From Ardenticatenia bacterium (lineage in GTDB: Bacteria; Chloroflexota; Anaerolineae; Ardenticatenales; Ardenticatenaceae): a DNA stretch of 64,000 nt. Below are positions 1 to 64,000 of the stretch, one piece after another; position 1 is the stretch's first letter, and each line of letters opens with the position of its first letter. A model generated the notes under the pieces. The model saw only the letters and a program-made list of their open reading frames with translations. It had not been told where the DNA came from and did not search any database. Location of the stretch: NCBI GenBank assembly GCA_030949995.1, contig JAUZRY010000079.1, positions 17,981-81,980 on the forward strand, written 5' to 3'. The position numbers were made by a program, and so were the translations under genes.

Positions 1-315
1 AGCCACATGGCCGCAGAGCTGCTGGAGGACAGCGTGGGCGGCTGGCGCCACCAACACGACCAGCTTGCTTACGTCATCACCGAGAAGGGGGAAGAGATGG
101 CCCAAGCCATTCTGAGGCGCCTTGGGCGAGGTGTCACAGCCGTTCAGGGGCGCGGCATGTACACGGGCAAAGACCGATGTGTGCTCCTGGTGGCCATTTA
201 CCCTGACCAGCGGGAGGACTTGAAACGCCTGGTCTACCAAATTGACAAGGAGGCCTTTGTCATCATTAATCCTACCGAGGCCGTCATCGGCCGTGGCTTC
301 CAAGCGCCCAGCTAA
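1..315 (+). CDS. YitT/DUF2179-type membrane protein, C-terminal part (5' end outside window)
   Basis: The reading frame is open from the first base and ends at a TAA, so only the last ~104 residues are present. They match the soluble C-terminal DUF2179 domain of YitT-family proteins: an ITEKGEE segment, then a helix with IL+RLGRGVT, a GxGxYTG turn, and a closing IDKEAFVIINPTEAVIGRGF strand typical of this domain. The family normally has five or six membrane segments before this domain; they would lie upstream of the window. The molecular function of YitT proteins is not established. The stop overlaps a possible ATG (TAATG) of the next gene, which suggests cotranscription with the polyprenyl synthase. 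Confidence 0.75.
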   Translation, partial: SHMAAELLEDSVGGWRHQHDQLAYVITEKGEEMAQAILRRLGRGVTAVQGRGMYTGKDRCVLLVAIYPDQREDLKRLVYQIDKEAFVIINPTEAVIGRGFQAPS

Positions 316-341
316 TGTGCTCTCACGATACGGAGGTGTCC

Positions 342-1383
342 GTGAGCCGACTGGAACGATTGCTGGCCCCATACGTTGAGGCCGTGGAGGCTGAAATGCG
401 CCGTTGGGTGCCGCCGGCCGACGGACCTCACCGGATGCTCTACGGCATGGTGCGCTACCACCTCGGGTGGGCTGACGAAGCCTTTCACCCGTGCACATCT
501 GCCAGGGGCAAACGGGTGCGCTCGGCCCTCTGCCTCATGGCCGCCCACAGCTGTGGGCGGCCATGAGGACCGCGTGGTTCCGGCCGCAGCCGCTGTGGAA
601 CTGCTCCACGAGTTCTCCTTAGTCCACGACGACATCGAGGACGGCGACCGCGAGCGACGCGGCCGTCCTACCCTCTGGGCGGTGTGGGGCCTTGCCCAAG
701 CCATCAACGCCGGCGACGCCCTCTTCGCCCTGGCCTTCCGGGCTCTCAACGGCCTTGCGGAGCGCGATGTGCCTCCGGGGCTGATACTAGAAGCCCAACG
801 GCGCTTTGTCCGCACAGTGATGCGCCTGTGCGAGGGCCAACACCTCGACTTGGCCTTCGAGCAGCGCGTGGACATCACCCCCGATGACTACGTGCTCATG
901 GTCGGGGGAAAGACGGCCGCGCTTGTAGCCCTGGCAGCCGAGTTGGGGGGCTTAGTCGCCGGCGCCGAGGAGAAGCTGGTGAGCGCCCTGGCCCGGTTTG
1001 GCCGGGCTGTGGGGCTCGCCTTCCAGATGCAGGACGATCTTCTCGGCCTGTGGGGAAACCCTGAACGCACGGGCAAGCCGGCCGGCAATGACCTGAGGCG
1101 CCGCAAGAAGAGCTTGCCCATTCTCTTAGCGCGCCACATGTCCGACGAAGTGGCCGCCCTTCTTGACATGCTCTACACCGCCGAGCACGTCTCCGACGGG
1201 ATGGTGCTCCAGGCCCTTCGGCTCATAGAGCGCTCAGGGGCCCGACAAGAGGTTGAGGCCCGAACACGTGACGCCTACCGCGAGGCCGTACAGGTCCTCG
1301 ACGAGCTGGAGGCTGAGCTCACGCCTCGCCGCCTAGTCCCCCTGCGGCAATTGACCGAAGAACTCATGGGACGGGAGTATTGA
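342..1383 (+). CDS. Polyprenyl diphosphate synthase (trans-prenyltransferase), frameshifted in this assembly
   Basis: Condenses isopentenyl diphosphate with an allylic diphosphate to give the C15-C20+ chains needed for quinones, carotenoids or lipid carriers; cytosolic. Both Asp-rich motifs are present: HDDIED (DDxxD) and QDDLLG, and the later KPAGND...KKS element also fits. The N-terminal third (GKRVRSALCLMAAHSCG) lies in one frame and everything after GGHEDRVVPAAAAVELLH in another. The switch falls at about 557-562 in TGTGGGCGGCC; removing one base restores the continuous family sequence (~346 aa, normal length). I prefer the GTG at 342 because GGAGG lies five bases upstream; an ATG at 315 overlapping the previous stop is the alternative. 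Chain length cannot be told reliably from sequence alone. Confidence 0.85.
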
Positions 1384-1385
1384 CT

Positions 1386-1790
1386 ATGGCCCTCTACCGC
1401 GTGACAGAAGTGCTCAACTACGGTGGTTTCTTCGCCGGTGACACGGTCTCGTTGATTGCCGTCCCCTTTGGCCACACAGAGCCCAAGTTGGACCTGGTGA
1501 TTGATGAATACGTCTTCGACAACCTGAAGGACCGCCACCGGATTGTGGCCGGGATGGTGTTGGATTTGACTGTGGAGCAAGGCCAAAAGGTGACGGCCGC
1601 GCGTGTGATGGCAGCCACGACGAGAGAGGCACTGCGGGCCGCTGTGGGCTGCGATGCGCCGGTTCACAATGGCTACCGCATTTGTGCCTACCGCTGTCCC
1701 CATTGTCACCTCTGGGTACGAGGAGAACCGGAGCGGGTCTCCGACACCGAATGCCGCTGTCGGGTGTGCGGGGAAATGTTCACCGCCTGA
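1386..1790 (+). CDS. Small zinc-ribbon protein of unknown function
   Basis: About 134 residues. The N-terminal ~95 residues form a mixed alpha/beta region with no motif I recognise. The C-terminus holds a four-cysteine ribbon, CPHC followed ~17 residues later by CRCRVC, which should bind one zinc. The ATG at 1386 has GGGAG about nine bases upstream and lies just after the stop of the prenyltransferase, so the two are probably cotranscribed. An upstream in-frame TTG overlapping that stop is less likely. It converges with hemW, whose end is only eleven bases away. No function can be assigned; the ribbon suggests nucleic-acid or protein binding, but that is speculation. Confidence 0.6.
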   Translation: MALYRVTEVLNYGGFFAGDTVSLIAVPFGHTEPKLDLVIDEYVFDNLKDRHRIVAGMVLDLTVEQGQKVTAARVMAATTREALRAAVGCDAPVHNGYRICAYRCPHCHLWVRGEPERVSDTECRCRVCGEMFTA

Positions 1791-1801
1791 GGCCAAGAGC
1801 G

Positions 1802-3064
1802 TTACAGGAACTCCACCAACACCTGGTTCGCCACCAGGGCATTGTGGCGCGTCAGGCGCACGCGGTCGGAGAGCGCTTCCAACCAGCCCTCGGCCACGAG
1901 GCGGGCTATGACCTGCCCGAAGCGCGCTTCGAGGCTGAGGCCGTGGCGTTGCTCGAAGTCGGCGAAGGCCACGCCTTCTCGCACGAGCCGTAGCCCCAAG
2001 ATCATATGTTCCCGCATGGCCAGGTCCGCGTCAATCGGATCGAGGGTGCGAGGGTCCAAGGCCGGCGTTGGTGCGGCGTCGGCCATGAGGCCCCGTTCGA
2101 CAGCGGCGATGTAATGTTCGGGGCGTTTCAGGTTGGCGTACCGCATAGAATTGACATAACTGTGCGCGCCGGCCCCTAGGCCGGCGTACTCGTGGTTGCG
2201 CCAGTAGAGCATATTGTGGCGAGAGGCCAGAGAGGGGGTCAGGGGCTCTCCCCGGTGCAGGGCCCAATTGCTGATCTCGTAGTGCGCGTAGCCGGCTGCC
2301 TCCAGCCGTTGTCGCGCCCACTCGTACTGCTCAGCGGCCACATCGTCATCGGGTGAACTGACCTGGCCGCTGGCAATCCAGCGGTACAGGGGCGTGCCGG
2401 GTTCTACGGTGAGCGCATAGAGGGAAAGGTGCTCAGGGGCCACGCGGAGCGCTTCTTCCAGGGAATCCTCCCACATGGCTGTGCTCTGGCCGGGCAGCCC
2501 GTACATCAAGTCCAAGTTGATGTTGTTGAACCCCGCCGCGCGGGCCCATTCCACGGCCTCTCGAGCTCGCCGGGCCGTGTGAAGGCGCCCCAAGAAGCGC
2601 AGCAACGTGTCGTCGAACGTCTGAATGCCAAAGGAGAGGCGGTTAACGCCGAGGTGATACAGGGCACGCAGCTGCTCCGGGGAGACCGATTCTGGGTTGG
2701 CTTCAAGGGTGATTTCGGCGTCGGAGCGCAGGGAAAAAGCGGTGACACATGCGTCGATCAGGCGCTCCACGTGGGCGGGCCTCAGCAGGCTGGGGGTGCC
2801 TCCTCCGAAGAAGATGGTGTCAGCGGCCCGGTGTGCCAACGCCTTGCCGACCAGGTGAATTTCCCGCTCCAGCGCTCGGACGTAGCGTTCGGTAATGTGC
2901 TCCAAGTCGATGTAGGTGTTGAAATCGCAGTAGACGCACCGGGCCGAACAGAAGGGGATGTGAATGTAGAGCCCGAAGGGAGGCGGTTCGCTGTCCCATT
3001 GGCAGCCACCTGTTTGGGGGGGCTGCACTTGGCGAACTGCGGGCACGATGCCGGATGCGCACAT
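1802..3064 (-). CDS. hemW: HemW-type radical SAM protein (heme chaperone-like)
   Basis: A 420-residue radical SAM protein. The [4Fe-4S] motif CxxxCxxC is visible as FCSARCVYCDF near residues 38-48, followed by the GGG(T)PS SAM-binding element (FFGGGTPSLL), LEANPES and the GLPGQS loop. This layout fits the HemN/HemW family. Known family members with the short YIHIPFC N-terminus and this CxxxCxxC arrangement are mostly HemW, a heme-binding chaperone for respiratory enzymes, not the oxygen-independent coproporphyrinogen oxidase HemN. The start has AGGAGAGG just upstream. It is the last gene of a leftward operon, 54 bases after apt. A true HemN activity cannot be excluded but is less likely. Confidence 0.85.
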   Translation of the reverse strand: MCASGIVPAVRQVQPPQTGGCQWDSEPPPFGLYIHIPFCSARCVYCDFNTYIDLEHITERYVRALEREIHLVGKALAHRAADTIFFGGGTPSLLRPAHVERLIDACVTAFSLRSDAEITLEANPESVSPEQLRALYHLGVNRLSFGIQTFDDTLLRFLGRLHTARRAREAVEWARAAGFNNINLDLMYGLPGQSTAMWEDSLEEALRVAPEHLSLYALTVEPGTPLYRWIASGQVSSPDDDVAAEQYEWARQRLEAAGYAHYEISNWALHRGEPLTPSLASRHNMLYWRNHEYAGLGAGAHSYVNSMRYANLKRPEHYIAAVERGLMADAAPTPALDPRTLDPIDADLAMREHMILGLRLVREGVAFADFEQRHGLSLEARFGQVIARLVAEGWLEALSDRVRLTRHNALVANQVLVEFL

Positions 3065-3118
3065 AACCTCTCCTGTGGCCTGAGGGTGAAGTTGTGAAGT
3101 TCCGGGCAGGAGACGGGC

Positions 3119-3637
3119 CTACTCGTACTGGATGAGGGAGAAGATCGAGTAGCCCGCGAGCTTCTCCCGACCGGAGAGGAAACAGAGTTCCACAACAAAG
3201 GCGAACCCCACCACGTGGCCGCCCAGCGTTTCCACCAGTTCGGCGGTGGCGCGGGCTGTGCCTCCCGTGGCCAGTAGATCATCCACGATGAGGACGCGTT
3301 GTCCCTCTTGGATAGCGTCCACGTGCATCTCCAAGGTGCTGGTGCCGTACTCCAGGGCGTACTCCTTGGTGACCGTTTGGGCCGGCAGCTTGCCGAACTT
3401 GCGCACCGGCACGAAGCAGGCGTTCAGCTTGTACGCCAGGGGGGCACCGAAGATGAACCCCCGTGATTCGATGGCGACTACAACATCCACTTGATGGTCG
3501 CGGTACTCATCGACCAGCCGGTCCACCACGTGGCCAAAGGCGTGGGCGTCCTTGAGCAACGTGGTGATGTCCTTGAAAATGATGCCAGGAATGGGAAAGT
3601 CGGGAATGTCGCGGATCAGTTGTTTCAAGTGTTCCAT
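3119..3637 (-). CDS. apt: Adenine phosphoribosyltransferase
   Basis: Converts adenine and PRPP to AMP in purine salvage; cytosolic. The N-terminus [19 protein letters not shown] is the classical Apt opening, and the PRPP-binding loop is [14 protein letters not shown] in the second half. The length of 172 residues is normal for the family. I chose the ATG at 3637, not the longer ORF start at 3718, because the family signature begins there and GGAGGAG lies about seven bases upstream. The gene lies between the phosphodiesterase-like lipoprotein and hemW, all on the minus strand, and is probably part of the murJ-hemW transcription unit. Confidence 0.93.
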
Positions 3638-3726
3638 GGGTGATCTCCTCCACCGTGGTGTGCGGGACAGCAGGGGCAAGTCGTGCTGAGGGATGAACCG
3701 ACCTGCCCTGATGGCCAAGATCTACT

Positions 3727-5565
3727 TTACGGCAATTGGAGCCATTCGTCCAGCGGCGTACCGTGTTCGAAAGGAGACCACTCGAGCCCGAGGAGCACAG
3801 CAGCCGTTGCCGTCATGTCGAACAGGGGAACGGGCGCGGGGTTGGGGGAGGCGTCGGGCAGAATGTTCCGCCCCACGGCAAGGGCCCACCCGGCCATGTC
3901 GGGCGTTTCGGGCGAATACCCCGTGGCCCCGTAGCGCGTGGTGTGGCGAAAGATCTCTGTGCCGGGCCCGAGGACGAAGCGGTAGCCAGGCTGGAGCTGG
4001 ACGAAGAGGGCCTCGCGCGTGCTCAGCGTCCACAGCGGTGTTTGGGCCAGCGCTTCGTCGGAGAGGAGGGTGGCCACAGGGCGCTGGCCGCTTGCTGGGT
4101 CGGTGAGGGCGGCTAACCGCTCCTTGAGAGTGGCACGTAGCTCGGCCGGGGCCTCCACGGGGGAGGCTGGCCACAGCCAGGCGATGCCCTCCTCGGCCAC
4201 CACTCGCACGGGGGCCTGCGCCCAGAGAGGTTCTCCTTCCGGTGAGAGGGGCATCATATCCCACTCGATCAGGAGGGCCAGCAAGTCGATGTCGGTGTGG
4301 ACCGGCGTGAACCCGTAAGGAGAGACCAGGAAGAGAGTCGTGCGGCTGAGGTCAAGGGTGCTCACCAGAGTGGCGAGCCCTGTATCGGTGGCCGTGTACG
4401 CCCGGCGGCGCACGTCGGCCAAGTCGTTTTCCCGTTGGGGTTGCCAGCCGGGCTGGGCTGGGTCCACCAAGAGCGTAGTGGGAGTCACTTGGGCAATGGC
4501 GGGCCAGACGTCATCAGGAGATCAGGCGCGTACGTGCGGACGACCAGCGCGGAGGCGCTGGCCAGCCACGTGGTTTGTCTGGCAGCCATGCGGAGCATGT
4601 CCTCGGCGCCAATCCACCCGCGCGCGTACGCCCGTTGGTCGGCACCTGGCGGGAAGAAGCCCAGCGTGCCCCACAGGGCCCGCTCCAGTTCCGGGGGGAA
4701 GGCCCGAAAAGCGCATGGCATTGCTTTGGAAGATGGTCAAGGTCTCCCCCTCCACCCCCTGAAATTTGAGCTCGACGCCGGCGTCGGGGGCCACTTGAAG
4801 CGAAGCCCAGGGGCGTTGGGAAGTCAGAAAGGCGCTCTCTGGCCCCACATTGCGGTCCGTGTCCAGGAGGAAGGTATCGTACTCCGTGCGCCCGTCGTCC
4901 TGAGTGTCGAGGGCCAACATCCAGATCTCGCCCACGTCCCGCTCGTTCAACCGGAGGGGCAGGTGGCCTTCCAGGGGGGGCGCGAAGGAGGGTGGCGCGT
5001 TGGCCCAGGGGCCAGAGGGTGGAGAGAGCACCACGGTGTGCTGTGCTGCGTCGGCAAAGCGTCCTCTGGGAATGACCCAGATCGGCGGCAGCGGGGGCTC
5101 GTTCGCGTGGGGCCAGTTGATCACGGCGGCACGCAGGCCGGCCTGTGTGGCCCGCTGCCAGAGGGATGGACGTGCCAAGACGCTCACGTCAAGGGCGTTG
5201 CTGACTGCCTTGTGGTCTGCGGGCAGGGCGCCCGTGGCCAAGCTGGCCATGCTGGGGGCGGCCAGCGGGGGTTGAACGGGCACCACGCTCGCCGTGCGTC
5301 CCCGATCAGCCAAGTGGCGGATGGTGGGCACCGGATCGGGGCGCCGGGCGAGCAGGGAGTTCACAGCAGCCGGCGTCATGCCGGGCACGGCGACCATCAC
5401 GACCTTGGGCGCGGTGGGAGCCGAGAGAATTATCTGGGGTCGAGGTGTTGGGAGTGGCGTGGCGGTGGGGAGTGGTCTCCACGTGGCCCTACACCCGGCC
5501 ATCACGACGAGGAGGCCGGCCCACCACACCCATCTGAGCGGTGGCCGGTGTGCCCGGGTGGTCAC
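3727..5565 (-). CDS. Phosphodiesterase/alkaline-phosphatase-fold lipoprotein, two compensating indels, probably lacking metal ligands
   Basis: A ~612-residue secreted lipoprotein: basic N-terminus, hydrophobic stretch, lipobox VMAGC near residue 24, then a Pro/Thr-rich linker. The core resembles the type I phosphodiesterase/nucleotide pyrophosphatase fold: VVMVAVPGMTP where DG is expected, a nucleophile region PPLAAPSMASLATG, and LFLVSPYGFTP where SDHG is expected. The first metal Asp and the DH pair are therefore missing. The gene starts and ends in one frame but its middle (about 4515-4710) is in another. Removing one base from an AAAA run at 4707-4710 and adding one near 4514 restores continuous protein (PDLLDDVWPAIAQ). 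The GTG start overlaps the stop of the upstream gene (GTGA) and has GGAGG upstream. Confidence 0.6.
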
Positions 5566-6377
5566 GCCTCTTCCTCCAAATGCGTGCGGACCATCTCCAG
5601 CACCGCCGTGTGGAGGGGGCCGTTGGTCGCCACCACCACCTCGTGGGCCGGTGTCCACGGTGTGCCCTCCGCCGAGGTCACCGTGCCGCCGGCTTCCTGA
5701 ACCAAGAGCGTGCCGGCGGCCGCGTCCCAGGGCGACAGGCCCAAGTTCACGTACGCGTCCAGCCATCCAGCGGCCACGTAGCTGAGGCCCAAGGCTGCGC
5801 TGCCGAAGCTACGTGCCGTGTGGCCCGGGAGGACGAACTGGGCAAAGAGGTGCGTAGCCCGCCGTCTGCGCTCCGGGGAGTGGGTCCAATCCGTGGCCAG
5901 GATTGCCTGCTCCAGGGCTGCGGTTCGGCTTGTGCTGAGGCGGCGGCCGTCGTGCCAAGCTCCTCGGCCGGCCGCTGCCCAGAAGAGCCATCCTCGCATG
6001 ACCTCACATACGACACCAATCCACGGGCGCCCTTGCCACCAGAGCCCCACACTCACGCCAAATGCGGGCAGCCCGTGGGCGAAATTGCTGGTCCCGTCGA
6101 GAGGATCCACGATCCACGTGGGTGTTTGGGGGTCGGGGGGTGGAGTGGGCGCTGTGGTCTCCTCGCTGATCACCACGTGGTCGGGGAACAGCTCCTCCAG
6201 GCGGGTTCGAATGAGGGTGTCGGCGGCCTCGTCGGCCGTGGTGACCAACTCGCGGACATCGGCCGGCTTGATGCGCACTTCCACGCCAGCCGCCCTGTGG
6301 TGATGAATGAGCTCGGCAGCTTCACGGACAATGTCCCGGGCTGCTGTCAGGTAGAGGGAGAGCGTTGTGTTCTTCAC
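5562..6377 (-). CDS. Inositol monophosphatase family phosphatase
   Basis: A 271-residue Mg-dependent sugar/inositol phosphatase of the FIG superfamily. The metal-binding motifs are clear: VISEET (Glu ligand), WIVDPLDGTSNF (the DPxDGTxN signature) and SPWDAAAGTLLVQEAGG near the C-terminus. Length is normal for IMPase/SuhB. Substrate could be inositol-1-phosphate or a related sugar phosphate, which sequence does not decide. The GTG at 6377 overlaps the stop of the solute-binding protein (GTGA), and this gene's own stop overlaps the GTG of the next, so three genes are translationally coupled. The longer ORF start at 6551 would overlap the upstream gene deeply and is rejected. Confidence 0.85.
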   Translation of the reverse strand: MKNTTLSLYLTAARDIVREAAELIHHHRAAGVEVRIKPADVRELVTTADEAADTLIRTRLEELFPDHVVISEETTAPTPPPDPQTPTWIVDPLDGTSNFAHGLPAFGVSVGLWWQGRPWIGVVCEVMRGWLFWAAAGRGAWHDGRRLSTSRTAALEQAILATDWTHSPERRRRATHLFAQFVLPGHTARSFGSAALGLSYVAAGWLDAYVNLGLSPWDAAAGTLLVQEAGGTVTSAEGTPWTPAHEVVVATNGPLHTAVLEMVRTHLEEEA

Positions 6378-7696
6378 GGCGTGTTGCTCTCGGTTAACAT
6401 GTTGATGGCTTCCTGGGGAGTGAGCTCCCGGTTCAACAGTTGCACGGCCACCTCCTCGACCACTGGGCTTATGGCGGCCCATTGGGGCGACAGGGGGCGC
6501 GCGCGGGCGGCGGAGAGCCACGGGAGCAACGCTTTCATGGGCGGCGACCACCTGGAAGACACGGCTACTTCCTCTGCTGCCCGCCGACTAATGGGGAAGG
6601 CGTTGGCGGCCAAAGCCACAATGGCTTGGCTTTCCGGGGAGCTCAGGTAGGTCCGGATGAAGAGCCAGGAGGCCACTTTCCGGTTGATGTCGTGCGTGGC
6701 CAACATGACCAGCAGGGGCGAGGAGGCCAGCATTACGGGCTTGTCCGAGAGGGAGGGAAGGGGAGCAACGGCCCAGTGCTCGTCGTCCACCCCCTCCATG
6801 ACAGCCGTGGATTCAATGCCAAAGGCCGCCTCGGCGTCAAGCACGGCTTGCATGACCTCTGTGGGCACATTCTGTGGTAGGATGGCGCCATTGTCCGCCA
6901 GCGCGCGCAAAAGGGTGGCCGTCAGCAGGAGCCCCTCGTCTTCCTCGGGCGATGGCGATGCCTCTGAGGAGGGCGGGTACGTGCTCCCCAAGGCCCACGC
7001 CAGGTTCAAGATCACGTCGGCGCGGGGTTGGAATGTCAGGCAGGGTTGGGTGCGTTCCTGAAAGGCCTGACAGGCGACCTCGAATTCGTCCCACGTGCTG
7101 GGTGGTGCGGTGAGGCGAGCTTGGCGCAACGACGAGGGGGTGTACATGAGAGCTACCACGTCGAAGCTCATGGGGACGGCCACGTAGCCTTGGTGATCAA
7201 CCACATCACCGGAGGGAAAGGCGTTCAGGAAGAGATCACGCTCCACACGTTGGTCAAGATGCCACTCCTCATTGCCCACCCAGTTGGCCACATCCTGGGC
7301 CACGGCTTGCATGGCCAACAGTTCCGGCAGCGTGGAGTCGGGCACGATGAGCAGGTCGGGCAGTTGGCCAGCTTGAATGGCGGCTGTGAGATTGGCCTCC
7401 AAGTCGGACAGGGTGGCCACGGCCTCAACAGTGATCTGGATCCCCCATTCGTTCTCCTGGTTGAAACCGTCCACGATGTGTTGCACGGCCAACTCCTCCG
7501 GCCCCGAGAGGGTATGCCAGAGGATGAGCCGTTGTCCCTCGGGAGCGATGAGCGTGGGAGTAGGGGACAACGGCGAGAGCGCAGCCTGTGGCAGCGGGGT
7601 GGGCTCGACCGGCATGGGCAGTGTCCGTTCGCACCCCACAGCCCCGACGACAATGAGCAGCACGTAGATGATGTAGAGGGCGTATTGTCTATGCAT
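6374..7696 (-). CDS. ABC-type sugar/solute-binding lipoprotein
   Basis: A ~440-residue extracellular binding protein. The signal peptide ends in the lipobox VGAVGC (Cys near residue 22), followed by a Pro/Thr-rich spacer. The mature part matches bacterial family 1 solute-binding proteins: LILWHTLSGPEELAVQHIVDGFNQE, the LPDLLIVPDS segment, and YVAVPMSFDVVALMYTP. No permease or ATPase genes are adjacent, so its transport partners are elsewhere or it acts as a sensor. It sits between murJ and the IMPase-like gene in a minus-strand operon. I use the ATG at 7696 (GAGG upstream), not the TTG at 7726. Confidence 0.8.
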   Translation of the reverse strand: MHRQYALYIIYVLLIVVGAVGCERTLPMPVEPTPLPQAALSPLSPTPTLIAPEGQRLILWHTLSGPEELAVQHIVDGFNQENEWGIQITVEAVATLSDLEANLTAAIQAGQLPDLLIVPDSTLPELLAMQAVAQDVANWVGNEEWHLDQRVERDLFLNAFPSGDVVDHQGYVAVPMSFDVVALMYTPSSLRQARLTAPPSTWDEFEVACQAFQERTQPCLTFQPRADVILNLAWALGSTYPPSSEASPSPEEDEGLLLTATLLRALADNGAILPQNVPTEVMQAVLDAEAAFGIESTAVMEGVDDEHWAVAPLPSLSDKPVMLASSPLLVMLATHDINRKVASWLFIRTYLSSPESQAIVALAANAFPISRRAAEEVAVSSRWSPPMKALLPWLSAARARPLSPQWAAISPVVEEVAVQLLNRELTPQEAINMLTESNTP

Positions 7697-7731
7697 GATG
7701 TGTATGCCTCGCAGCTTGGAGTGCAACAGAG

Positions 7732-9386
7732 CTATCCTCCGGGGCCGGGTGTTCGCAGTCGTCGATCCACAAACAGCCGGTATGCCATGTGGAGCTCCTC
7801 AGCGCGGAAGAGCCAGGCGGCGCCGGCGTAGAGCCCGGCGCCGAGGAGCACGCCGATGATCCCTTGGGCCGGCGCGGGCCAGCTTTGGACGGTGGTCAAG
7901 TGGGAGCCGGCCAGGAGCACGCCGCCCATGACAGCCGTGGCCCCTCCCAAGCGCACCACACTGCGCACCAGGCCGGGGGTGAGCAGGGCGCGCAGCCGGT
8001 GGTGGAGCAGCCAGAGGAGCATGACCATTTCCAACGTGGTGGCCACTGTGTTGGCCAGGGCAAGGGCACCGTGAGCACCTCGGCTCAAGTCCGACGGGCT
8101 GCCGAAGCGCGGCATGAGGAAGAGGCTGAGGACGATGTTCACGACCATAGCGCCACTTCCTACGAGCACGGGGGTCATTGTGTCCCGGAGGGCGTAGAAG
8201 GCCCGGGCCGCGATTTCCACTACCGCGTGTCCCACGAGGCCGGGCGCGTAGAAGAGCAGAGCCCACGCTACAGCCGCTGTGCTGGAGGCATCAAAGGCGC
8301 CCCGCTCGAACAGAAGCACCACTACGGGCTCCCGCAGGACGGCGAGCCCGACGGCGGCCGGCAGAGGTGAGGAAGAGAACCGATCGCAGAACGGTCGTGA
8401 ACGTGTGGCGCATGGCGCTCAGTTCAAGCCGGGCGGCTTGGGCGGCGAAGGTGGGAAAGGCCGCCGTGGCTACTGCCAGGGCAAAGATGCCTTGGGGTAA
8501 CAACATGATGCGCCAGGCATAGTCCAGGGCTGGCAGGGCACGGGGGTTTAAAAAGGAAGCCAGCACCGTGGTGACGATGAAGTTCACCTGCACAACAGCC
8601 AAGCCGGCCACGCGGGGCACCATAAGGCGCACCACGTCGCGCACTCCGCCGGCCACGTTGGGGTCGTGAAGCCCGAGCTGCAACGAGAGCTGCGGCTGCA
8701 GGCGCCACACGGCGGGGAGCTGGACGCCCAAGTGGGCCACAGCGCCGGCCACGACGCCTGTGGCCAATCCGTAGACACCCCACCGGGGAGCCAGTGCCAA
8801 GACGCCCAGAATGATGCCCACGTTGTAGAAGGCCGGCGCCAGGGCGGGAAACAGGAAGCGGCGGTGGGCGTGGAGTACGCCCATCACCAGGCCGCTCAGG
8901 CTGAAAATGACCGTGGAGACCAGCATCAAGCGCATGAGGCGAACTGTCAACTCCTGGAGATGCGGAGGAAAGCCGGGTGCCAGCACGCGGGCCACAAGCC
9001 ATGGGGCCAACAACGCCGTTCCGGTGGTCAACACGCCCACAATCAACGTGAGCCAGGTAGCCACGGCGCACGTCAACCGCCACCCCCCCTTCGATGTCGC
9101 CGCGGGCTTGGTAGGCGGCAAAGGTGGGAATAAAGGCTGAGGCCAGGGCTCCCCCGGCAACTAAGACGAAGAGCAGGTCGGGGATGCGAAAAGCGGCCAC
9201 GTAAGCGGCCAGCTCAGGGGAGGTGGCGAAGTGGCGGGCGATCAGCACGTCCCGCAGGAGGCCCAACAAGCGACTGGAGAGGAAGGCGGCCATCACTAGC
9301 ACAGCAGCACGGGCGACGTGAGCCGTGCCGGTGGCCGCTACGACGCCGGTATCATCTTGTTGTGCTGCGTGGTGTTCCCCGCTCAC
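7732..9386 (-). CDS. murJ: Lipid II flippase MurJ (MviN), frameshifted twice in this assembly
   Basis: An integral membrane protein of about 550 residues that moves the peptidoglycan precursor lipid II across the membrane. Family features: SSRLLGLLRDVLIARHF at the start, FRIPDLLFVLVAGGALASAFIPTFA, and many hydrophobic helices. The gene is split over three frames. At about 9093-9099 a run of seven G (coding strand) where six give continuous DIEGGWRLTCAV causes the first break. At about 8366 an extra base before LPAAVGLAVLREP causes the second. Removing both leaves 551 codons, normal for MurJ. The GTG at 9386 has GAGGGGAG upstream. First gene of the leftward operon, behind the promoter at 9505-9532. 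Confidence 0.88.
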
Positions 9387-9504
9387 AAGCGCTCCCCTCA
9401 CGCAGCTCCCACCACCATTGGCCGATGCACGCTTTGCCCGCCGAGGTACAACTCTGCTCGCACAGGAAGCGGGGACCGGCTCGCAGGGTGTGGAAGCGCA
9501 CGTC

Positions 9505-9532
9505 ATTATAGGAAAAGAGTCCAAACACGCAA
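9505..9532 (-). promoter_or_regulatory. Sigma70-type promoter for the murJ operon
   Basis: On the minus strand TTGCGT and a perfect TATAAT are separated by 16 bases. The predicted start of transcription lies about 110 bases upstream of the murJ GTG. Confidence 0.7.
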
Positions 9533-9601
9533 AAATGTGCTTTCTCCCTCAACGGGAAGTGAAACATCGCCACCTGGTCATTGGGTGCTCCCGAGGAGGG
9601 T

Positions 9602-9630
9602 TTGGCGTTCCCAGAGGCTTGTGGTAAAAT
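9602..9630 (+). promoter_or_regulatory. Sigma70-type promoter of a candidate small RNA or leader
   Basis: TTGGCG and TAAAAT are separated by exactly 17 bases. It points rightward, back-to-back with the murJ promoter, and is followed about 265 bases later by an intrinsic terminator, with no convincing ORF between. Confidence 0.6.
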
Positions 9631-9636
9631 CCGGCC

Positions 9637-9919
9637 CTGTGACGTGTTGCACCCGGAAAAGAGGCACCAAACGGGGCCCGGAGCGAACGGAACCCCTGGG
9701 GACTGTGTCTGGCCTTGGGGGGCAGAGCTGACAACAGACGTTCGGGATGAAACGTGGTGGGGCGTGTTCTGCCGGCACACGGTCATGGGCTGGCGGAAGC
9801 GCTCAGGAGGCAGGGTGCTGTGTGGATTGTGCGCACACCCGGCGTATGTTTTGTTTCAGCAGAATGGGCAAATAGGTGCTGAGTCGACGGCCTGAACCAT
9901 CGTTGATCGATGGTTTTTT
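9637..9919 (+). ncRNA. Candidate noncoding RNA or attenuated leader of unknown family
   Basis: This is the ~280-base stretch between the rightward promoter and a strong intrinsic terminator. ORFs crossing it are short, use alternative starts without ribosome sites, and look like no protein I know. Long-range pairing is possible between GGCACC near 9663 and GGTGCT near 9876, and a GGGG/CCCC hairpin lies near 9673-9697. I compared it by eye with tmRNA, RNase P, SRP, 6S and cobalamin riboswitch signatures and found none. It may be a stand-alone sRNA or a leader that attenuates the glycoside hydrolase gene starting at 9977. The rest of the 9387-9976 gap holds only the two promoters and the hydrolase ribosome site. 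Confidence 0.4.
9895..9919 (+). terminator. Rho-independent terminator
   Basis: Perfect 8-bp stem AACCATCG / CGATGGTT with a 5-base loop, running directly into six T. It precedes the glycoside hydrolase start by about 58 bases. Confidence 0.8.
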
Positions 9920-9976
9920 ATTTGTCCGCGTTGGGTCGAGAGCCGATGAGTGAACATGTGGGAGGAGAGCGCGAAC

Positions 9977-12973
9977 ATGGAATGGCAGCGTGAACCAAAC
10001 CCGATTCTTGAGACGTTGACAGTGCTCTTGGAGAGCAGGGCAACCAGTCTGATCCTCTCCTTTATCGTCATCCCGGCCCTGCTGGTGGCCGCTCTCTGGT
10101 TGCCCCCTATCTCCATTGGCGAGCGGGTGCTGGACAACGAATTCGTCGCCATTCCCGAAAGTGGTGGCTCAGTCAATGACCCAGACGGCACCCAAGTGGT
10201 GTTCTTGGCCGAAGGCCTCTCGAAGCCGGTGAAGGCGACCATGAGCAGCGTGCCGCGGGTGGAGTTCCTGGCCGGCAACGTCTCCACAGCGCTGCGTTCG
10301 GCCGCGGCGGCCCTGCCGGCGCAGCTTGTTCTGAAAAGTCCCATTTATCAAGTGCGTCTCAAGGGCGAAGAGCCAACGGCCGTGGTCATCAACATCCCCA
10401 TTCCCAACGACGCCGAGCCCTACGTGGTGCTTGACGTGTACGAGTGGACTGGTGACCAGTGGGCGTGGTTACCACACAAACTCTATGCCGAGGACGAACA
10501 GCTGGAGCTGCGCCTGAACCGCGTGCCCCGCACCTTTGCCGTGGTCCAAGCCCAGCGAACGGTGGCCTCCGTGGGCGCGGACATTCAACGAACAGGGGAC
10601 TTCGTGGCCCGAGCTGGCCCCGCGTTGACGGAAGCGTCGCCCAGGCTCTACATGATGAATGAAGATGGCACGATTAGCCAGCTTATGGCCGAGCCGGAGG
10701 GCCTGCGTGATAGCGGGGCCGTGATTGTGCCGTACTCCACAACCGCCAGGCAGACGGCATCATCCGAAGCGATTGGACGGACAACCTCCTCATCCAGCCC
10801 GATGTCTGGCAGAGCCACGTGGACCAGATCGTGGCCTTGGTGAACGAGCGCGGATACGCCGGCATCGAAGTGGATTACCGTAATGTGGACCCAACGCTCC
10901 GCGAGCACTTCACCGTGTTCGTGCGCACGCTGGCCGATCGGCTACACAAGCAGGGGAAACTATTGGTGGTGCGGGTGCCCACTCCCCGCCGCATTTCCGA
11001 AGACGAGTTTGACAGCGGGGCCTATGACCTGGTGGCCATTGGCCAGGCTGCTGACCAAGTGCACCTGACGGCGCCTGTGAACCCCGAGGCCTGGGTGCCC
11101 GGCGGTGACGTGGACGCTCTCCTCACCTGGGTAACGGGCAAGGTCAACCGGTACAAGTTGGCCGTGGTGGTGCCGACTGCCAGTTACGATCTCACCCAGG
11201 ATGGGGAGCCCATGCCGATTCGCTACGAGGAAGCTGTTCGGGCGCTCAGCCAGGTGCGCCTGGCCGGCGTCGAACAGGGGATGGCCATGCCTGGCCAGCC
11301 CGTGCGCCTGGTGGTGAACGCCTTTCAGGACGACAATGTGCGCGACGATCCGACGACCCAGACGTATCAATTCACGTCCACTTCGCCTGACGGGCAATGG
11401 CGTGTCATTGTCCTGGCCAATGCCGCCAGCCTAGGCCGGAAGCTCGACATCGTGGGACGGTACGCTGTGGGCGGCGTCGTGGTGCCTGACGCCGAGTACG
11501 CGGACCCGCGCGTGTGGGACTTGTTGGCCGAATACCGCCAAGGGAGCGGCTCCCTCCCCTTCTTCGAGAACCAATTCGCCCTCGTGTGGCAACTGCGCAA
11601 CGAACGGGGAGAGCAGATTTCCTCCCAAGTGCAGTCCCTGGATTCCGGCGAGGTGATGCTCCGGGCACCGGAGGAACCGGGGGTCTATCAGATCGCGGTG
11701 GCCATTTCCGACGACGGCGGGGCCACAACCTATGGCGATCCCGCGGCGCAGCGCATTGTGGTGCCGACGGCCACGCCCGAGCCGACCGCCACCCCTACGC
11801 CTACGCCGGCACCTTCTCCCACGCCTGTGCCCCCGACGCCCACACCACGTCCCCGTGGGGGCGGTGGCAATCAGGGAGGCGGAAACCAGGCCGGCACGAA
11901 GCCGCCGCCGTCCTCGCCCCCGCCGCCCAGCACAGCGCCCAGTGGGCCCATGGCCTACGGCATTCAGGCCCACCTGATCTACCAGGACAAGGCGCGCATT
12001 ATGCGCATGATTCAGGGGTTGGGCTTCAACTGGGTCAAGCAGCAAATCGAGTGGAAGGTCTTTGAGCCGGCCCCCCGGTCAAATCCAATGGGGCGAGATG
12101 GACTCAATTGTGGACGTTGCCCGGGCTCATGGCATCAAGGTGCTCTTCTCCATCGTCAAGGCGCCCAAGTGGGCCCGGCCGCCGGGCGCTGACCTGAGCG
12201 TGGAGGGACCGCCCGCCGACCCACAGACCTATGCCAACTTCGTGCGGGCCGTGGCCGCGCGCTACTGTGGCAAGGGCGTGGACGCCATTGAAGTCTGGAA
12301 TGAGCAGAACCTCCACTACGAGTGGGGCAATCAGCCCTTGAGTGCGGCCGCCTACATGGACTTGCTCAAACCGGCGTATCGGGCCATCAAGGAAGCCTGT
12401 CCCAGCATGATCGTCGTCAGTGGGGCCCTCACGCCGGCAGGCAATGTGGGGAACCTCGCCCGTGACGACGTGGAATACCTCCAGGAAATGTACAACTTTG
12501 GCCTGCGGCAGTACTCCGACGCCATTGGCGCCCACCCGAGCGGCTACAACTGCCCTGTGGACGCTGATTGGCGCACGGTTCAGGACCCCACGGCCAAGTT
12601 CCGGGGGCCGTTTGACAACCGACATCGTTCTTGGTGCTTCCGGGGCACGATGGAGGGATATCGCAACGTGATGGTGGCCAACGGGGACGCCAACAAGAAG
12701 ATCTGGGCCACGGAATTCGGGTGGGCCGTGGGGCCGGCTGTCAACCAGGCCTACGGCTATGCCGACGACAACACCTATGAGGAACAGGCCAAGTGGACGG
12801 TGCAGGCGTATCAGATGGCCCGCAACTGGGGATGGGTCGGAGGCATGTTCCTCTGGAACCTCAACTTCAAGATGGTGGCTCCTGGCTCTGAACAGGCCCA
12901 GTGGGGCATCGTGGACGAGTTCGGGAACCCGTTGCCCACCTACTACGCCCTTGCCAACATGCCCAAGCGATAA
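9977..12973 (+). CDS. Membrane-anchored protein with GH18-like and clan-A glycoside hydrolase-like domains, two indels
   Basis: About 998 residues after correcting two indels. Domains: an N-terminal membrane anchor (about residues 22-45), a beta-rich extracytoplasmic region, a GH18/spore-hydrolase-like domain (about 250-530) with [10 protein letters not shown] at the catalytic strand, an Ig-like segment, a Thr/Pro/Gly-rich linker (about 595-655), and a C-terminal TIM-barrel domain with acid/base IEVWNEQN and nucleophile IWATEFGW, as in GH5/GH39-type enzymes. The GH18-like motif has Arg where the catalytic Glu is expected. Breaks: one base missing near 10741-10745 (before [12 protein letters not shown]) and one extra C in a run of six near 12071-12076 (restores [12 protein letters not shown]). 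The ATG at 9977 has GGAGGAG nine bases upstream. Probable role: cell-surface glycan binding or hydrolysis. Confidence 0.72.
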
Positions 12974-12991
12974 ACCGCGCGCGGGCGTTTG

Positions 12992-13019
12992 GAGCCCGGC
13001 GGCTCAAGCTGCCGGGCTC
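12992..13019 (+). repeat. Perfect inverted repeat between two hydrolase genes
   Basis: GAGCCCGGC and GCCGGGCTC form a 9-bp stem around a 10-base spacer. There is no T run after it, so it is more likely an mRNA-stability or pausing hairpin than an intrinsic terminator. Confidence 0.5.
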
Positions 13020-13055
13020 GCCGTGTTGGCCTATTTTGTGAGCGAGGTGAAGCCC

Positions 13056-14450
13056 ATGTGGCACACGCTGCGAATGCTCCTGTTTGCCGGAATGGTGTTC
13101 CTGGCCGCCTGTGGGCGTTCGGCAGCCACACCACCCCCATCAACGCCCACGCTCAGCCAGGTGGTGGCCCAGGCGCTCAAGCCCACCTTCACGCCTGTGA
13201 ACCCCGCCGGCAGTGAGACGCCTATGGCCCCGGCCCGCGCGGACGAAGGTGGGGCGCAGGCCGACGCCGTGCCCGCGACCACTCCCCCCACCGACACCCC
13301 CCCGACGCCCACCACATCGCCGGCGGCCACCGGGGGGCAAGCCGAGCCAACGGCGCCCGGAGAAATGCCCGAGCCCTCGCCACCGGCGCCCGGGGCAGTG
13401 AAGCGTTTCATGGCCTCGCCCGAGTACGGGATGCAGGCTTTCCTCTGGTGGCGCCCCGAGGTGGCCGATCGGGACGTACAGCTCATCAAGGAAGCCGGGT
13501 TCCAGTGGGTCAAACAGGATTTTGCCTGGCGTGAGATCGAGGGCGCGGGCAAGGGAGTCTTCGACTGGTCGCGGGCTGACACTGTGGTGCAGTTGGCCCA
13601 CGACAAGTACGGTCTCAAAATCTTGGCCCGCGTGGACCGCCAGCCCGCCTGGGCAAACCCCAACTGCGCGGGCCCGGGCGAGATGGGGCCCCCTCTCAAC
13701 CCCCAGGACTACGCTGACTTCCTGCGGGCCCTGGCGTCACGTTACCGGGGCAAGATCGCCGCGTATGCCATCTGGAACGAACCCAACTTGGCCCGCGAGT
13801 GGTGCAATCAGCCGCCCAACCCGGCCGAGTACGTGCAGCTTCTCAAAATGGCCTACGAGGTGATCAAATCAGCCGACCCCAATGCCATCGTGATCAGCGC
13901 CGGGCTCACGCCTACGGGGGGGCCCATGCCCGTGGCCATGAACGACGTGGAGTACTTGGACGGCATGTACCGCGCGATGGGAGGGGACAGCGAGGGATAC
14001 TTCGACGTGTTGGGGGCCCATGCGCCCGGCTACAAGGCTCCTCCGGAGGTGAGCCCGGACGAGGTGGAGGCAAACCCCGACCTCTACGGGCGGGGGCGGT
14101 GGTTCACCTTCCGCCGCGTGGAGGACTTGCGAGAAGTCATGGAACGCTATGGTGACACCGGCCGCCAAGTGGCTATCTTGGAAATGGGATGGACGACTGA
14201 CCCACGCCCTGATTCCCCCTACTACTGGCATGCGGTGACCGAGGAGCAACAGGCCGACTACTTGGTGCGCGCGTACCGGTTCGCCAAGCGGAACTGGAGC
14301 CCTTGGATCGGGCTCATGTCCCTGATCTACATTTGTAACCCGGATTGGACGGAAAATGACGAGCAATACTACTGGTGCATCACCTACCCGGTTTACCCGA
14401 ACACCGTCGTGCGTCCGGCGTATGAGGCCCTGAAGCAGATGGAGAAGTGA
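13056..14450 (+). CDS. Glycoside hydrolase-like lipoprotein (clan A, GH5/GH39-like)
   Basis: A 464-residue lipoprotein: lipobox FLAAC near residue 19, a long Pro/Thr/Ala-rich linker to about residue 125, then a TIM-barrel domain closely resembling the C-terminal domain of the preceding gene. Shared landmarks include GFQWVKQDFAWREIE, the acid/base motif AIWNEPNL (about residue 240), the VISAGLTPTG strand, and the nucleophile motif AILEMGWT (about 375). Both catalytic Glu residues are present, so activity is plausible; substrate is unknown. The ATG at 13056 has GAGGTGA upstream, whereas the long ORF from 12759 overlaps the preceding gene. The pair looks like a tandem duplication of the hydrolase domain with two different membrane anchors. 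Confidence 0.75.
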   Translation: MWHTLRMLLFAGMVFLAACGRSAATPPPSTPTLSQVVAQALKPTFTPVNPAGSETPMAPARADEGGAQADAVPATTPPTDTPPTPTTSPAATGGQAEPTAPGEMPEPSPPAPGAVKRFMASPEYGMQAFLWWRPEVADRDVQLIKEAGFQWVKQDFAWREIEGAGKGVFDWSRADTVVQLAHDKYGLKILARVDRQPAWANPNCAGPGEMGPPLNPQDYADFLRALASRYRGKIAAYAIWNEPNLAREWCNQPPNPAEYVQLLKMAYEVIKSADPNAIVISAGLTPTGGPMPVAMNDVEYLDGMYRAMGGDSEGYFDVLGAHAPGYKAPPEVSPDEVEANPDLYGRGRWFTFRRVEDLREVMERYGDTGRQVAILEMGWTTDPRPDSPYYWHAVTEEQQADYLVRAYRFAKRNWSPWIGLMSLIYICNPDWTENDEQYYWCITYPVYPNTVVRPAYEALKQMEK

Positions 14451-14521
14451 GCGCGGTGTGCTGAGGTGCGTGGAAGGCCCTGTGGGTGTTGCGCCGATCC
14501 AATCCCCACGAGGACCAGGGG

Positions 14522-16968
14522 GTGGCCGTGGACCTTGACTTGAACCTGTACCGGCGAGAAGTGACGGTGGTGGACGGAGAGCCGCCTGTCCGCCTGAGCG
14601 CCATTGACGTAGCCCCTCAGGCTATCCAGCGCACACTGGTCTTCCTGCACGGCTTCGGCGGCCACGCCCTCCAGTGGGCCCCCCAGCTCCAAGCGCTGGC
14701 GGCCGAGAACCGGGTCATTGCCATTGACCTTCGCGGTCATGGCCTGAGCGATTGTCCGGCGGGGCCTTACGACGTGAATACCCTGGTGACCGACATCGAG
14801 CGGGCGCTTCGCGCCTTGGACGTGGAGCGTCCCTTTGTGCTCCTGGGCCACAGTTTTGGCGGTGCCCTGGCGGCCCTCTACGCCTATCGCCATCCCCAGG
14901 ACGTGGAACGCCTCGTGCTTGTGGCCACAGCCGCGCGTCTCCGGCTTCACCGGGGGCTGGAGTGGGTCTTTCGGCTGCCGGCCCCGTTCCTCGAGCGTGT
15001 GCGCCGTGTGCTGAAACGCCACTTCTTTGCCCCCGCGCGAGTGCTCAAATCCATGTACTTTGAGGCCATGTGCCGGTGGGATGGGGACCAGGTGTTTCCG
15101 GCCCTTGATCAGCCGGCCTTGGTCATTCAGGGCCATCGGGACATCGTGTTTCCCAAGGGAGATTACCGCCGCGTGGCCCGCCTGTTGCCCCACGCCGAAG
15201 AGGTGATCGTGCCGGTCTCGGCCCACTTGGTGCAGCTTGAGCGGGCTGATGCGGTGACCCGGGCCATTCGCCGTTTCCTGACCCCTGTGCCCCTCAGTTG
15301 GCGCGACGCCACCTCCCACACGGCCCCCCTGACGGCCGAACGCCCCTGGGTGCGTTTTTACGATCCCGGCGTGCCGGCCACTATTGTGGTGCCCGACCAA
15401 CCCCTGCACCGATTCCTGGACGGGGCTGTGCGCCGTTTCGCCCGCCGGCCAGCCTTGCGCTTCGAGGGGCGGACCATCTCCTACAAGGCGTTCGAGGAGC
15501 GCGTGAACCGGTGTGCCAATGCCCTGCTGGGGTTGGGGGTGCAACAGGGTGATCGGGTCGCGCTGCTGTTGCCCAACGTGCCCCAGTTCGCCATCGCCTG
15601 TTTTGGCGCCTGGCGCGCGGCGGCCGTAATCGTGCCCGTTGACCCGCGTCTGCCCGACGACGAGGTCCACCGTCTGCTCGAGATGGCCGACGCCCGTGTG
15701 CTCGTGGCCCTGGACGACCAGGCCGAGCGGGCAGCCGACCTGTGGCCCCTTCGGCGCACAGGAGATCGGGTGTTGGTGCTCACCGGGCGCGGCGACGAGG
15801 TGGGGCGCATGGGATGGCGTGGACATCACCGGCTCGATGAGGTCGACAACGTGATCCGGTGGCACGAGTGGTTGAGCGCCGCCGGCTACGCGCGCCCCCG
15901 CCTGCGCATCGCCCCTGACGAACTGGCCGCCATTCTCCTCACCGGCGGCACAACAGCCCCCCCTCCCGAGGAGTGATGCTCACACACCGTAACCTGGTGG
16001 CCAACACCGTGCAAACCCGCCACTGGTTTGCCAACGCCCGCGAGGGACACGAAGTCGTGCTGGCCGCTCTTCCCCTCGGTCACGCGTATGGGCTAATGAC
16101 GTGCCTCACTGTGCCCGTGGCCCTTGCGGCCTCCGTGGTCTTGCTCCCCGAATTCGACCCCGAACAGGTCGCCCGCACCATCCAGCGGGAGCGGCCAACC
16201 CTCTTCCCTGGCGTGCCGGCCATATACGTGGCCCTGAACGCCCTGCCTGACGTGCGCCGATACGGGTTCGACTCCATTACAGCCTGTCTCAGCGGCTCCA
16301 CCGGCTTGCCCCTCGAAGTCCAGGAGGCGTTTGAAAAGCTCACCAGAGGACGGCTCGTGGAGGGATACGGTCTGACCGAGGCATCGCCCATCACGCACGC
16401 CAACCCACTCTTCGGCACCCGCAAGGTGGGCACTATTGGGGTTCCATTGCCCAACACCGATGCCCGCGTTGTCGCCGTGGATGACCCGAACCGAGTGCTG
16501 GGGCCAGGGGAGATCGGCGAACTCCAGGTGCGAGGCCCCCAAGTGATGCGGGGCTACTGGCAGGATGACCGGGCCACAGCAGCGGCCCTGCGCCCCGATG
16601 GGTGGCTGCGTACCGGTGACCTGGCCCGCGTGGACGCCGACGGCTTCTTCCAAGTGGTGGAGCGCCGGTCTGACGCGGTGCGAGGGCCGGATGGCACGTT
16701 GCTTCTGCCCCGCGATGTGGAAGAAGTCCTCTACGAACACCCTGCCGTGCGAGAGGCGGCCGTGGTTATTCTCCGCCAGGGCCAGGATGTGGTGGTCAAG
16801 GCAGCCGTCGTTCCGTCGGAGCCCGGCCATCCCCCTGATCCTGCCACGCTCCGCACGTGGTTGGCCCGCCGCTTGCCGTCCTACTTGGTACCTGACGAGA
16901 TTGTGCTGCGCGATACCTTGCCCCGCACACTGGTGGGCAAGGTGGTGCGGCGCGCGCTCTTCCCGTGA
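14522..16968 (+). CDS. Alpha/beta-hydrolase fused to acyl-CoA synthetase (AMP-forming), one indel
   Basis: About 815 residues when one base is restored. Residues ~1-270 are an alpha/beta-hydrolase: oxyanion region LHGFGGHALQW, nucleophile elbow GHSFGG, acid in GHRDIVFP, and His in SAHLVQLE. Residues ~300-815 are an ANL adenylating enzyme: P-loop, EGYGLTEASP, GWLRTGDLA, RRSDAVRG and the C-terminal Lys in LVGKVVRRAL. The break is in the C run at 15957-15963; adding one C gives GGTTAPPSRGVMLTHRNL, the expected adenylation P-loop, though it departs from the usual TSGTTGxPKG. The GTG at 14522 has GAGGA seven bases upstream. Likely role: releases and reactivates an acyl group, perhaps a fatty acid from an ester; substrate unknown. 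Confidence 0.75.
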
Positions 16969-17053
16969 GCCGATCTTGCCCTCCACCCGGGAAGCACGCT
17001 AGGCTAGCATTGAAATGAGCTGACCCCGGGGAACGTGGGAGAGGAGTGATGCC

Positions 17054-18598
17054 GTGAACGCCATCAGGACCGTAACAGATGTGCCCCTCGACGTGATTGC
17101 CCTGAACCGGCTGGCCTTTGGTCCCCGCCCTGCCGACCGGGAAGCCTTCCGCAGCTTGGGCTCCTCCCCGGAGGAGCAACTGGCCGCTTACTTGGACATG
17201 CAATTGGCCCCAGATACCATTGACGACACCCCCTGTGAGGCCCGACTGGCCGCCCAACACTTCCGCACGCTGGAGAAGTCCCTGGAAACTCTGTGGCAGG
17301 ACCACTTCGTGGGAGGCAGCTCCCCCCCGGCCGACTTCACCGGTTCCCCTTGGGAGTGGCGTACGTTGCCCGTCCGCGAGACCGAAGCCGCCATGTTTAT
17401 TCGGGCAATCTACAGTGAACGCCAGTTGTTAGAAGTCATGGTCGAATTTTGGCACCATCATTTTAACGTCTACGCGTGGGATTATTGGATCGCGCCGGTC
17501 TTCGTCCACTACGACCGGGATGTGATCCGCGCCCACGCGCTGGGCAACTTCCGCGAACTCCTGGAGGCCGTGGCCCGCAGCCCGGCCATGCTCTTTTACT
17601 TAGACAACGCCACCAGCTCGCGGGCCGGGCCAAACGAGAACTACGCCCGCGAGCTCTTCGAGCTCCACACTATGGGGGCTGAGAACTACTTGGGCGTGCG
17701 CCGACAGGACACCGTCCCCGGCTACCCGGATAGCCCCGTGGGCTACGTGGACGACGACGTGTACGAGACGACCCGGTGCTTCACCGGGTGGCGGGTAGCT
17801 GACGGCCGCTGGGGGGCGCCGAGCACCGGTCTCTTCTACTACGACGACGACTGGCACGACCGATTTCAGAAACGAGTCCTGGGGCGGTATATTCCCCCGG
17901 ACCGTGGCATTGAAGATGGCCTGGAAGTCCTCGACGCCTTGGCCTCTCACCCCGGCACCGGACGTCACATCGCCCGCAAGCTCTGCCGGCGCTTGGTGAG
18001 CGACACGCCGCCGGAGAGCTTGGTCCAAAGGGCGGCCGATGTCTTCACGGCCAACTGGCAGGCGCCCGATCAGATCAAGCAGGTCGTGCGTACCATTGTG
18101 CTCTCTGAGGAGTTCCGTACCACGTGGGGGGCCAAGGTGAAGCGTCCTTTTGAGCTGGTGGTGAGTGCCCTGCGGGCCTTGCAAGCCGACGTGGTGCCCA
18201 CCGGCTCGTTCCTCTGGTGGTACGGTCAAATGGGCCAGCCCCTCTTCGCCTGGCGGGCGCCCAACGGGTACCCCGATGTGGCCCCGCCGTGGACCGGCTC
18301 CATCTCCCTGCTCCACCGGTGGCGCTTTCTCAATCGCCTCTTCGTCGGGCTGGACGGCGTGCAGCTCGACGTGCTGGGCCAAACGCCCGCCGAGCTCCAA
18401 ACGCCGAACGCGCTGGTGGATTTCTGGGCCCAACGTGTGTTGGGGCGTCCCCCTGACGAGGCCACGCGCCAGGAGGTGGTGGACTTCATGGCCCAAGGGC
18501 GCAATCCAGACTTGCCCCTGCCTGACGATGAGCGCGAGGGACGCCTGCCCTACATGATCGCCCTGTTGTTGATGAGCCCTGACTTTCAGTGGCGTTGA
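17054..18598 (+). CDS. DUF1800 family protein
   Basis: A 514-residue protein with the hallmarks of the DUF1800 family: an early LNRLAFGPRPAD segment, EFWHHHFNV, and NENYARELFELHTMG, then CFTGWRV and HIARKLCRRLV. These proteins are widespread, often exported, and of unknown biochemical activity. The GTG at 17054 has GGAGAGGAG just upstream. The next gene, 16 bases downstream, is its usual partner DUF1501, so the two almost certainly act together. No signal peptide is evident here, whereas the DUF1501 partner has a Tat signal, which could carry both. No frame breaks. Confidence 0.85.
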   Translation: MNAIRTVTDVPLDVIALNRLAFGPRPADREAFRSLGSSPEEQLAAYLDMQLAPDTIDDTPCEARLAAQHFRTLEKSLETLWQDHFVGGSSPPADFTGSPWEWRTLPVRETEAAMFIRAIYSERQLLEVMVEFWHHHFNVYAWDYWIAPVFVHYDRDVIRAHALGNFRELLEAVARSPAMLFYLDNATSSRAGPNENYARELFELHTMGAENYLGVRRQDTVPGYPDSPVGYVDDDVYETTRCFTGWRVADGRWGAPSTGLFYYDDDWHDRFQKRVLGRYIPPDRGIEDGLEVLDALASHPGTGRHIARKLCRRLVSDTPPESLVQRAADVFTANWQAPDQIKQVVRTIVLSEEFRTTWGAKVKRPFELVVSALRALQADVVPTGSFLWWYGQMGQPLFAWRAPNGYPDVAPPWTGSISLLHRWRFLNRLFVGLDGVQLDVLGQTPAELQTPNALVDFWAQRVLGRPPDEATRQEVVDFMAQGRNPDLPLPDDEREGRLPYMIALLLMSPDFQWR

Positions 18599-18614
18599 TC
18601 CAGGAGGAAACCCC

Positions 18615-19934
18615 ATGCCCGACCTCACCCGCCGTCAGTTTCTCGTTGGTTGTTCGGCCGCCATTGCCGCTATGGCCGGCGCGCGGTTTGGCGCGCTGGC
18701 GTGGGCCAACCCGGAGACGGCTGCCACATCGGAAACCCTGGTGATCGTCTTCCTGCGAGGGGGATGTGATGGGCTCAACATCGTGCCCCCGCTGGCCGGC
18801 GATGATCGCCAATATTACGAGACCAAGCGCCCGTCGCTCCAAGTGCCGGCCTCGGGCAGTGACGCAGCCCTTCCTCTTGACGGCCAATTCGGCTTCCACC
18901 CGGCCTGTGCCCCCCTCCACGACCTGTACCAGGATGGCAAGTTGGCCCTCGTGCTGGCGGTGGGGCTCACGGTGGACACGCGTAGTCACTTCGATGCCAT
19001 GGACTACATCGAGTTGGGCACGCCCGGCCGCAAGGACACCGGCACGGGCTGGCTGGCCCGGTACTTGGCCTCCTCCCCCCACGTCTCCTCGGCGTTGCTG
19101 TTGCCGGCCGTTGCCGCCGGCACCCTGAGGCCTACGGCGCTCCTGGGCGCTGACCAAGCTGTGGCCCTCAACGACTTGGACGCGCTCTCCTTCTACGGCC
19201 ACTGGAAGTACCGCGATGCCCAGCGTTTGGCCCTCCGCCACATGTACCAGAGTGCCACATCGTGGCTCCACCGGGCCGGCGTCCAGACGCTGGACTTGGT
19301 GGACATCGTCGAAGCCCGCAAGCCGCCCTCGTATACCCCGGCCAATGGGGCTGTCTACCCGGACACCAGCTTCGGCAACCAGCTCAAGGTGCTCGCCCAG
19401 CTCATCAAGATGGAGGTGGGGCTCCACGTGGCCACGATTGACCTAGGTGGCTGGGACACGCACGCCTACCAGGGTGACGGTAGTGGCGGGTATTTCGCCT
19501 CACTGCTCGACGAGCTGGCCAGAGGGCTGACGGCTTTCTACACCGACCTCGACGTGGGCTACACAGACCGCTTGACTGTGGTGGTGCTCAGTGAGTTCGG
19601 GCGACGGCTGCGCGAAAATGCCAACGGGGGCACCGACCACGGCCACGGCAATGTCATGATGGTGCTGGGCAACCAGGTCAACGGCGGCCTCCACGGTCGG
19701 TGGCCCGGCCTCCACGAGGACCAGCTCTACGACCGGGCAGACTTGGCCGTGACAACCGACTACCGCCAAGTGTTGAGCGAGATCGTCATCCGTCGGCTAC
19801 AGAACCCCAACTTGGGCGCCATTTTTCCGGGATACACGGAATATAAGCCCTTGGGAGTTGTTCGGGGCAATGACCTGCCCCCGCAATATGGGGAAACCGA
19901 ACGCCGAGTGTTCCTCCCCTTCGTGGTGCGGTAA
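18615..19934 (+). CDS. DUF1501 family protein with Tat signal peptide
   Basis: A 439-residue protein starting with the twin-arginine motif TRRQFLVG and a hydrophobic segment ending near ALAWA, so it is probably exported folded by Tat. The mature part matches DUF1501: LVIVFLRGGCDGLNIVPP, GFHPACAPLHDLY, GGWDTHAYQG, VVVLSEFGRRLREN and GTDHGHGNVMMVLG, a layout related to the alkaline phosphatase superfamily. GGAGG lies eight bases before the ATG. Forms a conserved pair with DUF1800 immediately upstream. The biochemical role is not established; the DGxN and EFGR/GTDHG motifs could bind metal. Confidence 0.87.
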   Translation: MPDLTRRQFLVGCSAAIAAMAGARFGALAWANPETAATSETLVIVFLRGGCDGLNIVPPLAGDDRQYYETKRPSLQVPASGSDAALPLDGQFGFHPACAPLHDLYQDGKLALVLAVGLTVDTRSHFDAMDYIELGTPGRKDTGTGWLARYLASSPHVSSALLLPAVAAGTLRPTALLGADQAVALNDLDALSFYGHWKYRDAQRLALRHMYQSATSWLHRAGVQTLDLVDIVEARKPPSYTPANGAVYPDTSFGNQLKVLAQLIKMEVGLHVATIDLGGWDTHAYQGDGSGGYFASLLDELARGLTAFYTDLDVGYTDRLTVVVLSEFGRRLRENANGGTDHGHGNVMMVLGNQVNGGLHGRWPGLHEDQLYDRADLAVTTDYRQVLSEIVIRRLQNPNLGAIFPGYTEYKPLGVVRGNDLPPQYGETERRVFLPFVVR

Positions 19935-19953
19935 GACACAAAGGAGTGTCACC

Positions 19954-20901
19954 ATGATGCGCCAACTCTTCCTCACCCTCTCCCAAAGTCGCCCCGTGGA
20001 GACGACCGTTTCCCGCGTGGGGCCGGTGCGTCGCATGACCCGCCGTTTTGTGGCCGGGGAGACCCGTGGTGAGGCCCTGCACGTGGCGCGGACCCTGAAC
20101 GCCGATGGGCTGGCCGTCGCCCTTGACTACCTCGGGGAGAGCGTCAACGACCCGGACGAGGCCCGTGCCCATGCCGAGGAGTACGTGAGCCTGTTGAAGG
20201 CCATCCGGGCCCAAGGGGTCAACAGTGATGTCTCCCTCAAGCTGACGGGCATGGGGCTGGATGTGGACGAGGAACTCTGTTACCAGCACGTGCGCCGCGT
20301 CGTCGAGGTGGCCGACCGGCACGGGAACAGCGTGGAGATTGACATGGAAGCCAGCCCCTACGTGGAGGCCACCCTCCGCCTCTACAAGCGCCTCCTCCGG
20401 GAGGGGTTCCGCAACGTGCTCGTGGCCATTCAGGCATACCTCTACCGCAGCGAGCACGACATACGCGATCTCATCGCCATTGGGGGGCGGGTGCGGCTGG
20501 TGAAGGGCGCCTATGCTGAGCCCCCCGGCGTGGCCTTTCCCCAGAAGCAGGACGTGGACGCCAACTTCGTGCGCCTGATGCGCCTCATGTTGGGCCCAGA
20601 GGCCCGGGCAACGGGGTTCTTCGCCGCCATCGCCACCCATGACGAGCCCATGATCCGCGCCACACTCGACTACGTGAGCGAGCAGCGCATCGGCCCGGAA
20701 GCGTTCGAGTTCCAGATGATCTACGGCATTCGCCGCCGTCGCCAGCGCGAGTTGGCCGCCGAGGGGTACACGGTGCGGATCTACGTGCCCTACGGCACCC
20801 ACTGGTATCCCTACTTCATGCGCCGCCTGGCCGAACGGCCGGCCAATCTCTTCTTCCTGCTCCGACACCTTGTTGAGTTGCCCGGCAGGAGGCCCAAGTG
20901 A
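19954..20901 (+). CDS. Proline dehydrogenase (monofunctional PRODH)
   Basis: A 315-residue FAD enzyme that oxidises proline to pyrroline-5-carboxylate at the membrane-cytosol interface. Family motifs: LDYLGESV, VSLKLTGMG, VEIDMEASPY, VLVAIQAYLYR, GGRVRLVKGAYAEP, AIATHDEP, FQMIYGIR and the C-terminal YGTHWYPYFMRRLAERP signature that binds proline and flavin. Length fits the short monofunctional form of Gram-positive-like bacteria, which pairs with a separate P5C dehydrogenase not present here. AAGGAG lies seven bases before the first of two adjacent ATG codons; the longer ORF from 19858 overlaps the previous gene. It follows the DUF1501 gene by 19 bases, so it may be cotranscribed. Confidence 0.93.
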   Translation: MMRQLFLTLSQSRPVETTVSRVGPVRRMTRRFVAGETRGEALHVARTLNADGLAVALDYLGESVNDPDEARAHAEEYVSLLKAIRAQGVNSDVSLKLTGMGLDVDEELCYQHVRRVVEVADRHGNSVEIDMEASPYVEATLRLYKRLLREGFRNVLVAIQAYLYRSEHDIRDLIAIGGRVRLVKGAYAEPPGVAFPQKQDVDANFVRLMRLMLGPEARATGFFAAIATHDEPMIRATLDYVSEQRIGPEAFEFQMIYGIRRRRQRELAAEGYTVRIYVPYGTHWYPYFMRRLAERPANLFFLLRHLVELPGRRPK

Positions 20902-21093
20902 ATACTCCCGCATCGGTGGCCTCTTGGTGACCAGGCGTCGAGGGCTGGCTTGAAAGAAGCCGGAGGGCGCCTGGTGATTTTCTGGCCTGACCGGTTACCC
21001 CTGCCCCTGTTTCACTTCAGCAGCATGTCCACACCCCGTGACCGGCAGAGGCCGCACGGGGCGAATCCGGCTGCTCTTGTGACCTTCAGACCT

Positions 21094-21122
21094 TTGACAC
21101 GATGTGCGCCTTCCGCTACAAT
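21094..21122 (+). promoter_or_regulatory. Near-consensus sigma70 promoter of alaS
   Basis: TTGACA, 17 bases, TACAAT, with the alaS ATG about 50 bases after the predicted start. Its position inside the longer alaS ORF argues for the internal ATG at 21180. I see nothing else in 20902-21093. Confidence 0.85.
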
Positions 21123-21179
21123 CCAAAACATACAAGCGGGTCGGCCGGTCAACGCGAGGGCACAGGTAGGGTGAAAGCA

Positions 21180-23852
21180 ATGAGTGTACCCAAGTCAAGT
21201 CACGATATCCGCCGGACATTTCTGGAGTACTTCGCGGAGTTGGGCCATGAAATCGTGCCCAGCTCCTCACTGGTGCCGGCCGGTGATCCCACCCTGCTCT
21301 TCACCAATGCCGGCATGAACCAGTTCAAGGACCTCTTCTTGGGGCTGGAGAAACGCTCCTACACGCGCGCCGCTTCTGCCCAGAAGTGTATGCGCGTCTC
21401 GGGCAAGCACAACGACCTGGAGAATGTAGGCCCATCCCCGCGCCACCACACCTTCTTCGAAATGTTGGGCAACTTCAGCTTCGGCGATTACTTCAAGAAA
21501 GAGGCCATCGAGTACGCCTGGGTGTTGCTTACGGACGTGTTCCAGTTGCCTGTGGAGCGCCTGTGGGCAACGGTCTACCTGGATGACGATGAGGCGTTCG
21601 AGTACTGGACACGCTTCCTCCCCCCGGAGCGCATCTTGCGCTTCGGCAAGGAAGAGAACTTCTGGGAAATGGGGGAGACCGGGCCGTGCGGCCCCTGCTC
21701 CGAGATCCACTACTACTTGGGGCCCCTCGATCAACAGACGGCCGAAGGTGTCAACCGCGACGACGAGTACGTCGAGCTCTGGAACCTGGTCTTCATGCAG
21801 TTCGACCGGGACGCCGATGGGAACATGACCCCCTTGCCCAAACCCTCCATTGACACGGGCATGGGGCTGGAACGCATTGCCATGGTGATGCAAGGGGTCC
21901 GGAGCACCTATGAGACTGACCTGTTTCTGCCCATCATGGACCGCATCCAGGCGCTGCTAGGCCACACGGACGCCGACCGCCAGGCCAACACGATTGGCTA
22001 CCGGGTAATTGCCGACCACCTGCGGGCAGCCACTTTCCTGGTGGGCGACGGCGTGCTGCCCGGCAGCGAAGGGCGCAGCTACGTGGCGCGTCTGATCTTG
22101 CGGCGGGCCATGCGGTTCGGCCATCAGTTGGGCTTCGACGACCCCTTTGTGGCCCAAGTGGCCGAAACGGTGATCGACGAATACGGCCACCACTACCAGG
22201 AGCTGAAGGAGCGGCAAGACTTCATCCTCCAAGTCCTGGCTCAGGAGGAAGAGCGCTTCCGCCAGACGCTCGAGACGGGCACCGCCCTCCTCGACGAGTT
22301 GTTGGACCGGCTCGAACAGAGGGGGGAGCACGTGGTGCCCGGCGAAGAAGCCTTCCGCCTCTACGACACGTATGGGTTCCCCTATGACTTGACCCGCCTC
22401 ATCGCCGAGGAGCGGGGCTTCTCCGTGGATCGCGCGGGGTTCGACCGCGCCATGGCCGAACAGCGGGCCAAGGCCCGTGCGGCCAGCGCCTTCGACACCG
22501 AGAAATGGGCCTACCGGTACCGGGACGTGGATGCGGCCTGCTCGTTTGTGGGCTACGATTACAGCCAGTTGACAGAGGTGCCAACGCAGATTCTGGTCAT
22601 CTTCCGCGATGGCGAGCGCGTTCCGGCGGCCCGTGCGGGCGATACCGTGGAACTTGTGCTCAGTGTCACCCCCTTCTACGCCGAAGGGGGTGGTCAAGTG
22701 GCCGACGCGGGCATCGTCGAAACGGACTACGGCCGTGTGCTGATCACCGACGTGCAGCGCGCCCGTGAGGACTTGTGGGTCCACTTCGGGACTGTCGTCG
22801 AGGGCACTATCCGGGAGCTGGAGAGTGCTCGGGCCTCCGTGGACGTGGAACGCCGCTGGGACATCATGCGCAACCACACCGCCACACACCTCCTCCACCG
22901 GGCCTTGCGCAACGTCTTGGGCGAACACGCCGAACAGCGGGGCTCGCTCGTAGCACCCGACTACCTGCGCTTTGACTTCCTTCACCTTCAAGCAGTCACC
23001 CGCGAGGAGCTTAGGCGCATTGAACAGGAGGTCGTCGAGCACATCATGGCCGACGAGGCAGTCACGTGGGAGTACATGCCCCGCCAGGAAGCCATGGCCC
23101 AGGGGGTGACGGCCCTCTTCGGCGAGAAGTACGGCGAGACGGTGCGCGTGCTTCGCATCGGCAGCCCTGATGGGCGCAACGGCCGGGGGGAGATCTACTC
23201 GGCCGAGCTGTGCGGGGGCACCCACGTCATCCACACCGGTCAAATCGGCCCCTTCCTCATTGTGAGCGAGAGCAGCATCGGCAACAGTATTCGGCGCATT
23301 GTGGCCTACACCGGCCGCAAAGCCACTGAATACATCCGCGAACACCTCGACCACTGGAACGACATGGCCCGTGCATTGGGCGTGCCGGCAGAGCGGCTGC
23401 CCGCCCACGTGCGCACCTTGGATGTGGAATTGCATCGACGGGAGAAGATCATTGCCGACCTGCGGCGCAAGCTGGCCAGCCTTCAGGTCCGGGAACTGGT
23501 GGAGCATCACCAGAGCCGCGTGGACGGTGTGCCGGTGGTGGCTGCTCGAGTGGAGGCCTTGGGCACCGAACATCTGCGCGATCTGGCTGATCTGGTGCGC
23601 GACCGCCTGGGCTCTGGCGTGGCTGTCCTGGGCACGGTCAGTGACGGAAAACCCCTCCTTGTGGCCGCAGTGACGCCCGACCTGGCCGAGCGTGGCCTCC
23701 ACGCCGGCCACCTGGCCAAACATGTGGCCCAACTGATGGGCGGTGGCGGCGGCGGCCGGCCCACCATGGCCCAGGCCGGCGGACGGGACGCCACCAAGTT
23801 GCCCGAGGCGCTCCAACAGGTGCCCGACATCGTGCGCCAGATGTTGGCTTGA
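21180..23852 (+). CDS. alaS: Alanine--tRNA ligase
   Basis: An 890-residue class II synthetase that charges tRNA-Ala. Order of domains: catalytic core beginning SHDIRRTFLEYFAELGHEIVPSSSLVP with LLFTNAGMNQFKD (motif 1 region), ETGPCGPCSEIHY and GMGLERIAMVMQG; then the editing domain with the zinc site HTATHLLHRAL and CGGTHVIHTG; then a C-terminal domain rich in Gly ending LPEALQQVPDIVRQML. Length is normal and there is no frame break. The first ATG after the promoter is at 21180. It heads a run of rightward genes (actin-like ATPase, baseplate J-like, ruvX, mltG), although a 169-base gap without an obvious terminator separates it from the next gene. Confidence 0.97.
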   Translation: MSVPKSSHDIRRTFLEYFAELGHEIVPSSSLVPAGDPTLLFTNAGMNQFKDLFLGLEKRSYTRAASAQKCMRVSGKHNDLENVGPSPRHHTFFEMLGNFSFGDYFKKEAIEYAWVLLTDVFQLPVERLWATVYLDDDEAFEYWTRFLPPERILRFGKEENFWEMGETGPCGPCSEIHYYLGPLDQQTAEGVNRDDEYVELWNLVFMQFDRDADGNMTPLPKPSIDTGMGLERIAMVMQGVRSTYETDLFLPIMDRIQALLGHTDADRQANTIGYRVIADHLRAATFLVGDGVLPGSEGRSYVARLILRRAMRFGHQLGFDDPFVAQVAETVIDEYGHHYQELKERQDFILQVLAQEEERFRQTLETGTALLDELLDRLEQRGEHVVPGEEAFRLYDTYGFPYDLTRLIAEERGFSVDRAGFDRAMAEQRAKARAASAFDTEKWAYRYRDVDAACSFVGYDYSQLTEVPTQILVIFRDGERVPAARAGDTVELVLSVTPFYAEGGGQVADAGIVETDYGRVLITDVQRAREDLWVHFGTVVEGTIRELESARASVDVERRWDIMRNHTATHLLHRALRNVLGEHAEQRGSLVAPDYLRFDFLHLQAVTREELRRIEQEVVEHIMADEAVTWEYMPRQEAMAQGVTALFGEKYGETVRVLRIGSPDGRNGRGEIYSAELCGGTHVIHTGQIGPFLIVSESSIGNSIRRIVAYTGRKATEYIREHLDHWNDMARALGVPAERLPAHVRTLDVELHRREKIIADLRRKLASLQVRELVEHHQSRVDGVPVVAARVEALGTEHLRDLADLVRDRLGSGVAVLGTVSDGKPLLVAAVTPDLAERGLHAGHLAKHVAQLMGGGGGGRPTMAQAGGRDATKLPEALQQVPDIVRQMLA

Positions 23853-24021
23853 ATGAACCTTCCTGCCCATAGCTTCCCGGCGTGGGTGGCTGCAAGGATG
23901 TTAGCGCTCGTGTTCCCAAAATGTGGGGTACCCCTGAACCTCAAGTGGCCGGCAGGAACTCTTCCGCCGGCTCCTCTCTGTTGGGATGAAACCGTTGTTG
24001 TCAAGCCTTGACAGGAACCTG

Positions 24022-25272
24022 ATGGCCAGAGAACAAAAACCGCGTCGTACCCGGCCGCCTGCTGAAAACCAATCCCAGCGACGCGCGCTGCTCGACTTCG
24101 GCGCGAGTGGCGCGCGTGCCTTGTTGGTCGAGATGACCCCTGACGGGGCTGAAGTCCTGGGCTACGGCACGGCCGCGGGCAAGACAGGGTTCGTGGAACC
24201 AGGACACGCTGTGCGCCGGGACGTGATCCTGCGCTTGGCCGAGACAGCGCTCACAGCCGCCGAACAGGAGACCACCCGCTACAACGCCCTGCCGGCCATC
24301 GCCGACGCGGCCCTCGTCTGCGTGAGCGGCCCGCTGTTGGAGACAGTGCCGGTGGTGCTCGACGTCAAGCGCGAGCGCCCCCGGACTCCTCTCTCCGCTG
24401 AGGAGTTCGAGCGCGCCTGGAAGCGTATCTGTCGGCGGGTCATCGACCGAGTGCACGAACTGGAGACTGAAGATCACGTCCGCCGGCGCCTGGTCACGGT
24501 GGAGTTTGTGGGCGCTGCTGTGGGCTCCCGTCAGCTCGTCACCTTTCCCGGGCCTGCCGGCACCACCCTCAGTGTAGCCGCCTGTGGGTTCACCTGGCCT
24601 GAGACTGGCCTCGACGTACTCCACCAAGTTGTGGCTGACCTGGAGCTGGAGCTCATGGAAGTGGTGCCGGCCTTGCAGGCGGTCGCGCGCGTGCTCCCAG
24701 TGGCCGAGGCCGTGTTGGTAGACGTGGGCCAGGTTCACACGGCCATTGGCCTGGTGGAGCATCACCGCCTGAGCCGCTCGGCCGATGTGTTGAAGGGAGG
24801 CCACTTCTTCACCGCGCGCATCCGTGCGGCCCTGCGCATCTCCGAGCGTGCTGCCGAGGTGGCCAAACGACAATACGCGCTCGGTCACGGCGCGCCCGAT
24901 GCCCGCGCGCGCCTGGCCGACGTGTTGGAGGCGGCTGTTGAGGATTGGGCCGACGAAGTGGAGCAGGTGCTCATTCGCCTGGCAGCTTCGGTTCCCTTGC
25001 CCCCACGCATCTACATTTTCGGAGGAGGAGGGCGCCTGCCTGAGATCCTCTCCGTGTTGCGGCGGAGAAATTGGACGTCCCCTCTGCCGTTTCCGACGCG
25101 GCCCGCCGTGGACCGTCTCCTCCCCAATCGACTCCACGGCACACGGGACCCCCACGGCCTCCTGCAAACTCCGGAACAGGTGGCCATCGCGGCATTGGCG
25201 GCTTGGACGGCCTACCGGCCAGATGATGTAGAAGAGGTAGCCTGGCGTGGGTGGCAGGCGGTGGCAGGGTGA
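24022..25272 (+). CDS. FtsA/PilM-like actin-fold ATPase
   Basis: A ~416-residue cytosolic protein of the actin-like ATPase superfamily. Phosphate-1 motif ALLDFGASGARAL, phosphate-2 VLVDVGQVHTAIGLV, and adenosine motif IYIFGGGGRLPEI are in the usual order, with an SHS2-like insertion between the first two. This pattern fits FtsA and PilM, not MreB or ParM. I see no C-terminal amphipathic helix of the FtsA type; the C-terminus ends in a short acidic stretch. The next gene, 18 bases downstream, encodes a single-pass membrane protein, reminiscent of the PilM-PilN arrangement. ATG at 24022 is preferred over one at 23986. Role in division or envelope assembly is inference. Confidence 0.65.
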   Translation: MAREQKPRRTRPPAENQSQRRALLDFGASGARALLVEMTPDGAEVLGYGTAAGKTGFVEPGHAVRRDVILRLAETALTAAEQETTRYNALPAIADAALVCVSGPLLETVPVVLDVKRERPRTPLSAEEFERAWKRICRRVIDRVHELETEDHVRRRLVTVEFVGAAVGSRQLVTFPGPAGTTLSVAACGFTWPETGLDVLHQVVADLELELMEVVPALQAVARVLPVAEAVLVDVGQVHTAIGLVEHHRLSRSADVLKGGHFFTARIRAALRISERAAEVAKRQYALGHGAPDARARLADVLEAAVEDWADEVEQVLIRLAASVPLPPRIYIFGGGGRLPEILSVLRRRNWTSPLPFPTRPAVDRLLPNRLHGTRDPHGLLQTPEQVAIAALAAWTAYRPDDVEEVAWRGWQAVAG

Positions 25273-25290
25273 ACGGGTCGTGAGCGTCCA

Positions 25291-26841
25291 ATGAGCGAGA
25301 TGGCTCGAACCGAACAGATCGTCCACTTAGAAGGCAATGAGGACGTTCACGCCGTGCGGGGCATCATCGCCCGCGCGCAGGCCGAGCGCCTAGTGCTGGT
25401 CGTGCCCCGCGGTCACAGGGCTTTTCGCTCGTTGGTGCGGCTCAAGCTCATCGCCCGACAGGCTCACGACCGCGGAGTGGACATTGCCCTGGTGACGCGG
25501 GACCCTGACGTGCGTGAGCTGGCCCGTGACATCCGCCTGGCGACCTTTCGCTCTGTGGGGGCTGCCCAAAAGGCCGACCGGTGGCGTCAGCCCTCGGCCA
25601 ATGCGTTGGATTCCACTAACGGCCACTACCGGGCTCCCCTGGACTGGCAACGGGGGCGTGAGGCCGTGCTCGCCCGTCGGGAACAGCTCGGGGCACCGGC
25701 CAACTGGGTGGACCGGTTCGTGCTCTTGGGCCTGGTGCTCGGCGTACTGATCGTGATCGTGGCCGGCGCTGTGCTCGTGGTCCCGGCGGCCACGATCACC
25801 CTGATCCCCGCCCAGTCCGAGCTGAACGTGCCCTTCGAGTTCACCGCCGACGTGAGGGCTGAAGGCGTTTTCCTGCGACAGGGGCGCATTCCGGCCCAGC
25901 GCCACGTGATCACCGTTGAGGGCACAGCCCAGACCGCGACCAGCGGGCGCAAGGATGTGCCGGATAAGCCGGCCACAGGCGCTGTGACGTTTGTCAACCT
26001 CTTGCCCCAAGACGTGCCCATTCCGGCCGGCACAATCGTGCGCACCAGCGCCGCCGTCCCCATCCGCTTTCGTACCACCGAAGACGCTGTAGTGCCCGCC
26101 AACGGTCGCGTGTCCGTGCCGGTGGAGGCATTGAACCCTGGACCCACGGGCAACGTGGGCGCTATGTTGATTAACCAGGTAGAGGGTCCTGCTTCTACGG
26201 CTGTGCGTGTCTTCAACCCCGAGCCCACTCAGGGTGGAACTGTGCGCCAAGTCCAGGTGGTCACGGCGGCCGACAAGGACCAATTGCGCGCTCAACTCTC
26301 CCAACGTTTAGCCCAGGAGGCCCGCACGGCCTTGGAGCGAGCTGTGCCCGAGGGCTTTGTGCTGGTGCCGGGAAGCGTCACCATCGAGCCGGTGACCGAA
26401 ACCTTTGACCGCCTGGTAGACGAACAGGCCGACGTGCTGATGCTCCAATACCGGCTGCGCGCTTCCGGGCTCATTGTGAACCAGCGCGACGTGCTGCGTG
26501 TGGGCAGGCGGACCGTTCAGGCTCAAGTTCCTCCAGACCGCATTCTCCTGGAAGAGGGCTTTCGCGTCCAGTTGATGAGCGGTGAACCCCTGGGCGACGG
26601 TGAGATGCGCGTGACGGCTACCGTCACCGGGGTCACGGCCGCGCGCATTGACGGCAACGCCGTGCGCGACTTGGTGCGAGGTCAGCCCGTAGATGAGGCC
26701 TATGCCGTGTTGGTGCAGCGCTTGCCCCTCGCCGCCGACCCCGGGATTGACCTCTCGCCAGCCTGGTGGTCCCGAATGCCCTACTTGCCCCTGCGCATCA
26801 CCGTGCGGGTGGCTGCCCTGCCCCCGTCACCGGGAGGATAA
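25291..26841 (+). CDS. Bitopic membrane protein with baseplate J/gp47-like extracytoplasmic domain
   Basis: A 516-residue protein in three parts: a cytosolic Rossmann-like domain (about 1-110) with LVLVVPRGHRAFRSLVRLKLIARQA and VDIALVTRDPDV; one membrane helix (about 142-165); and an extracytoplasmic region with the segment AVTFVNLLPQDVPIPAGTIVRT...VSVPVEALNPGPTGNV, which matches the core of baseplate J/gp47 proteins. No phage genes are nearby, so this is a chromosomal envelope protein that uses the same fold. It lies between the actin-like ATPase and ruvX with tight spacing. Similar membrane-anchored baseplate J-like proteins occur in Chloroflexota and candidate phyla genomes; their function is unknown. 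Confidence 0.65.
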   Translation: MSEMARTEQIVHLEGNEDVHAVRGIIARAQAERLVLVVPRGHRAFRSLVRLKLIARQAHDRGVDIALVTRDPDVRELARDIRLATFRSVGAAQKADRWRQPSANALDSTNGHYRAPLDWQRGREAVLARREQLGAPANWVDRFVLLGLVLGVLIVIVAGAVLVVPAATITLIPAQSELNVPFEFTADVRAEGVFLRQGRIPAQRHVITVEGTAQTATSGRKDVPDKPATGAVTFVNLLPQDVPIPAGTIVRTSAAVPIRFRTTEDAVVPANGRVSVPVEALNPGPTGNVGAMLINQVEGPASTAVRVFNPEPTQGGTVRQVQVVTAADKDQLRAQLSQRLAQEARTALERAVPEGFVLVPGSVTIEPVTETFDRLVDEQADVLMLQYRLRASGLIVNQRDVLRVGRRTVQAQVPPDRILLEEGFRVQLMSGEPLGDGEMRVTATVTGVTAARIDGNAVRDLVRGQPVDEAYAVLVQRLPLAADPGIDLSPAWWSRMPYLPLRITVRVAALPPSPGG

Positions 26842-26842
26842 T

Positions 26843-27322
26843 GTGGCCAGGGAGGAGACCAAGCGTCCCACATTGGGCATTGATTACGGGGAGTGCCGGG
26901 TGGGTGTGGCCTTCAGCCTGGGCTATGTGCCCCGTGCGCTGGCCGTTCTCCCCCACGGTGACATGGTTTCCCTCGTCAAACGCATCGTGGCCATCGCCGA
27001 GCGCGAAGGGGCCGAACAGATCGTGGTCGGATGGCCTCTCAACGCCGACGGCACGGAAGGCGAACAGGCCCGCAAGAGCCGCACCTTTGCGGAAGCACTG
27101 GCTGCGGCGACGTCGCTGCCCGTCTACCTGTGGGACGAGCGCTTCACCAGCCAAGAAGCCCTCCACCAGATGATCGCCGCCGGCACTCGCCGAAAGGCGC
27201 GCCGCCACCGCTTGGACGCCGTGGCTGCGGCCTTGATTCTTCAGGATTTTTTCGAGCAAGCTGGTGTCAGTGCCCGGCGAGTCTCCTCCCCCGGAACCAA
27301 ACGGAAAGGCCAAGAGGAGTAA
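26843..27322 (+). CDS. ruvX: RuvX/YqgF family Holliday-junction-resolvase-like nuclease
   Basis: A 159-residue RNase H-fold protein with all YqgF landmarks: LGIDYGECRVGVA, IVVGWPLNADGT, WDERFTSQEA and DAVAAALIL. Family members act as a pre-16S rRNA nuclease and possibly as a Holliday junction resolvase. The GTG at 26843 has GGGAGG five bases upstream and follows the previous stop by one base, so translation is probably coupled. The longer ORF from 26693 lies inside the previous gene and is rejected. Its C-terminal tail (VSSPGTKRKGQEE) is short and basic. Confidence 0.93.
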   Translation: MAREETKRPTLGIDYGECRVGVAFSLGYVPRALAVLPHGDMVSLVKRIVAIAEREGAEQIVVGWPLNADGTEGEQARKSRTFAEALAAATSLPVYLWDERFTSQEALHQMIAAGTRRKARRHRLDAVAAALILQDFFEQAGVSARRVSSPGTKRKGQEE

Positions 27323-27332
27323 CAGGTTGTCC

Positions 27333-28781
27333 ATGAATCAACTGGAACGGGAACTGGCCGACGTGGTCGGCGAACTACAACGCGTCCAGCAGGAGCTGCG
27401 CGAGGCGGCTGCCCGGTGGAATGAGCTCCGCCAGGAGAGACGGCCCGACAAGAAGGCCATTGCCGAACTCGAAGCCCTGATGGCCACCTTGCGCCGCCGG
27501 CGTGGCGAGTTGCAAGACCGACACCTGGCCCTCCGCCGACAGATGGCCGGCAAGGAGGCGGTTGACTTCCGCCCTGTATCCCCATCCCATCCTGCGACTC
27601 GGCGGAAGCCGAGGGCCCTTGGGCGGGCGGTGCTGGCCCTGGTGATGGTCGCTGCCGTGGTTGCCGGGGTGGGATTGGGCGCCCTGTGGGGAGTTACCCG
27701 CCTGCTTGCCCCGCCGCCGCTGAGGGGCGTGGCATCGGAGACCGAAGCAGAGACGGTGCTGGACGAAGACCCCAAGAGCTTGGAACAGCGCCTTATTGGC
27801 CTCTACTTGGCCTTTCGCCGCGATGACCTCATGCGGCCGGCCGGCGATGATGATACGCCGGTGATCTTCGTGGTCGAACCGGGTGAGACCGCTGTGACCA
27901 TCGCACACCGCTTGGAGGCAGAAGGGCTCATCACCGATGCCAACCTCTTCCGCAGGCTCCTCGTCTACCGGGGCGCCGACCAGAAACTGGCCGCCGGCAC
28001 GTATCAGTTGCGCCGTACCATGACGATGGACGAGATCATTCTGGCCCTTCAGGCCGGGCGTCCTGAGGAGATCGTGATCACCATCCCGGAGGGGTGGCGA
28101 GCCGAGGAGATCGCCACACACTTGGAAGCCCAAGGGCTCTTCTCGGCCGACGCCTACTTGGCTCTGGTGCGTGATCCGGCGCGCTTTCGAGAGGAGTTCC
28201 CCTTCTTGCAGGACGTGCCTGCCGGCACTACCTTGGAGGGCTTTCTCTTCCCGGACACGTACCGTGTTGTCAAGGGTGAAGCTGATCCAGAGGCGTTCAT
28301 CCGAATGCAACTGGCCACCTTTGACCGGCGGGTGACCAAAGAGCTCCGGGAGGGCATGGCTGCCAAGGGCATGACGTTATACGAGGGCATCATCCTCGCC
28401 AGCTTGGTGGAGCGCGAGGCGGTGGTGGACGATGAGCGCCCGCTCATCGCGGGCGTCTTCGAGAACCGCTGGCGTGATGGCATGTTATTAAACGCGGACC
28501 CCACCGTCCAATACGCCCTTGGTTACCAGGAGGACCAAGGCACATGGTGGAAACGGCCCCTGACCTTGGAGGACTTGGAGGTGGACTCCCCTTACAACAC
28601 GTACAAATACCCAGGACTCCCTCCTGGCCCCATCTGTAACCCCGGCCTAGCTGCCATTCGGGCAGTGGCCTTGGCCCCCCCTACCGATTTCTACTATTTC
28701 GTGGCCCGAGGGGACGGCACCCACGTCTTCGCCCGAACGTTGGAGGAACACTTGCAAAACGTGGAACGATATCGCCGGTAG
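27333..28781 (+). CDS. mltG: Endolytic murein transglycosylase MltG with N-terminal coiled coil
   Basis: Cleaves nascent glycan strands in the membrane-proximal wall and so sets their length. About 482 residues: a predicted coiled coil (about 1-65, LERELADVVGELQRVQQELREA), one membrane helix (about 95-117), a LysM-like segment (VVEPGETAVTIAHRLEAEGLI), and the YceG catalytic domain with IPEGWRAEEIA, LEGFLFPDTY and the catalytic Glu in LASLVEREA, then ADPTVQYAL and SPYNTYKYPGLPPGPICNPG. The cytosolic coiled coil is longer than in Escherichia coli MltG. Start: ATG 27333 or TTG 27327, both behind GAGGAG; the ORF-track GTG at 27264 would overlap ruvX by 59 bases. Confidence 0.92.
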   Translation: MNQLERELADVVGELQRVQQELREAAARWNELRQERRPDKKAIAELEALMATLRRRRGELQDRHLALRRQMAGKEAVDFRPVSPSHPATRRKPRALGRAVLALVMVAAVVAGVGLGALWGVTRLLAPPPLRGVASETEAETVLDEDPKSLEQRLIGLYLAFRRDDLMRPAGDDDTPVIFVVEPGETAVTIAHRLEAEGLITDANLFRRLLVYRGADQKLAAGTYQLRRTMTMDEIILALQAGRPEEIVITIPEGWRAEEIATHLEAQGLFSADAYLALVRDPARFREEFPFLQDVPAGTTLEGFLFPDTYRVVKGEADPEAFIRMQLATFDRRVTKELREGMAAKGMTLYEGIILASLVEREAVVDDERPLIAGVFENRWRDGMLLNADPTVQYALGYQEDQGTWWKRPLTLEDLEVDSPYNTYKYPGLPPGPICNPGLAAIRAVALAPPTDFYYFVARGDGTHVFARTLEEHLQNVERYRR

Positions 28782-28785
28782 GAAG

Positions 28786-29904
28786 CTACATGTGGCCAAG
28801 TTCTGACCGCATTTGCATGTGCCGCAAAATGTCGTTGCGCCGCACAAGTCCCAACAGGCGGTGGAGCTCGTCCACCACAGGAATTTGATGGATGTCCTCT
28901 TCGGTCATGATCCGAAAAGCATCCCACAGGGTGGCCGACGGTGGCACAGTGCGCAGCCGTGCCGTGGGCGTCATAATTTGCACCACCGAAGTCACCGGGT
29001 GCACCTCGGGAGGCACCTTGCGCACATCCTTCAGGGTGACAATGCCCAGAACGCGGCCGTCAGCAGCCACTAAATAGGCGCGTTCTCCCTCGCGAAGAAT
29101 GCGTTTGACCAAACTGGCCAGGGTCTCCTCCGGGGAGGTGAGGGGCACATGAGTGCGCATACAATCCTGCACGTGAACGTTCTTGAGGACTTCCTCGAGC
29201 ACCACTTGTCGGTAGGAGGCCCGGGCCGCGTTGAGCAAAAACCAGCCAATAAAGGCCAGCCACAGGCCGTTAAACACCAGGCCGCGCAGGGCCAACAACG
29301 CGCCGACGAGAATGAAGAGCCAAGCAATCACCTCGCCCACGCCGGAGGCGATGCGCGAGGCCCGCGTGAAGCTGCCGGTCACTGCCCACACCAGGCTGCG
29401 GAGGATACGGCCCCCGTCCAAGGGGAAGCCGGGGATGAGGTTGAAGAGGGCCAACAGGATGTTGACGAACCCCAGATATCTGGAGGCCACCTGCACCTGG
29501 GCCACTGGGGCAAGCCATCCCAGGAGGAAGAAGCCCACGCCCAGCGCCACACTGGTTGCCGGCCCCACCGCTGCTATCAGGAACTCGTCAATCGCCCGGC
29601 GGGGTTCGCCCTCCAGCTCAGCCACGCCGCCGAAGATGAAGAGCGTGATGCCGCGAACCCGTTGCCCGAGCGCTTGGGTCATTAAGCTGTGGGCGAGCTC
29701 GTGGAGCAGCACGGAGAGAAAGAAGAGCAGGCTGGTGATCAACCCCACGATCCAATACGCCATGGGTGACCAGTGGGGATAGCGGGCCGGAAAGTAGGAG
29801 GAGGCCAAGGAGAACGTCACGAGCGCGAAGATGAGAAACCAACTTGCGTCAACGGAGATCGGAATGCCGAAAAGTCGGGCAATTCGCAGTCGGCTCTCAG
29901 TCAT
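28786..29904 (-). CDS. Site-2 protease (M50) with two CBS domains
   Basis: A 372-residue polytopic zinc protease. The N-terminal half has LLHELAHS (HExxH, residues 68-72) within a membrane helix and the downstream metal motif GFPLDGGRI; this is the Rip/SpoIVFB-type M50 core that cleaves substrates within the membrane. The C-terminal half (about 245-372) holds two CBS domains, which usually sense adenine nucleotides (VQDCMRTHVPLTSPEETLASLV and VVQIMTPTARLRTVPPSATLWDA). I use ATG 29904 (GGAG upstream), not the ORF start at 30105, because the family begins RIARLFGIPISVDASW. It converges with mltG and diverges from the MFS gene. Confidence 0.9.
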   Translation of the reverse strand: MTESRLRIARLFGIPISVDASWFLIFALVTFSLASSYFPARYPHWSPMAYWIVGLITSLLFFLSVLLHELAHSLMTQALGQRVRGITLFIFGGVAELEGEPRRAIDEFLIAAVGPATSVALGVGFFLLGWLAPVAQVQVASRYLGFVNILLALFNLIPGFPLDGGRILRSLVWAVTGSFTRASRIASGVGEVIAWLFILVGALLALRGLVFNGLWLAFIGWFLLNAARASYRQVVLEEVLKNVHVQDCMRTHVPLTSPEETLASLVKRILREGERAYLVAADGRVLGIVTLKDVRKVPPEVHPVTSVVQIMTPTARLRTVPPSATLWDAFRIMTEEDIHQIPVVDELHRLLGLVRRNDILRHMQMRSELGHM

Positions 29905-29967
29905 GGGAACTCTCCAGGGTGTCCTGAATGAGTCCGGGCCGTGCCTTCTGGCCGGCACCCAGGACCG

Positions 29968-29995
29968 TTGGAACGGGTCAACTCTGGAGTATGAT
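29968..29995 (+). promoter_or_regulatory. Probable promoter of the MFS transporter gene
   Basis: TTGGAA, 16 bases, TATGAT, with predicted start about 65 bases before the ATG at 30069. Confidence 0.5.
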
Positions 29996-30068
29996 AGCGC
30001 ATGGGAGCTGTTCGTACAACTCCTTTTTGGTGTCTGTGCCGGGAACTCACATCGGGGAATGGGGAAAG

Positions 30069-31277
30069 ATGCGCCCGCGTGTAACCACACTCCTCTCCGA
30101 GTCATCAGCGTGGCGTTTTGTCATCCTGCTTGGGCTCGTTAGCCTCTTTGCCGACGCCACCTACGAGGGGGCGCGCAGCATTGTGGGTCCCTATTTGGCC
30201 CTGCTGGGAGCAGGTGGAACGGTGGTGGGTGCCGTTGCCGGGTTGGGTGAACTGATTGGCTACGCCCTGCGCCTTGTCTCAGGATACGCGAGTGACCGCA
30301 CGCGCCGGTACTGGGCGCTAACCATTGGCGGATACGCCCTGAATGTATTGGCTGTTCCCCTCCTCGCCTTGGCCGGCACGTGGCCTCTCGCCGCCGCTTT
30401 GATCGTCGCCGAGCGCGTGGGCAAGGCTGTCCGCACTCCGGCGCGGGACGCCATGCTCTCGTATGCCACTGGGCGAGTTGGACGCGGGTGGGGGTTTGGG
30501 TTCCACGAGGCGATGGACCAAATTGGGGCCTTATTCGGCCCACTTCTGGTGGCTGTTGCCCTTGGCGTGTGGGGCGGATATGCCCCGGCCTTCGCCCTGC
30601 TTGCCGTTCCCGCCCTTCTCACCTTGGCCGCGCTGGGATTGGCCTACCGCCTCTACCCAAATCCCCAGGAGTTGGAGCCGACGACGCCCTCCCTGCACGC
30701 CAAGGGGCTTGGCCGAGCCTACTGGCTGTACCTGGCCGCCGTTGTCCTCGTGGCCGCGGGCTACGCTGATTTTCCCCTCATCGCCTACCACGTTCAGCGC
30801 AATGAGCTGCTGCCAATCGCGTGGGTTCCCCTCCTTTACGCCCTGACGATGGGCGTGGATGCCCTCGCTGCCCTTCTCTTCGGCCGTTGGTTCGACCGCC
30901 GCGGGCTCTCCGTCCTCATGGTGGCGGCGAGCCTCTCGGCCACATGTGTCCCTTTGGCCTTCTCGGGGAACGCAGTGGTGGTTGTGGGCGGCATGGTCAT
31001 TTGGGGCGTCGGCATGGGGGCACAGGAATCGGTGCTGCGTGCGGCCATTGCCACTATGACCCCCCAAGGGCGACGGGGATCGGCCTACGGGCTCTTCAAT
31101 GCTGGCTTCGGGTTGGCCTGGTTTCTGGGCAGTCTGTTGATGGGCGTGCTCTACGATCGTTCCCTGCCTGCCTTGATCCTCTTCTCGGTGGCCGCCCAAT
31201 TGGCCTCGGTGCCCCTGTTCTTCTTGGTGGGCAGACAGGTGGGAGCCCCTGGTGCGCCTGGGGCAACCGACACTTGA
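30069..31277 (+). CDS. Major facilitator superfamily transporter
   Basis: A ~402-residue polytopic protein with about twelve hydrophobic helices. The opening LLGLVSLFADATYEGARSIVGPYL and the loop GYASDRTRRYWALTIGGYALN, followed by RVGKAVRTPARDAMLS, place it in the MFS group annotated as drug/metabolite efflux in many genomes. Substrate is unknown. ATG 30069 is inside a longer ORF from 29928, but the upstream part covers the promoter and is not MFS-like. The stop codon lies inside the -35 hexamer of the T-box promoter, so transcription of pheST starts right at the end of this gene. Confidence 0.8.
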   Translation: MRPRVTTLLSESSAWRFVILLGLVSLFADATYEGARSIVGPYLALLGAGGTVVGAVAGLGELIGYALRLVSGYASDRTRRYWALTIGGYALNVLAVPLLALAGTWPLAAALIVAERVGKAVRTPARDAMLSYATGRVGRGWGFGFHEAMDQIGALFGPLLVAVALGVWGGYAPAFALLAVPALLTLAALGLAYRLYPNPQELEPTTPSLHAKGLGRAYWLYLAAVVLVAAGYADFPLIAYHVQRNELLPIAWVPLLYALTMGVDALAALLFGRWFDRRGLSVLMVAASLSATCVPLAFSGNAVVVVGGMVIWGVGMGAQESVLRAAIATMTPQGRRGSAYGLFNAGFGLAWFLGSLLMGVLYDRSLPALILFSVAAQLASVPLFFLVGRQVGAPGAPGATDT

Positions 31278-31302
31278 CGTGCCTATTCCCTGTCGCTATA
31301 AT
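31274..31302 (+). promoter_or_regulatory. Consensus sigma70 promoter of the pheST T-box transcript
   Basis: TTGACG, 17 bases, TATAAT. It overlaps the MFS stop codon; predicted start near 31309, giving a leader of about 370 bases before pheS. Confidence 0.88.
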
Positions 31303-31308
31303 CCGCCT

Positions 31309-31640
31309 CGACTTCAGTGTGAGCATCAACGGCCAGCCGTCAAAGACGCGAAAGGCAATGACGGAGACGAACCGGCACAGCTCGGCCGCCGGCCAGAGAG
31401 TGGGGGCCGTGGCTGCAAGCCCTCACACGGTGGTGTGCCGGTGTTCCCTCCCGAGCCGACCCGTGAACGGGCACGTGATGGCCTCAGTAGCGGGTTCCGG
31501 GTGGCCCGCCGTTATCCGGGCGCCCGATGGGGGGTGATGTTGCTGCCCGTCGGGGATGAGGGGCTCGGCTGGATGGCCGGGCAAGAGGGGTGGTACCGCG
31601 GGCTCACAACGCCCGTCCCCGAGGGGGCGGGCGTTTTTTG
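31309..31640 (+). promoter_or_regulatory. T-box riboswitch controlling pheS-pheT
   Basis: The leader carries the conserved T-box GGGGTGGTACCGCG at 31587-31600, directly followed by an intrinsic terminator. Upstream, AGAGAGT and GGCTGCAAGCC around 31396-31420 fit the Stem I distal elements. GTGTTCCCTCCCGAG near 31441-31455 places TTC where the specifier codon is expected, matching phenylalanine. Mechanism in this family: uncharged tRNA pairs with the specifier and with the T-box bulge, stabilising an antiterminator and allowing read-through into the synthetase genes. The T-box motif is certain; the exact specifier assignment is by eye. This leader accounts for almost all of the 404-base gap. 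Confidence 0.88.
31609..31639 (+). terminator. T-box-regulated intrinsic terminator
   Basis: AACGCCCG and CGGGCGTT plus an inner CCCC/GGGG pair form a long GC-rich stem followed by six T. Confidence 0.9.
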
Positions 31641-31681
31641 TGCTCGGTGAACGCGCCTGAGACTGGAATGGGAGGAGAGCA

Positions 31682-32755
31682 ATGCGAGCCGAATTGCAGG
31701 CGTTGCAGGCCGAAGCCATGGAAGCCCTGGCACGAGCCCAAACGTCCGGGGAGTTGGCCGAATGGCGCACCCGGTTCCTGGGCCGACGGGGGGCTCTGAC
31801 GCGCTTAATGCGCCGTGTGGGCCAGGTGCCGCCCGAAGAACGGCCCGTCGTGGGCCGATTTGCCAACGAGGTCAAGCAGGCCTTGGAGGCCGCCTACCGG
31901 GAGCGAGCCGAAGCCATTCGCCGGGCCGAGGTGGAGGAGATGCTGCAACGCGATGCAGTTGATGTGACACTCCCGGGCCGGCCGCCCTCGGTGGGACGAT
32001 GGCACCCCAGCACGCAAACCCTGCGGGAAATCGAGCACATCTTTGCGGAGCTGGGCTTTCAAGTCTACCGGGCCAGGGATGTAGAGCTGGACGAGTTCAA
32101 CTTTCAGCTCCTCAACATCCCCCCTGGCCACCCGGCCCGGGACATGCAGGACACCTTTTACGTGACCACAACCCCTCAGGATGGGCAGGAAGAGGGCCAC
32201 CAAGTGCTCCTGCGCACGCACACGTCGCCGGGCCAGATCCACGCCATGCGCGAGTTCGCCGCCGTGGACCCCGATAACCCGCCGCCTGTGCGCATCATTC
32301 TGCCCGGCATGTGCTACCGTCACGAGCAAATCACACCCCGCTCGGAAATTCAGTTCCACCAGGTAGAGGGGCTAGCTGTCGGGCGCCACATCACGATGGC
32401 CGACCTCAAGGGCACTGTCGAGTATTTCGTGCGCCGCATGTTCGGTGCCGAACGCCGGCTCCGCTTCCGAGCGAGCCACTTCCCCTTCACCGAGCCCAGC
32501 GCCGAAGTGGACATGGACTGTTTGCTCTGTCGGGGAGAGGGGTGCCGCATCTGCAAGCAGACCGGCTGGCTGGAGATCATGGGATGTGGCATGGTTCACC
32601 CCGTGGTGTTGCGCAACGGTGGCTACGACCCTCAGCACTACACGGGCTTTGCGTTCGGCATGGGGCCCGAACGCATCACCATGCTCAAGTACGGCATCGA
32701 GGACATTCGCTATTTCTGGCAGAATGACCTGCGTTTCTTGGAGCAGTTCGGATAA
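31682..32755 (+). CDS. pheS: Phenylalanine--tRNA ligase alpha subunit
   Basis: A 357-residue class II synthetase subunit that forms an alpha2-beta2 enzyme with PheT. The N-terminal coiled coil for tRNA binding is followed by the catalytic core: GRWHPSTQTLREIEHIFAELGF, LLRTHTSPGQIHAM, FHQVEGLAVG, FPFTEPSAEVDM and GMGPERITMLKYGI. An insertion CLLCRGEGCRICKQTGW before the EIMGCGMVHP strand has four cysteines spaced like a small zinc knuckle. GGAGGAG precedes the ATG. It is followed 18 bases later by pheT; both are read through the T-box. Confidence 0.97.
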   Translation: MRAELQALQAEAMEALARAQTSGELAEWRTRFLGRRGALTRLMRRVGQVPPEERPVVGRFANEVKQALEAAYRERAEAIRRAEVEEMLQRDAVDVTLPGRPPSVGRWHPSTQTLREIEHIFAELGFQVYRARDVELDEFNFQLLNIPPGHPARDMQDTFYVTTTPQDGQEEGHQVLLRTHTSPGQIHAMREFAAVDPDNPPPVRIILPGMCYRHEQITPRSEIQFHQVEGLAVGRHITMADLKGTVEYFVRRMFGAERRLRFRASHFPFTEPSAEVDMDCLLCRGEGCRICKQTGWLEIMGCGMVHPVVLRNGGYDPQHYTGFAFGMGPERITMLKYGIEDIRYFWQNDLRFLEQFG

Positions 32756-32773
32756 TGGGGCAAGGGGGACATC

Positions 32774-35308
32774 ATGCGCGTACCGCTGTCTTGGCTCAAT
32801 GAGTTCGTCACTGTCGAGGACATTCCCGTTGATACCTTGGCCGAACGGCTCACTCTGGCCGGCCTTGAAGTGAAGGCCGTCGAGCGCGTGGGCGACTGGT
32901 GGGACATGGAGCGCATCCGCGTGGGCCAGGTGCTGCGCGTGGAGCGCCACCCCAACGCCGACCGGCTCCTCCTGGCCACGGTGGACTACGGCGGCGGCGA
33001 ACCCCTCACCGTGGTGACCGGCGCCCCGAACGTGCGCCCCGGCATGAAGGTGGCTTTTGCCCTGGCAGGGGCCACGCTCATCAACGGGTACAGCGAAGCT
33101 CGCGAACGCATGGTGCTCGAGCCCCGTGCCATCCGCGGAATTCCCTCCCAGGGCATGGTCCTGAGCGAGCGGGAGTTGGGCCTGAGCGACGAACACGAGG
33201 GCATCTTGGAGCTGGAGCCTGAGGCCCCCGTGGGCGCACCCTTACGGGAGTGGCTTGGCGATACCGTGCTGGAAATCGACATTCTCCCCAACATTGCCCG
33301 TTGCATGAACATGGTCGGCGTGGCCCGTGAGGTGGCCGCGCTGTACCGGCGCCCCCTCCACTACCCCTCGACGGCGTGGGAGCGCACCGGAGAACCCATC
33401 GACGGCCGAGTGGAGGTCGAGATTCAAGACCCCAAGCGATGCCACCGCTTTGTGGCGGCCCTCATCACCGACGTCCAAGTAGGCCCATCCCCGGCGTGGA
33501 TGCAGCGGCGCCTCCGGCTCGCCGGCATGAGGCCCATCAACAACATCGTGGACATCACCAACTACGTGATGCTCGAACTGGGGGAGCCGTTGCACGCTTT
33601 CGACTACGAGAAGCTGGTGGAGCGCGCCCGGCGCAGTGGCCACGAGGTGCCCCGCATCATCATGCGCCAGGCCCGGGACGGCGAACGGCTGATTACCCTC
33701 GACGGCGTGGAGCGCCACCTGACGCCTGACGACATCTTGGTCACTGACACGGCCGGCGTCTTGAGCATTGCCGGCATCATGGGCGGTGCCGAGACCGAGG
33801 TGGACGAAACCACTCGTCACATCTTGCTCGAAGCCGCTGCGTGGGATTTCATCAGCATCCGCCGCACGTCGCGCCGTCTCGGCATCTTCTCCGAGGCCGC
33901 AGCCCGCTTCAGCCGTGGCGTCCACCCCGCGCTGGCCTTGGAGGGCAACCGGCGGGCCGCCCGCCTCATGCACGAGCTGGCCGGCGGCACCATTGCCGAC
34001 GGCGTGGTGGACAACTACCCTGCTCCCCCGCCCACCGTTACCGTGGAGTTCAACCTCGATTTTGGGGAGCACCTGTTGGGCATGTCGCTCGATCCCGATG
34101 AAGTGGCCGACATCCTGGAGCGCCTGGAGTTCCACGTCGAACGTCGTGGGCCGCGTCACTTCACCGTCACCCAACCCGATCACCGCTTGGACATCGCCGG
34201 TCCGGCCGATATCGTGGAGGAGATCGTCCGCGTGGTGGGCCTTGACACCCTGCCCAGCACGCTCATGGCCGACGAGTTGCCCCCCATGCGGCCAGATCGA
34301 CTGCGCGAGCTCGAAGCGCGCGTGCGCGATTTCATGGTGGGCGCCGGCCTCCAGGAGATCATCAGCTACGCCCTCACTACCCCGGAGGCTGAAGGGCGCC
34401 TGCGGCTGGACGGCCACGTCCTCCCCGACGAGGCATACGTCCGGCTGCTCAACCCCACGTCGGCCGACCGGCGGGTCATGCGCCGCACTCTGCTGGTGAG
34501 CTTGGTGGAGGCCCTGCGCCGCAACGTCCACCACCGTGACCGAGTGATGCTCTTCGAGATCGGGCGTGTGTACCTTCCCAAGCCCGGTGAACTGTTGCCC
34601 CACGAGGAGCTTCGCCTGGGCGTGGCGCTCACAGGGCCGGTGCGTCATCCCTCGTGGCTGGAGCCGGAGCCGCCGGACGCCGACTTCTTCGCCGTCAAGG
34701 GCATTCTCGAGGCCCTCTGCCGCCACCTTCACCTGGAGGAGCGCGTCTGCCTGGTGCCCGCCGAGCACCCTGCTCTCCAGCCCGGCCGCTCGGCTGCTGT
34801 TGAACTGGACGGCCGTCGGGTGGGAATCGTCGGCGAGATGCACCCCCTGGTGCGCGAGGCCAATGACTTGCCGGCCAAGCGCGTGGCCCTGCTCGAATTG
34901 ACCCTGTCCCCGGTGCTCGCGGCCGTGCCCGAGACCTACCGCGTCGAGCCCGTGCCCCGATATCCGGCCGTCATCCAGGATTTGGCCGTTGTCGTGCCCG
35001 AGGCCACACCGGCTGCTGACGTCGAACGGATCATTCGCAAGGCAGGCGGGAATGCTGTAGGCTACGTGCACCTCTTCGACGTGTATCGGGGTGAGCCGTT
35101 GCCGGCCGGCCACAAGAGCCTGGCCTATCGCCTCCACTATCAAGCGCCCGACCGCACCCTCACTGACGAGGACGTAGTCCACATTCGTGAGCGCATTGTG
35201 GACGCCCTTCGCCAGAGCGTGGGGGGCACCATCAGGGGGGCAGTGAAGGCCTCGGAGAGGCCTAGAGCCGTTCATCCGACGGCCACCTCTGGCACGTATG
35301 TTGGGTGA
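32774..35308 (+). CDS. pheT: Phenylalanine--tRNA ligase beta subunit
   Basis: An 844-residue subunit of normal bacterial length. Domains in order: N-terminal RVPLSWLNEFV; an EMAPII-like tRNA-binding domain (VGQVLRVERHPNADRLLLATVDYG); the B3/B4 editing region; B5; a catalytic-like core (RPDRLRELEARVRDFMVGAGLQEIISYALTTPE); and a C-terminal FDX-ACB domain that binds the anticodon arm (RYPAVIQDLAVVVPE...GGTIRG). No frame break. A short Ala/Thr/Pro tail of about 20 residues extends past the usual end. Cotranscribed with pheS. Confidence 0.97.
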   Translation: MRVPLSWLNEFVTVEDIPVDTLAERLTLAGLEVKAVERVGDWWDMERIRVGQVLRVERHPNADRLLLATVDYGGGEPLTVVTGAPNVRPGMKVAFALAGATLINGYSEARERMVLEPRAIRGIPSQGMVLSERELGLSDEHEGILELEPEAPVGAPLREWLGDTVLEIDILPNIARCMNMVGVAREVAALYRRPLHYPSTAWERTGEPIDGRVEVEIQDPKRCHRFVAALITDVQVGPSPAWMQRRLRLAGMRPINNIVDITNYVMLELGEPLHAFDYEKLVERARRSGHEVPRIIMRQARDGERLITLDGVERHLTPDDILVTDTAGVLSIAGIMGGAETEVDETTRHILLEAAAWDFISIRRTSRRLGIFSEAAARFSRGVHPALALEGNRRAARLMHELAGGTIADGVVDNYPAPPPTVTVEFNLDFGEHLLGMSLDPDEVADILERLEFHVERRGPRHFTVTQPDHRLDIAGPADIVEEIVRVVGLDTLPSTLMADELPPMRPDRLRELEARVRDFMVGAGLQEIISYALTTPEAEGRLRLDGHVLPDEAYVRLLNPTSADRRVMRRTLLVSLVEALRRNVHHRDRVMLFEIGRVYLPKPGELLPHEELRLGVALTGPVRHPSWLEPEPPDADFFAVKGILEALCRHLHLEERVCLVPAEHPALQPGRSAAVELDGRRVGIVGEMHPLVREANDLPAKRVALLELTLSPVLAAVPETYRVEPVPRYPAVIQDLAVVVPEATPAADVERIIRKAGGNAVGYVHLFDVYRGEPLPAGHKSLAYRLHYQAPDRTLTDEDVVHIRERIVDALRQSVGGTIRGAVKASERPRAVHPTATSGTYVG

Positions 35309-35365
35309 CGGCGTGTCGGTAACAGCAGTGATGCTGTGTGGCGCGAGGAGGGCCGGGGGAGAGGC

Positions 35366-37091
35366 GTGAACCACACGAAACCTGGCCATCGGGCCGTTGT
35401 TGTGCTCTTGGGCGCGTTGGCGTTCGGATTTGCTCTGGAGTGGCGCCGCCCTGTTATCACGTTTGGTCGCTGGGGGGGCACTGACCAACGTGGAGCTGTT
35501 GATGGTGTTGCTGCTCTTCGTGTGGGGCGGACGAGCAGTGCGATGCCGACGCCTGCCCCGGTGGCCACCAGAATTGGGCCGTGCGGTCCTCCTCTGGGTG
35601 GCCGTTATGGCCGTGGCTGCCCTTTTGGCCCCGGACAACCGCCTCAACGCCCTGCGCTTTACCCTCAAAGTGACCTTGGGCGCGCTTATTGGGTGGGCGG
35701 TCTACGATGTGACTTTCCCATCTGCCCGGCGAAGGGAGCGCTTGGGCCAAATGGTGGCCTTGGGCGGGCTTGTGGTGGCCTTGGCGGGCTTGGCCGAGGC
35801 CGGTCAAGTGCAGCCGGTGGCCTCGTGGCTCGCGTTCTTCAAAGTGGCCCCCACGTGGGTGGGCGAGTTCCGCCGGGTGAGCGCTACTCTGCCCTATGCT
35901 ACCATTACCGGCATGGTGCTCGAGATGGTGGCCCTCCTCTGGCTGGCGTGGACGTTGAGCACCTCTTCCCGCAAGCGCGGGGCGGTGGCCTTGGGGCTCG
36001 TCGTCACTCTTGTGGCCCTTGTCCTCACCCTGAGCCGCGGTGCTATGCTCAGCCTCACCTTAATGCTCCTGGCCTGGGGCGTTACCGTCACGGCCCGGCG
36101 CCGAACGTGGGTGCCGGCCGTCCTGTTGGCGGGAGGTGCTCTCATCACCGTGGCGGCCACCACGCTGTTGGTCGCCCCGGAACTGGTGTGGCGGTTGCGC
36201 ACCGAGACCGACCGGGCCTGGTACTTGGCAGAATACCAGGTGCCCCCGCTCCTGTGGGCCAAGTCCGGCCGCCTGTTGGAGGTTGAGGTCACCGTGCGCA
36301 ACGCGGGCGTGCGGCCTTGGGGGCCGAAGATGCCCGCGCTCGGGTATCACCTGCGCCGCGCTGACGGCGAGGGCGTGACGTATGATGGCCTGCGCACGCC
36401 GCTGGAGCAACCTGTGCCGCCTGGAGGCACAGTGCGCCTCCAAGCCGTGCTGCAAGCCCCTCCTGAACCCGGCTCCTACGTGGTGGAGTGGGATATGGTG
36501 TATGAGGGACTCCTCTGGTTCAGTTGGAAGGGAAGCCCCACGGCCACCACCCAGCTCATCGTCGAAGGCCTCCCCCGTCCTGTTGAGGGGTGGAACCCCA
36601 CTCCTTTTCCCGTGCCCGATCACGTGGGCGTCCCCATCCCCGAGCGTCCAGAACTCTGGCGTGCCGCGTGGTTGATGGCACGCGAGCGGCCTCTGTTGGG
36701 GTTTGGCCCTGATACCTTCCGCCTGCGCTATGGGGCCTATTTGGGATACGAGCGCTGGAACCAGGGCATTCATGCCAACAACCTCTACCTCGAACTCCTG
36801 GCGACCACAGGGTGGCTGGGCTTGGTGGCCTTTGGTGTGGTGGTTTGGCGGCTGGTGGTCATGGGCCTGGCCGTGTTGTGGCGCACAACGCTGCCTTGGG
36901 CACACGGGACAGCATTGGCCGTCGGGGCTTGGCTTGTCCACAGCACCGTGGACGCGTTCTTGGGGTTCACGCCCACGTTGGTGCTGTTCTGGTGTACCGT
37001 GGGCCTGTTGGCAGCCCACTATCACGCCCTCCTTGACGGCGAATCACGGGGGACTCGGGAGGCAGAAGAGGACCATGCGGCTGGGATTTGA
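35366..37091 (+). CDS. O-antigen ligase/Wzy-like polytopic membrane protein, one indel
   Basis: About 574 residues with some ten membrane helices and one large extracytoplasmic loop (roughly residues 285-430, beta-rich). The Wzy_C/O-antigen ligase signature is LLGFGPDTFRLRYGAYLGYERWNQGIHANNLYLELLATTGWLG. The N-terminus (AVVVLLGALAFGFALEWRRPVITFG) lies in a different frame from the rest; the break is the run of seven G at 35472-35478, and six G give FGRWGALTNVELLM. The GTG at 35366 follows GGGGAGAGG. Likely joins or polymerises lipid-linked glycan at the outer face of the membrane. It overlaps the glycosyltransferase gene by 17 bases, a typical surface-glycan gene pair. Confidence 0.72.
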
Positions 37092-38188
37092 CATCACACC
37101 GTTATGTGGCCCGCGCAGTGGCGTGGGGACATATGTGGCGAACTTGTTGGCCGCGCTCTGGGAGGGCACACCCGGGACACACGGGGTGATGGACCTGTTG
37201 CCCTTGGCCCACAGGCCAATTGCCACGACGCTCTCGGACGGCCTGTACGGCCGCGGCATGAACAAGACGCTGTGGATGCACGTGGTGTTGCCGTGGCAGT
37301 TGGCCCGGGCCGGCATCTCCGTAAGCCACTTCACCAACAACGTGGCTCCCCTGTGGACGCCTTCTCCCTACGTCGTCACCGTCCATGACATGACGCTGTG
37401 GTTATTTCCCCACTACCACTATCCGCGCCGGCTCGTGGCCATGCGACCTTTTGTGGGCCCCTCCGTCCGCCGTGCTGGCGCTGTCATCGCCGTCTCGGAG
37501 ACCACCAAGCAGGACGTGGTGCGCCTGCTCGGCATCTCGGCCCACAAAGTCCGCGTGGTGTACGAGGCCGCTTCGCCCTGTTTTCGCCCCTTGAACTACC
37601 ATGTGTTGGGAACCGGTGCGCCGCCGGTACCACCTGCCGCCCCGCTTCGTGCTCTACGTGGGCACCTTGGAGCCGCGCAAGAATTTGGTCCGCCTGGTCA
37701 AGGCATTTGCCCGAGTGCGCGCCGACGCCGATCTGCCACATCATCTCGTGCTTGTGGGACAGCGAGGGTGGAAAGATGTGCCCCTCTTCGCCGCCATCGA
37801 GAACTTGGGCGTAAGCGATGTCGTTCACGTGGTAGGGTACGTGCCCACGCCGGACGTCGTGGCCCTGTACAACTTGGCTGAGCTCTTCGTCTTCCCATCG
37901 GTTTACGAGGGATTTGGCCTGCCCATTGTCGAGGCCATGGCCTGCGGCACGCCGGTGCTGACGTCTGCTGTGGGCGCTATGGCCGAAATCGCCGGCGGCG
38001 CAGCCGAGTTGGTCAACCCGCTTGACGTGGGCGAGCTGGCCGACGCGCTCCACTGTCTCCTGACCGACAGGAACCGTCGCCGTGAACTCCGTCGGCGGGG
38101 GCTCAGGCGGGCGGCGGAGTTTAGCTGGCGGCGGACGGCCGAGGAGACAGCAGCCATTTACCGGCTAGTCTTGGCCAGCAGCGGGTGA
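37075..38188 (+). CDS. GT4-family glycosyltransferase, one indel
   Basis: About 370 residues with a GT-B fold. N-terminal half: RLGFDITPLCGPRSGVGTYVANLL, HFTNNVAPLWTPSPYVVTVHDMTL, AVIAVSETTKQDVVRLLG. C-terminal half, in another frame: FVLYVGTLEPRKNLVRLVKAF, VVGYVPTPDVVALYNLAELFVFPSVYEGFGLPIVEAMACGTPVLTS, which contains the EGFGLPxxEAMAxG nucleotide-sugar site with the retaining-enzyme Glu. Removing one G from GGG at 37608-37610 joins the halves (NYHVLEPVRRRYHLPPRF). Probably adds a hexose to a surface glycan together with the O-antigen ligase-like neighbour. Starts at ATG 37075 inside the end of that gene. Confidence 0.85.
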
Positions 38189-38205
38189 GGCGGAGTGGGA
38201 CCCTC

Positions 38206-39937
38206 TCAAGCGGCTGACGTACTCCTCGTTTCAGCCTGACTGGGGCGGAGGTCATGGAGCAGGAGTTCCACAGAGGCTCCCCCCCGATGTGCGGGCGGAG
38301 CGCACCGAAAAGGCTACGTCGATTCGCTCGGGCAGGCCATTGTCCCAGCGGCGGCCTTGCCGGAAGGCAATGGCCGGCCAGCGGCGCCCCAACGTGTCGC
38401 GCAGCACGAGCCGCAGGTGTTGACCCTCTTGGCCCAAGAAGCGCGCCTGCTCCCAGCGCACGTTGGTGGCCAAGAGCACAGGGGCGGGATTGTCCTGTCC
38501 AAAAGGACGCAAGCGGTCCAAGTGGGCCAACACGTCGGGCGTTAGGGCCTCCAAGGCGAGAGGAGCATCCACGTCCAAGACGGGCTGTGGAGCACGGCCG
38601 GCAAAGGCACGGGCAGCCGCGTCCAACAGCCGCTCATGCAGGGGAGCCAGGTGTTCAGGGCGCACGGTGAAGCCGGCCGCAGCCGCGTGCCCCCCGTAGC
38701 GCTCGAGCAGGTCGGCGCAGGCGTCCAGGGCGCAAGTGATGTGGAACTCGGGAATGCTCCGGGCGGAGCCCCGCCAAAGGCCCCCTTTGGCGTGGACGAT
38801 CACGGCAGGCCGGTGACAGAGCTCCATGAGGCGTGAGGCCACCAGTCCCATGACCCCGGGGTGGAAGTCGGGTGCTGCTGCCAGCAGAAGCGGGGCGGCA
38901 GGGTCCTCGATGAGATGCAGGGCGTGACGTTCGAGGGCGACGGTCAGGGCCTGACGCCTTTGGTTGAGTGCTTCCAAGTGTTGGGCCAGCTCGCGGGCGC
39001 GGCGAATGTTGCCCGTCTTGAGCAGTCGGTAGGCCAGGTAAGGGTGGTCGAGACGGCCAGCTGCGTTGATGCGTGGCCCGATGGCGAACGCCAAGCTTTC
39101 GGCGGAAAGCCAGGCCGGGTCAACGCGCGCCACGCGCATGAGCTGATCCAATCCCGGGCGGGGACGCGTGCGCAGGCGGCGCAGGCCGTGCCACACTAGG
39201 GCCCGATTCTCTCCCAACAGGGGCACCACGTCGGCCACAGTGCCCACGGCAACGAGGTCGAGCAGGTCGTCGGGCGAGAGGCTGGTCTCCCGGTGGGCCA
39301 CTGGATGTTCCTGTTCGCGCAGCAGCAGTGCTTGGGCGACCCGAAAGGCCACGCCCACGCCTGAAAGCCGAGCATCACCACCGCTATCGACACGACCTGG
39401 GTTGATCACGGCGAACGCCGGGGGCAGTTTTGGTGGCACCGTGTGGTGGTCGGTGACAATAATTTCCATGCCCAAGCGGTTGACCAGCTCCACTTCGGCG
39501 TGGGCGCGGATGCCACAGTCCACACTCACCACAAGCTGCACGCCGTTGCGGGCCATGCGCGTCAGCGCGTTGGCGTTGAGGCCGTAGCCTTCGTCCACAC
39601 GGTGGGGAATGTAGACGTGAGTGTGGGCACCCAAGGCATGGAGTGTTTGGCCCAATACCAGCGTGGCAGTAATCCCGTCTGCGTCGAAGTCGCCGTGAAT
39701 AACGATGTGCTCGCCGCCGGCAATGGCCTTCCGGACGCGCTCCACGGCACGTTCCATGTCGGCCAGGGCAAAGGGATCAGCGTCCATGCCCCGGCGCTCA
39801 AGGAAGGCACGGGCCTCGGCCGACGAGGAGATACCACGGTTGTAGAGCAATTGGGCGATGAGTGGCGGCAAGCCGCCCAGACGGGCCAGCACGTGGCCGG
39901 GGACTGGCGGCCGCACGCGCCAAATACGCTGGGGCAT
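38206..39937 (-). CDS. recJ: Single-stranded-DNA-specific exonuclease RecJ, one indel near the end
   Basis: About 576 residues. The DHH phosphoesterase motifs are clear: VIHGDFDADGITATLVL (DxDGxxA), VSVDCGIRAHAEV, VTDHHTVPP, then a DHHA1 domain (GGHAAAAGFTVRP) and an OB-like C-terminus. RecJ degrades single strands 5' to 3' in recombination and mismatch repair, using Mn2+. The ORF track ends at 38252, but the coding strand has seven G at 38279-38285; six G continue the protein as SGGASVELLLHDLRPSQAE, the typical RecJ ending, to a stop at 38206. ATG 39937 is used because the family sequence begins there. Confidence 0.9.
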
Positions 39938-40007
39938 GGTGAGCCGGTCTTGGTTCCCTCGGACGTTGCGTGTAGCGTTGGGACGACACCAGGCGGACGT
40001 GCTCTCT

Positions 40008-40035
40008 AGCATACTCCGGGCGGCCGATTTGGCAA
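40008..40035 (-). promoter_or_regulatory. Probable sigma70 promoter of recJ
   Basis: Minus-strand TTGCCA, 16 bases, TATGCT, about 65 bases upstream of the recJ ATG and just past the DUF3179 stop codon. Confidence 0.55.
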
Positions 40036-40042
40036 GTTTCCC

Positions 40043-41248
40043 TCACCTCTCCGGCAGGCCGTAGATGCGCGTGTCCGGGTTGAAGGCCGCCCGCGAGAAC
40101 CAAAATTGGGTAATGGCCACCAAGGACTCGAGCTGTTGGCCCTTGAGTGGCCCGCTCACCGCCCGTCCGACCACAGTCCACTCGCTGCCCGTCTCTTCGT
40201 CCACGAGCCGCTCGCCTTGCAACGTGAAGGTAAGCGTTCTGCCGTTCAACGTGCGCCGGAACGCGGCCGCTGCGCCGACATCGCGTCCTTCGGCGATGAA
40301 GGGGGCATCCAGAGGGGAGGCAGTGCCCGGGTGCCAGAAGACGACGACAGGTTCCCCGCCGACGGTGTCATTGACCACGTGGACTTGTTCCAGGATCTCG
40401 TAGGGATAGACGACCGATTCTCCGTTCAGGTCGAGGCTGAGCACGCGGGCCATGGGAAGCAGCTTCTTCGGCGTCTCGGGGCCCACGTAGAGGAAGGGGC
40501 TCCGGTTGATGTCATCGTAGCCGGCGTACGGGTTTTCGCCATAGGGGCGGGAGTACCCGGTCTCACGGGAGAGGACTTGACCTTCAGGGTAAATGCTCTT
40601 GAACTCCTCCCAGGAAATGATGGAGGCCGGCAGGAAATCGAGCGTGGTGCCGGTCAGTTCGCCAACGATGGCCTCGCCAGTAATCTGTTGCCACCAGCTC
40701 TCCGTCTGCCGGTCATACATGATCAGGTTGCTGTAGCGCAGTAGGCCTGTGGTGCCGAAGTCGAGCACTTGGCCGTTGACTGTGCGGAGGAAGGCGATGG
40801 CCGTGTTACACAAGGGGCAAAAGGTGATTAGCACGGGCACCTCGTCTACCACGTCGTTCACAATTTCGTGCCAAATGAGAATTTGAATGGGATAAGCGCG
40901 TGCGTCGTTGCCGAGGCTGAAGAAAATGACCGGCTCCATGGGGTTGAGCCAAGCGTTGGCCTCTTCGACGCGGACAAAGACGGGGTCATCGATGGCGGGA
41001 ATGCCATCTTTGGGGACTCCACCGGAGATGATCTCGCTGTAGGGCACGCTGTATTTGGTGAAATCGGTGCGGAATTGGCGCCGGATGGCTAACGGAGGAG
41101 GATCGCCTGACGGCACTGTGGGCGTGGGAACCGCGGTCCTGGAAGTGGAAGGGGGTGAAAGGCTTCTGGTGGGCTGCCCCCTCTGAACTCCACATCCCGC
41201 CAGCAAGAGCAGCAGGAATCCGCTGAAAAAGACACTCCACCACTTCAT
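40043..41248 (-). CDS. DUF3179 domain lipoprotein
   Basis: A 401-residue lipoprotein: signal peptide with lipobox LLAGC near residue 19, a Ser/Thr/Pro-rich spacer to about residue 55, then the DUF3179 domain. Its signature is fully present: WHEIVNDVVDEVPVLITFCPLCNTAIAFLR, LDFGTTGLLRYSNLIMYDRQTESWWQQITGEAIVGELTG and FWHPGTASPLD. The FCPLC pair might bind a metal or form a disulfide. Function is unknown. GAGGGGG precedes the ATG. It lies upstream of recJ, which has its own promoter. I see nothing notable in the 178-base gap to fabH. Confidence 0.88.
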   Translation of the reverse strand: MKWWSVFFSGFLLLLLAGCGVQRGQPTRSLSPPSTSRTAVPTPTVPSGDPPPLAIRRQFRTDFTKYSVPYSEIISGGVPKDGIPAIDDPVFVRVEEANAWLNPMEPVIFFSLGNDARAYPIQILIWHEIVNDVVDEVPVLITFCPLCNTAIAFLRTVNGQVLDFGTTGLLRYSNLIMYDRQTESWWQQITGEAIVGELTGTTLDFLPASIISWEEFKSIYPEGQVLSRETGYSRPYGENPYAGYDDINRSPFLYVGPETPKKLLPMARVLSLDLNGESVVYPYEILEQVHVVNDTVGGEPVVVFWHPGTASPLDAPFIAEGRDVGAAAAFRRTLNGRTLTFTLQGERLVDEETGSEWTVVGRAVSGPLKGQQLESLVAITQFWFSRAAFNPDTRIYGLPER

Positions 41249-41426
41249 GGCCGTGTTCCCCCTCTTGAAGTTGCTGTCGGGCCTACTACGTGGTGGCTTC
41301 TGGCCGACTGGTCCCTTGACCCAAATCTGTTCAGCTTCCTCTTATCAGACGCGTTGTGACCCCCACGTCTTACGGGATTTGCTCCCTTGAGATAGTCGAA
41401 TGATGGAGGGGGCACAGCCGTTGGTG

Positions 41427-42571
41427 TTATCGTTCCTTGCCCTCGTCCTTTGACCGGGAGAAGGCCAGCCCTGCTTCCAGCAGTTCGTCCACCTGATGGC
41501 TGACACGGTGGCGCATGCTGAGGAGGCGAGCCCGTTGGTTGCGGATCCACGAGCGGGCTGCCCGCGGCTTGGAACGAGGGCGTTGGCCGATTGTCTTGGG
41601 CCATTGGGCGACGGCGGCTGCCCATGTGAGGCCGGCGCCGAAGCCGACCATCACGACGGTGTCGTTTGGGTTGAGGCGTCCCTCTTCCACGGCCTCGCAG
41701 CAGGCCACGGGAATGCTGGCCGCCGAGGTGTTACCGTACCGGTGAATGTTAACGTACACCTTCTCCATCGGGAGTTTAAGGTGACGCGCGGCCGATTCGA
41801 TGATGCGCAAGTTGGCCTGATGGGGATGAAGAGGTCGATATCCTCGACGCTGAGCCCGGCCCGTCGCAGGGCTTTCTCGGCTGCCTGCCCCATGACGCGG
41901 GTGGCAAAGCGGTAAACGGCCCGGCCTTGCATGGCCAAATAGTGCCGGGAAAGTTCGGGGGCAATGGCCGGCGTGTAGCTGTTGCCCACAATAGGCCCTG
42001 TTAACAAGTGGCCGCCCGAGCCATCACTGCCCAGCTCAAAGGCCAACAGCCCTCCTGGTTCCTCGTCCGCTTCCAAGTAGAAGGCGCCGGCGCCGTCGCC
42101 GAAGAGCACACAGGTGGTGCGGTCCTCCCAATCAGTGATGTGGCTGAGCGCTTCGGTGCCCACGACAAGAGCACGGCGCACTTGACCGGCCTCGATCATC
42201 TTGGCAGCTACCGAGAGGGCGTAGATGAAGCCGCTACAGCCGGCGCTCAGGTCAAAGGCGCCTCCTTGGGCGCCAATGGCGTCCTGGATCATGCAGGCCG
42301 TGGCCGGGAAGATGCGGTCGGGCGTGGCTGTGGCGGCGATGACCAAGTCCACTTCGGCCGGGTCCACGTCGGCCATCTGGAGGGCTTCGCGGGCAGCCTT
42401 AATGCCCATGGTGACGGCCGTGTCGCCGTCGCCGGCGATGCGGCGTTCGGCGATGCCCGTGCGCGTGCGAATCCACTCGTCGGTGGTGTTGATCATGCGT
42501 GCCAGGTCATCGTTGGTCAACACGTTGGGGGGCACGTACTTTCCCCATCCGCGGATGTGTGCGTAAGGCAT
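41427..42571 (-). CDS. fabH: 3-oxoacyl-ACP synthase III (KASIII/FabH), one indel
   Basis: Starts fatty acid synthesis by condensing an acyl-CoA with malonyl-ACP. About 380 residues after correction: [27 protein letters not shown], the nucleophile Cys in [13 protein letters not shown], then His in [13 protein letters not shown] and Asn in [13 protein letters not shown]. The break is a run of four G on the plus strand near 41822-41825; five restore [10 protein letters not shown]. The protein ends in a basic extension of about 60 residues ([26 protein letters not shown]...) beyond the usual FabH end; its role is unknown. AGGAGG precedes the ATG. Forms an operon with fabF, 10 bases upstream. Confidence 0.9.
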
Positions 42572-42581
42572 GGCTGTCCTC

Positions 42582-43865
42582 CTAGCTCTCGTACCGGGAG
42601 AAGATCAGGCAGGCGTTGTGGCCCCCTAATCCCATGGAGTTGCTCATGGCCACGCGCACGTCAGCACGGCGAGCCTGGTTGGGAACGTAGTCCAAATCAC
42701 ATTCCGGGTCGGGATGTTCGTAGTTGATGGTGGGGGGAAGGATGCCCGTTTCGATGACCTTCACGCAGATAACGGCTTCCAGGGCACCCGCCGCCCCCAT
42801 GAGGTGACCGGTCATGCTCTTGGTGCTGCTCACGGGAATGTCATATGCCGTTTCGCCGAAGACGGCCTTGATGGCCTTAGTTTCGTTGGCGTCGTTCAGG
42901 GGCGTACTGGTGCCGTGGGCGTTGATGTAGTCCACGTCCTGGGGGGCAAGGTTGGCCCGCTGGAGGGCCCGTTTCATGGCTCGTTGGATGCCTACGCCGT
43001 TTTCGGGCTGGGCTGCCAAGTGATAGCCGTCCACAGTGCTCCCGTAGCCAATGAGCTCGGCGTAGATGCGGCTTCCGCGGGCTCGGGCGTGTTCCAGGGA
43101 TTCCAAGATAATGATACCACATCCCTCGGCGATGACGAAGCCATCTCGTTGGGCGTCAAATGGGCGCGAGGCCCGTTCGGGTTCGTCGTTCCGCGTGCTC
43201 ATGGCCCGCATCACGTTGAAGCCGGCAAAGGCCAGCGGCAAGATACCGGCTTCGGAGCCGCCGGCGATGATCACGTCGGCATCTCCCCGCCGGATGATTT
43301 CGGCGGCCTCGCCAATGGCGTTGGCCCCCGTGGCACAGGCGCTGACAATGCCGAAGCTGGGACCGTGGAGGCCGTATTGGATGGCAATCTGGGCGCCGGC
43401 CGTGTCAATGACCATGGCCGGCAGGAAAAAGGGGTTCACCCGGCGAGGCCCCCGGTTCTTCAACACGTCGTACTGTTTCAACAGCGTGATGATGCCACCA
43501 ATGGCGCTGCCCACAATAACGCCAATCCGTTCCGGGTTCTCGTTGTTCAAGTCAAGATTGGCGTCGGCAATGGCCTCGTGGGCGGCTGCCACGGCGAGCT
43601 GGACGAAGCGGTCGCTGCGGCGGGCCTCCTTGCGGTCCATGAACTGAGCTGGGTCAAAGTTCTTGACCTCGCCAGCGATGCGCGTTTCGTACTCCGAGGC
43701 GTCAAATTGGGTGATCGGCCCGATGCCGGAGCGGCCTTCCACGAGGTGGGCCCATGTGGTAGGCACATCGTTGCCCAGTGGTGAGAGACACCCCAGCCCT
43801 GTGACGACAACTCGTCTCTTTTGTGCACCGTTTGTGTCCAAGGTTCGCCCTCCTGCCGTACTCAT
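42582..43865 (-). CDS. fabF: 3-oxoacyl-ACP synthase II (FabF)
   Basis: Elongates acyl-ACP in fatty acid synthesis. About 427 residues. The opening [36 protein letters not shown] is the standard FabF start. The catalytic triad is Cys in [12 protein letters not shown], His in [14 protein letters not shown], and His in [18 protein letters not shown]; the C-terminal [13 protein letters not shown] completes the family. I use ATG 43865 because the ORF upstream of it covers the intergenic region and lacks family sequence; its ribosome site (GGAG) is rather close. A TATACT on the minus strand at 43898-43903 could be its -10, but I see no good -35. Confidence 0.95.
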
Positions 43866-44054
43866 GGTCTCCGGCCCAGGCCGGGGGAACTCTGTGAAGT
43901 ATAAACCCAGCACATGGGGTTGAGATACGCTCGTGGTGCCCGGCACATCGGCGCTGGTGGGCGTCGGTGTCAAGTCCGGGAACTGTATTGTGCTCCAGTT
44001 TGTACGATATGGCAAGTGAGAGGGCGGAAAGACCAAGGTGCTGCGGACACGGTG

Positions 44055-44083
44055 TTGACAATTCTTCACCGCCATGTTACCAT
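44055..44083 (+). promoter_or_regulatory. Sigma70-type promoter of tyrS
   Basis: TTGACA, 17 bases, TACCAT. It leaves an untranslated leader of about 135 bases before tyrS, in which I find no T-box motif. The 43866-44224 gap otherwise holds nothing I can name. Confidence 0.65.
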
Positions 44084-44224
44084 CCCTCTACGTTCAGCCC
44101 CCCGGTGAGCCTGTTCTGGTCCACAGGGCTGCCCCACGCGATGGCTCCCGGGACGAGGGGTGTTCACACTGAGCCTGCTCTTCTCTTGAGCAATCCCTGT
44201 ACTTGTCGCGCGGAGGCGTGTTCG

Positions 44225-45454
44225 ATGGGAATTCCGGTGGACGATCAGATTGCCGTGTTGATGCGGGGCACGCAGTACGGTGACGAGGAGACGAGGCGCG
44301 TCATGGAGCGGGAGTTGCGCGAGCGGCTGGAAGAGGGCAGGCCGCTGCGCGTCTACTTGGGCGTGGACCCCACAGCGCCTGACCTCCACTTGGGGCATTC
44401 CGTGCCCCTGCGCAAGTTGGCCCAGTTTCAGGAGCTCGGCCACGAGTGCACGTTTCTCATTGGCGATTTCACCGCCATGATCGGCGATCCCAGCGACAAG
44501 GACAAGACGCGCCCCCAATTGACCCGCGAGCAAGTGTTGGCCAACGTGGAGACGTATACCCGCCAAGCATTCAAGATCCTCGACCCGGGGAGGACTACAA
44601 TTCGTTACAACAGCGAGTGGCTGAGCAGGCTCACCTTGGCCGATACTGTGCGCTTAGCCAGCCACTTCACTGTGGCCCAGTTCCTCGAGCGGGAGAATTT
44701 TGCCAAGCGGTTCGAGCGAGGCGAAGCCATTCACCTCCACGAGTTCTTCTACGCCCTCATGCAGGGATACGATGCTGTCGCCCTGGAGACAGATGTGCAG
44801 ATCGGCGGCACAGACCAGACCTTCAACATCTTGGCCGGCCGACGCATCCAGCAGCTCTTCGGACAGCAGCCCCAGATCCTGATTACTCTGGGCATTCTGC
44901 CGGGCACGGACGGCCGCCTCAAGATGTCCAAGAGCTTGGGCAATGCCATCCCCATTGACACGACACCAGAGGACATGTACGGCAAGCTGATGAGCATTCC
45001 CGACTTCGCCATGCGCACCTACTTCGACCTGCTCACCCGTTTCCACCCCAACGAGATCGAGCGCTTGTTCCAGGAGCTCCGCTCAGGTGACCGTCATCCC
45101 CGCGATGTCAAGATGATCTTAGCCCGTGAAGTCACCGCCATCTTTTTCGGCGACGCGGCCGCTGCCGAAGCGGAGGCGTACTTCGTGCGTGTCTACCGCC
45201 AACGCGAACGCCCCACCGAGATGCCCACTTACGAATTGCAGGAGCCCAAGAACATTGTTGACCTGATGGCGGAGTTGAACCTGGTGAAGAGCCGCAGTGA
45301 GGCCCGTCGCTTGATCAAGCAGGGAGGCGTGCGGCTGGACGGCGAGCGGGTGACCCAGTTCGACACTGTGGTGGAACCGCGCGGCACCCGCGTGCTTCGC
45401 GTGGGCAAGCACACGTTCGTGGCCCTCCGGGAGGTTGAGACGACCGAAACGTGA
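44225..45454 (+). CDS. tyrS: Tyrosine--tRNA ligase
   Basis: A 409-residue class I synthetase. The HIGH-type motif is DLHLGHSVPLRK, the tyrosine-binding region includes LMQGYDAVALETDVQIGGTDQTFN, and the KMSKS loop is LKMSKSLGNAIP. A C-terminal S4 domain (VDLMAELNLVKSRSEARRLIKQGGVRLDGERV) binds tRNA. The sequence belongs to the TyrZ-like branch, with HLGH rather than the HIGH/KFGKT of TyrS from E. coli. ATG 44225 has GGAGG eight bases upstream; the long ORF from 43967 covers the promoter and is rejected. Transcribed divergently from fabF. Confidence 0.95.
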   Translation: MGIPVDDQIAVLMRGTQYGDEETRRVMERELRERLEEGRPLRVYLGVDPTAPDLHLGHSVPLRKLAQFQELGHECTFLIGDFTAMIGDPSDKDKTRPQLTREQVLANVETYTRQAFKILDPGRTTIRYNSEWLSRLTLADTVRLASHFTVAQFLERENFAKRFERGEAIHLHEFFYALMQGYDAVALETDVQIGGTDQTFNILAGRRIQQLFGQQPQILITLGILPGTDGRLKMSKSLGNAIPIDTTPEDMYGKLMSIPDFAMRTYFDLLTRFHPNEIERLFQELRSGDRHPRDVKMILAREVTAIFFGDAAAAEAEAYFVRVYRQRERPTEMPTYELQEPKNIVDLMAELNLVKSRSEARRLIKQGGVRLDGERVTQFDTVVEPRGTRVLRVGKHTFVALREVETTET

Positions 45455-45602
45455 GGTGAAGATCACACCAGGGGAAGGGGAGCGCCAGCTCTGCCCGTGT
45501 TGCCCAACGTTCGTCCCCCGTTGCTCCAGCCCTGTTCTCGGTGTATGCTCCTCTGTGGAGAGCGAAGGCTTCTGTGGAGGGCCGCCAGGGAAGAGGGGAC
45601 CA

Positions 45603-46432
45603 ATGAAACGCGCGGAGATAGAGGCGTTGTTGGAACGCATTGCGGCTGGCGACGAGGAGGCCCTTGATGCTCTGTTGGCCTTCTTGGAGACGCGCAGCAG
45701 CGGCACCCGCGTGCTCTTCTTGGAGGCCTTGGCCATCGAGGACGAGGAGCAGATGTGGGAAGCCATCATGCTGACCCTCGCCGACGATGATCTGCCCGCA
45801 GTTGCCCCTCTGGCACAAGGGGAGGATGTCCCCCCATCGGCCCCTCCTGACGTGCTCAATCAGCTCAGGTTCGGCCCCACACGCCGGGAGCGCGTTGAAG
45901 CGGCCAAGGCCTTGGCCGCGTGGCGCGATCCCCGCACTGTGTCGGCCCTGGTGGACGCCCTGGCCGACGATCGACTGGTAGCCGCCGCGGCCGTGGAGGC
46001 CCTCGTGGGATCGGATCCATTGCCGTGCCGGCGCTGATCGAGGCCATGCAAGCACAAGAGGCACAGGTCCGCCGGTACGCCACGAGGGCGCTCAGTCACT
46101 TGGGAGACGCTCGGGCCACCGACGTCCTCATTGAAGCCCTTGAGGACCCCAGCTATAGCGTCCGTTGGTTGGCCGCCGAAGGGCTGGTGGCCATTGGTCC
46201 CGAAGCTGTGGCGCCCTTGTTGCGCGCCATGAGCGCCCGAGTGGTGCGAGCGTGGTTCCGTCAAGGCGCCTTTCACGTGCTGAACAAAGTGGAGGGCGTG
46301 GGAAATGCGGAAGCCCAATGGCTCCGCCGGATCGCAGCCCGCGTGAAACGGGATCCGGCGGAAGAGTTACCCCTGTTGGCCCGCCGTGCCCTGGACGAAT
46401 GGCAACGGCTGTGGGCTGGAGCGTCCGGATGA
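45603..46432 (+). CDS. HEAT-repeat protein, one indel
   Basis: About 276 residues. The N-terminal part (MKRAEIEALLERIAAGDEEALDALLAFL) is acidic and helical; the second half contains HEAT/PBS-lyase-type repeats: RVEAAKALAAWRDPRTVSALVDALADDRLVAAAAVEAL, VPALIEAMQAQEAQVRRYATRALSHLGDARATDVLIEALEDPSYSVRWLAAEGLVAIG. Such repeats form a protein-binding solenoid. The frame changes at about 46009-46013, where adding one G gives EALVGIGSIAVPALIEAM. No catalytic motif is visible. It follows tyrS by 148 bases without a clear terminator or promoter and converges with the phosphoribosyltransferase gene. Confidence 0.7.
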
Positions 46433-46441
46433 GTGTTGCTC

Positions 46442-47144
46442 CTACGTGCGGTTAGCCCCTCGGTTCTTCTGGAAGGCTTTCAAGATGGCCACTACCTCTT
46501 CATCGTCCACCTGCCGAAAATCGTGATAGTAGGCCCCCACACCGACCGCCCCAGAAATCGTGCGGGGCAGTTACGGCCACGGTTACATCAGCCAGTTGGG
46601 CTAACTCCTCAAATGTCTCCCGTGGCGCCACAGGCAATGCCAACACCACTTGAGCCGGACGCTCGCTCCGAGTGGCTGCAATGGCCGCCTGCATGGTGCT
46701 GCCTGTGGCCACGCCGTCGTCCACCAGGATGACCGTGTGCCCGTGAAAGGGGGTGTGGGGCAAGACAGCGCGGTAGTGGCGTGTGCGGGCCGCGATCTCC
46801 TCCTGTGTGCGGCGGGCTTCTTCCTCAATGTAGGCTTCAGGCACCCCCAAGTAGAGGATCACATCCTCGTTGAGCACAAGGTGGCCCCGCTCGGTGATAG
46901 CCCCGATGGCCAACTCGGTGTTGCCGGGTGCTCCGAGTTTTTTGGGCATGATGAAGTCCAAGTCCGCCGACAAAAGGCGGGCGATTTCGGCGGCCACCAC
47001 GAGGCCGCCTCGTGGAATGCCGACCACAACGGGCTGGTGAAATGAGAATGGACGGAGTGCCTCAACCAGAAGGCGCCCTGCCTCGACACGGTCGGCGAAG
47101 ACGTGTGCGCGATCAAAGAGAACGTGTGTATGTGCCGTGTTCAT
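46442..47144 (-). CDS. Phosphoribosyltransferase family protein, one indel near the end
   Basis: About 233 residues. PRT-fold features: FHQPVVVGIPRGGLVVAAEIARLL, LDFIMPKKLGAPGNTELAIGAI and the PRPP loop VILVDDGVATGSTM, which is the pattern of the predicted phosphoribosyltransferases often fused to or adjacent to hydrolases. The acceptor base is unknown. The ORF track ends at 46500, but GGGG at 46546-46549 (plus strand CCCC) with one base fewer continues the protein as FWAVGVGAYYHDFRQVDDEEVVAILKAFQKN, the standard C-terminus of this family, to a stop at 46442. ATG 47144 has GGGAG upstream. Confidence 0.78.
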
Positions 47145-47170
47145 CGGGATGCTCCCTGTGCTGGCTGTAC

Positions 47171-49936
47171 TCAAGGAAGGTGGCTGCTGTGCTCTTCCTG
47201 TGCTAGCTTGTGCAGTTCGTAGAGGGTGTTAATGGCTTCAAGGGGGGAGAGCTCGATCCACGATTCTTGGCTCTGCCGCTCCTTCTTTTTTTCACCTCTT
47301 CCTCTTTCACACTCTTTCTTCTTCTCTCCTTCTTCTTTTTCTGCACATGCATGTATATATATCTTTTTTTCTCTGGTGAGGATGTGGCCTGTGGTTGTTG
47401 AAGAGGGAGAGTTGTTGGGCACCGGCCACCAAGTGGCGGACCCGCGCTTGACGCCCTTGAGGAGCACGGGCCTCGGCTTCCAGCTCGGCCAGAATCTCCT
47501 GTGCGCGCCGGACCACCGAGCGGGGTAACCCGGCCAGGGCCGCCACGTGAATGCCATAGCTGCGGTCCGCTGCTCCGGGCACGATCTTGTGGAGGAAGAC
47601 CACATCACCCCCTTCCTCGGCCACGGCTACGTTGTAGTTGCGCACGCGGGGCAGTCGGCGGGCTAACTCGGTCAGCTCGTGGTAGTGGGTGGCGAAGAGG
47701 GTACGGCTGCGCAGGCGAGGATGATTGTGAATGTGCTCCACCACGGCCCACGCGATGCTGATACCGTCATAGGTGCTTGTTCCCCGTCCGATTTCGTCGA
47801 GGACGATCAGGGAGCGTTCGGTGGCGTGATGGAGGATGTTGGCTGTCTCCACCATCTCCACCATGAAGGTCGAATGGCCGCGGGCGATCTCTCGTCGTGG
47901 GCGCCCACGCGCGTGAAGATGCGGTCGACGAGACCAATTTTGGCCTCATCTGCGGGCACGAACGCGCCAATCTGGGCCAACAGGACAATGAGGGCCACTT
48001 GGCGCAAGTACGTGCTCTTGCCCGACATGTTGGGCCCTGTGATGATGTGAATGGCTTCCTCGGCCGACAGGTATGTGTCGTTGGGGATGAAGGGCTTGTC
48101 TTGAAGGGCCTGCTCGACGACAGGGTGGCGCCCGGCCACAATGTGGATTTCATCCCCCTCGTGGAGCTCGGGGCGGACGTACCGGTGACGGGCAGCCACT
48201 TCGGCCAGGGCTGCTGATGTGTCCAGCCGGGCGATGAGGCGCGCCACGCGCAGAAGGCGTTCCGACGCCGCGGCCACTTGTGCAAGCACCTGTTGGTAGA
48301 GGCGGTTCTCCAGCTCGAGTTGGCGCTCCTCGGCGTGGAGCACGAGAGCCTCGTACTCCTTGAGCTCCGGTGTAATGTACCGCTCGGCGTTGACAAGCGT
48401 CTGCTTGCGGATGTAATGCTCGGGCACGAGGTGCGCGTTGGCCTTGGTCACTTCGATGTAGTACCCGAAGACTTTGTTGTACCCTACTTTGAGCGATTTA
48501 ATGCCCGTGCGCTCCCGTTCCACCTGTTCTAGCCCGGCAATCCACTCGCGGGCGTGGCGGGATTTCTCGATAATCTGGTGGAGCTCGTCCGAGAAGGTGG
48601 GGCGGATAAAGCCGGGCTTGTCCCGTCGTGCGGGCAGCTCGTCTGCGAGGGCGGCGTCCAAGAGGGCCAGGAGGTCAGCACATTCGTCGTAACGTGCTGG
48701 ATCGAGCCACGCCACGCGGGGGGGCGAACCCAAAAGCGCCGCCTGGCGCGTGGCGACCTCGGCCACCACCCGGAGGAGGTCGGGGAGAAGGCGCAGGGTG
48801 TCGCGCACGTGGCCCAACTCACGGGGGGTGATGAGCCCGGTGATGGCCCGGTTGGTGAGGCGTTCCAGGTCAGCTATCTGTTTAAGAAGGGCGCGCACCT
48901 CCATGCGCCCCTCCATGTCCCTGTAGAGGGCATCAACGGCGTCGAGACGGCGCTCGATGGCCTCCAGGCTCAGGAGGGGTTGATTCAGGGAGCGGCGCAG
49001 GAAACGTCCTCCCATCGGCGTGTGGGTGAGGTCCAAGATGGAAAGGAGCGTGGGACGCCTCTCCCCTTGGCCCATGCTCTCGGTGAGCTCCAGGTTGCGG
49101 CGGGTGGCCGCGTCTAAGGCCATGAAGCCCGCCGTGCTGTAGGTGTACAGGGCGCGCAGGCCGGAGAGCGCGGCGCGCTGAGTTTCCTGGAGGTAGGCTA
49201 GGATGGCGCCGGCCGCACGCATGGCCAGGGGTTTGTCCCGACACCCGAAGCCGTCGAGGGTTTGGACGCCAAAGTGATGGCACAGGGTGCGCTGTGCTGT
49301 CTCTAACTCCCAGTGCCATGCGTCGAACGTGGTGATTCGAAATCCCCGTTCGTCCACGTTGGCCGGCTGTGGTCGCGCCAGGTGTTCGGCCTCGCCGGGC
49401 ATGATGACTTCTGCGGGCCGAAGACGTTCGAGTTCTTCGTGCACGTGGCGGTGAACCTCTTGCCCTTCGATTTCCGTGCAGGCGAATTCACCTGTGGTGA
49501 TGTCCACGTAGGCCAGGCCGGCGCGGTGGCGACGCTCGTCGCGCACCAGGGCCACCAGGTAGTTGTTCTGTTTCTCGCTCAGCAAGTCTGGCTCGACGAC
49601 GGTGCCGGCGGTGACTACGCGCACGACTTCGCGACGCATCAGCCCCTTGGTCGCGCGGGGGTCGCCGATCTGTTCGGCGATGGCAACTTTGTAGCCCTTC
49701 TCGATCAGGCGGGCAATGTAGGTTTCGGCCGCGTGGTAGGGAACACCGGCCATGGGCACGCGCTGGTCTTTGCCCACGTTGCGGCTGGTGAGTACGATGT
49801 CGAGCTCGCGAGCCACGGTTTCAGCGTCGTCGTCAAAAGTCTCGTAGAAATCGCCTAACCGGAAGAAGAGAATGGCGTCTGGGTAGCGGCTTTTGAGTTC
49901 CAGGTACTGGCGCCGGACAGGCGTGACCTTGCTCAT
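47171..49936 (-). CDS. mutS: DNA mismatch repair protein MutS, two indels and a Lys/Glu-rich linker
   Basis: About 920 residues. Domains: mismatch-binding [20 protein letters not shown] with the Phe-x-Glu wedge, connector, lever/clamp, and ATPase with Walker [10 protein letters not shown], Walker [17 protein letters not shown] and [10 protein letters not shown]. Break 1 at about 47893: GAGAGA with one GA fewer restores [15 protein letters not shown]. Break 2 in an A run near 47366-47372: one A fewer continues through a Lys/Glu-rich linker to [21 protein letters not shown], the usual MutS end, with stop at 47171. GAGGTG precedes the ATG. The stop of uspA lies ten bases before the start, so both are probably one transcript. 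Confidence 0.93.
47279..47374. repeat. Polypyrimidine/polypurine low-complexity tract inside mutS
   Basis: On the plus strand 57 of the 60 bases 47281-47340 are C or T and none is G; a TATATATA and two more T runs follow. It is strikingly AT-rich against the GC-rich surroundings and encodes a Lys/Glu-rich linker before the MutS C-terminus. Confidence 0.8.
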
Positions 49937-49945
49937 GGTTGCACC

Positions 49946-50773
49946 TCACCGCACGACAAGCACCGGACGGTCGCTTTCGACGAGGATCTCGTGAGTGAGA
50001 TCGTCCAGCAGGATACGCCGCCAGCGTTCGCCCCTGTGGGCCCCCACGACGATCAGGTCGTATTCGCCCTCGCGGGCTTCGTGGATGATTTCCTCCACCA
50101 CAAGGCCGTGGCGCACCTTGAGATGGGGGTGGACGCCCCGTTGTTCCAACAACTGGCGATCCCGGTCGAGGCGTTGGCCCTCGCTGGTGCCCCGGGCAAT
50201 GAGTTCATCCACGGAGGCGGCCAGAACATTGCCGCTCTTGCCGGGCGCGACGCTCACTTGGGACATCACGTGAAGGACAGTCAGTTCCGGCTGCGCGCGG
50301 TCCAACAGTTCGGGCAGCTGTTCCACCAGGCGCTTGACGAGGGTCTGACGGTTGCGCACCCCCTCGCAGAGGAGCAGGCGGCGCACGGGCGTCACACGCC
50401 CCTTGGCCACAACGACGGGGCAGGGAGCATGTTCTACCACGCGCTCGGCTGTGGCGCCCAGCAGGAAGCGCGTGCGCAACGTGTGGTGTTGGCGTTCACC
50501 CACGACGACGAGTTGATAGGCCCCCTCCTCCGCCTCCTTGACAATTTCCTCAGCCGGATGGCCGACACGCACGCGGGTGTCAGGGGAGGGAACATACTTG
50601 TTGAGCAGCACGCCGGCGTCACGGAGGATACGATCGGCCTTCTCCCGCTCGGCGGCGGGCTTGATCACCGTGAGCAGGGTGAGGTGGGCGTCGAGGTCAT
50701 GGGCTAAGAGGCCGCCGAAGATGACGGCCAGCGTGGAGTGAGGAGCACCGCCGGTGGCCACTAAGATGCGCAT
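49946..50773 (-). CDS. Tandem universal stress protein (two Usp domains)
   Basis: About 275 residues holding two UspA domains: MRILVATGGAPHSTLAVIFGGLLAHDLDAHLTLLTVIKP...YQLVVVGERQHHTLRTRFLLGATAERVVEHAPCPVVVAKG, then RRLLLCEGVRNRQTLVKRLVEQL...YDLIVVGAHRGERWRRILLDDLTHEILVESDRPVLVVR. Each carries a version of the GxxxxR/GSTA nucleotide loop, here degenerate, so ATP binding is uncertain. ATG 50773 has AAGGAAG upstream; the ORF start at 50995 extends over the promoter. It precedes mutS with ten bases between stop and start, so stress-responsive expression may extend to mutS. Confidence 0.88.
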   Translation of the reverse strand: MRILVATGGAPHSTLAVIFGGLLAHDLDAHLTLLTVIKPAAEREKADRILRDAGVLLNKYVPSPDTRVRVGHPAEEIVKEAEEGAYQLVVVGERQHHTLRTRFLLGATAERVVEHAPCPVVVAKGRVTPVRRLLLCEGVRNRQTLVKRLVEQLPELLDRAQPELTVLHVMSQVSVAPGKSGNVLAASVDELIARGTSEGQRLDRDRQLLEQRGVHPHLKVRHGLVVEEIIHEAREGEYDLIVVGAHRGERWRRILLDDLTHEILVESDRPVLVVR

Positions 50774-50847
50774 GGATGACTTCCTTCCCTTGCCAGTTTG
50801 GCATACGTCGTCGAACACGTTGGTTCTCTCCGGGGGGACCATACACA

Positions 50848-50876
50848 TGATAGCCCGTTTTGGGCGTTCCGTCCAG
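50848..50876 (-). promoter_or_regulatory. Probable promoter of uspA-mutS
   Basis: Minus-strand TGGACG, 17 bases, TATCAT, with the predicted start about 68 bases before the uspA ATG. It lies between the Na/Pi transporter-like gene and uspA. Confidence 0.5.
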
Positions 50877-50913
50877 CAGGAGCAAAGGTGATGGGGACCC
50901 CGCCAGTGGACAC

Positions 50914-52047
50914 TTAGAGGATCAGGCCGGCCAGAGGAATGGCGAAAAGGGCAAAGAGGAACAGAAAAAGGTGTTTCGGATGACGGGACACCCACTCGAC
51001 AAAGGCCTCCATCACGTATTCGTATTGGCGGAAAGCGAAGAGGAGAATGGCCAGTGAGGGGAGGGCCACGCTCAACATCTCGGCCAATACGACCTCGAAC
51101 GCGCGAGGTGAGAGGAGCATGGCGGCTAGGAGTGTGTCCACGAAGGTGGTGATGTTGGCCCCCATGATGTAGGGAATGACGTTCTCCCGCCGCACTAGGC
51201 CTCGGTCATTGAGGGGCACGAGAATGCTGATCGAGAGGCTCACGGACATGGAGATGAGCGTCAGCAGCGCCCCCAGCAGGAACATGACCCATGGGCGGTA
51301 CACGTACCGGGACATCTTGCCCACACGGCTCTGTTTGAGGGATTCGGTGGGCAAGCAGCGGTCGAACAGGGCAAAGCTGAGCATGATGATCAGGAACCCA
51401 ACCCCGAAGAGGGACCAGGACGGGAGCGCGCTCATCATGGCCACACGAATGGGCTGGAACGTGTGCTCCACAAGCGAGGTGATGGCCGCGCCGCGCGGCC
51501 GGGACCAGGATTGCAGCACGCCGGATGTGAGCAACCAGATGCCGGGCACAAGCCCCAGCACGTGAAGGGAAATGGTGATGCCAAAGGAAAGCAATCCCAT
51601 GCCCACGCTAGTCATCAGGTCGCGGCCGCGCAGAGCGTACATGAGGCCCAAGCAGAGCACGATGAAGCTGGCGCCAAATCTGGAGCCGGTGATCATCATG
51701 TAGGCCGAGATGGGGGAGAGCAGGCCAGCGTCCAAGAAGGCCAGCGCAGCGGCGGCAACAGGGGAGCCGCTCATGATGATCATGGACGAAAGCCACCCTG
51801 CGCTGAGCCCACGCAGGGGACGGGAGAGGTCTATCAGGCGTTCCACTAAGGGAGTGAGGACACTGGCACCATCTTTCATCACCACGATGCCAAGAACGAA
51901 GAGAAAGAGGCTGGCGAAGAACGTGGTCACTTTGACGGCCCGCCGGCCCCACATCTGGGCTGTTGCACCGGCGGAGGACCACGCCGGCACAGCCGTGGAC
52001 GGTGGATCACCGTTTGAACGATGAGGAGGCTCGTTGAGGATATCCAT
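50914..52047 (-). CDS. Na+/phosphate cotransporter-like membrane protein
   Basis: A 377-residue polytopic protein with eight or more helices in two related halves. The first half has MIIMSGSPVAAAALAFLDAGLLSP with MMITGSRFGASF, the second ENVIPYIMGANITTFVDTLLAAMLL; these inverted QSSS/GaNiGTT-type segments are those of the NptA/PNaS family of Na/Pi transporters. The usual C-terminal PhoU-like domain is missing. The Gln-Ser-Ser motifs are altered to SGSP, so substrate may differ from phosphate. No ribosome site is obvious at ATG 52047. Last of the genes following the glm cluster, 24 bases after the coiled-coil gene. Confidence 0.65.
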   Translation of the reverse strand: MDILNEPPHRSNGDPPSTAVPAWSSAGATAQMWGRRAVKVTTFFASLFLFVLGIVVMKDGASVLTPLVERLIDLSRPLRGLSAGWLSSMIIMSGSPVAAAALAFLDAGLLSPISAYMMITGSRFGASFIVLCLGLMYALRGRDLMTSVGMGLLSFGITISLHVLGLVPGIWLLTSGVLQSWSRPRGAAITSLVEHTFQPIRVAMMSALPSWSLFGVGFLIIMLSFALFDRCLPTESLKQSRVGKMSRYVYRPWVMFLLGALLTLISMSVSLSISILVPLNDRGLVRRENVIPYIMGANITTFVDTLLAAMLLSPRAFEVVLAEMLSVALPSLAILLFAFRQYEYVMEAFVEWVSRHPKHLFLFLFALFAIPLAGLIL

Positions 52048-52071
52048 ACGTGATTGGTGGATGAAAGGGCT

Positions 52072-52548
52072 TTATGATGACAAGACTTGGTACAGGATGG
52101 TTAACAGCGCTATCATCTGTGTGATCCAGAAGACAAAAGCCCATCGTGTTTGGGACGTCTTGGCCTCTTCGACACGAACGGTCAGCTCGGCGCGCACTCT
52201 TTCCACTTCCAGGCGGATGGTTTCGATTTTCTCGTTCAGCTCGGTACGGAGTCTCTCAATCTCCACAGACGCGTCGGCGCGGGTCTTCTCGATCTCCGAC
52301 GTGAGGTCGGCGCGAACCTTCTCGATCTCCGACGTGAGGTCGGCGCGGATCTTTTCTATTTCTACAGTCATGTCGGCGCGTAGCCGTTCGATCTCCAGGC
52401 GAAAGGTTGCTTCCGAGCGCTCCACGTCTTGGCGTCGGGCTACATCCTCAGGGAGCAGGTGCTCTGAAAGGTACTCCATGACAAGCAGCCCCTCCTCTTT
52501 TCCCAGAGCGTCCTGAAGAATTCGTACAACTTGGGCGTATGTGGCCAT
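52072..52548 (-). CDS. Coiled-coil membrane protein with 11-residue repeats (CCDC90/DUF1640-like)
   Basis: A 158-residue protein: a helical head (MATYAQVVRILQDALGKEEGLLVMEYLSEHLLPEDVARRQDVERSE), a long charged coiled coil made of 11-residue units EIEKxRADLTS, and a single C-terminal membrane helix (AFVFWITQMIALLTILYQVL). The layout is that of DUF1640/CCDC90-type proteins, whose eukaryotic relatives include mitochondrial calcium uniporter regulators. Part of the coil is encoded by 33-bp tandem repeats. AAGGAG precedes ATG 52548; the ORF upstream to 53037 is spurious. Function in bacteria is unknown; a membrane-tethered oligomer is expected. Confidence 0.75.
   Translation of the reverse strand: MATYAQVVRILQDALGKEEGLLVMEYLSEHLLPEDVARRQDVERSEATFRLEIERLRADMTVEIEKIRADLTSEIEKVRADLTSEIEKTRADASVEIERLRTELNEKIETIRLEVERVRAELTVRVEEAKTSQTRWAFVFWITQMIALLTILYQVLSS
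52252..52383. repeat. 33-bp tandem repeats inside the coiled-coil gene
   Basis: Two copies (52285-52317 and 52318-52350) share 30 identical bases, CTTCTCGATCTCCGACGTGA onward; flanking copies are degenerate. Each unit encodes one hendecad of the coiled coil. Confidence 0.85.
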
Positions 52549-52652
52549 CTCGTATCTCCTTCGGGACTTGGCGGTCGATGTGCTCGCGCGACTCGATGTG
52601 GGCAGCGGAAGTGTGGATCCAATTGTAGCCCAAAATGGACAAACCGGACAAT

Positions 52653-53021
52653 TTACAAGTCGGGCACCGATGTTCTGGCCCTGAAGAGGACAGCCAGTGT
52701 GGCTCCTACCATGTCGAAGCCCACGTCGGCCAGTGATGGGCTGCGGCCGGGCACAAACGACTGATGCCATTCGTCGCTCAGGGCGTACAGGAGGGCGATG
52801 ACGAGTACAACTGGCACCCGTGTGCCGGACTGCAAATTCTCCAGTCGCCACGCTCGGTCGAGGAGCATGGCGAGCACGAAGTAGAGAAAGATGTGGCCAC
52901 TGTTCTTCACGATCTGATCGAGCCACCCCGCGCTCAGCGTGGGCACGTCCGGCCGGCTCGAGAGCCAGAAGATCAAGCCCATCCACGCCAGCGGGGGGAC
53001 CCAAGCACGGAGGCGCTTCAC
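52653..53021 (-). CDS. VanZ-like family membrane protein
   Basis: A 122-residue protein with four predicted helices and the VanZ-like signature YALSDEWHQSFVPGRSPSLADVGFDMVGA. The family includes a protein of the teicoplanin resistance cluster but most members have no known role. The GTG start overlaps the stop of the GlmU-like gene (GTGA), so translation is coupled and the gene belongs to the glmM/GlmU-like operon. It is followed by a 104-base gap before the coiled-coil gene. Confidence 0.85.
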   Translation of the reverse strand: MKRLRAWVPPLAWMGLIFWLSSRPDVPTLSAGWLDQIVKNSGHIFLYFVLAMLLDRAWRLENLQSGTRVPVVLVIALLYALSDEWHQSFVPGRSPSLADVGFDMVGATLAVLFRARTSVPDL

Positions 53022-54304
53022 ACTTCCAGCTCCACAACCCCGTGAGATTGGCGTTCCCGGGCCGTCACGGCGAAGATATAGGTCAACAGGTCCGCCTCGG
53101 CCGGGGTGAGCTCCACATGACGGCGGGCCATCATGCGGCGCGCGGCCTGTATGGCCTGCTCGAGCCGGTACTCCACCAGCTTCTTGCCCTCGCCCCAGCT
53201 GAAGCTGGGCACGAATTTCGGGGGCATGGAGGTGCCGTAGAGATTGCAGGCGACGCCGATGACGGTGCCGGTGTTCAACAGGGCGCCGATGCCGGTCTTC
53301 GTGTGGTCGCCGATGAAGCAGCCCACGAACTGTTCGCCCGTTTGGCGCAACTCGCCGTCGACCCAGACGCGGACAGTGCTGTAGTTGTTCTTCAAGTCAC
53401 TGTTGGTCGTGCCGGCACCCAAGTTACACCACTCACCTATCACGGCGTGTCCGAGGAACCCATCGTGTTGCTTGTTGCTGTAGGCTTGGAAGATGCTCTC
53501 CTCGACCTCACCCCCCACTTTGCAGACCGGGCCGATGGAGGTGCCCTCGTAGACGCACGCCCCCGCCTTGATCAAGGAGTTGGTGCCCACGGCCACGGGC
53601 CCGACAATGACGCTGGCGGCCATAATGTGGGCGTCGGCCATGACCACGATAGGGCCCTCAGAAGCGTCCAACACGGCGCCAGGGTCCACGCGGGCGCCAG
53701 GAGCGATGTAGATGTGTTCCACGCCTATCAAGTGAGCGCCAGGGTGGACGTGGCCTTCAACGCTGCCAAGGGGAAAGAGTGCCGCGTCAGCTACGATCTG
53801 GGTGGCGTTGAGGCGCACGAGATCCCAAGGCCACCGGACCACTTGGCCCACGAAGCGGTAGTGGGGAATGCCGTGGAGGTCGGCGGCGTTGGCGTGGAGG
53901 GCTTCGCTCAGGGAGGCTGGCGGGAGAGCCCTCAGCCGCCAGGCGGCCAGGCGGGCGGCCACGACGAGCCCCTCATCGTCGAGGTAAAGGGCTTCAGGAC
54001 CTTCCGGGGGCACGCGGCCGGGCAGCTCGCGGTCCGCTATGATCCGCCCGCTGAGGAGCAACACGGTGCCTTCATCTGCAGCCGGGCGGCGGTTGACAGG
54101 AAGGCCTGTCCGTTGTGCGGTGACAGCGGTCAGGTGGGGACGTGTGTAGAGCAGATCGGCGGAGTGTCCGTAGACAGCCTCGATTTTCTCCCGGATCGTA
54201 GAAATGCCACAGCGCAGGTCGTAGACGGGGCGTGTCCAGACAAGGGGGAGAAAACGGGACGTGGAGATGTCTTCAAACAAGGCCAAGAGTCCTCGTGGTG
54301 TCAT
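53018..54304 (-). CDS. GlmU-like protein: putative sugar nucleotidyltransferase with left-handed beta-helix
   Basis: A 428-residue protein. The N-terminal ~190 residues include FLPLVWTRPVYDLRCGISTIREK, the signature of GlmU-family putative sugar nucleotidyltransferases common in Bacteroidota and Chloroflexota; I see no standard LxxGxGTRMxS pyrophosphorylase loop. The C-terminal half has hexapeptide repeats (VGPVAVGTNSLIKAGACVYEGTSIGPVCKVGG, VIGEWCNLGAGTTNSDLKNNYSTVRV) that build a left-handed beta-helix, the fold of GlmU and LpxA acyltransferases. The ATG overlaps the stop of the GlmM-like gene. Probably acts on a glucosamine-phosphate derivative, as suggested by neighbours glmM-like, yvcK and glmS. 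Confidence 0.7.
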   Translation of the reverse strand: MTPRGLLALFEDISTSRFLPLVWTRPVYDLRCGISTIREKIEAVYGHSADLLYTRPHLTAVTAQRTGLPVNRRPAADEGTVLLLSGRIIADRELPGRVPPEGPEALYLDDEGLVVAARLAAWRLRALPPASLSEALHANAADLHGIPHYRFVGQVVRWPWDLVRLNATQIVADAALFPLGSVEGHVHPGAHLIGVEHIYIAPGARVDPGAVLDASEGPIVVMADAHIMAASVIVGPVAVGTNSLIKAGACVYEGTSIGPVCKVGGEVEESIFQAYSNKQHDGFLGHAVIGEWCNLGAGTTNSDLKNNYSTVRVWVDGELRQTGEQFVGCFIGDHTKTGIGALLNTGTVIGVACNLYGTSMPPKFVPSFSWGEGKKLVEYRLEQAIQAARRMMARRHVELTPAEADLLTYIFAVTARERQSHGVVELEV

Positions 54305-55797
54305 CGCTCGACTCCTCGGATCTCGCCCATCAAGCGCACGATGGGCTCAGTGTTGGAAGGGCGCAGGCTCAACCAGGCGTCGGGCCCGATCAGTTTGAGG
54401 CCGTCACACAAGTTCACCTCGGGCGTGGTGGTGGCAAGGTGGGCCACGATGGGCGTAATTGGGCCGGCTGGTGCTGTGGCCCGAGTTGTCCGCCCGTCCG
54501 GCAGGTGTGCTTCCAAGTGCACGTACTCGTCATCGACGGCTAGACGCAGGTGGGCATGGGTGCCTTCCACATGTACTCCCGACGGGATGACGGCAACGCG
54601 GGGAGGGGATGCCTGCCAGTCGGTGAAGAGGGCGCGCAGCTCATTGGCGCTGGTGTCCTCGGGGACGAGACGGGCTTTCACCGGGTGCCAGGGAGGAATG
54701 CGTGCTACCAGAGCGGAGAGAGGTTGTCCTTCCTGTGCCAGGAGGTTGAGCACCAGCGCGGCTGCGGCCATGCCGTCGCGGGCCAGGTGAATGTCCGGCA
54801 CGATAATGCCCCCGCTGCCCTCTCCCCCGAGCACGGCGCCGTGCTGCACAACGCCGTTGACCACGTTCATTTCGCCCACGGGCGTGCGGTGGACCGGCAC
54901 GTGGGGAAACATCTCCTCGACCGCGTGGGTGGTTACCACGTTGACCACAATGGGACCCTGCCGGCTGTTCAGGCGCTCTTGTGCGCAGAGCACCACGGTG
55001 TGCTCCTCACTCACCGGCGTTCCCCGCTCGTCCACGAGGACCAAGCGGTCCCCGTCGGGGTCGGCGGCAAAGCCGACGTGGCACCCAGCTTGTGGGACCA
55101 AGGCGCAGAGCGTGCTCAGGTGGGAGGGCAATGGCTCAGGAGGGCGGGCGAAGAAGCCGTGCTGTTCGGTGTGACAGGCCACTACGTCGCACCCGAGGGC
55201 CTTGAAGAGCTCGATCCAACGCACAGCGCTGCTGTTGCAGGCGTCGAGCGCCACCCGAAGCCGGGCCCGACGGATGGCGTCGGCGAGCACGGTGGCCAGT
55301 ACGGCCTCCAAGTGTGAGATGAAGGCGGCCTCGCCCTGCATTTCGACGCCAGCTACGTCGGCAAGGGATACCCACGGCCATTTGGCCTCTTCCACGAACT
55401 GGCGCAAAGTTGCCCACACGTCAGCGCTGAGGAAGCGCCCTCGGGCATCAAGAAATTTAAGGCCGTTCCAGGTCAAAGGGTTGTGGCTGGCGGTGACCAT
55501 AATGCCCCCCATCACTTCAGGTGCGTTGGCCGTGAAGAACTGCACTGTGGGGGTTAAGGTCTGCCCTAGATCGGCCACCCGAAGGCCCAGAGCTTGGAGG
55601 GTGCCACACACCAGTCGAGCGATCATGGGAGAAGAGCACCGGGCATCTCGTCCCACGGCCACGAGCGGCGAGGGGGCTTTCCGGCGCAGCCATGTGCCAA
55701 AGGCGGCCGTGTAGGCCACAATCACGTCGGGAGTCAGGGCGGGCGAGGGCGCGTCCACAGTGCCACGCAGGCCCGAAATGCCGATCTTGAGCGCCAT
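54301..55797 (-). CDS. Phosphohexomutase (phosphoglucosamine/phosphomannomutase family, GlmM-like)
   Basis: About 498 residues. The four phosphohexomutase signatures are present: phosphoserine loop MVTASHNPLTWNGLK, metal loop ADPDGDRLV, sugar loop GGEGSGGIIVPD, and phosphate loop RPSNTEPIVRL. The opening KIGISGLRGTVDAPSPALTPDVI fits the GlmM/ManB type. Interconverts hexose 6- and 1-phosphates; in this context glucosamine phosphate is the likely substrate. ATG 55797 starts the family sequence and has AGGAGG upstream, though ten bases away. Stop overlaps the GlmU-like start, and the yvcK gene lies 35 bases upstream. Confidence 0.85.
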   Translation of the reverse strand: MALKIGISGLRGTVDAPSPALTPDVIVAYTAAFGTWLRRKAPSPLVAVGRDARCSSPMIARLVCGTLQALGLRVADLGQTLTPTVQFFTANAPEVMGGIMVTASHNPLTWNGLKFLDARGRFLSADVWATLRQFVEEAKWPWVSLADVAGVEMQGEAAFISHLEAVLATVLADAIRRARLRVALDACNSSAVRWIELFKALGCDVVACHTEQHGFFARPPEPLPSHLSTLCALVPQAGCHVGFAADPDGDRLVLVDERGTPVSEEHTVVLCAQERLNSRQGPIVVNVVTTHAVEEMFPHVPVHRTPVGEMNVVNGVVQHGAVLGGEGSGGIIVPDIHLARDGMAAAALVLNLLAQEGQPLSALVARIPPWHPVKARLVPEDTSANELRALFTDWQASPPRVAVIPSGVHVEGTHAHLRLAVDDEYVHLEAHLPDGRTTRATAPAGPITPIVAHLATTTPEVNLCDGLKLIGPDAWLSLRPSNTEPIVRLMGEIRGVER

Positions 55798-55832
55798 GTG
55801 TCCAAGTCCTCCTGGAGCTTCTGGTGAGGGGC

Positions 55833-57083
55833 TCACAGCTCGTCCCGCAGGATGCGCGCGAGGAGAGGGGCCAGTCGGTGGGGATCGTGCCTGGCGATGG
55901 CCAGCTCGCGCATGCGGATTTCACCGTTAGCTCGATAGGGGATGAGCTGAGGCTCCTCGGTGATGAGCGGCGCGCTGACCACGACGGCTCCTTCGACAAG
56001 GGTGGTGGTCTCACCGGTGTCGGCAAAGATGAGCCGGCTGACAGCTTCGCCCCGCTCCTGGGACAAGCGCACGGGCTGTGCCCCCTCTAGGCGATATTTT
56101 TCCATCACGTTGTGGCTGATGGGAGCGTCGTTGACGAGCACGTAGTCCATCTCCAGACCGGCAAGTTGGCGGATCACTCTCAAGTGATCGGCTACAGTGA
56201 AGTTATCCGTCTTGTAGGGTTCCGTCATAATATTGCAGACGAAAATGCGCCGGGATTCGCTCATGCGAATGGCAGTGCGAATCTCTGGAAGGATGAGGGT
56301 GGGCAACACGTCGGTGTAGAGGCGGCCAGGGGCCACAATGAGAGCTTCGGCCTCTCGGATGGCGTGGATGGCGTCGGGGTTGACGTCGGGCGGGTAGTTG
56401 CGCAGCAGGGCTGCATCCGGTTCGCCCTCCACGTTCTCCCACACGCGGATGCGGCGAATGTGGCGGGAGAAGAAGAGGTTGCGGATGGGCACGCCGTTTT
56501 CCAGCCTCTCGATGGCCGTTGCCCCTTCTACCAGCCGGCCGTCGGCCAGTTCGGCCCACAAGCTGGCATGTTCTCCGACGGGAAAGATGACCTGCCGGCT
56601 TGTCAGGCCGAGCTCGTCGCGCAGCAGGGAAACCAGATGCCCCTGTTCCGCGGCCGAGAGGACGACCGTAACCTGGATCGGCTCATCGATCAGGATCAGG
56701 GCGCGCACGACGGGAATGAGTCCTGTTCCCCCGCCGATGACGATGACCTTGCGGCCCCGCTCGGCCTGTCGGCGTTCATACATGATCTGGGCGAGGCCAA
56801 CAGGCTCATCAGCTCGCTCGGGCACTAGGGTGCGCACTACACTCCGGCTGAGCCCCTGCCAACCCCACCAGGCCACCCCAGCACCGACCAGGACGAAGAG
56901 CAGCCCTCTCACCCATTGGTTGACAAATTGGAGGGTGAGCCAGTAGGCGACAGTCGGCACAGGCACAGTACGGTAGATCTCGGCCAGCCAATAGGCAACA
57001 CCGAGGGCGATGAGCAAGAGCCCGAGAAAGAGCAAGCCCAGCCAGCGTTTGAGCCCAATGCCGGGGCGAAACCACTGCCACAT
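55833..57083 (-). CDS. yvcK: YvcK/GlmR-family protein with two N-terminal membrane helices
   Basis: A 416-residue protein of the CofD/YvcK fold. Two hydrophobic helices (about 14-34 and 55-75) anchor it to the membrane, as in other Chloroflexota and cyanobacterial members. The fold begins KVIVIGGGTGLIPVVRAL; later motifs fit well: DAIHAIREAEALIVAPGRLYTDVLPTLI, RIFVCNIMTEPYKTDNFTVADHL, DYVLVNDAPI. The family signature DDGGSSGRLR is replaced by SAAEQGHLVSLLRDELG, and GPGSLYTS by APGRLYTD. In Bacillus subtilis YvcK (GlmR) binds UDP-GlcNAc and stimulates GlmS; here it lies 12 bases after glmS, so the same role is plausible. AAGGGGGA precedes the ATG. Confidence 0.8.
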   Translation of the reverse strand: MWQWFRPGIGLKRWLGLLFLGLLLIALGVAYWLAEIYRTVPVPTVAYWLTLQFVNQWVRGLLFVLVGAGVAWWGWQGLSRSVVRTLVPERADEPVGLAQIMYERRQAERGRKVIVIGGGTGLIPVVRALILIDEPIQVTVVLSAAEQGHLVSLLRDELGLTSRQVIFPVGEHASLWAELADGRLVEGATAIERLENGVPIRNLFFSRHIRRIRVWENVEGEPDAALLRNYPPDVNPDAIHAIREAEALIVAPGRLYTDVLPTLILPEIRTAIRMSESRRIFVCNIMTEPYKTDNFTVADHLRVIRQLAGLEMDYVLVNDAPISHNVMEKYRLEGAQPVRLSQERGEAVSRLIFADTGETTTLVEGAVVVSAPLITEEPQLIPYRANGEIRMRELAIARHDPHRLAPLLARILRDEL

Positions 57084-57095
57084 AAGGGTCCCCCT

Positions 57096-58962
57096 TTACT
57101 CCACGGTTACGCTTTTGGCCAAGTTCCGAGGCTGGTCGATGTCTCGGCCCAAGGCAGCAGCGGCGTAGTAGGCGATGAGCTGCACGTGGACGGCGGCGGT
57201 CACGGTGTGGAGCCAGTCGTGGTTGCGGGGCACGGTGAGCACGTTGGAGTGCCCCAGGAGTTCCGTGAGCCGCCGGTCATCCTCGGGCACCACGCCAATG
57301 GCCCATGCCCCGCGTGCCAGCACCTCCTGCACGTTGGAGACCATTTTGTCGTACACGTGGCCTTGAGTGGCCAGGGCCACTACGGGCACGCCCTCGTCGA
57401 GGAGGGCCAACGTGCCGTGTTTGAGTTCGCCAGCCGGGTAGCCCTCAGCGTGGATGTAGGAGATCTCCTTGAGCTTCAGGGCCCCTTCGCGGGCCAAGGG
57501 CTCGTCCAGGTTGCGGCCAATGAAGAAGGCGGACGGATGGGCGGCTATGGCCTCAGCAATGGCTTTGGTGCGGCCGTCGTCGCGAAGCAGGCGTTTAATC
57601 TGGTCGGGTAACTTCCACAGGCCGGCCCGCAACGCCTTCAACGAGCGCGTTGTCTTCCTGGGAAGGCGCCGGTATTGAGCCATATAGAGGAGGAGCAGGA
57701 AAATGCCCACAAGTTGGCCCACAAAGGCCTTGGTGGAGGCCACGGCCACTTCTGGGCCGGCGCGCGTGTAGAGCACGCCGTCGGCCAGGCGGGCCACGCT
57801 ACTGCCCACCACGTTTGTAATTGCCAGCACCCGCGCGCCCCGCTCCTTGCCCTCGCGCATGCTTGCAATCGTGTCGGCCGTTTCTCCCGATTGGCTGATG
57901 GCCACGAACCATTCATTGGGCCCAGATGATGGGCTGGCGGTACCGGTATTCGGAGCCGATGTCCACGGTGACCGGGATGCGCAGGGCCTGCTCGAAGGCG
58001 TATTTGGCCACCAGGCAGGCGTGGTAGGCCGTGCCGCAGGCCACAAACGTCATGCGTTCAACGGCCGCTATTTCCTCGGGCGTGACGTTGAGTTCCTCCA
58101 GCTCGATGGGCGCGTCTGCGCGCTCAGGCAGTCGGCCGCGCAGGGTGTCGAGCACAGTCTGGGGTTGCTCGTGGATTTCCTTCAGCATGTAATGGGGAAA
58201 GCCCCCTTTCTGGGCCACTTCGGGCGACCAGTCCACCACGATGACCTTGCGCTCGTAGAGGCGGCGGTCAGGGGCTTTGGGCTCCTTGTAGTTGGAGATG
58301 ATCACGCTGTCCCGTGTGATGGTGGCGATTTCGCCATCTTCCAGCACGTAGATCTTGTTGGTATAGTGGAGCAGAGCCGGGATGTCGCTGGCCACGTGGT
58401 TTTCCCCCCGCCCCAGGCCGATGATGAGGGGTGGGCTGTCCATCTTGGCGGCGACCAGCCGGTCGTCCTCTCCCTGGTGCATCACGAGGACGGCCATGGC
58501 ACCCTTCATGCGCTGCATGGCCAAGGCCACGGCCGTAGTCAAGTTGTCGTCGTAATATTCTTCAACGAGGTGGGCGATCACTTCAGTGTCCGTGTCCGAC
58601 TGGAAGGTGTGTCCGGCCTCAATGAGCTCCTGTTTGAGCTCCCAAAAATTTTCCACGATGCCGTTTTGGACCACGGCGATCTGTCCGGAGCAGTCAACGT
58701 GGGGATGGGCGTTGCGGGTGGAGGGGGGGCCGTGGGTGGCCCACCGGGTATGGCCAATGCCAATGGTGCCTGAGTCACGCTCTGCGTCCACGATAGCTTC
58801 TAAGTCGCTTACCTTTCCCTTGCACTTACGAAGGTAGAAGCGGCCGTTCTTGGAGACGGCGATGCCCGCCGAGTCATACCCCCGGTAGGTCAACATGCGA
58901 AGCTTGTCCATGAGAATGGACAGAGCCTCTTTGTGGCCCACATATCCAACGATGCCACACAT
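57096..58962 (-). CDS. glmS: Glutamine--fructose-6-phosphate aminotransferase (GlmS), one indel
   Basis: Makes glucosamine-6-phosphate from fructose-6-phosphate and glutamine, the first step to UDP-GlcNAc; cytosolic. About 621 residues after correction. Cys2 nucleophile in MCGIVGYVGH, glutaminase loop YRGYDSAGIAV, GHTRWATHGPPST, then two SIS domains with FVACGTAYHACLVAKY, FVAISQSGETADT and STKAFVGQL, ending DQPRNLAKSVTVE. The break is near 57920-57922: one T fewer changes IIWAQ-stop to IIGPNEWFVAISQSGE. AGGAGG lies seven bases before the ATG. No glmS ribozyme core is recognisable in the 188 bases upstream. Confidence 0.95.
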
Positions 58963-59062
58963 GTGTGCACCTCCTGAATATTGAAGACGATGGTGCCTTC
59001 CCGCACACTACGGCAGCTCGTGATCCTCAATGCTGCCGGGCACCGGCCCCCCCGAATGTCCT

Positions 59063-59095
59063 TAAAACGGAAGGCCGGAGGAGCACACCTCCGGC
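59063..59095 (-). terminator. Probable intrinsic terminator downstream of plsC
   Basis: On the minus strand GCCGGAGG and CCTCCGGC form a perfect 8-bp stem with a 6-base loop, followed after six bases by TTTT. It separates plsC from glmS. Confidence 0.5.
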
Positions 59096-59150
59096 AACCG
59101 CGAGTGATCTCACTGTCCCCTGAGACTAAGGGCGCGGCTTGGGGTTCGGA

Positions 59151-59849
59151 TCAGGCGATCTGTTCGTCGGCCGAGGTGACCCGGTCGGCGTACACTCCCC
59201 GGTAGGCCGGGGGCAACAGGTTGGCCAACCCGACCATGATCTGCTCGGTCATGGCCTGAAGCGTCCTCCGGTCGGCCCGGCGCTCAGAGGCCAGGCGGAT
59301 GGGCATGCCGATGCGCATGGTCACCTGTGGGCGGCGCAAGCGTAACAAGTGGCGCCACCACTCTTCGTGGCCAAAGAGGGCCACGGGCAACACGGCTGCC
59401 CCAGTGCGTGCGGCCACGAGGGCGACACCCTCTTTGCCCTGTTGAAGTTGGTGAGTCTTGCTCCTCGTGCCCTCCGGGGCCATGAGAATGACACGGCCCT
59501 GTTTGAGGGCCCGCATGGCGTGTTTCAGGGCGCTCAAGTCAGCCTCGCCGCGCGCCACCGGAAAGGCACCGTAGTGGCGCACGATCCACCCCACGACGGG
59601 CCGGTGGAAGAGTTCAGCCTTGGCCATCATCTCCACGTCGCGCGGAAAATAGGCGCCGACCAGGGGCGGGTCCAGCAGGGAAAGGTGGTTGATGACCACG
59701 ATCAGAGGGCCCTCGGCCGGCACGTGCTCCAGCCCGTGCACCGTCACCCGCAGAAAGAGGGGGAAGAGCACGTGGCGCAACACCCAGTTGGCCAAGTAGT
59801 AGAACCACGGCATGTGGCGTCCACGGCGTTGACGGTTGCCATCGGCCAT
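59151..59849 (-). CDS. plsC: 1-acyl-sn-glycerol-3-phosphate acyltransferase (PlsC family)
   Basis: A 232-residue membrane-associated acyltransferase that adds the second acyl chain in phosphatidic acid synthesis. Catalytic motif NHLSLLDPP (NHxSxxD), then GAFPVARGEADLSALKHAMRAL and the phosphate-binding PEGTRSKTHQLQQGKEGVALVA. Length is normal. GGAG lies upstream of the ATG; a second ATG 12 codons in is possible. It stands upstream of glmS but the terminator between them suggests separate transcription. Confidence 0.9.
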   Translation of the reverse strand: MADGNRQRRGRHMPWFYYLANWVLRHVLFPLFLRVTVHGLEHVPAEGPLIVVINHLSLLDPPLVGAYFPRDVEMMAKAELFHRPVVGWIVRHYGAFPVARGEADLSALKHAMRALKQGRVILMAPEGTRSKTHQLQQGKEGVALVAARTGAAVLPVALFGHEEWWRHLLRLRRPQVTMRIGMPIRLASERRADRRTLQAMTEQIMVGLANLLPPAYRGVYADRVTSADEQIA

Positions 59850-59983
59850 GTCCGCTTCTCCACGGGCGCTGCCGGCACAGTGCCGGATGCTCCCCCTTTT
59901 ATTGTGCGATGTGGTGTGTTAGGCTGTCGTGAGAGAGACATTAGATTTTGCCGGGAAATGGGCCTTTCGTCAAAGGCCGGGCC

Positions 59984-60805
59984 CTATTCGCCGTATGCGT
60001 ACATGTCCACCAAGCTTCCGTCAGGAGCGCGCAAGTAGGCCGTGTCGCCGTCGTTGTTCCAGATGGGCGATGGGCTGCCCCAGTAGAGCGCTCCCGGGGA
60101 GGGCGTGCCGCTGCCGGTATACACGCGCAGCCGCTCGCCCGGGGCAAGCACCATGTCGGGGAAGGTGAACCCCTTGTTGCTCGCGTCGCTGAGCGTGAAT
60201 CCTCGGAGGCGCACCGGGCGGTTCCCCACGTTCTGGATCTCCACCCATTCCCCGTTCAGGTTGGCCCTGTCGGAGCCAGGCGCATCGGCCATGAGTGCTA
60301 CAATGCGCAGCGTGGCCTGGCTGATCCGCCAGAGCCCCCGCCTGTTCTCCCGGGCTTCCCGTTCGGCGGCGCGGAATTCGTCCACGTAGGCCACGTTGGG
60401 CGGGATCATGTAGAGCTGGCCGTAACCTTGGCGGAGAATTTCCAGGTTCACAAAGGTGCCATCTTCCAAGTACACGTAGGCCAACACGCGGTTGTACCGG
60501 TCAACAGGCACCACGTCGCCTTCCAGGCGGACGGGCCGGCCAAGTGTCAGCGATTCGGTGAAGCGCTTGGCGTCCTCGTAGAACGGCTGTCCCGCTTCGG
60601 GGGTGTTCACGCCAATGAGGCGCACAGTCTCGCCGGTGTCGAGCACAATGGTGTCGCCGTCGATCACCCGCTGAACGCGGGGCCGGCCGGCCGTGTTGGA
60701 CTCCGGTTCTCCCCACGGCCGGCAAGCTGCCAGGAGGAGCACTGCCCACAGCAGGACGGGAGCGAGTGCGCCCAGCCGGTTGCAGGCGTACGTCCACCGG
60801 CTCAT
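59984..60805 (-). CDS. Secreted thermonuclease-like lipoprotein with lamin-tail domain
   Basis: A 273-residue lipoprotein: signal peptide with lipobox LLAAC near residue 28, then an SNase-fold nuclease (VQRVIDGDTIVLDTGETVRLIGVNTPEAGQPFYEDAKRF, Asp and Thr of the DGDT active-site strand) and a C-terminal lamin-tail domain (GEWVEIQNVGNRPVRLRGFTLSDASNKGFTFPD). The nuclease needs Ca2+ in known relatives. The ATG overlaps the stop of the CysS/MshC-like gene (ATGA). The combination of SNase and lamin-tail domains is found in secreted nucleases and DNA-uptake proteins. The longer ORF start at 60853 is not used. Confidence 0.85.
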   Translation of the reverse strand: MSRWTYACNRLGALAPVLLWAVLLLAACRPWGEPESNTAGRPRVQRVIDGDTIVLDTGETVRLIGVNTPEAGQPFYEDAKRFTESLTLGRPVRLEGDVVPVDRYNRVLAYVYLEDGTFVNLEILRQGYGQLYMIPPNVAYVDEFRAAEREARENRRGLWRISQATLRIVALMADAPGSDRANLNGEWVEIQNVGNRPVRLRGFTLSDASNKGFTFPDMVLAPGERLRVYTGSGTPSPGALYWGSPSPIWNNDGDTAYLRAPDGSLVDMYAYGE

Positions 60806-62070
60806 GGCATCCCGGCACGGTGCCGTGCTCCTGTGGTCAAGAGTCGGGTCCACTCTTCGCCCACGACAGGCGGGGTGCCGAAGGACAACCCCAACTTGTG
60901 TCCCAGCTCGCGCAGAGCGCGATGAGCTTGGCGCACATCACGTCCCTCCTCGCCAGCCCTGGCAATGGCTGCAGCCAGGCGCCTCAGGTGGGCGAGGGCG
61001 CGGGGCGTGTCCAAGTCGTCGGCCAGGGCGGCGTCAAATGCCTGCCGGAAGGGATGAGGGTCCAAGGGAGTCTCCTCTCCACCCTGAACGCGGAGGGCAG
61101 CGGCCAACTCGTCGGCCCAAGCTTGGGCTTCAACTTGCTCCTCCTCGTCCCACTCCCACGGATGGCGGTAGTGATGGCGTAACAGGTTGAGGCGAATGGC
61201 GTCGGGCGAAAAGCCGGCGTTGAGGAGGTCACGCACCAACACGAGGTTGCCCAAGGACTTGGACATCTTCTCGCCGTCCTTGCGCACCATGGCGATGTGC
61301 ACCCACCAGCGCACGAAGGGGCGTTGTCCGGTGAACTTCTCGCTCTGGGCGATTTCGCACTCGTGGTGGGGAAAGAGAAGATCGCCACCACCCCCGTGGA
61401 TGTCGATGGTGGCGCCCAAATACTTGAGCCCCATGGCGGAGCACTCGATGTGCCATCCCGGCCGCCCGGGGCCCCAGGGGCTCTCCCACGTGGGCTCCCC
61501 TGGCTGAGCGGCCTGCCAGAGGACGAAGTCGAGGGGGTCATCTTTGTGGGGATCGTTCGGGTTGTTGCCCCGCTCGTTGGCGATGCGCAGCATGTCGCCG
61601 TAGTCAAGTTTGCTCAGTTGGCCGAAGGCTGGATCGGCGTGAACCCGGTAGTAGACGTTGCCCGCACGCTCGTAGGCGAAGCCCCGCTCCAGCAGGATTT
61701 GGGTGATCTTTATAATGTAAGGAATCACCCAAGTGGCACGGGGATAGAAGTCGGGCGGGCGCACGTTGAGCGCGCTCATGTCGCGCACGAAGGCCTCAGT
61801 CTGCTCGCGGCCCAAGTCGTCCCACGCCTTGCCCACCTCGCGGGCCTTGCGCAGGATGTCGTCATCAATGTCGGTGACGTTTTGGACATAACGCACGGTG
61901 TGCCCGCGGGATTCCAAGAAGCGCACGAGCACGTCGAAGGTGACATACGTGAACGCATGGCCAAGGTGAGTGGTGTCGTAAGGCGTGATGCCGCAGACGT
62001 ACAGAGTCACTGTGGGGCCAAAGGTGTGGAAGGGCTCCTTACGTCCTGTGAGGGAGTTGTAGAGCTTCAT
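60802..62070 (-). CDS. Cysteine ligase of the CysS/MshC family (MshC-like)
   Basis: A 422-residue class I enzyme. The start YVCGITPYDTTHLGHAFTYVTFDV and VQNVTDIDD match MshC (cysteine:GlcN-inositol ligase) better than CysRS (CGPTVYDxxHIGHAR); so does the segment LRIANERGNNPNDPHKDDPLDFVLWQA. The later part, WHIECSAM, IDIHGGGGDLLFPHHECEIAQSE and KMSKSLGNLV, is shared by both and holds zinc ligands. The C-terminus is short, about 145 residues after KMSKS, with no long DALR/KH extension, also as in MshC. It could be mycothiol ligase or a short CysRS. It is downstream of rpiB and overlaps the nuclease gene. Confidence 0.75.
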   Translation of the reverse strand: MKLYNSLTGRKEPFHTFGPTVTLYVCGITPYDTTHLGHAFTYVTFDVLVRFLESRGHTVRYVQNVTDIDDDILRKAREVGKAWDDLGREQTEAFVRDMSALNVRPPDFYPRATWVIPYIIKITQILLERGFAYERAGNVYYRVHADPAFGQLSKLDYGDMLRIANERGNNPNDPHKDDPLDFVLWQAAQPGEPTWESPWGPGRPGWHIECSAMGLKYLGATIDIHGGGGDLLFPHHECEIAQSEKFTGQRPFVRWWVHIAMVRKDGEKMSKSLGNLVLVRDLLNAGFSPDAIRLNLLRHHYRHPWEWDEEEQVEAQAWADELAAALRVQGGEETPLDPHPFRQAFDAALADDLDTPRALAHLRRLAAAIARAGEEGRDVRQAHRALRELGHKLGLSFGTPPVVGEEWTRLLTTGARHRAGMP

Positions 62071-62082
62071 CGTGGTCTCCCC

Positions 62083-62556
62083 CTAAGCCTCCGGCGTTCT
62101 CGTGGCAGCGTAGTGGGCTTCCATCTGGCGAATGCGCTCAATCTGGGTAAGGTTCCACTCGTCATCGGAAAAGGGGGTTTGGAACCAGGCGTCCAGGATT
62201 TCCTTGGCCACGGCCTCGGACGTGAGGCGTAGGCTGAGGGCCAACACGTTGGCGTGGTTCCAGATGCGCGCGCCCCGGGCAGTTTCAGCGTCATGGCAGA
62301 GGGCTGCGCGCACGCCGGGCACCTTGTTGGCTGCGATGGAGGCCCCTGTGCCGGTCCAACAGAAGACGATCCCCTCGTCGGCGTGGCCGGAGGCCACAGC
62401 CTCGGCCACCTTGCGGCTAGTCAGGGGCCAATCGGTCTCGGGGTCATCTTCGGCCAGCGGGCCAAAGAGGATGAGCTCGTGACCCCGCTGGCGCAGTTCC
62501 TCGATCACCATGTCGGTCAGGGGGGTTCGTTCGTCACTGCCCACAGCAATGCGCAT
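62083..62556 (-). CDS. RpiB/LacA/LacB-family sugar-phosphate isomerase
   Basis: A 157-residue isomerase. Family features: MRIAVGSDE at the start, GIVFCWTGTGASIAANKVPGVRAALCHDAETARGAR and NHANVLALSLRL. The catalytic Cys is retained (FCWTGTG), but the N-terminal SDH is SDE and the ring-opening His of HNDAN is Trp (WNHAN). Ribose-5-phosphate isomerase B uses that His, so the substrate may differ. GGAGGTGA lies nine bases before the ATG. It is second in a four-gene operon, 12 bases before the CysS/MshC-like gene. Confidence 0.8.
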   Translation of the reverse strand: MRIAVGSDERTPLTDMVIEELRQRGHELILFGPLAEDDPETDWPLTSRKVAEAVASGHADEGIVFCWTGTGASIAANKVPGVRAALCHDAETARGARIWNHANVLALSLRLTSEAVAKEILDAWFQTPFSDDEWNLTQIERIRQMEAHYAATRTPEA

Positions 62557-62572
62557 GGGATTTCACCTCCGA

Positions 62573-63031
62573 TCACTCGTCGAAGACTTTGGCCAACCGG
62601 GCTTCCATGTCGGCGATATGCGTGCCCCGCCAGAAGACACGCTGGCAGCCGGGGCACTCGTGGAACGTCTCCTGAGTCTGCCAGACGTAGGCCGGCACAC
62701 GGTCCACGGCCGCCTCACGTGTCAGCGGCACTAGGACGAGGTTGCACCGAGGACACCGGCGACCACGGGGCCTGTGGGCCAAGGAGAAGGCCCGCACCAC
62801 CTGGCGCAACTGCTCCCACACGCTGTCGCTGGTGATCAGCAGGGCTCGCACGCCGCGCCGTTTGGTGAGCTGTACGTCCCGTGTCAGGATGGTGCGCCCT
62901 TCGGCTTGGGCTCGCTCGATGAGCACCCGGTCATCAATGTGGGGTTCGTAGAAGGCGTCGTAACCGAGCAGGCGCAACCACGTGGCCAACCGGCCGAGCA
63001 TGGCGTCAACGGCAAACCGGTGCTCGTGCAT
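62573..63031 (-). CDS. Mut7-C RNase domain protein with zinc ribbon
   Basis: About 152 residues. PIN-like Mut7-C (DUF82) core: RFAVDAMLGRLATWLRLLGYDA, DDRVLIERAQAEGRTILTRDVQLTKRRG, followed by a four-Cys ribbon CPRC...CPGC within the RCNLVLVPLTREAAVDRVPAYV layout. Named for the C-terminal RNase domain of C. elegans MUT-7; bacterial members are predicted RNases. ATG 63031 starts the family sequence. First gene of a leftward unit with rpiB-like, CysS/MshC-like and nuclease genes. The ORF track start at 63094 extends into the leader. Confidence 0.85.
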   Translation of the reverse strand: MHEHRFAVDAMLGRLATWLRLLGYDAFYEPHIDDRVLIERAQAEGRTILTRDVQLTKRRGVRALLITSDSVWEQLRQVVRAFSLAHRPRGRRCPRCNLVLVPLTREAAVDRVPAYVWQTQETFHECPGCQRVFWRGTHIADMEARLAKVFDE

Positions 63032-63260
63032 CACCGCCAAGCTCTGAGAGCCAATTATGAAATCCCCTGCCAAAGCCGAATTGCATAGGACCAATCCGTT
63101 CTTGTCCTCGGCAGAGCGCTGCCCCCATCTGCAGGTGTGGTAGCCGGCTCATTTTCACACCTCCGCCCGCCAACGAGAAGATGTGAACGAGTTTCCGCTC
63201 TCGCCCGCAAGCACCTTGCGCCATGAGCACCCCAATGGCTGCTGGCTCTGTTGTGTTCGC

Positions 63261-63269
63261 ATTATACCA
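63261..63269 (-). promoter_or_regulatory. Extended -10 promoter of the Mut7-C operon
   Basis: Minus-strand TGGTATAAT is a perfect extended -10 element; no clear -35 is seen. The predicted leader to the ATG at 63031 is about 220 bases and holds no motif I recognise. Confidence 0.5.
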
Positions 63270-63343
63270 CATTTTTGCCCGTGAAAGAAGGCTCGTGGAA
63301 AGTTCGCGTCCATCAGACACTCTGTCTCATCCCGCACGTGGCC

Positions 63344-63382
63344 TTCACAACTTCTTCACAATTTCCACACATTGGTTCCACA
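63344..63382 (+). promoter_or_regulatory. Direct-repeat array like a PhoB/PhoP-type operator
   Basis: TTCACA, TTCACA, CACACA and TCCACA start at 63344, 63355, 63366 and 63377, an exact 11-base period. A TAGACT -10-like hexamer follows at 63392 without a good -35. Such arrays of NNCACA-type half-sites are typical binding sites of OmpR/PhoB-family response regulators that activate promoters lacking a -35. A response regulator gene begins downstream at 63951. Confidence 0.5.
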
Positions 63383-63493
63383 ACTCCTTGGTAGACTCAA
63401 GATGAACAAAGCGGAAGCGAAGAAGGCGGCAACCCGGAGAGAGGTTGCCGAGAACAACGCGAAACATCAGTGCCAAACAGAGGAGGTGATACC

Positions 63494-63784
63494 ATGATGG
63501 GCGGATGGGGTATGATGGGAGGCGGTATGGGCCTGTTCGGCTGGTTCTTCGGCCTGATTTTCAGCCTGGGCTTGCTGATCTTGCTCGGCTTGGCTATCAT
63601 CTGGCTGGTGCGCCAAGTGAATCCCACGTCCGGCAGCAACGCGCCCTTCGGCGCACCACCGGCCAACACGGCCGTGACCGGCGGGCGCACGTGCCCGACG
63701 TGCAACCGGCCGATGGCCCCTGAGTGGACAACGTGCCCCTACGATGGGACGCCGTTGACAACTGGGCAGATCACCACGTCGTAA
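63494..63784 (+). CDS. Small single-pass membrane protein with C-terminal zinc ribbon
   Basis: A 96-residue protein: a Gly/Met-rich start (MMGGWGMMGGGMGLFG), one membrane helix (about 17-40, FGLIFSLGLLILLGLAIIWLV), an Ala/Pro/Asn-rich spacer, and a ribbon CPTC...CPYDG in which two Cys and possibly an Asp/His-like partner would bind zinc. Met/Gly-rich N-termini of this kind occur in small metal-related membrane proteins. GGAGGTGAT lies ideally before the ATG. A strong terminator follows. It may be a target of the direct-repeat operator upstream; function is unknown. Confidence 0.75.
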   Translation: MMGGWGMMGGGMGLFGWFFGLIFSLGLLILLGLAIIWLVRQVNPTSGSNAPFGAPPANTAVTGGRTCPTCNRPMAPEWTTCPYDGTPLTTGQITTS

Positions 63785-63816
63785 CCGCCACGTTCCTGTT
63801 CTCCGAGGCTAAGAGG

Positions 63817-63842
63817 GGGGCCGGGCACCACCGGCCCCTTTT
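63817..63842 (+). terminator. Rho-independent terminator
   Basis: GGGGCCGG and CCGGCCCC form an 8-bp stem with a 6-base loop and four T. It closes the unit of the small membrane protein before the response regulator gene. Confidence 0.85.
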
Positions 63843-63950
63843 GACGTTTAGGCGGGAAAAGGAGACACGAGGTGGAAGCGGAACGCCAGCCTGGCGTCCT
63901 GTTCGCAGGGGTGGTTCATTCAGGGGAGGTACAAAGAGGGAGGTGATGAA

Positions 63951-64000
63951 GTGGCCCAGCGTGTCCTGATCATCGAAGACGAACGCCAACTGGGCTACGC
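63951..64000 (+). CDS. Response regulator, N-terminal fragment (3' end outside window)
   Basis: The last 50 bases encode VAQRVLIIEDERQLGYA, the first strand and acidic pocket (EDE) of a CheY-like receiver domain. The GTG start has GGAGGTGAT just upstream; an overlapping ATG in another frame stops after seven codons. Output domain and sensor kinase lie beyond the window. Position after the PhoB/PhoP-like direct repeats suggests an OmpR-family regulator. Confidence 0.75.
   Translation, partial: MAQRVLIIEDERQLGY

Follow-up and report, generated by a model that had tools for sequence, protein, structure and literature searches.

The bitopic membrane protein that is encoded between alaS and ruvX in Chloroflexota, named BPJ in this analysis, is most likely a sensor of the cell wall and not a component of a phage-like machine. 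We give about even credence to the reading that this protein, a single-pass receptor or scaffold ancestral to Chloroflexota, reads the state of the wall or envelope. The window, that is, the whole stretch of 64,000 nucleotides of an Ardenticatenia bacterium that was analysed here, had been interpreted in a first-pass annotation as plausibly containing an undescribed envelope apparatus; what survives of that interpretation is a conserved, undescribed bitopic protein with an actin-fold ATPase in peptidoglycan-bearing cells, and what finds no support is a contractile or pilus-like apparatus. The relevant features of the window are the following:

21102..23852, + strand: alaS (open reading frame), which anchors the conserved order at its upstream end
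24022..25272, + strand: FtsA/PilM/EutJ-like actin-fold ATPase, 416 aa (profile matches, motifs)
25291..26841, + strand: BPJ, bitopic membrane protein, 516 aa (Pfam, hydropathy, model)
25291..25593, + strand: BPJ cytosolic head, residues 1-101, four beta-alpha units (AlphaFold, Foldseek)
25726..25782, + strand: BPJ transmembrane helix, residues 146-164 (hydropathy 3.15)
25954..26241, + strand: BPJ baseplate-J/gp47-like beta domain, residues 222-317 (Pfam, solved structures)
26843..27322, + strand: ruvX (YqgF), GTG start (PF03652, 1.2e-34)
27333..28781, + strand: mltG, endolytic transglycosylase, 482 aa, ATG start (MltG/YceG Pfam, 1.5e-85)

All five genes are read from the + strand and are separated, in the order alaS, ATPase, BPJ, ruvX and mltG, by 169, 18, 1 and 10 bases, and no convincing promoter or terminator was found between them on that strand. 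The tight cluster of the last four genes described in the first-pass annotation is thereby borne out in its coordinates and in the 18-base spacing of ATPase and BPJ, and the order recurs phylum-wide. By Pfam, neither RuvX nor MltG departs from its family; for mltG, a longer GTG frame begins at 27264. The first part of MltG (window 27333-27620) is a charged, coiled-coil-like cytosolic N-terminal segment of about 95 residues that precedes a single transmembrane helix; in Enterococcus, the equivalent cytosolic segment of MltG is a kinase target.

BPJ is composed of the cytosolic head, a linker, a single strong transmembrane helix, as had been proposed, and an outer domain of about 350 residues (165-516). 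The outer domain had been described as baseplate J/gp47-like, and a profile search with 25291-26841 returned Pfam Baseplate_J for residues 222-317 at 3e-9, above the cut-off, together with a phage baseplate-wedge family at 3e-15; the same residues match solved baseplate proteins, and the Baseplate_J match is present in 19 of the 21 members of the BPJ alignment. The baseplate likeness extends to about 100 of the outer residues and no further, so that the description is accurate for residues 222-317 and not for the remaining outer residues, which are conserved among relatives and matched no known family in Pfam and profile searches. A whole-protein AlphaFold run with two sequences gave the outer domain a pLDDT of about 30, below 50, and fold-search matches derived from it were ignored. 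The head modelled alone is, by comparison, confidently predicted (pLDDT 89.7, pTM 0.82) to be a domain of alternating strands and helices, for which Foldseek returns as closest solved folds the STAS domains of anti-anti-sigma factors and transporters, at a TM of 0.56-0.63 and an E-value of only 0.013 that does not reach significance. Pfam detects no STAS domain in the head, and in a profile comparison with STAS sequences (P 0.0007-0.0045) an mltG control scored equally well; the likeness appears weak, and "STAS-like" is used here as a description of predicted shape and not of family membership. Pfam likewise gives no match to PASTA repeats or to a kinase domain in the BPJ of the window.

Relatives were sought within Chloroflexota, in a class sample of 150 genomes and a phylum sample of 251 genomes. 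BPJ is a core gene: it was found in 139 of the class genomes (101 of the 102 of high quality) and in at least 187 of the phylum genomes, in most of them as a single copy, and nearly always in the arrangement alaS-[ATPase]-BPJ-ruvX-(mltG). The alaS-BPJ-ruvX order is far beyond chance because it recurs across the phylum. In 95 of the 104 genomes for which both are listed, BPJ and mltG are neighbours on one strand, with BPJ upstream. The lack of co-conservation that would have refuted the earlier interpretation is not seen for alaS, BPJ, ruvX and mltG; the four clustered genes do not, however, behave as the single unit that it had envisaged, given that the ATPase is frequently missing and mltG drifts away. 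In several lineages mltG has moved elsewhere and BPJ remains beside alaS and/or ruvX, as in complete genomes (L094-L097, which we infer to fit Chloroflexus, Roseiflexus and Herpetosiphon) where a longer BPJ of about 680 aa follows alaS, ruvX adjoins in most and mltG is located elsewhere. The alaS-ruvX interval is therefore the constant partner of BPJ, mltG is less closely tied to it than was first assumed, and the adjacency of BPJ to mltG may simply reflect an older ruvX-mltG operon. In Firmicutes a regulator of wall synthesis, IreB/ReoM, is said to occupy the same alaS-ruvX slot; it differs from BPJ in being a small soluble kinase substrate of unrelated sequence.

The assignment of the upstream gene as an FtsA/PilM-like ATPase holds at the level of its family, whose profile matches the solved structures of FtsA (1e-12), EutJ (1e-11) and PilM (6e-9), whereas the window protein taken alone stays below the curated Pfam cut-offs for both FtsA (2.8e-5) and PilM_2 (0.015). 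Other members of the family match FtsA at up to 7e-17, matches to the SHS2 insert, a feature specific to FtsA, occur in some relatives, and the phosphate-1, phosphate-2 and adenosine motifs are present (nucleotide-binding motifs DFGASGARALLVE, VDVGQVHTAIGLVE and IFGGGGRLPE). FtsA is accordingly the best match of the family profile; the window ATPase nevertheless differs from it in that its C-terminus, ...EEVAWRGWQAVAG, is devoid of an amphipathic membrane helix. The same genome encodes a separate, true FtsA (L056:6203-7441, FtsA match 5e-39) whose C-terminus is an amphipathic ...WKERLTRWLTTLLPE tail and whose gene neighbourhood carries the FtsZ (tubulin) signature, whereas the window ATPase follows alaS, and the possibility that the latter is the division FtsA was ruled out. 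Since it carries no membrane tail, the window ATPase needs a membrane partner, for which BPJ would be the obvious candidate. The distribution of the two genes is asymmetric: the ATPase occurs in 8 of 20 class loci and is missing from the other 12, a strong match was obtained in 73 of the 251 phylum genomes, all 73 of which also carry BPJ, and BPJ occurs without the ATPase in 114 of the 187 BPJ-bearing phylum genomes. In 52 of the 55 genomes that list both genes the ATPase is encoded directly upstream of BPJ, the other three having split contigs; where it is missing the gap is simply closed, e.g. in L045. The ATPase, which depends on BPJ for its occurrence, is an optional partner. In one homologue (L043:8311-9606) the nucleotide-binding motifs are apparently degenerate, perhaps en route to loss.

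The relation of BPJ to the wall emerges from lineages that have lost peptidoglycan. Among genomes whose class we take as Dehalococcoidia (G155 and its relatives, from their fit to Dehalococcoides and Dehalogenimonas), BPJ is present in 21 of the 42 with a penicillin-binding wall transpeptidase and in none of the 58 without; BPJ was accordingly seen in no wall-less genome, whereas genomes that have a wall often lack BPJ. Of the phylum genomes, 183 of the 217 that encode mltG also carry BPJ, as do 4 of the 34 that do not, three of these four being less than 90% complete, and none of the 20 genomes tested that lack both mltG and BPJ has the transpeptidase. A single loss of peptidoglycan has been reconstructed in Dehalococcoidia (PMC10284905). 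Because relatives share their history, the correlation between BPJ and wall loss rests mainly on one major loss event and not on dozens of independent ones. Several wall-bearing lineages are also devoid of BPJ, with alaS, ruvX and mltG in direct adjacency, and BPJ is therefore not required for a wall.

A further line of evidence comes from a phylum family of large genomes (f69), which is probably Ktedonobacteria, and in which Ser/Thr kinase domains are joined by a helix to the outer domain of BPJ, Pfam reporting Pkinase (1e-41, 9e-46 and 2e-40) and Baseplate_J in the same proteins. The fusions were located as follows:

L058:6452-9178, L059:992-3556 and L059:3774-6305: Ser/Thr kinase-transmembrane helix-BPJ fusions (Pfam)
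L126, L128, L129, L130, L131 and L133: Ser/Thr kinase-helix-BPJ fusions, often in tandem arrays

Further kinase-BPJ proteins are encoded in G194, G202, G249, G257, G272, G286 and G377, and the fusions recur in at least eight f69 genomes, where they are often arrayed with head-type BPJ paralogues. Genomes of this family also retain the canonical alaS-ATPase-BPJ locus (L057, L134 and L135), which continues into ruvX and mltG wherever the stretch examined includes the two. Because the outer domain is recurrently joined to Ser/Thr kinases, these architectures point to a sensing or signalling module and not to part of an apparatus. At L099:6984-9269 the outer domain of BPJ was also observed in a kinase-like protein whose kinase part is below Pfam detection and which may be a pseudokinase.

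These observations may be explained most simply by assuming that a component of the wall, or a partner attached to it, is bound by the outer domain of BPJ, in which the baseplate-J-like beta domain is followed by a conserved C-terminal half, and that the state of the wall would be relayed through the one helix to the small alpha/beta, STAS-like cytosolic head. The FtsA-like ATPase, where present, could dock on the head and act as a nucleotide-dependent readout or recruiter, comparable with PilM on PilN; in f69 the same outer domain would be wired to Ser/Thr kinases, which replace the head in paralogues. Plausible outputs are peptidoglycan synthesis or the activity of MltG, the latter being a possible target because of its location and of the Enterococcus precedent. 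A close parallel is offered by the PASTA Ser/Thr kinases (PrkC/PknB/IreK/PrkA), which resemble BPJ in that a single helix connects a signalling part in the cytosol with an outer domain of modular build, and whose PASTA repeats occupy the position that the BPJ outer domain takes in the f69 proteins. The outer domain of BPJ, however, is baseplate-J-like, and the window protein has a small alpha/beta head in the cytosol instead of a kinase. Among these kinases, IreK phosphorylates MltG and is a sensor of wall stress (PMC12369325), and Listeria PrkA controls peptidoglycan synthesis via ReoM (PMC7286690). We would entertain only tentatively, as more doubtful than probable, a phylum-wide Chloroflexota wall receptor in which a module shared with baseplates replaces PASTA and whose outputs are the STAS-like head alone, the FtsA-like ATPase or Ser/Thr kinases; on this view an actin-fold ATPase would serve as the readout of a signal and not as part of a filament or pilus.

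The main rival to a wall receptor is a scaffold of the divisome or elongasome, whereby the ATPase and BPJ would together tether wall enzymes such as MltG in position, as a second system besides FtsZ, BPJ itself being structural and not sensory. That the actin-fold ATPase is closest to FtsA, that BPJ adjoins mltG and that BPJ is restricted to wall-bearing genomes are all in keeping with such a scaffold; yet most BPJ-bearing genomes do without the ATPase, the nucleotide motifs of which seem degenerate in L043, several lineages have lost the linkage to mltG, and the kinase fusions fit signalling better, for which reasons we regard the scaffold as unlikely. Slightly less probable still is that BPJ merely hitchhikes in a stable alaS-ruvX locus and has a function unrelated to its neighbours or to the wall, for instance as an adhesin, an S-layer protein or a glycopolymer anchor. 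The existence of the alaS-ruvX-mltG order without BPJ, and the persistence of BPJ by alaS/ruvX after mltG has moved, agree with passive carriage, but the conservation of the cytosolic head and single helix, the absence of BPJ from wall-less Dehalococcoidia and the transmembrane signalling implied by the kinase fusions argue against it.

An assembly platform of the PilM-PilN type, with the ATPase and BPJ working within a pilus- or secretion-like envelope machine, is improbable. The likeness is real in that the family profile of the ATPase reaches solved PilM and that, as in PilM-PilN, an actin-fold ATPase without a membrane tail is encoded beside a bitopic inner-membrane partner, here 18 bases downstream; BPJ differs, however, in its globular head of about 100 residues and its large outer domain, no PilN-like domain was found in it by Pfam, and it dispenses with the ATPase in the majority of BPJ-bearing genomes. 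The neighbours phylum-wide are alaS, ruvX and mltG, and genes for PilN, PilO, PilP, PilB or pilin are absent from the neighbourhoods examined, so that this candidate was dropped. A domesticated contractile-tail component that still works as a baseplate-like machine is very improbable and was rejected, for the Baseplate_J match that suggests it covers just the beta domain shared with baseplate J/gp47, phage and plasmid matches span at most 22% of BPJ, a motif pattern search and further scans of viral contigs found no match, and BPJ is a membrane-anchored chromosomal core protein with no sheath, tube, spike or other tail genes near the window locus or in the relatives examined, in agreement with the lack of phage context noted at the outset.

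Wall sensing by BPJ thus remains our preferred reading, and with it we infer, with the same reserve, docking of the ATPase on the head and control of MltG or of peptidoglycan synthesis. The parts are of known kinds; the way in which they are combined, and the employment of a baseplate-type domain as a candidate wall-sensing module, appear to be undescribed, no paper on the BPJ family having been found in the literature searched. To our knowledge, almost nothing is known of how monoderm Chloroflexota monitor or remodel their wall, and BPJ provides a near-universal wall-sensor candidate with a testable ligand (peptidoglycan) and testable partners (the FtsA-like ATPase and MltG), for which the wall-less Dehalococcoidia constitute a natural experiment. 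On the Ser/Thr kinases, a baseplate-type domain would have been reused as a sensor module. The BPJ head (window 25309-25590) may also resemble uncharacterised proteins of Patescibacteria; if this resemblance is true, the BPJ family would be older than Chloroflexota.
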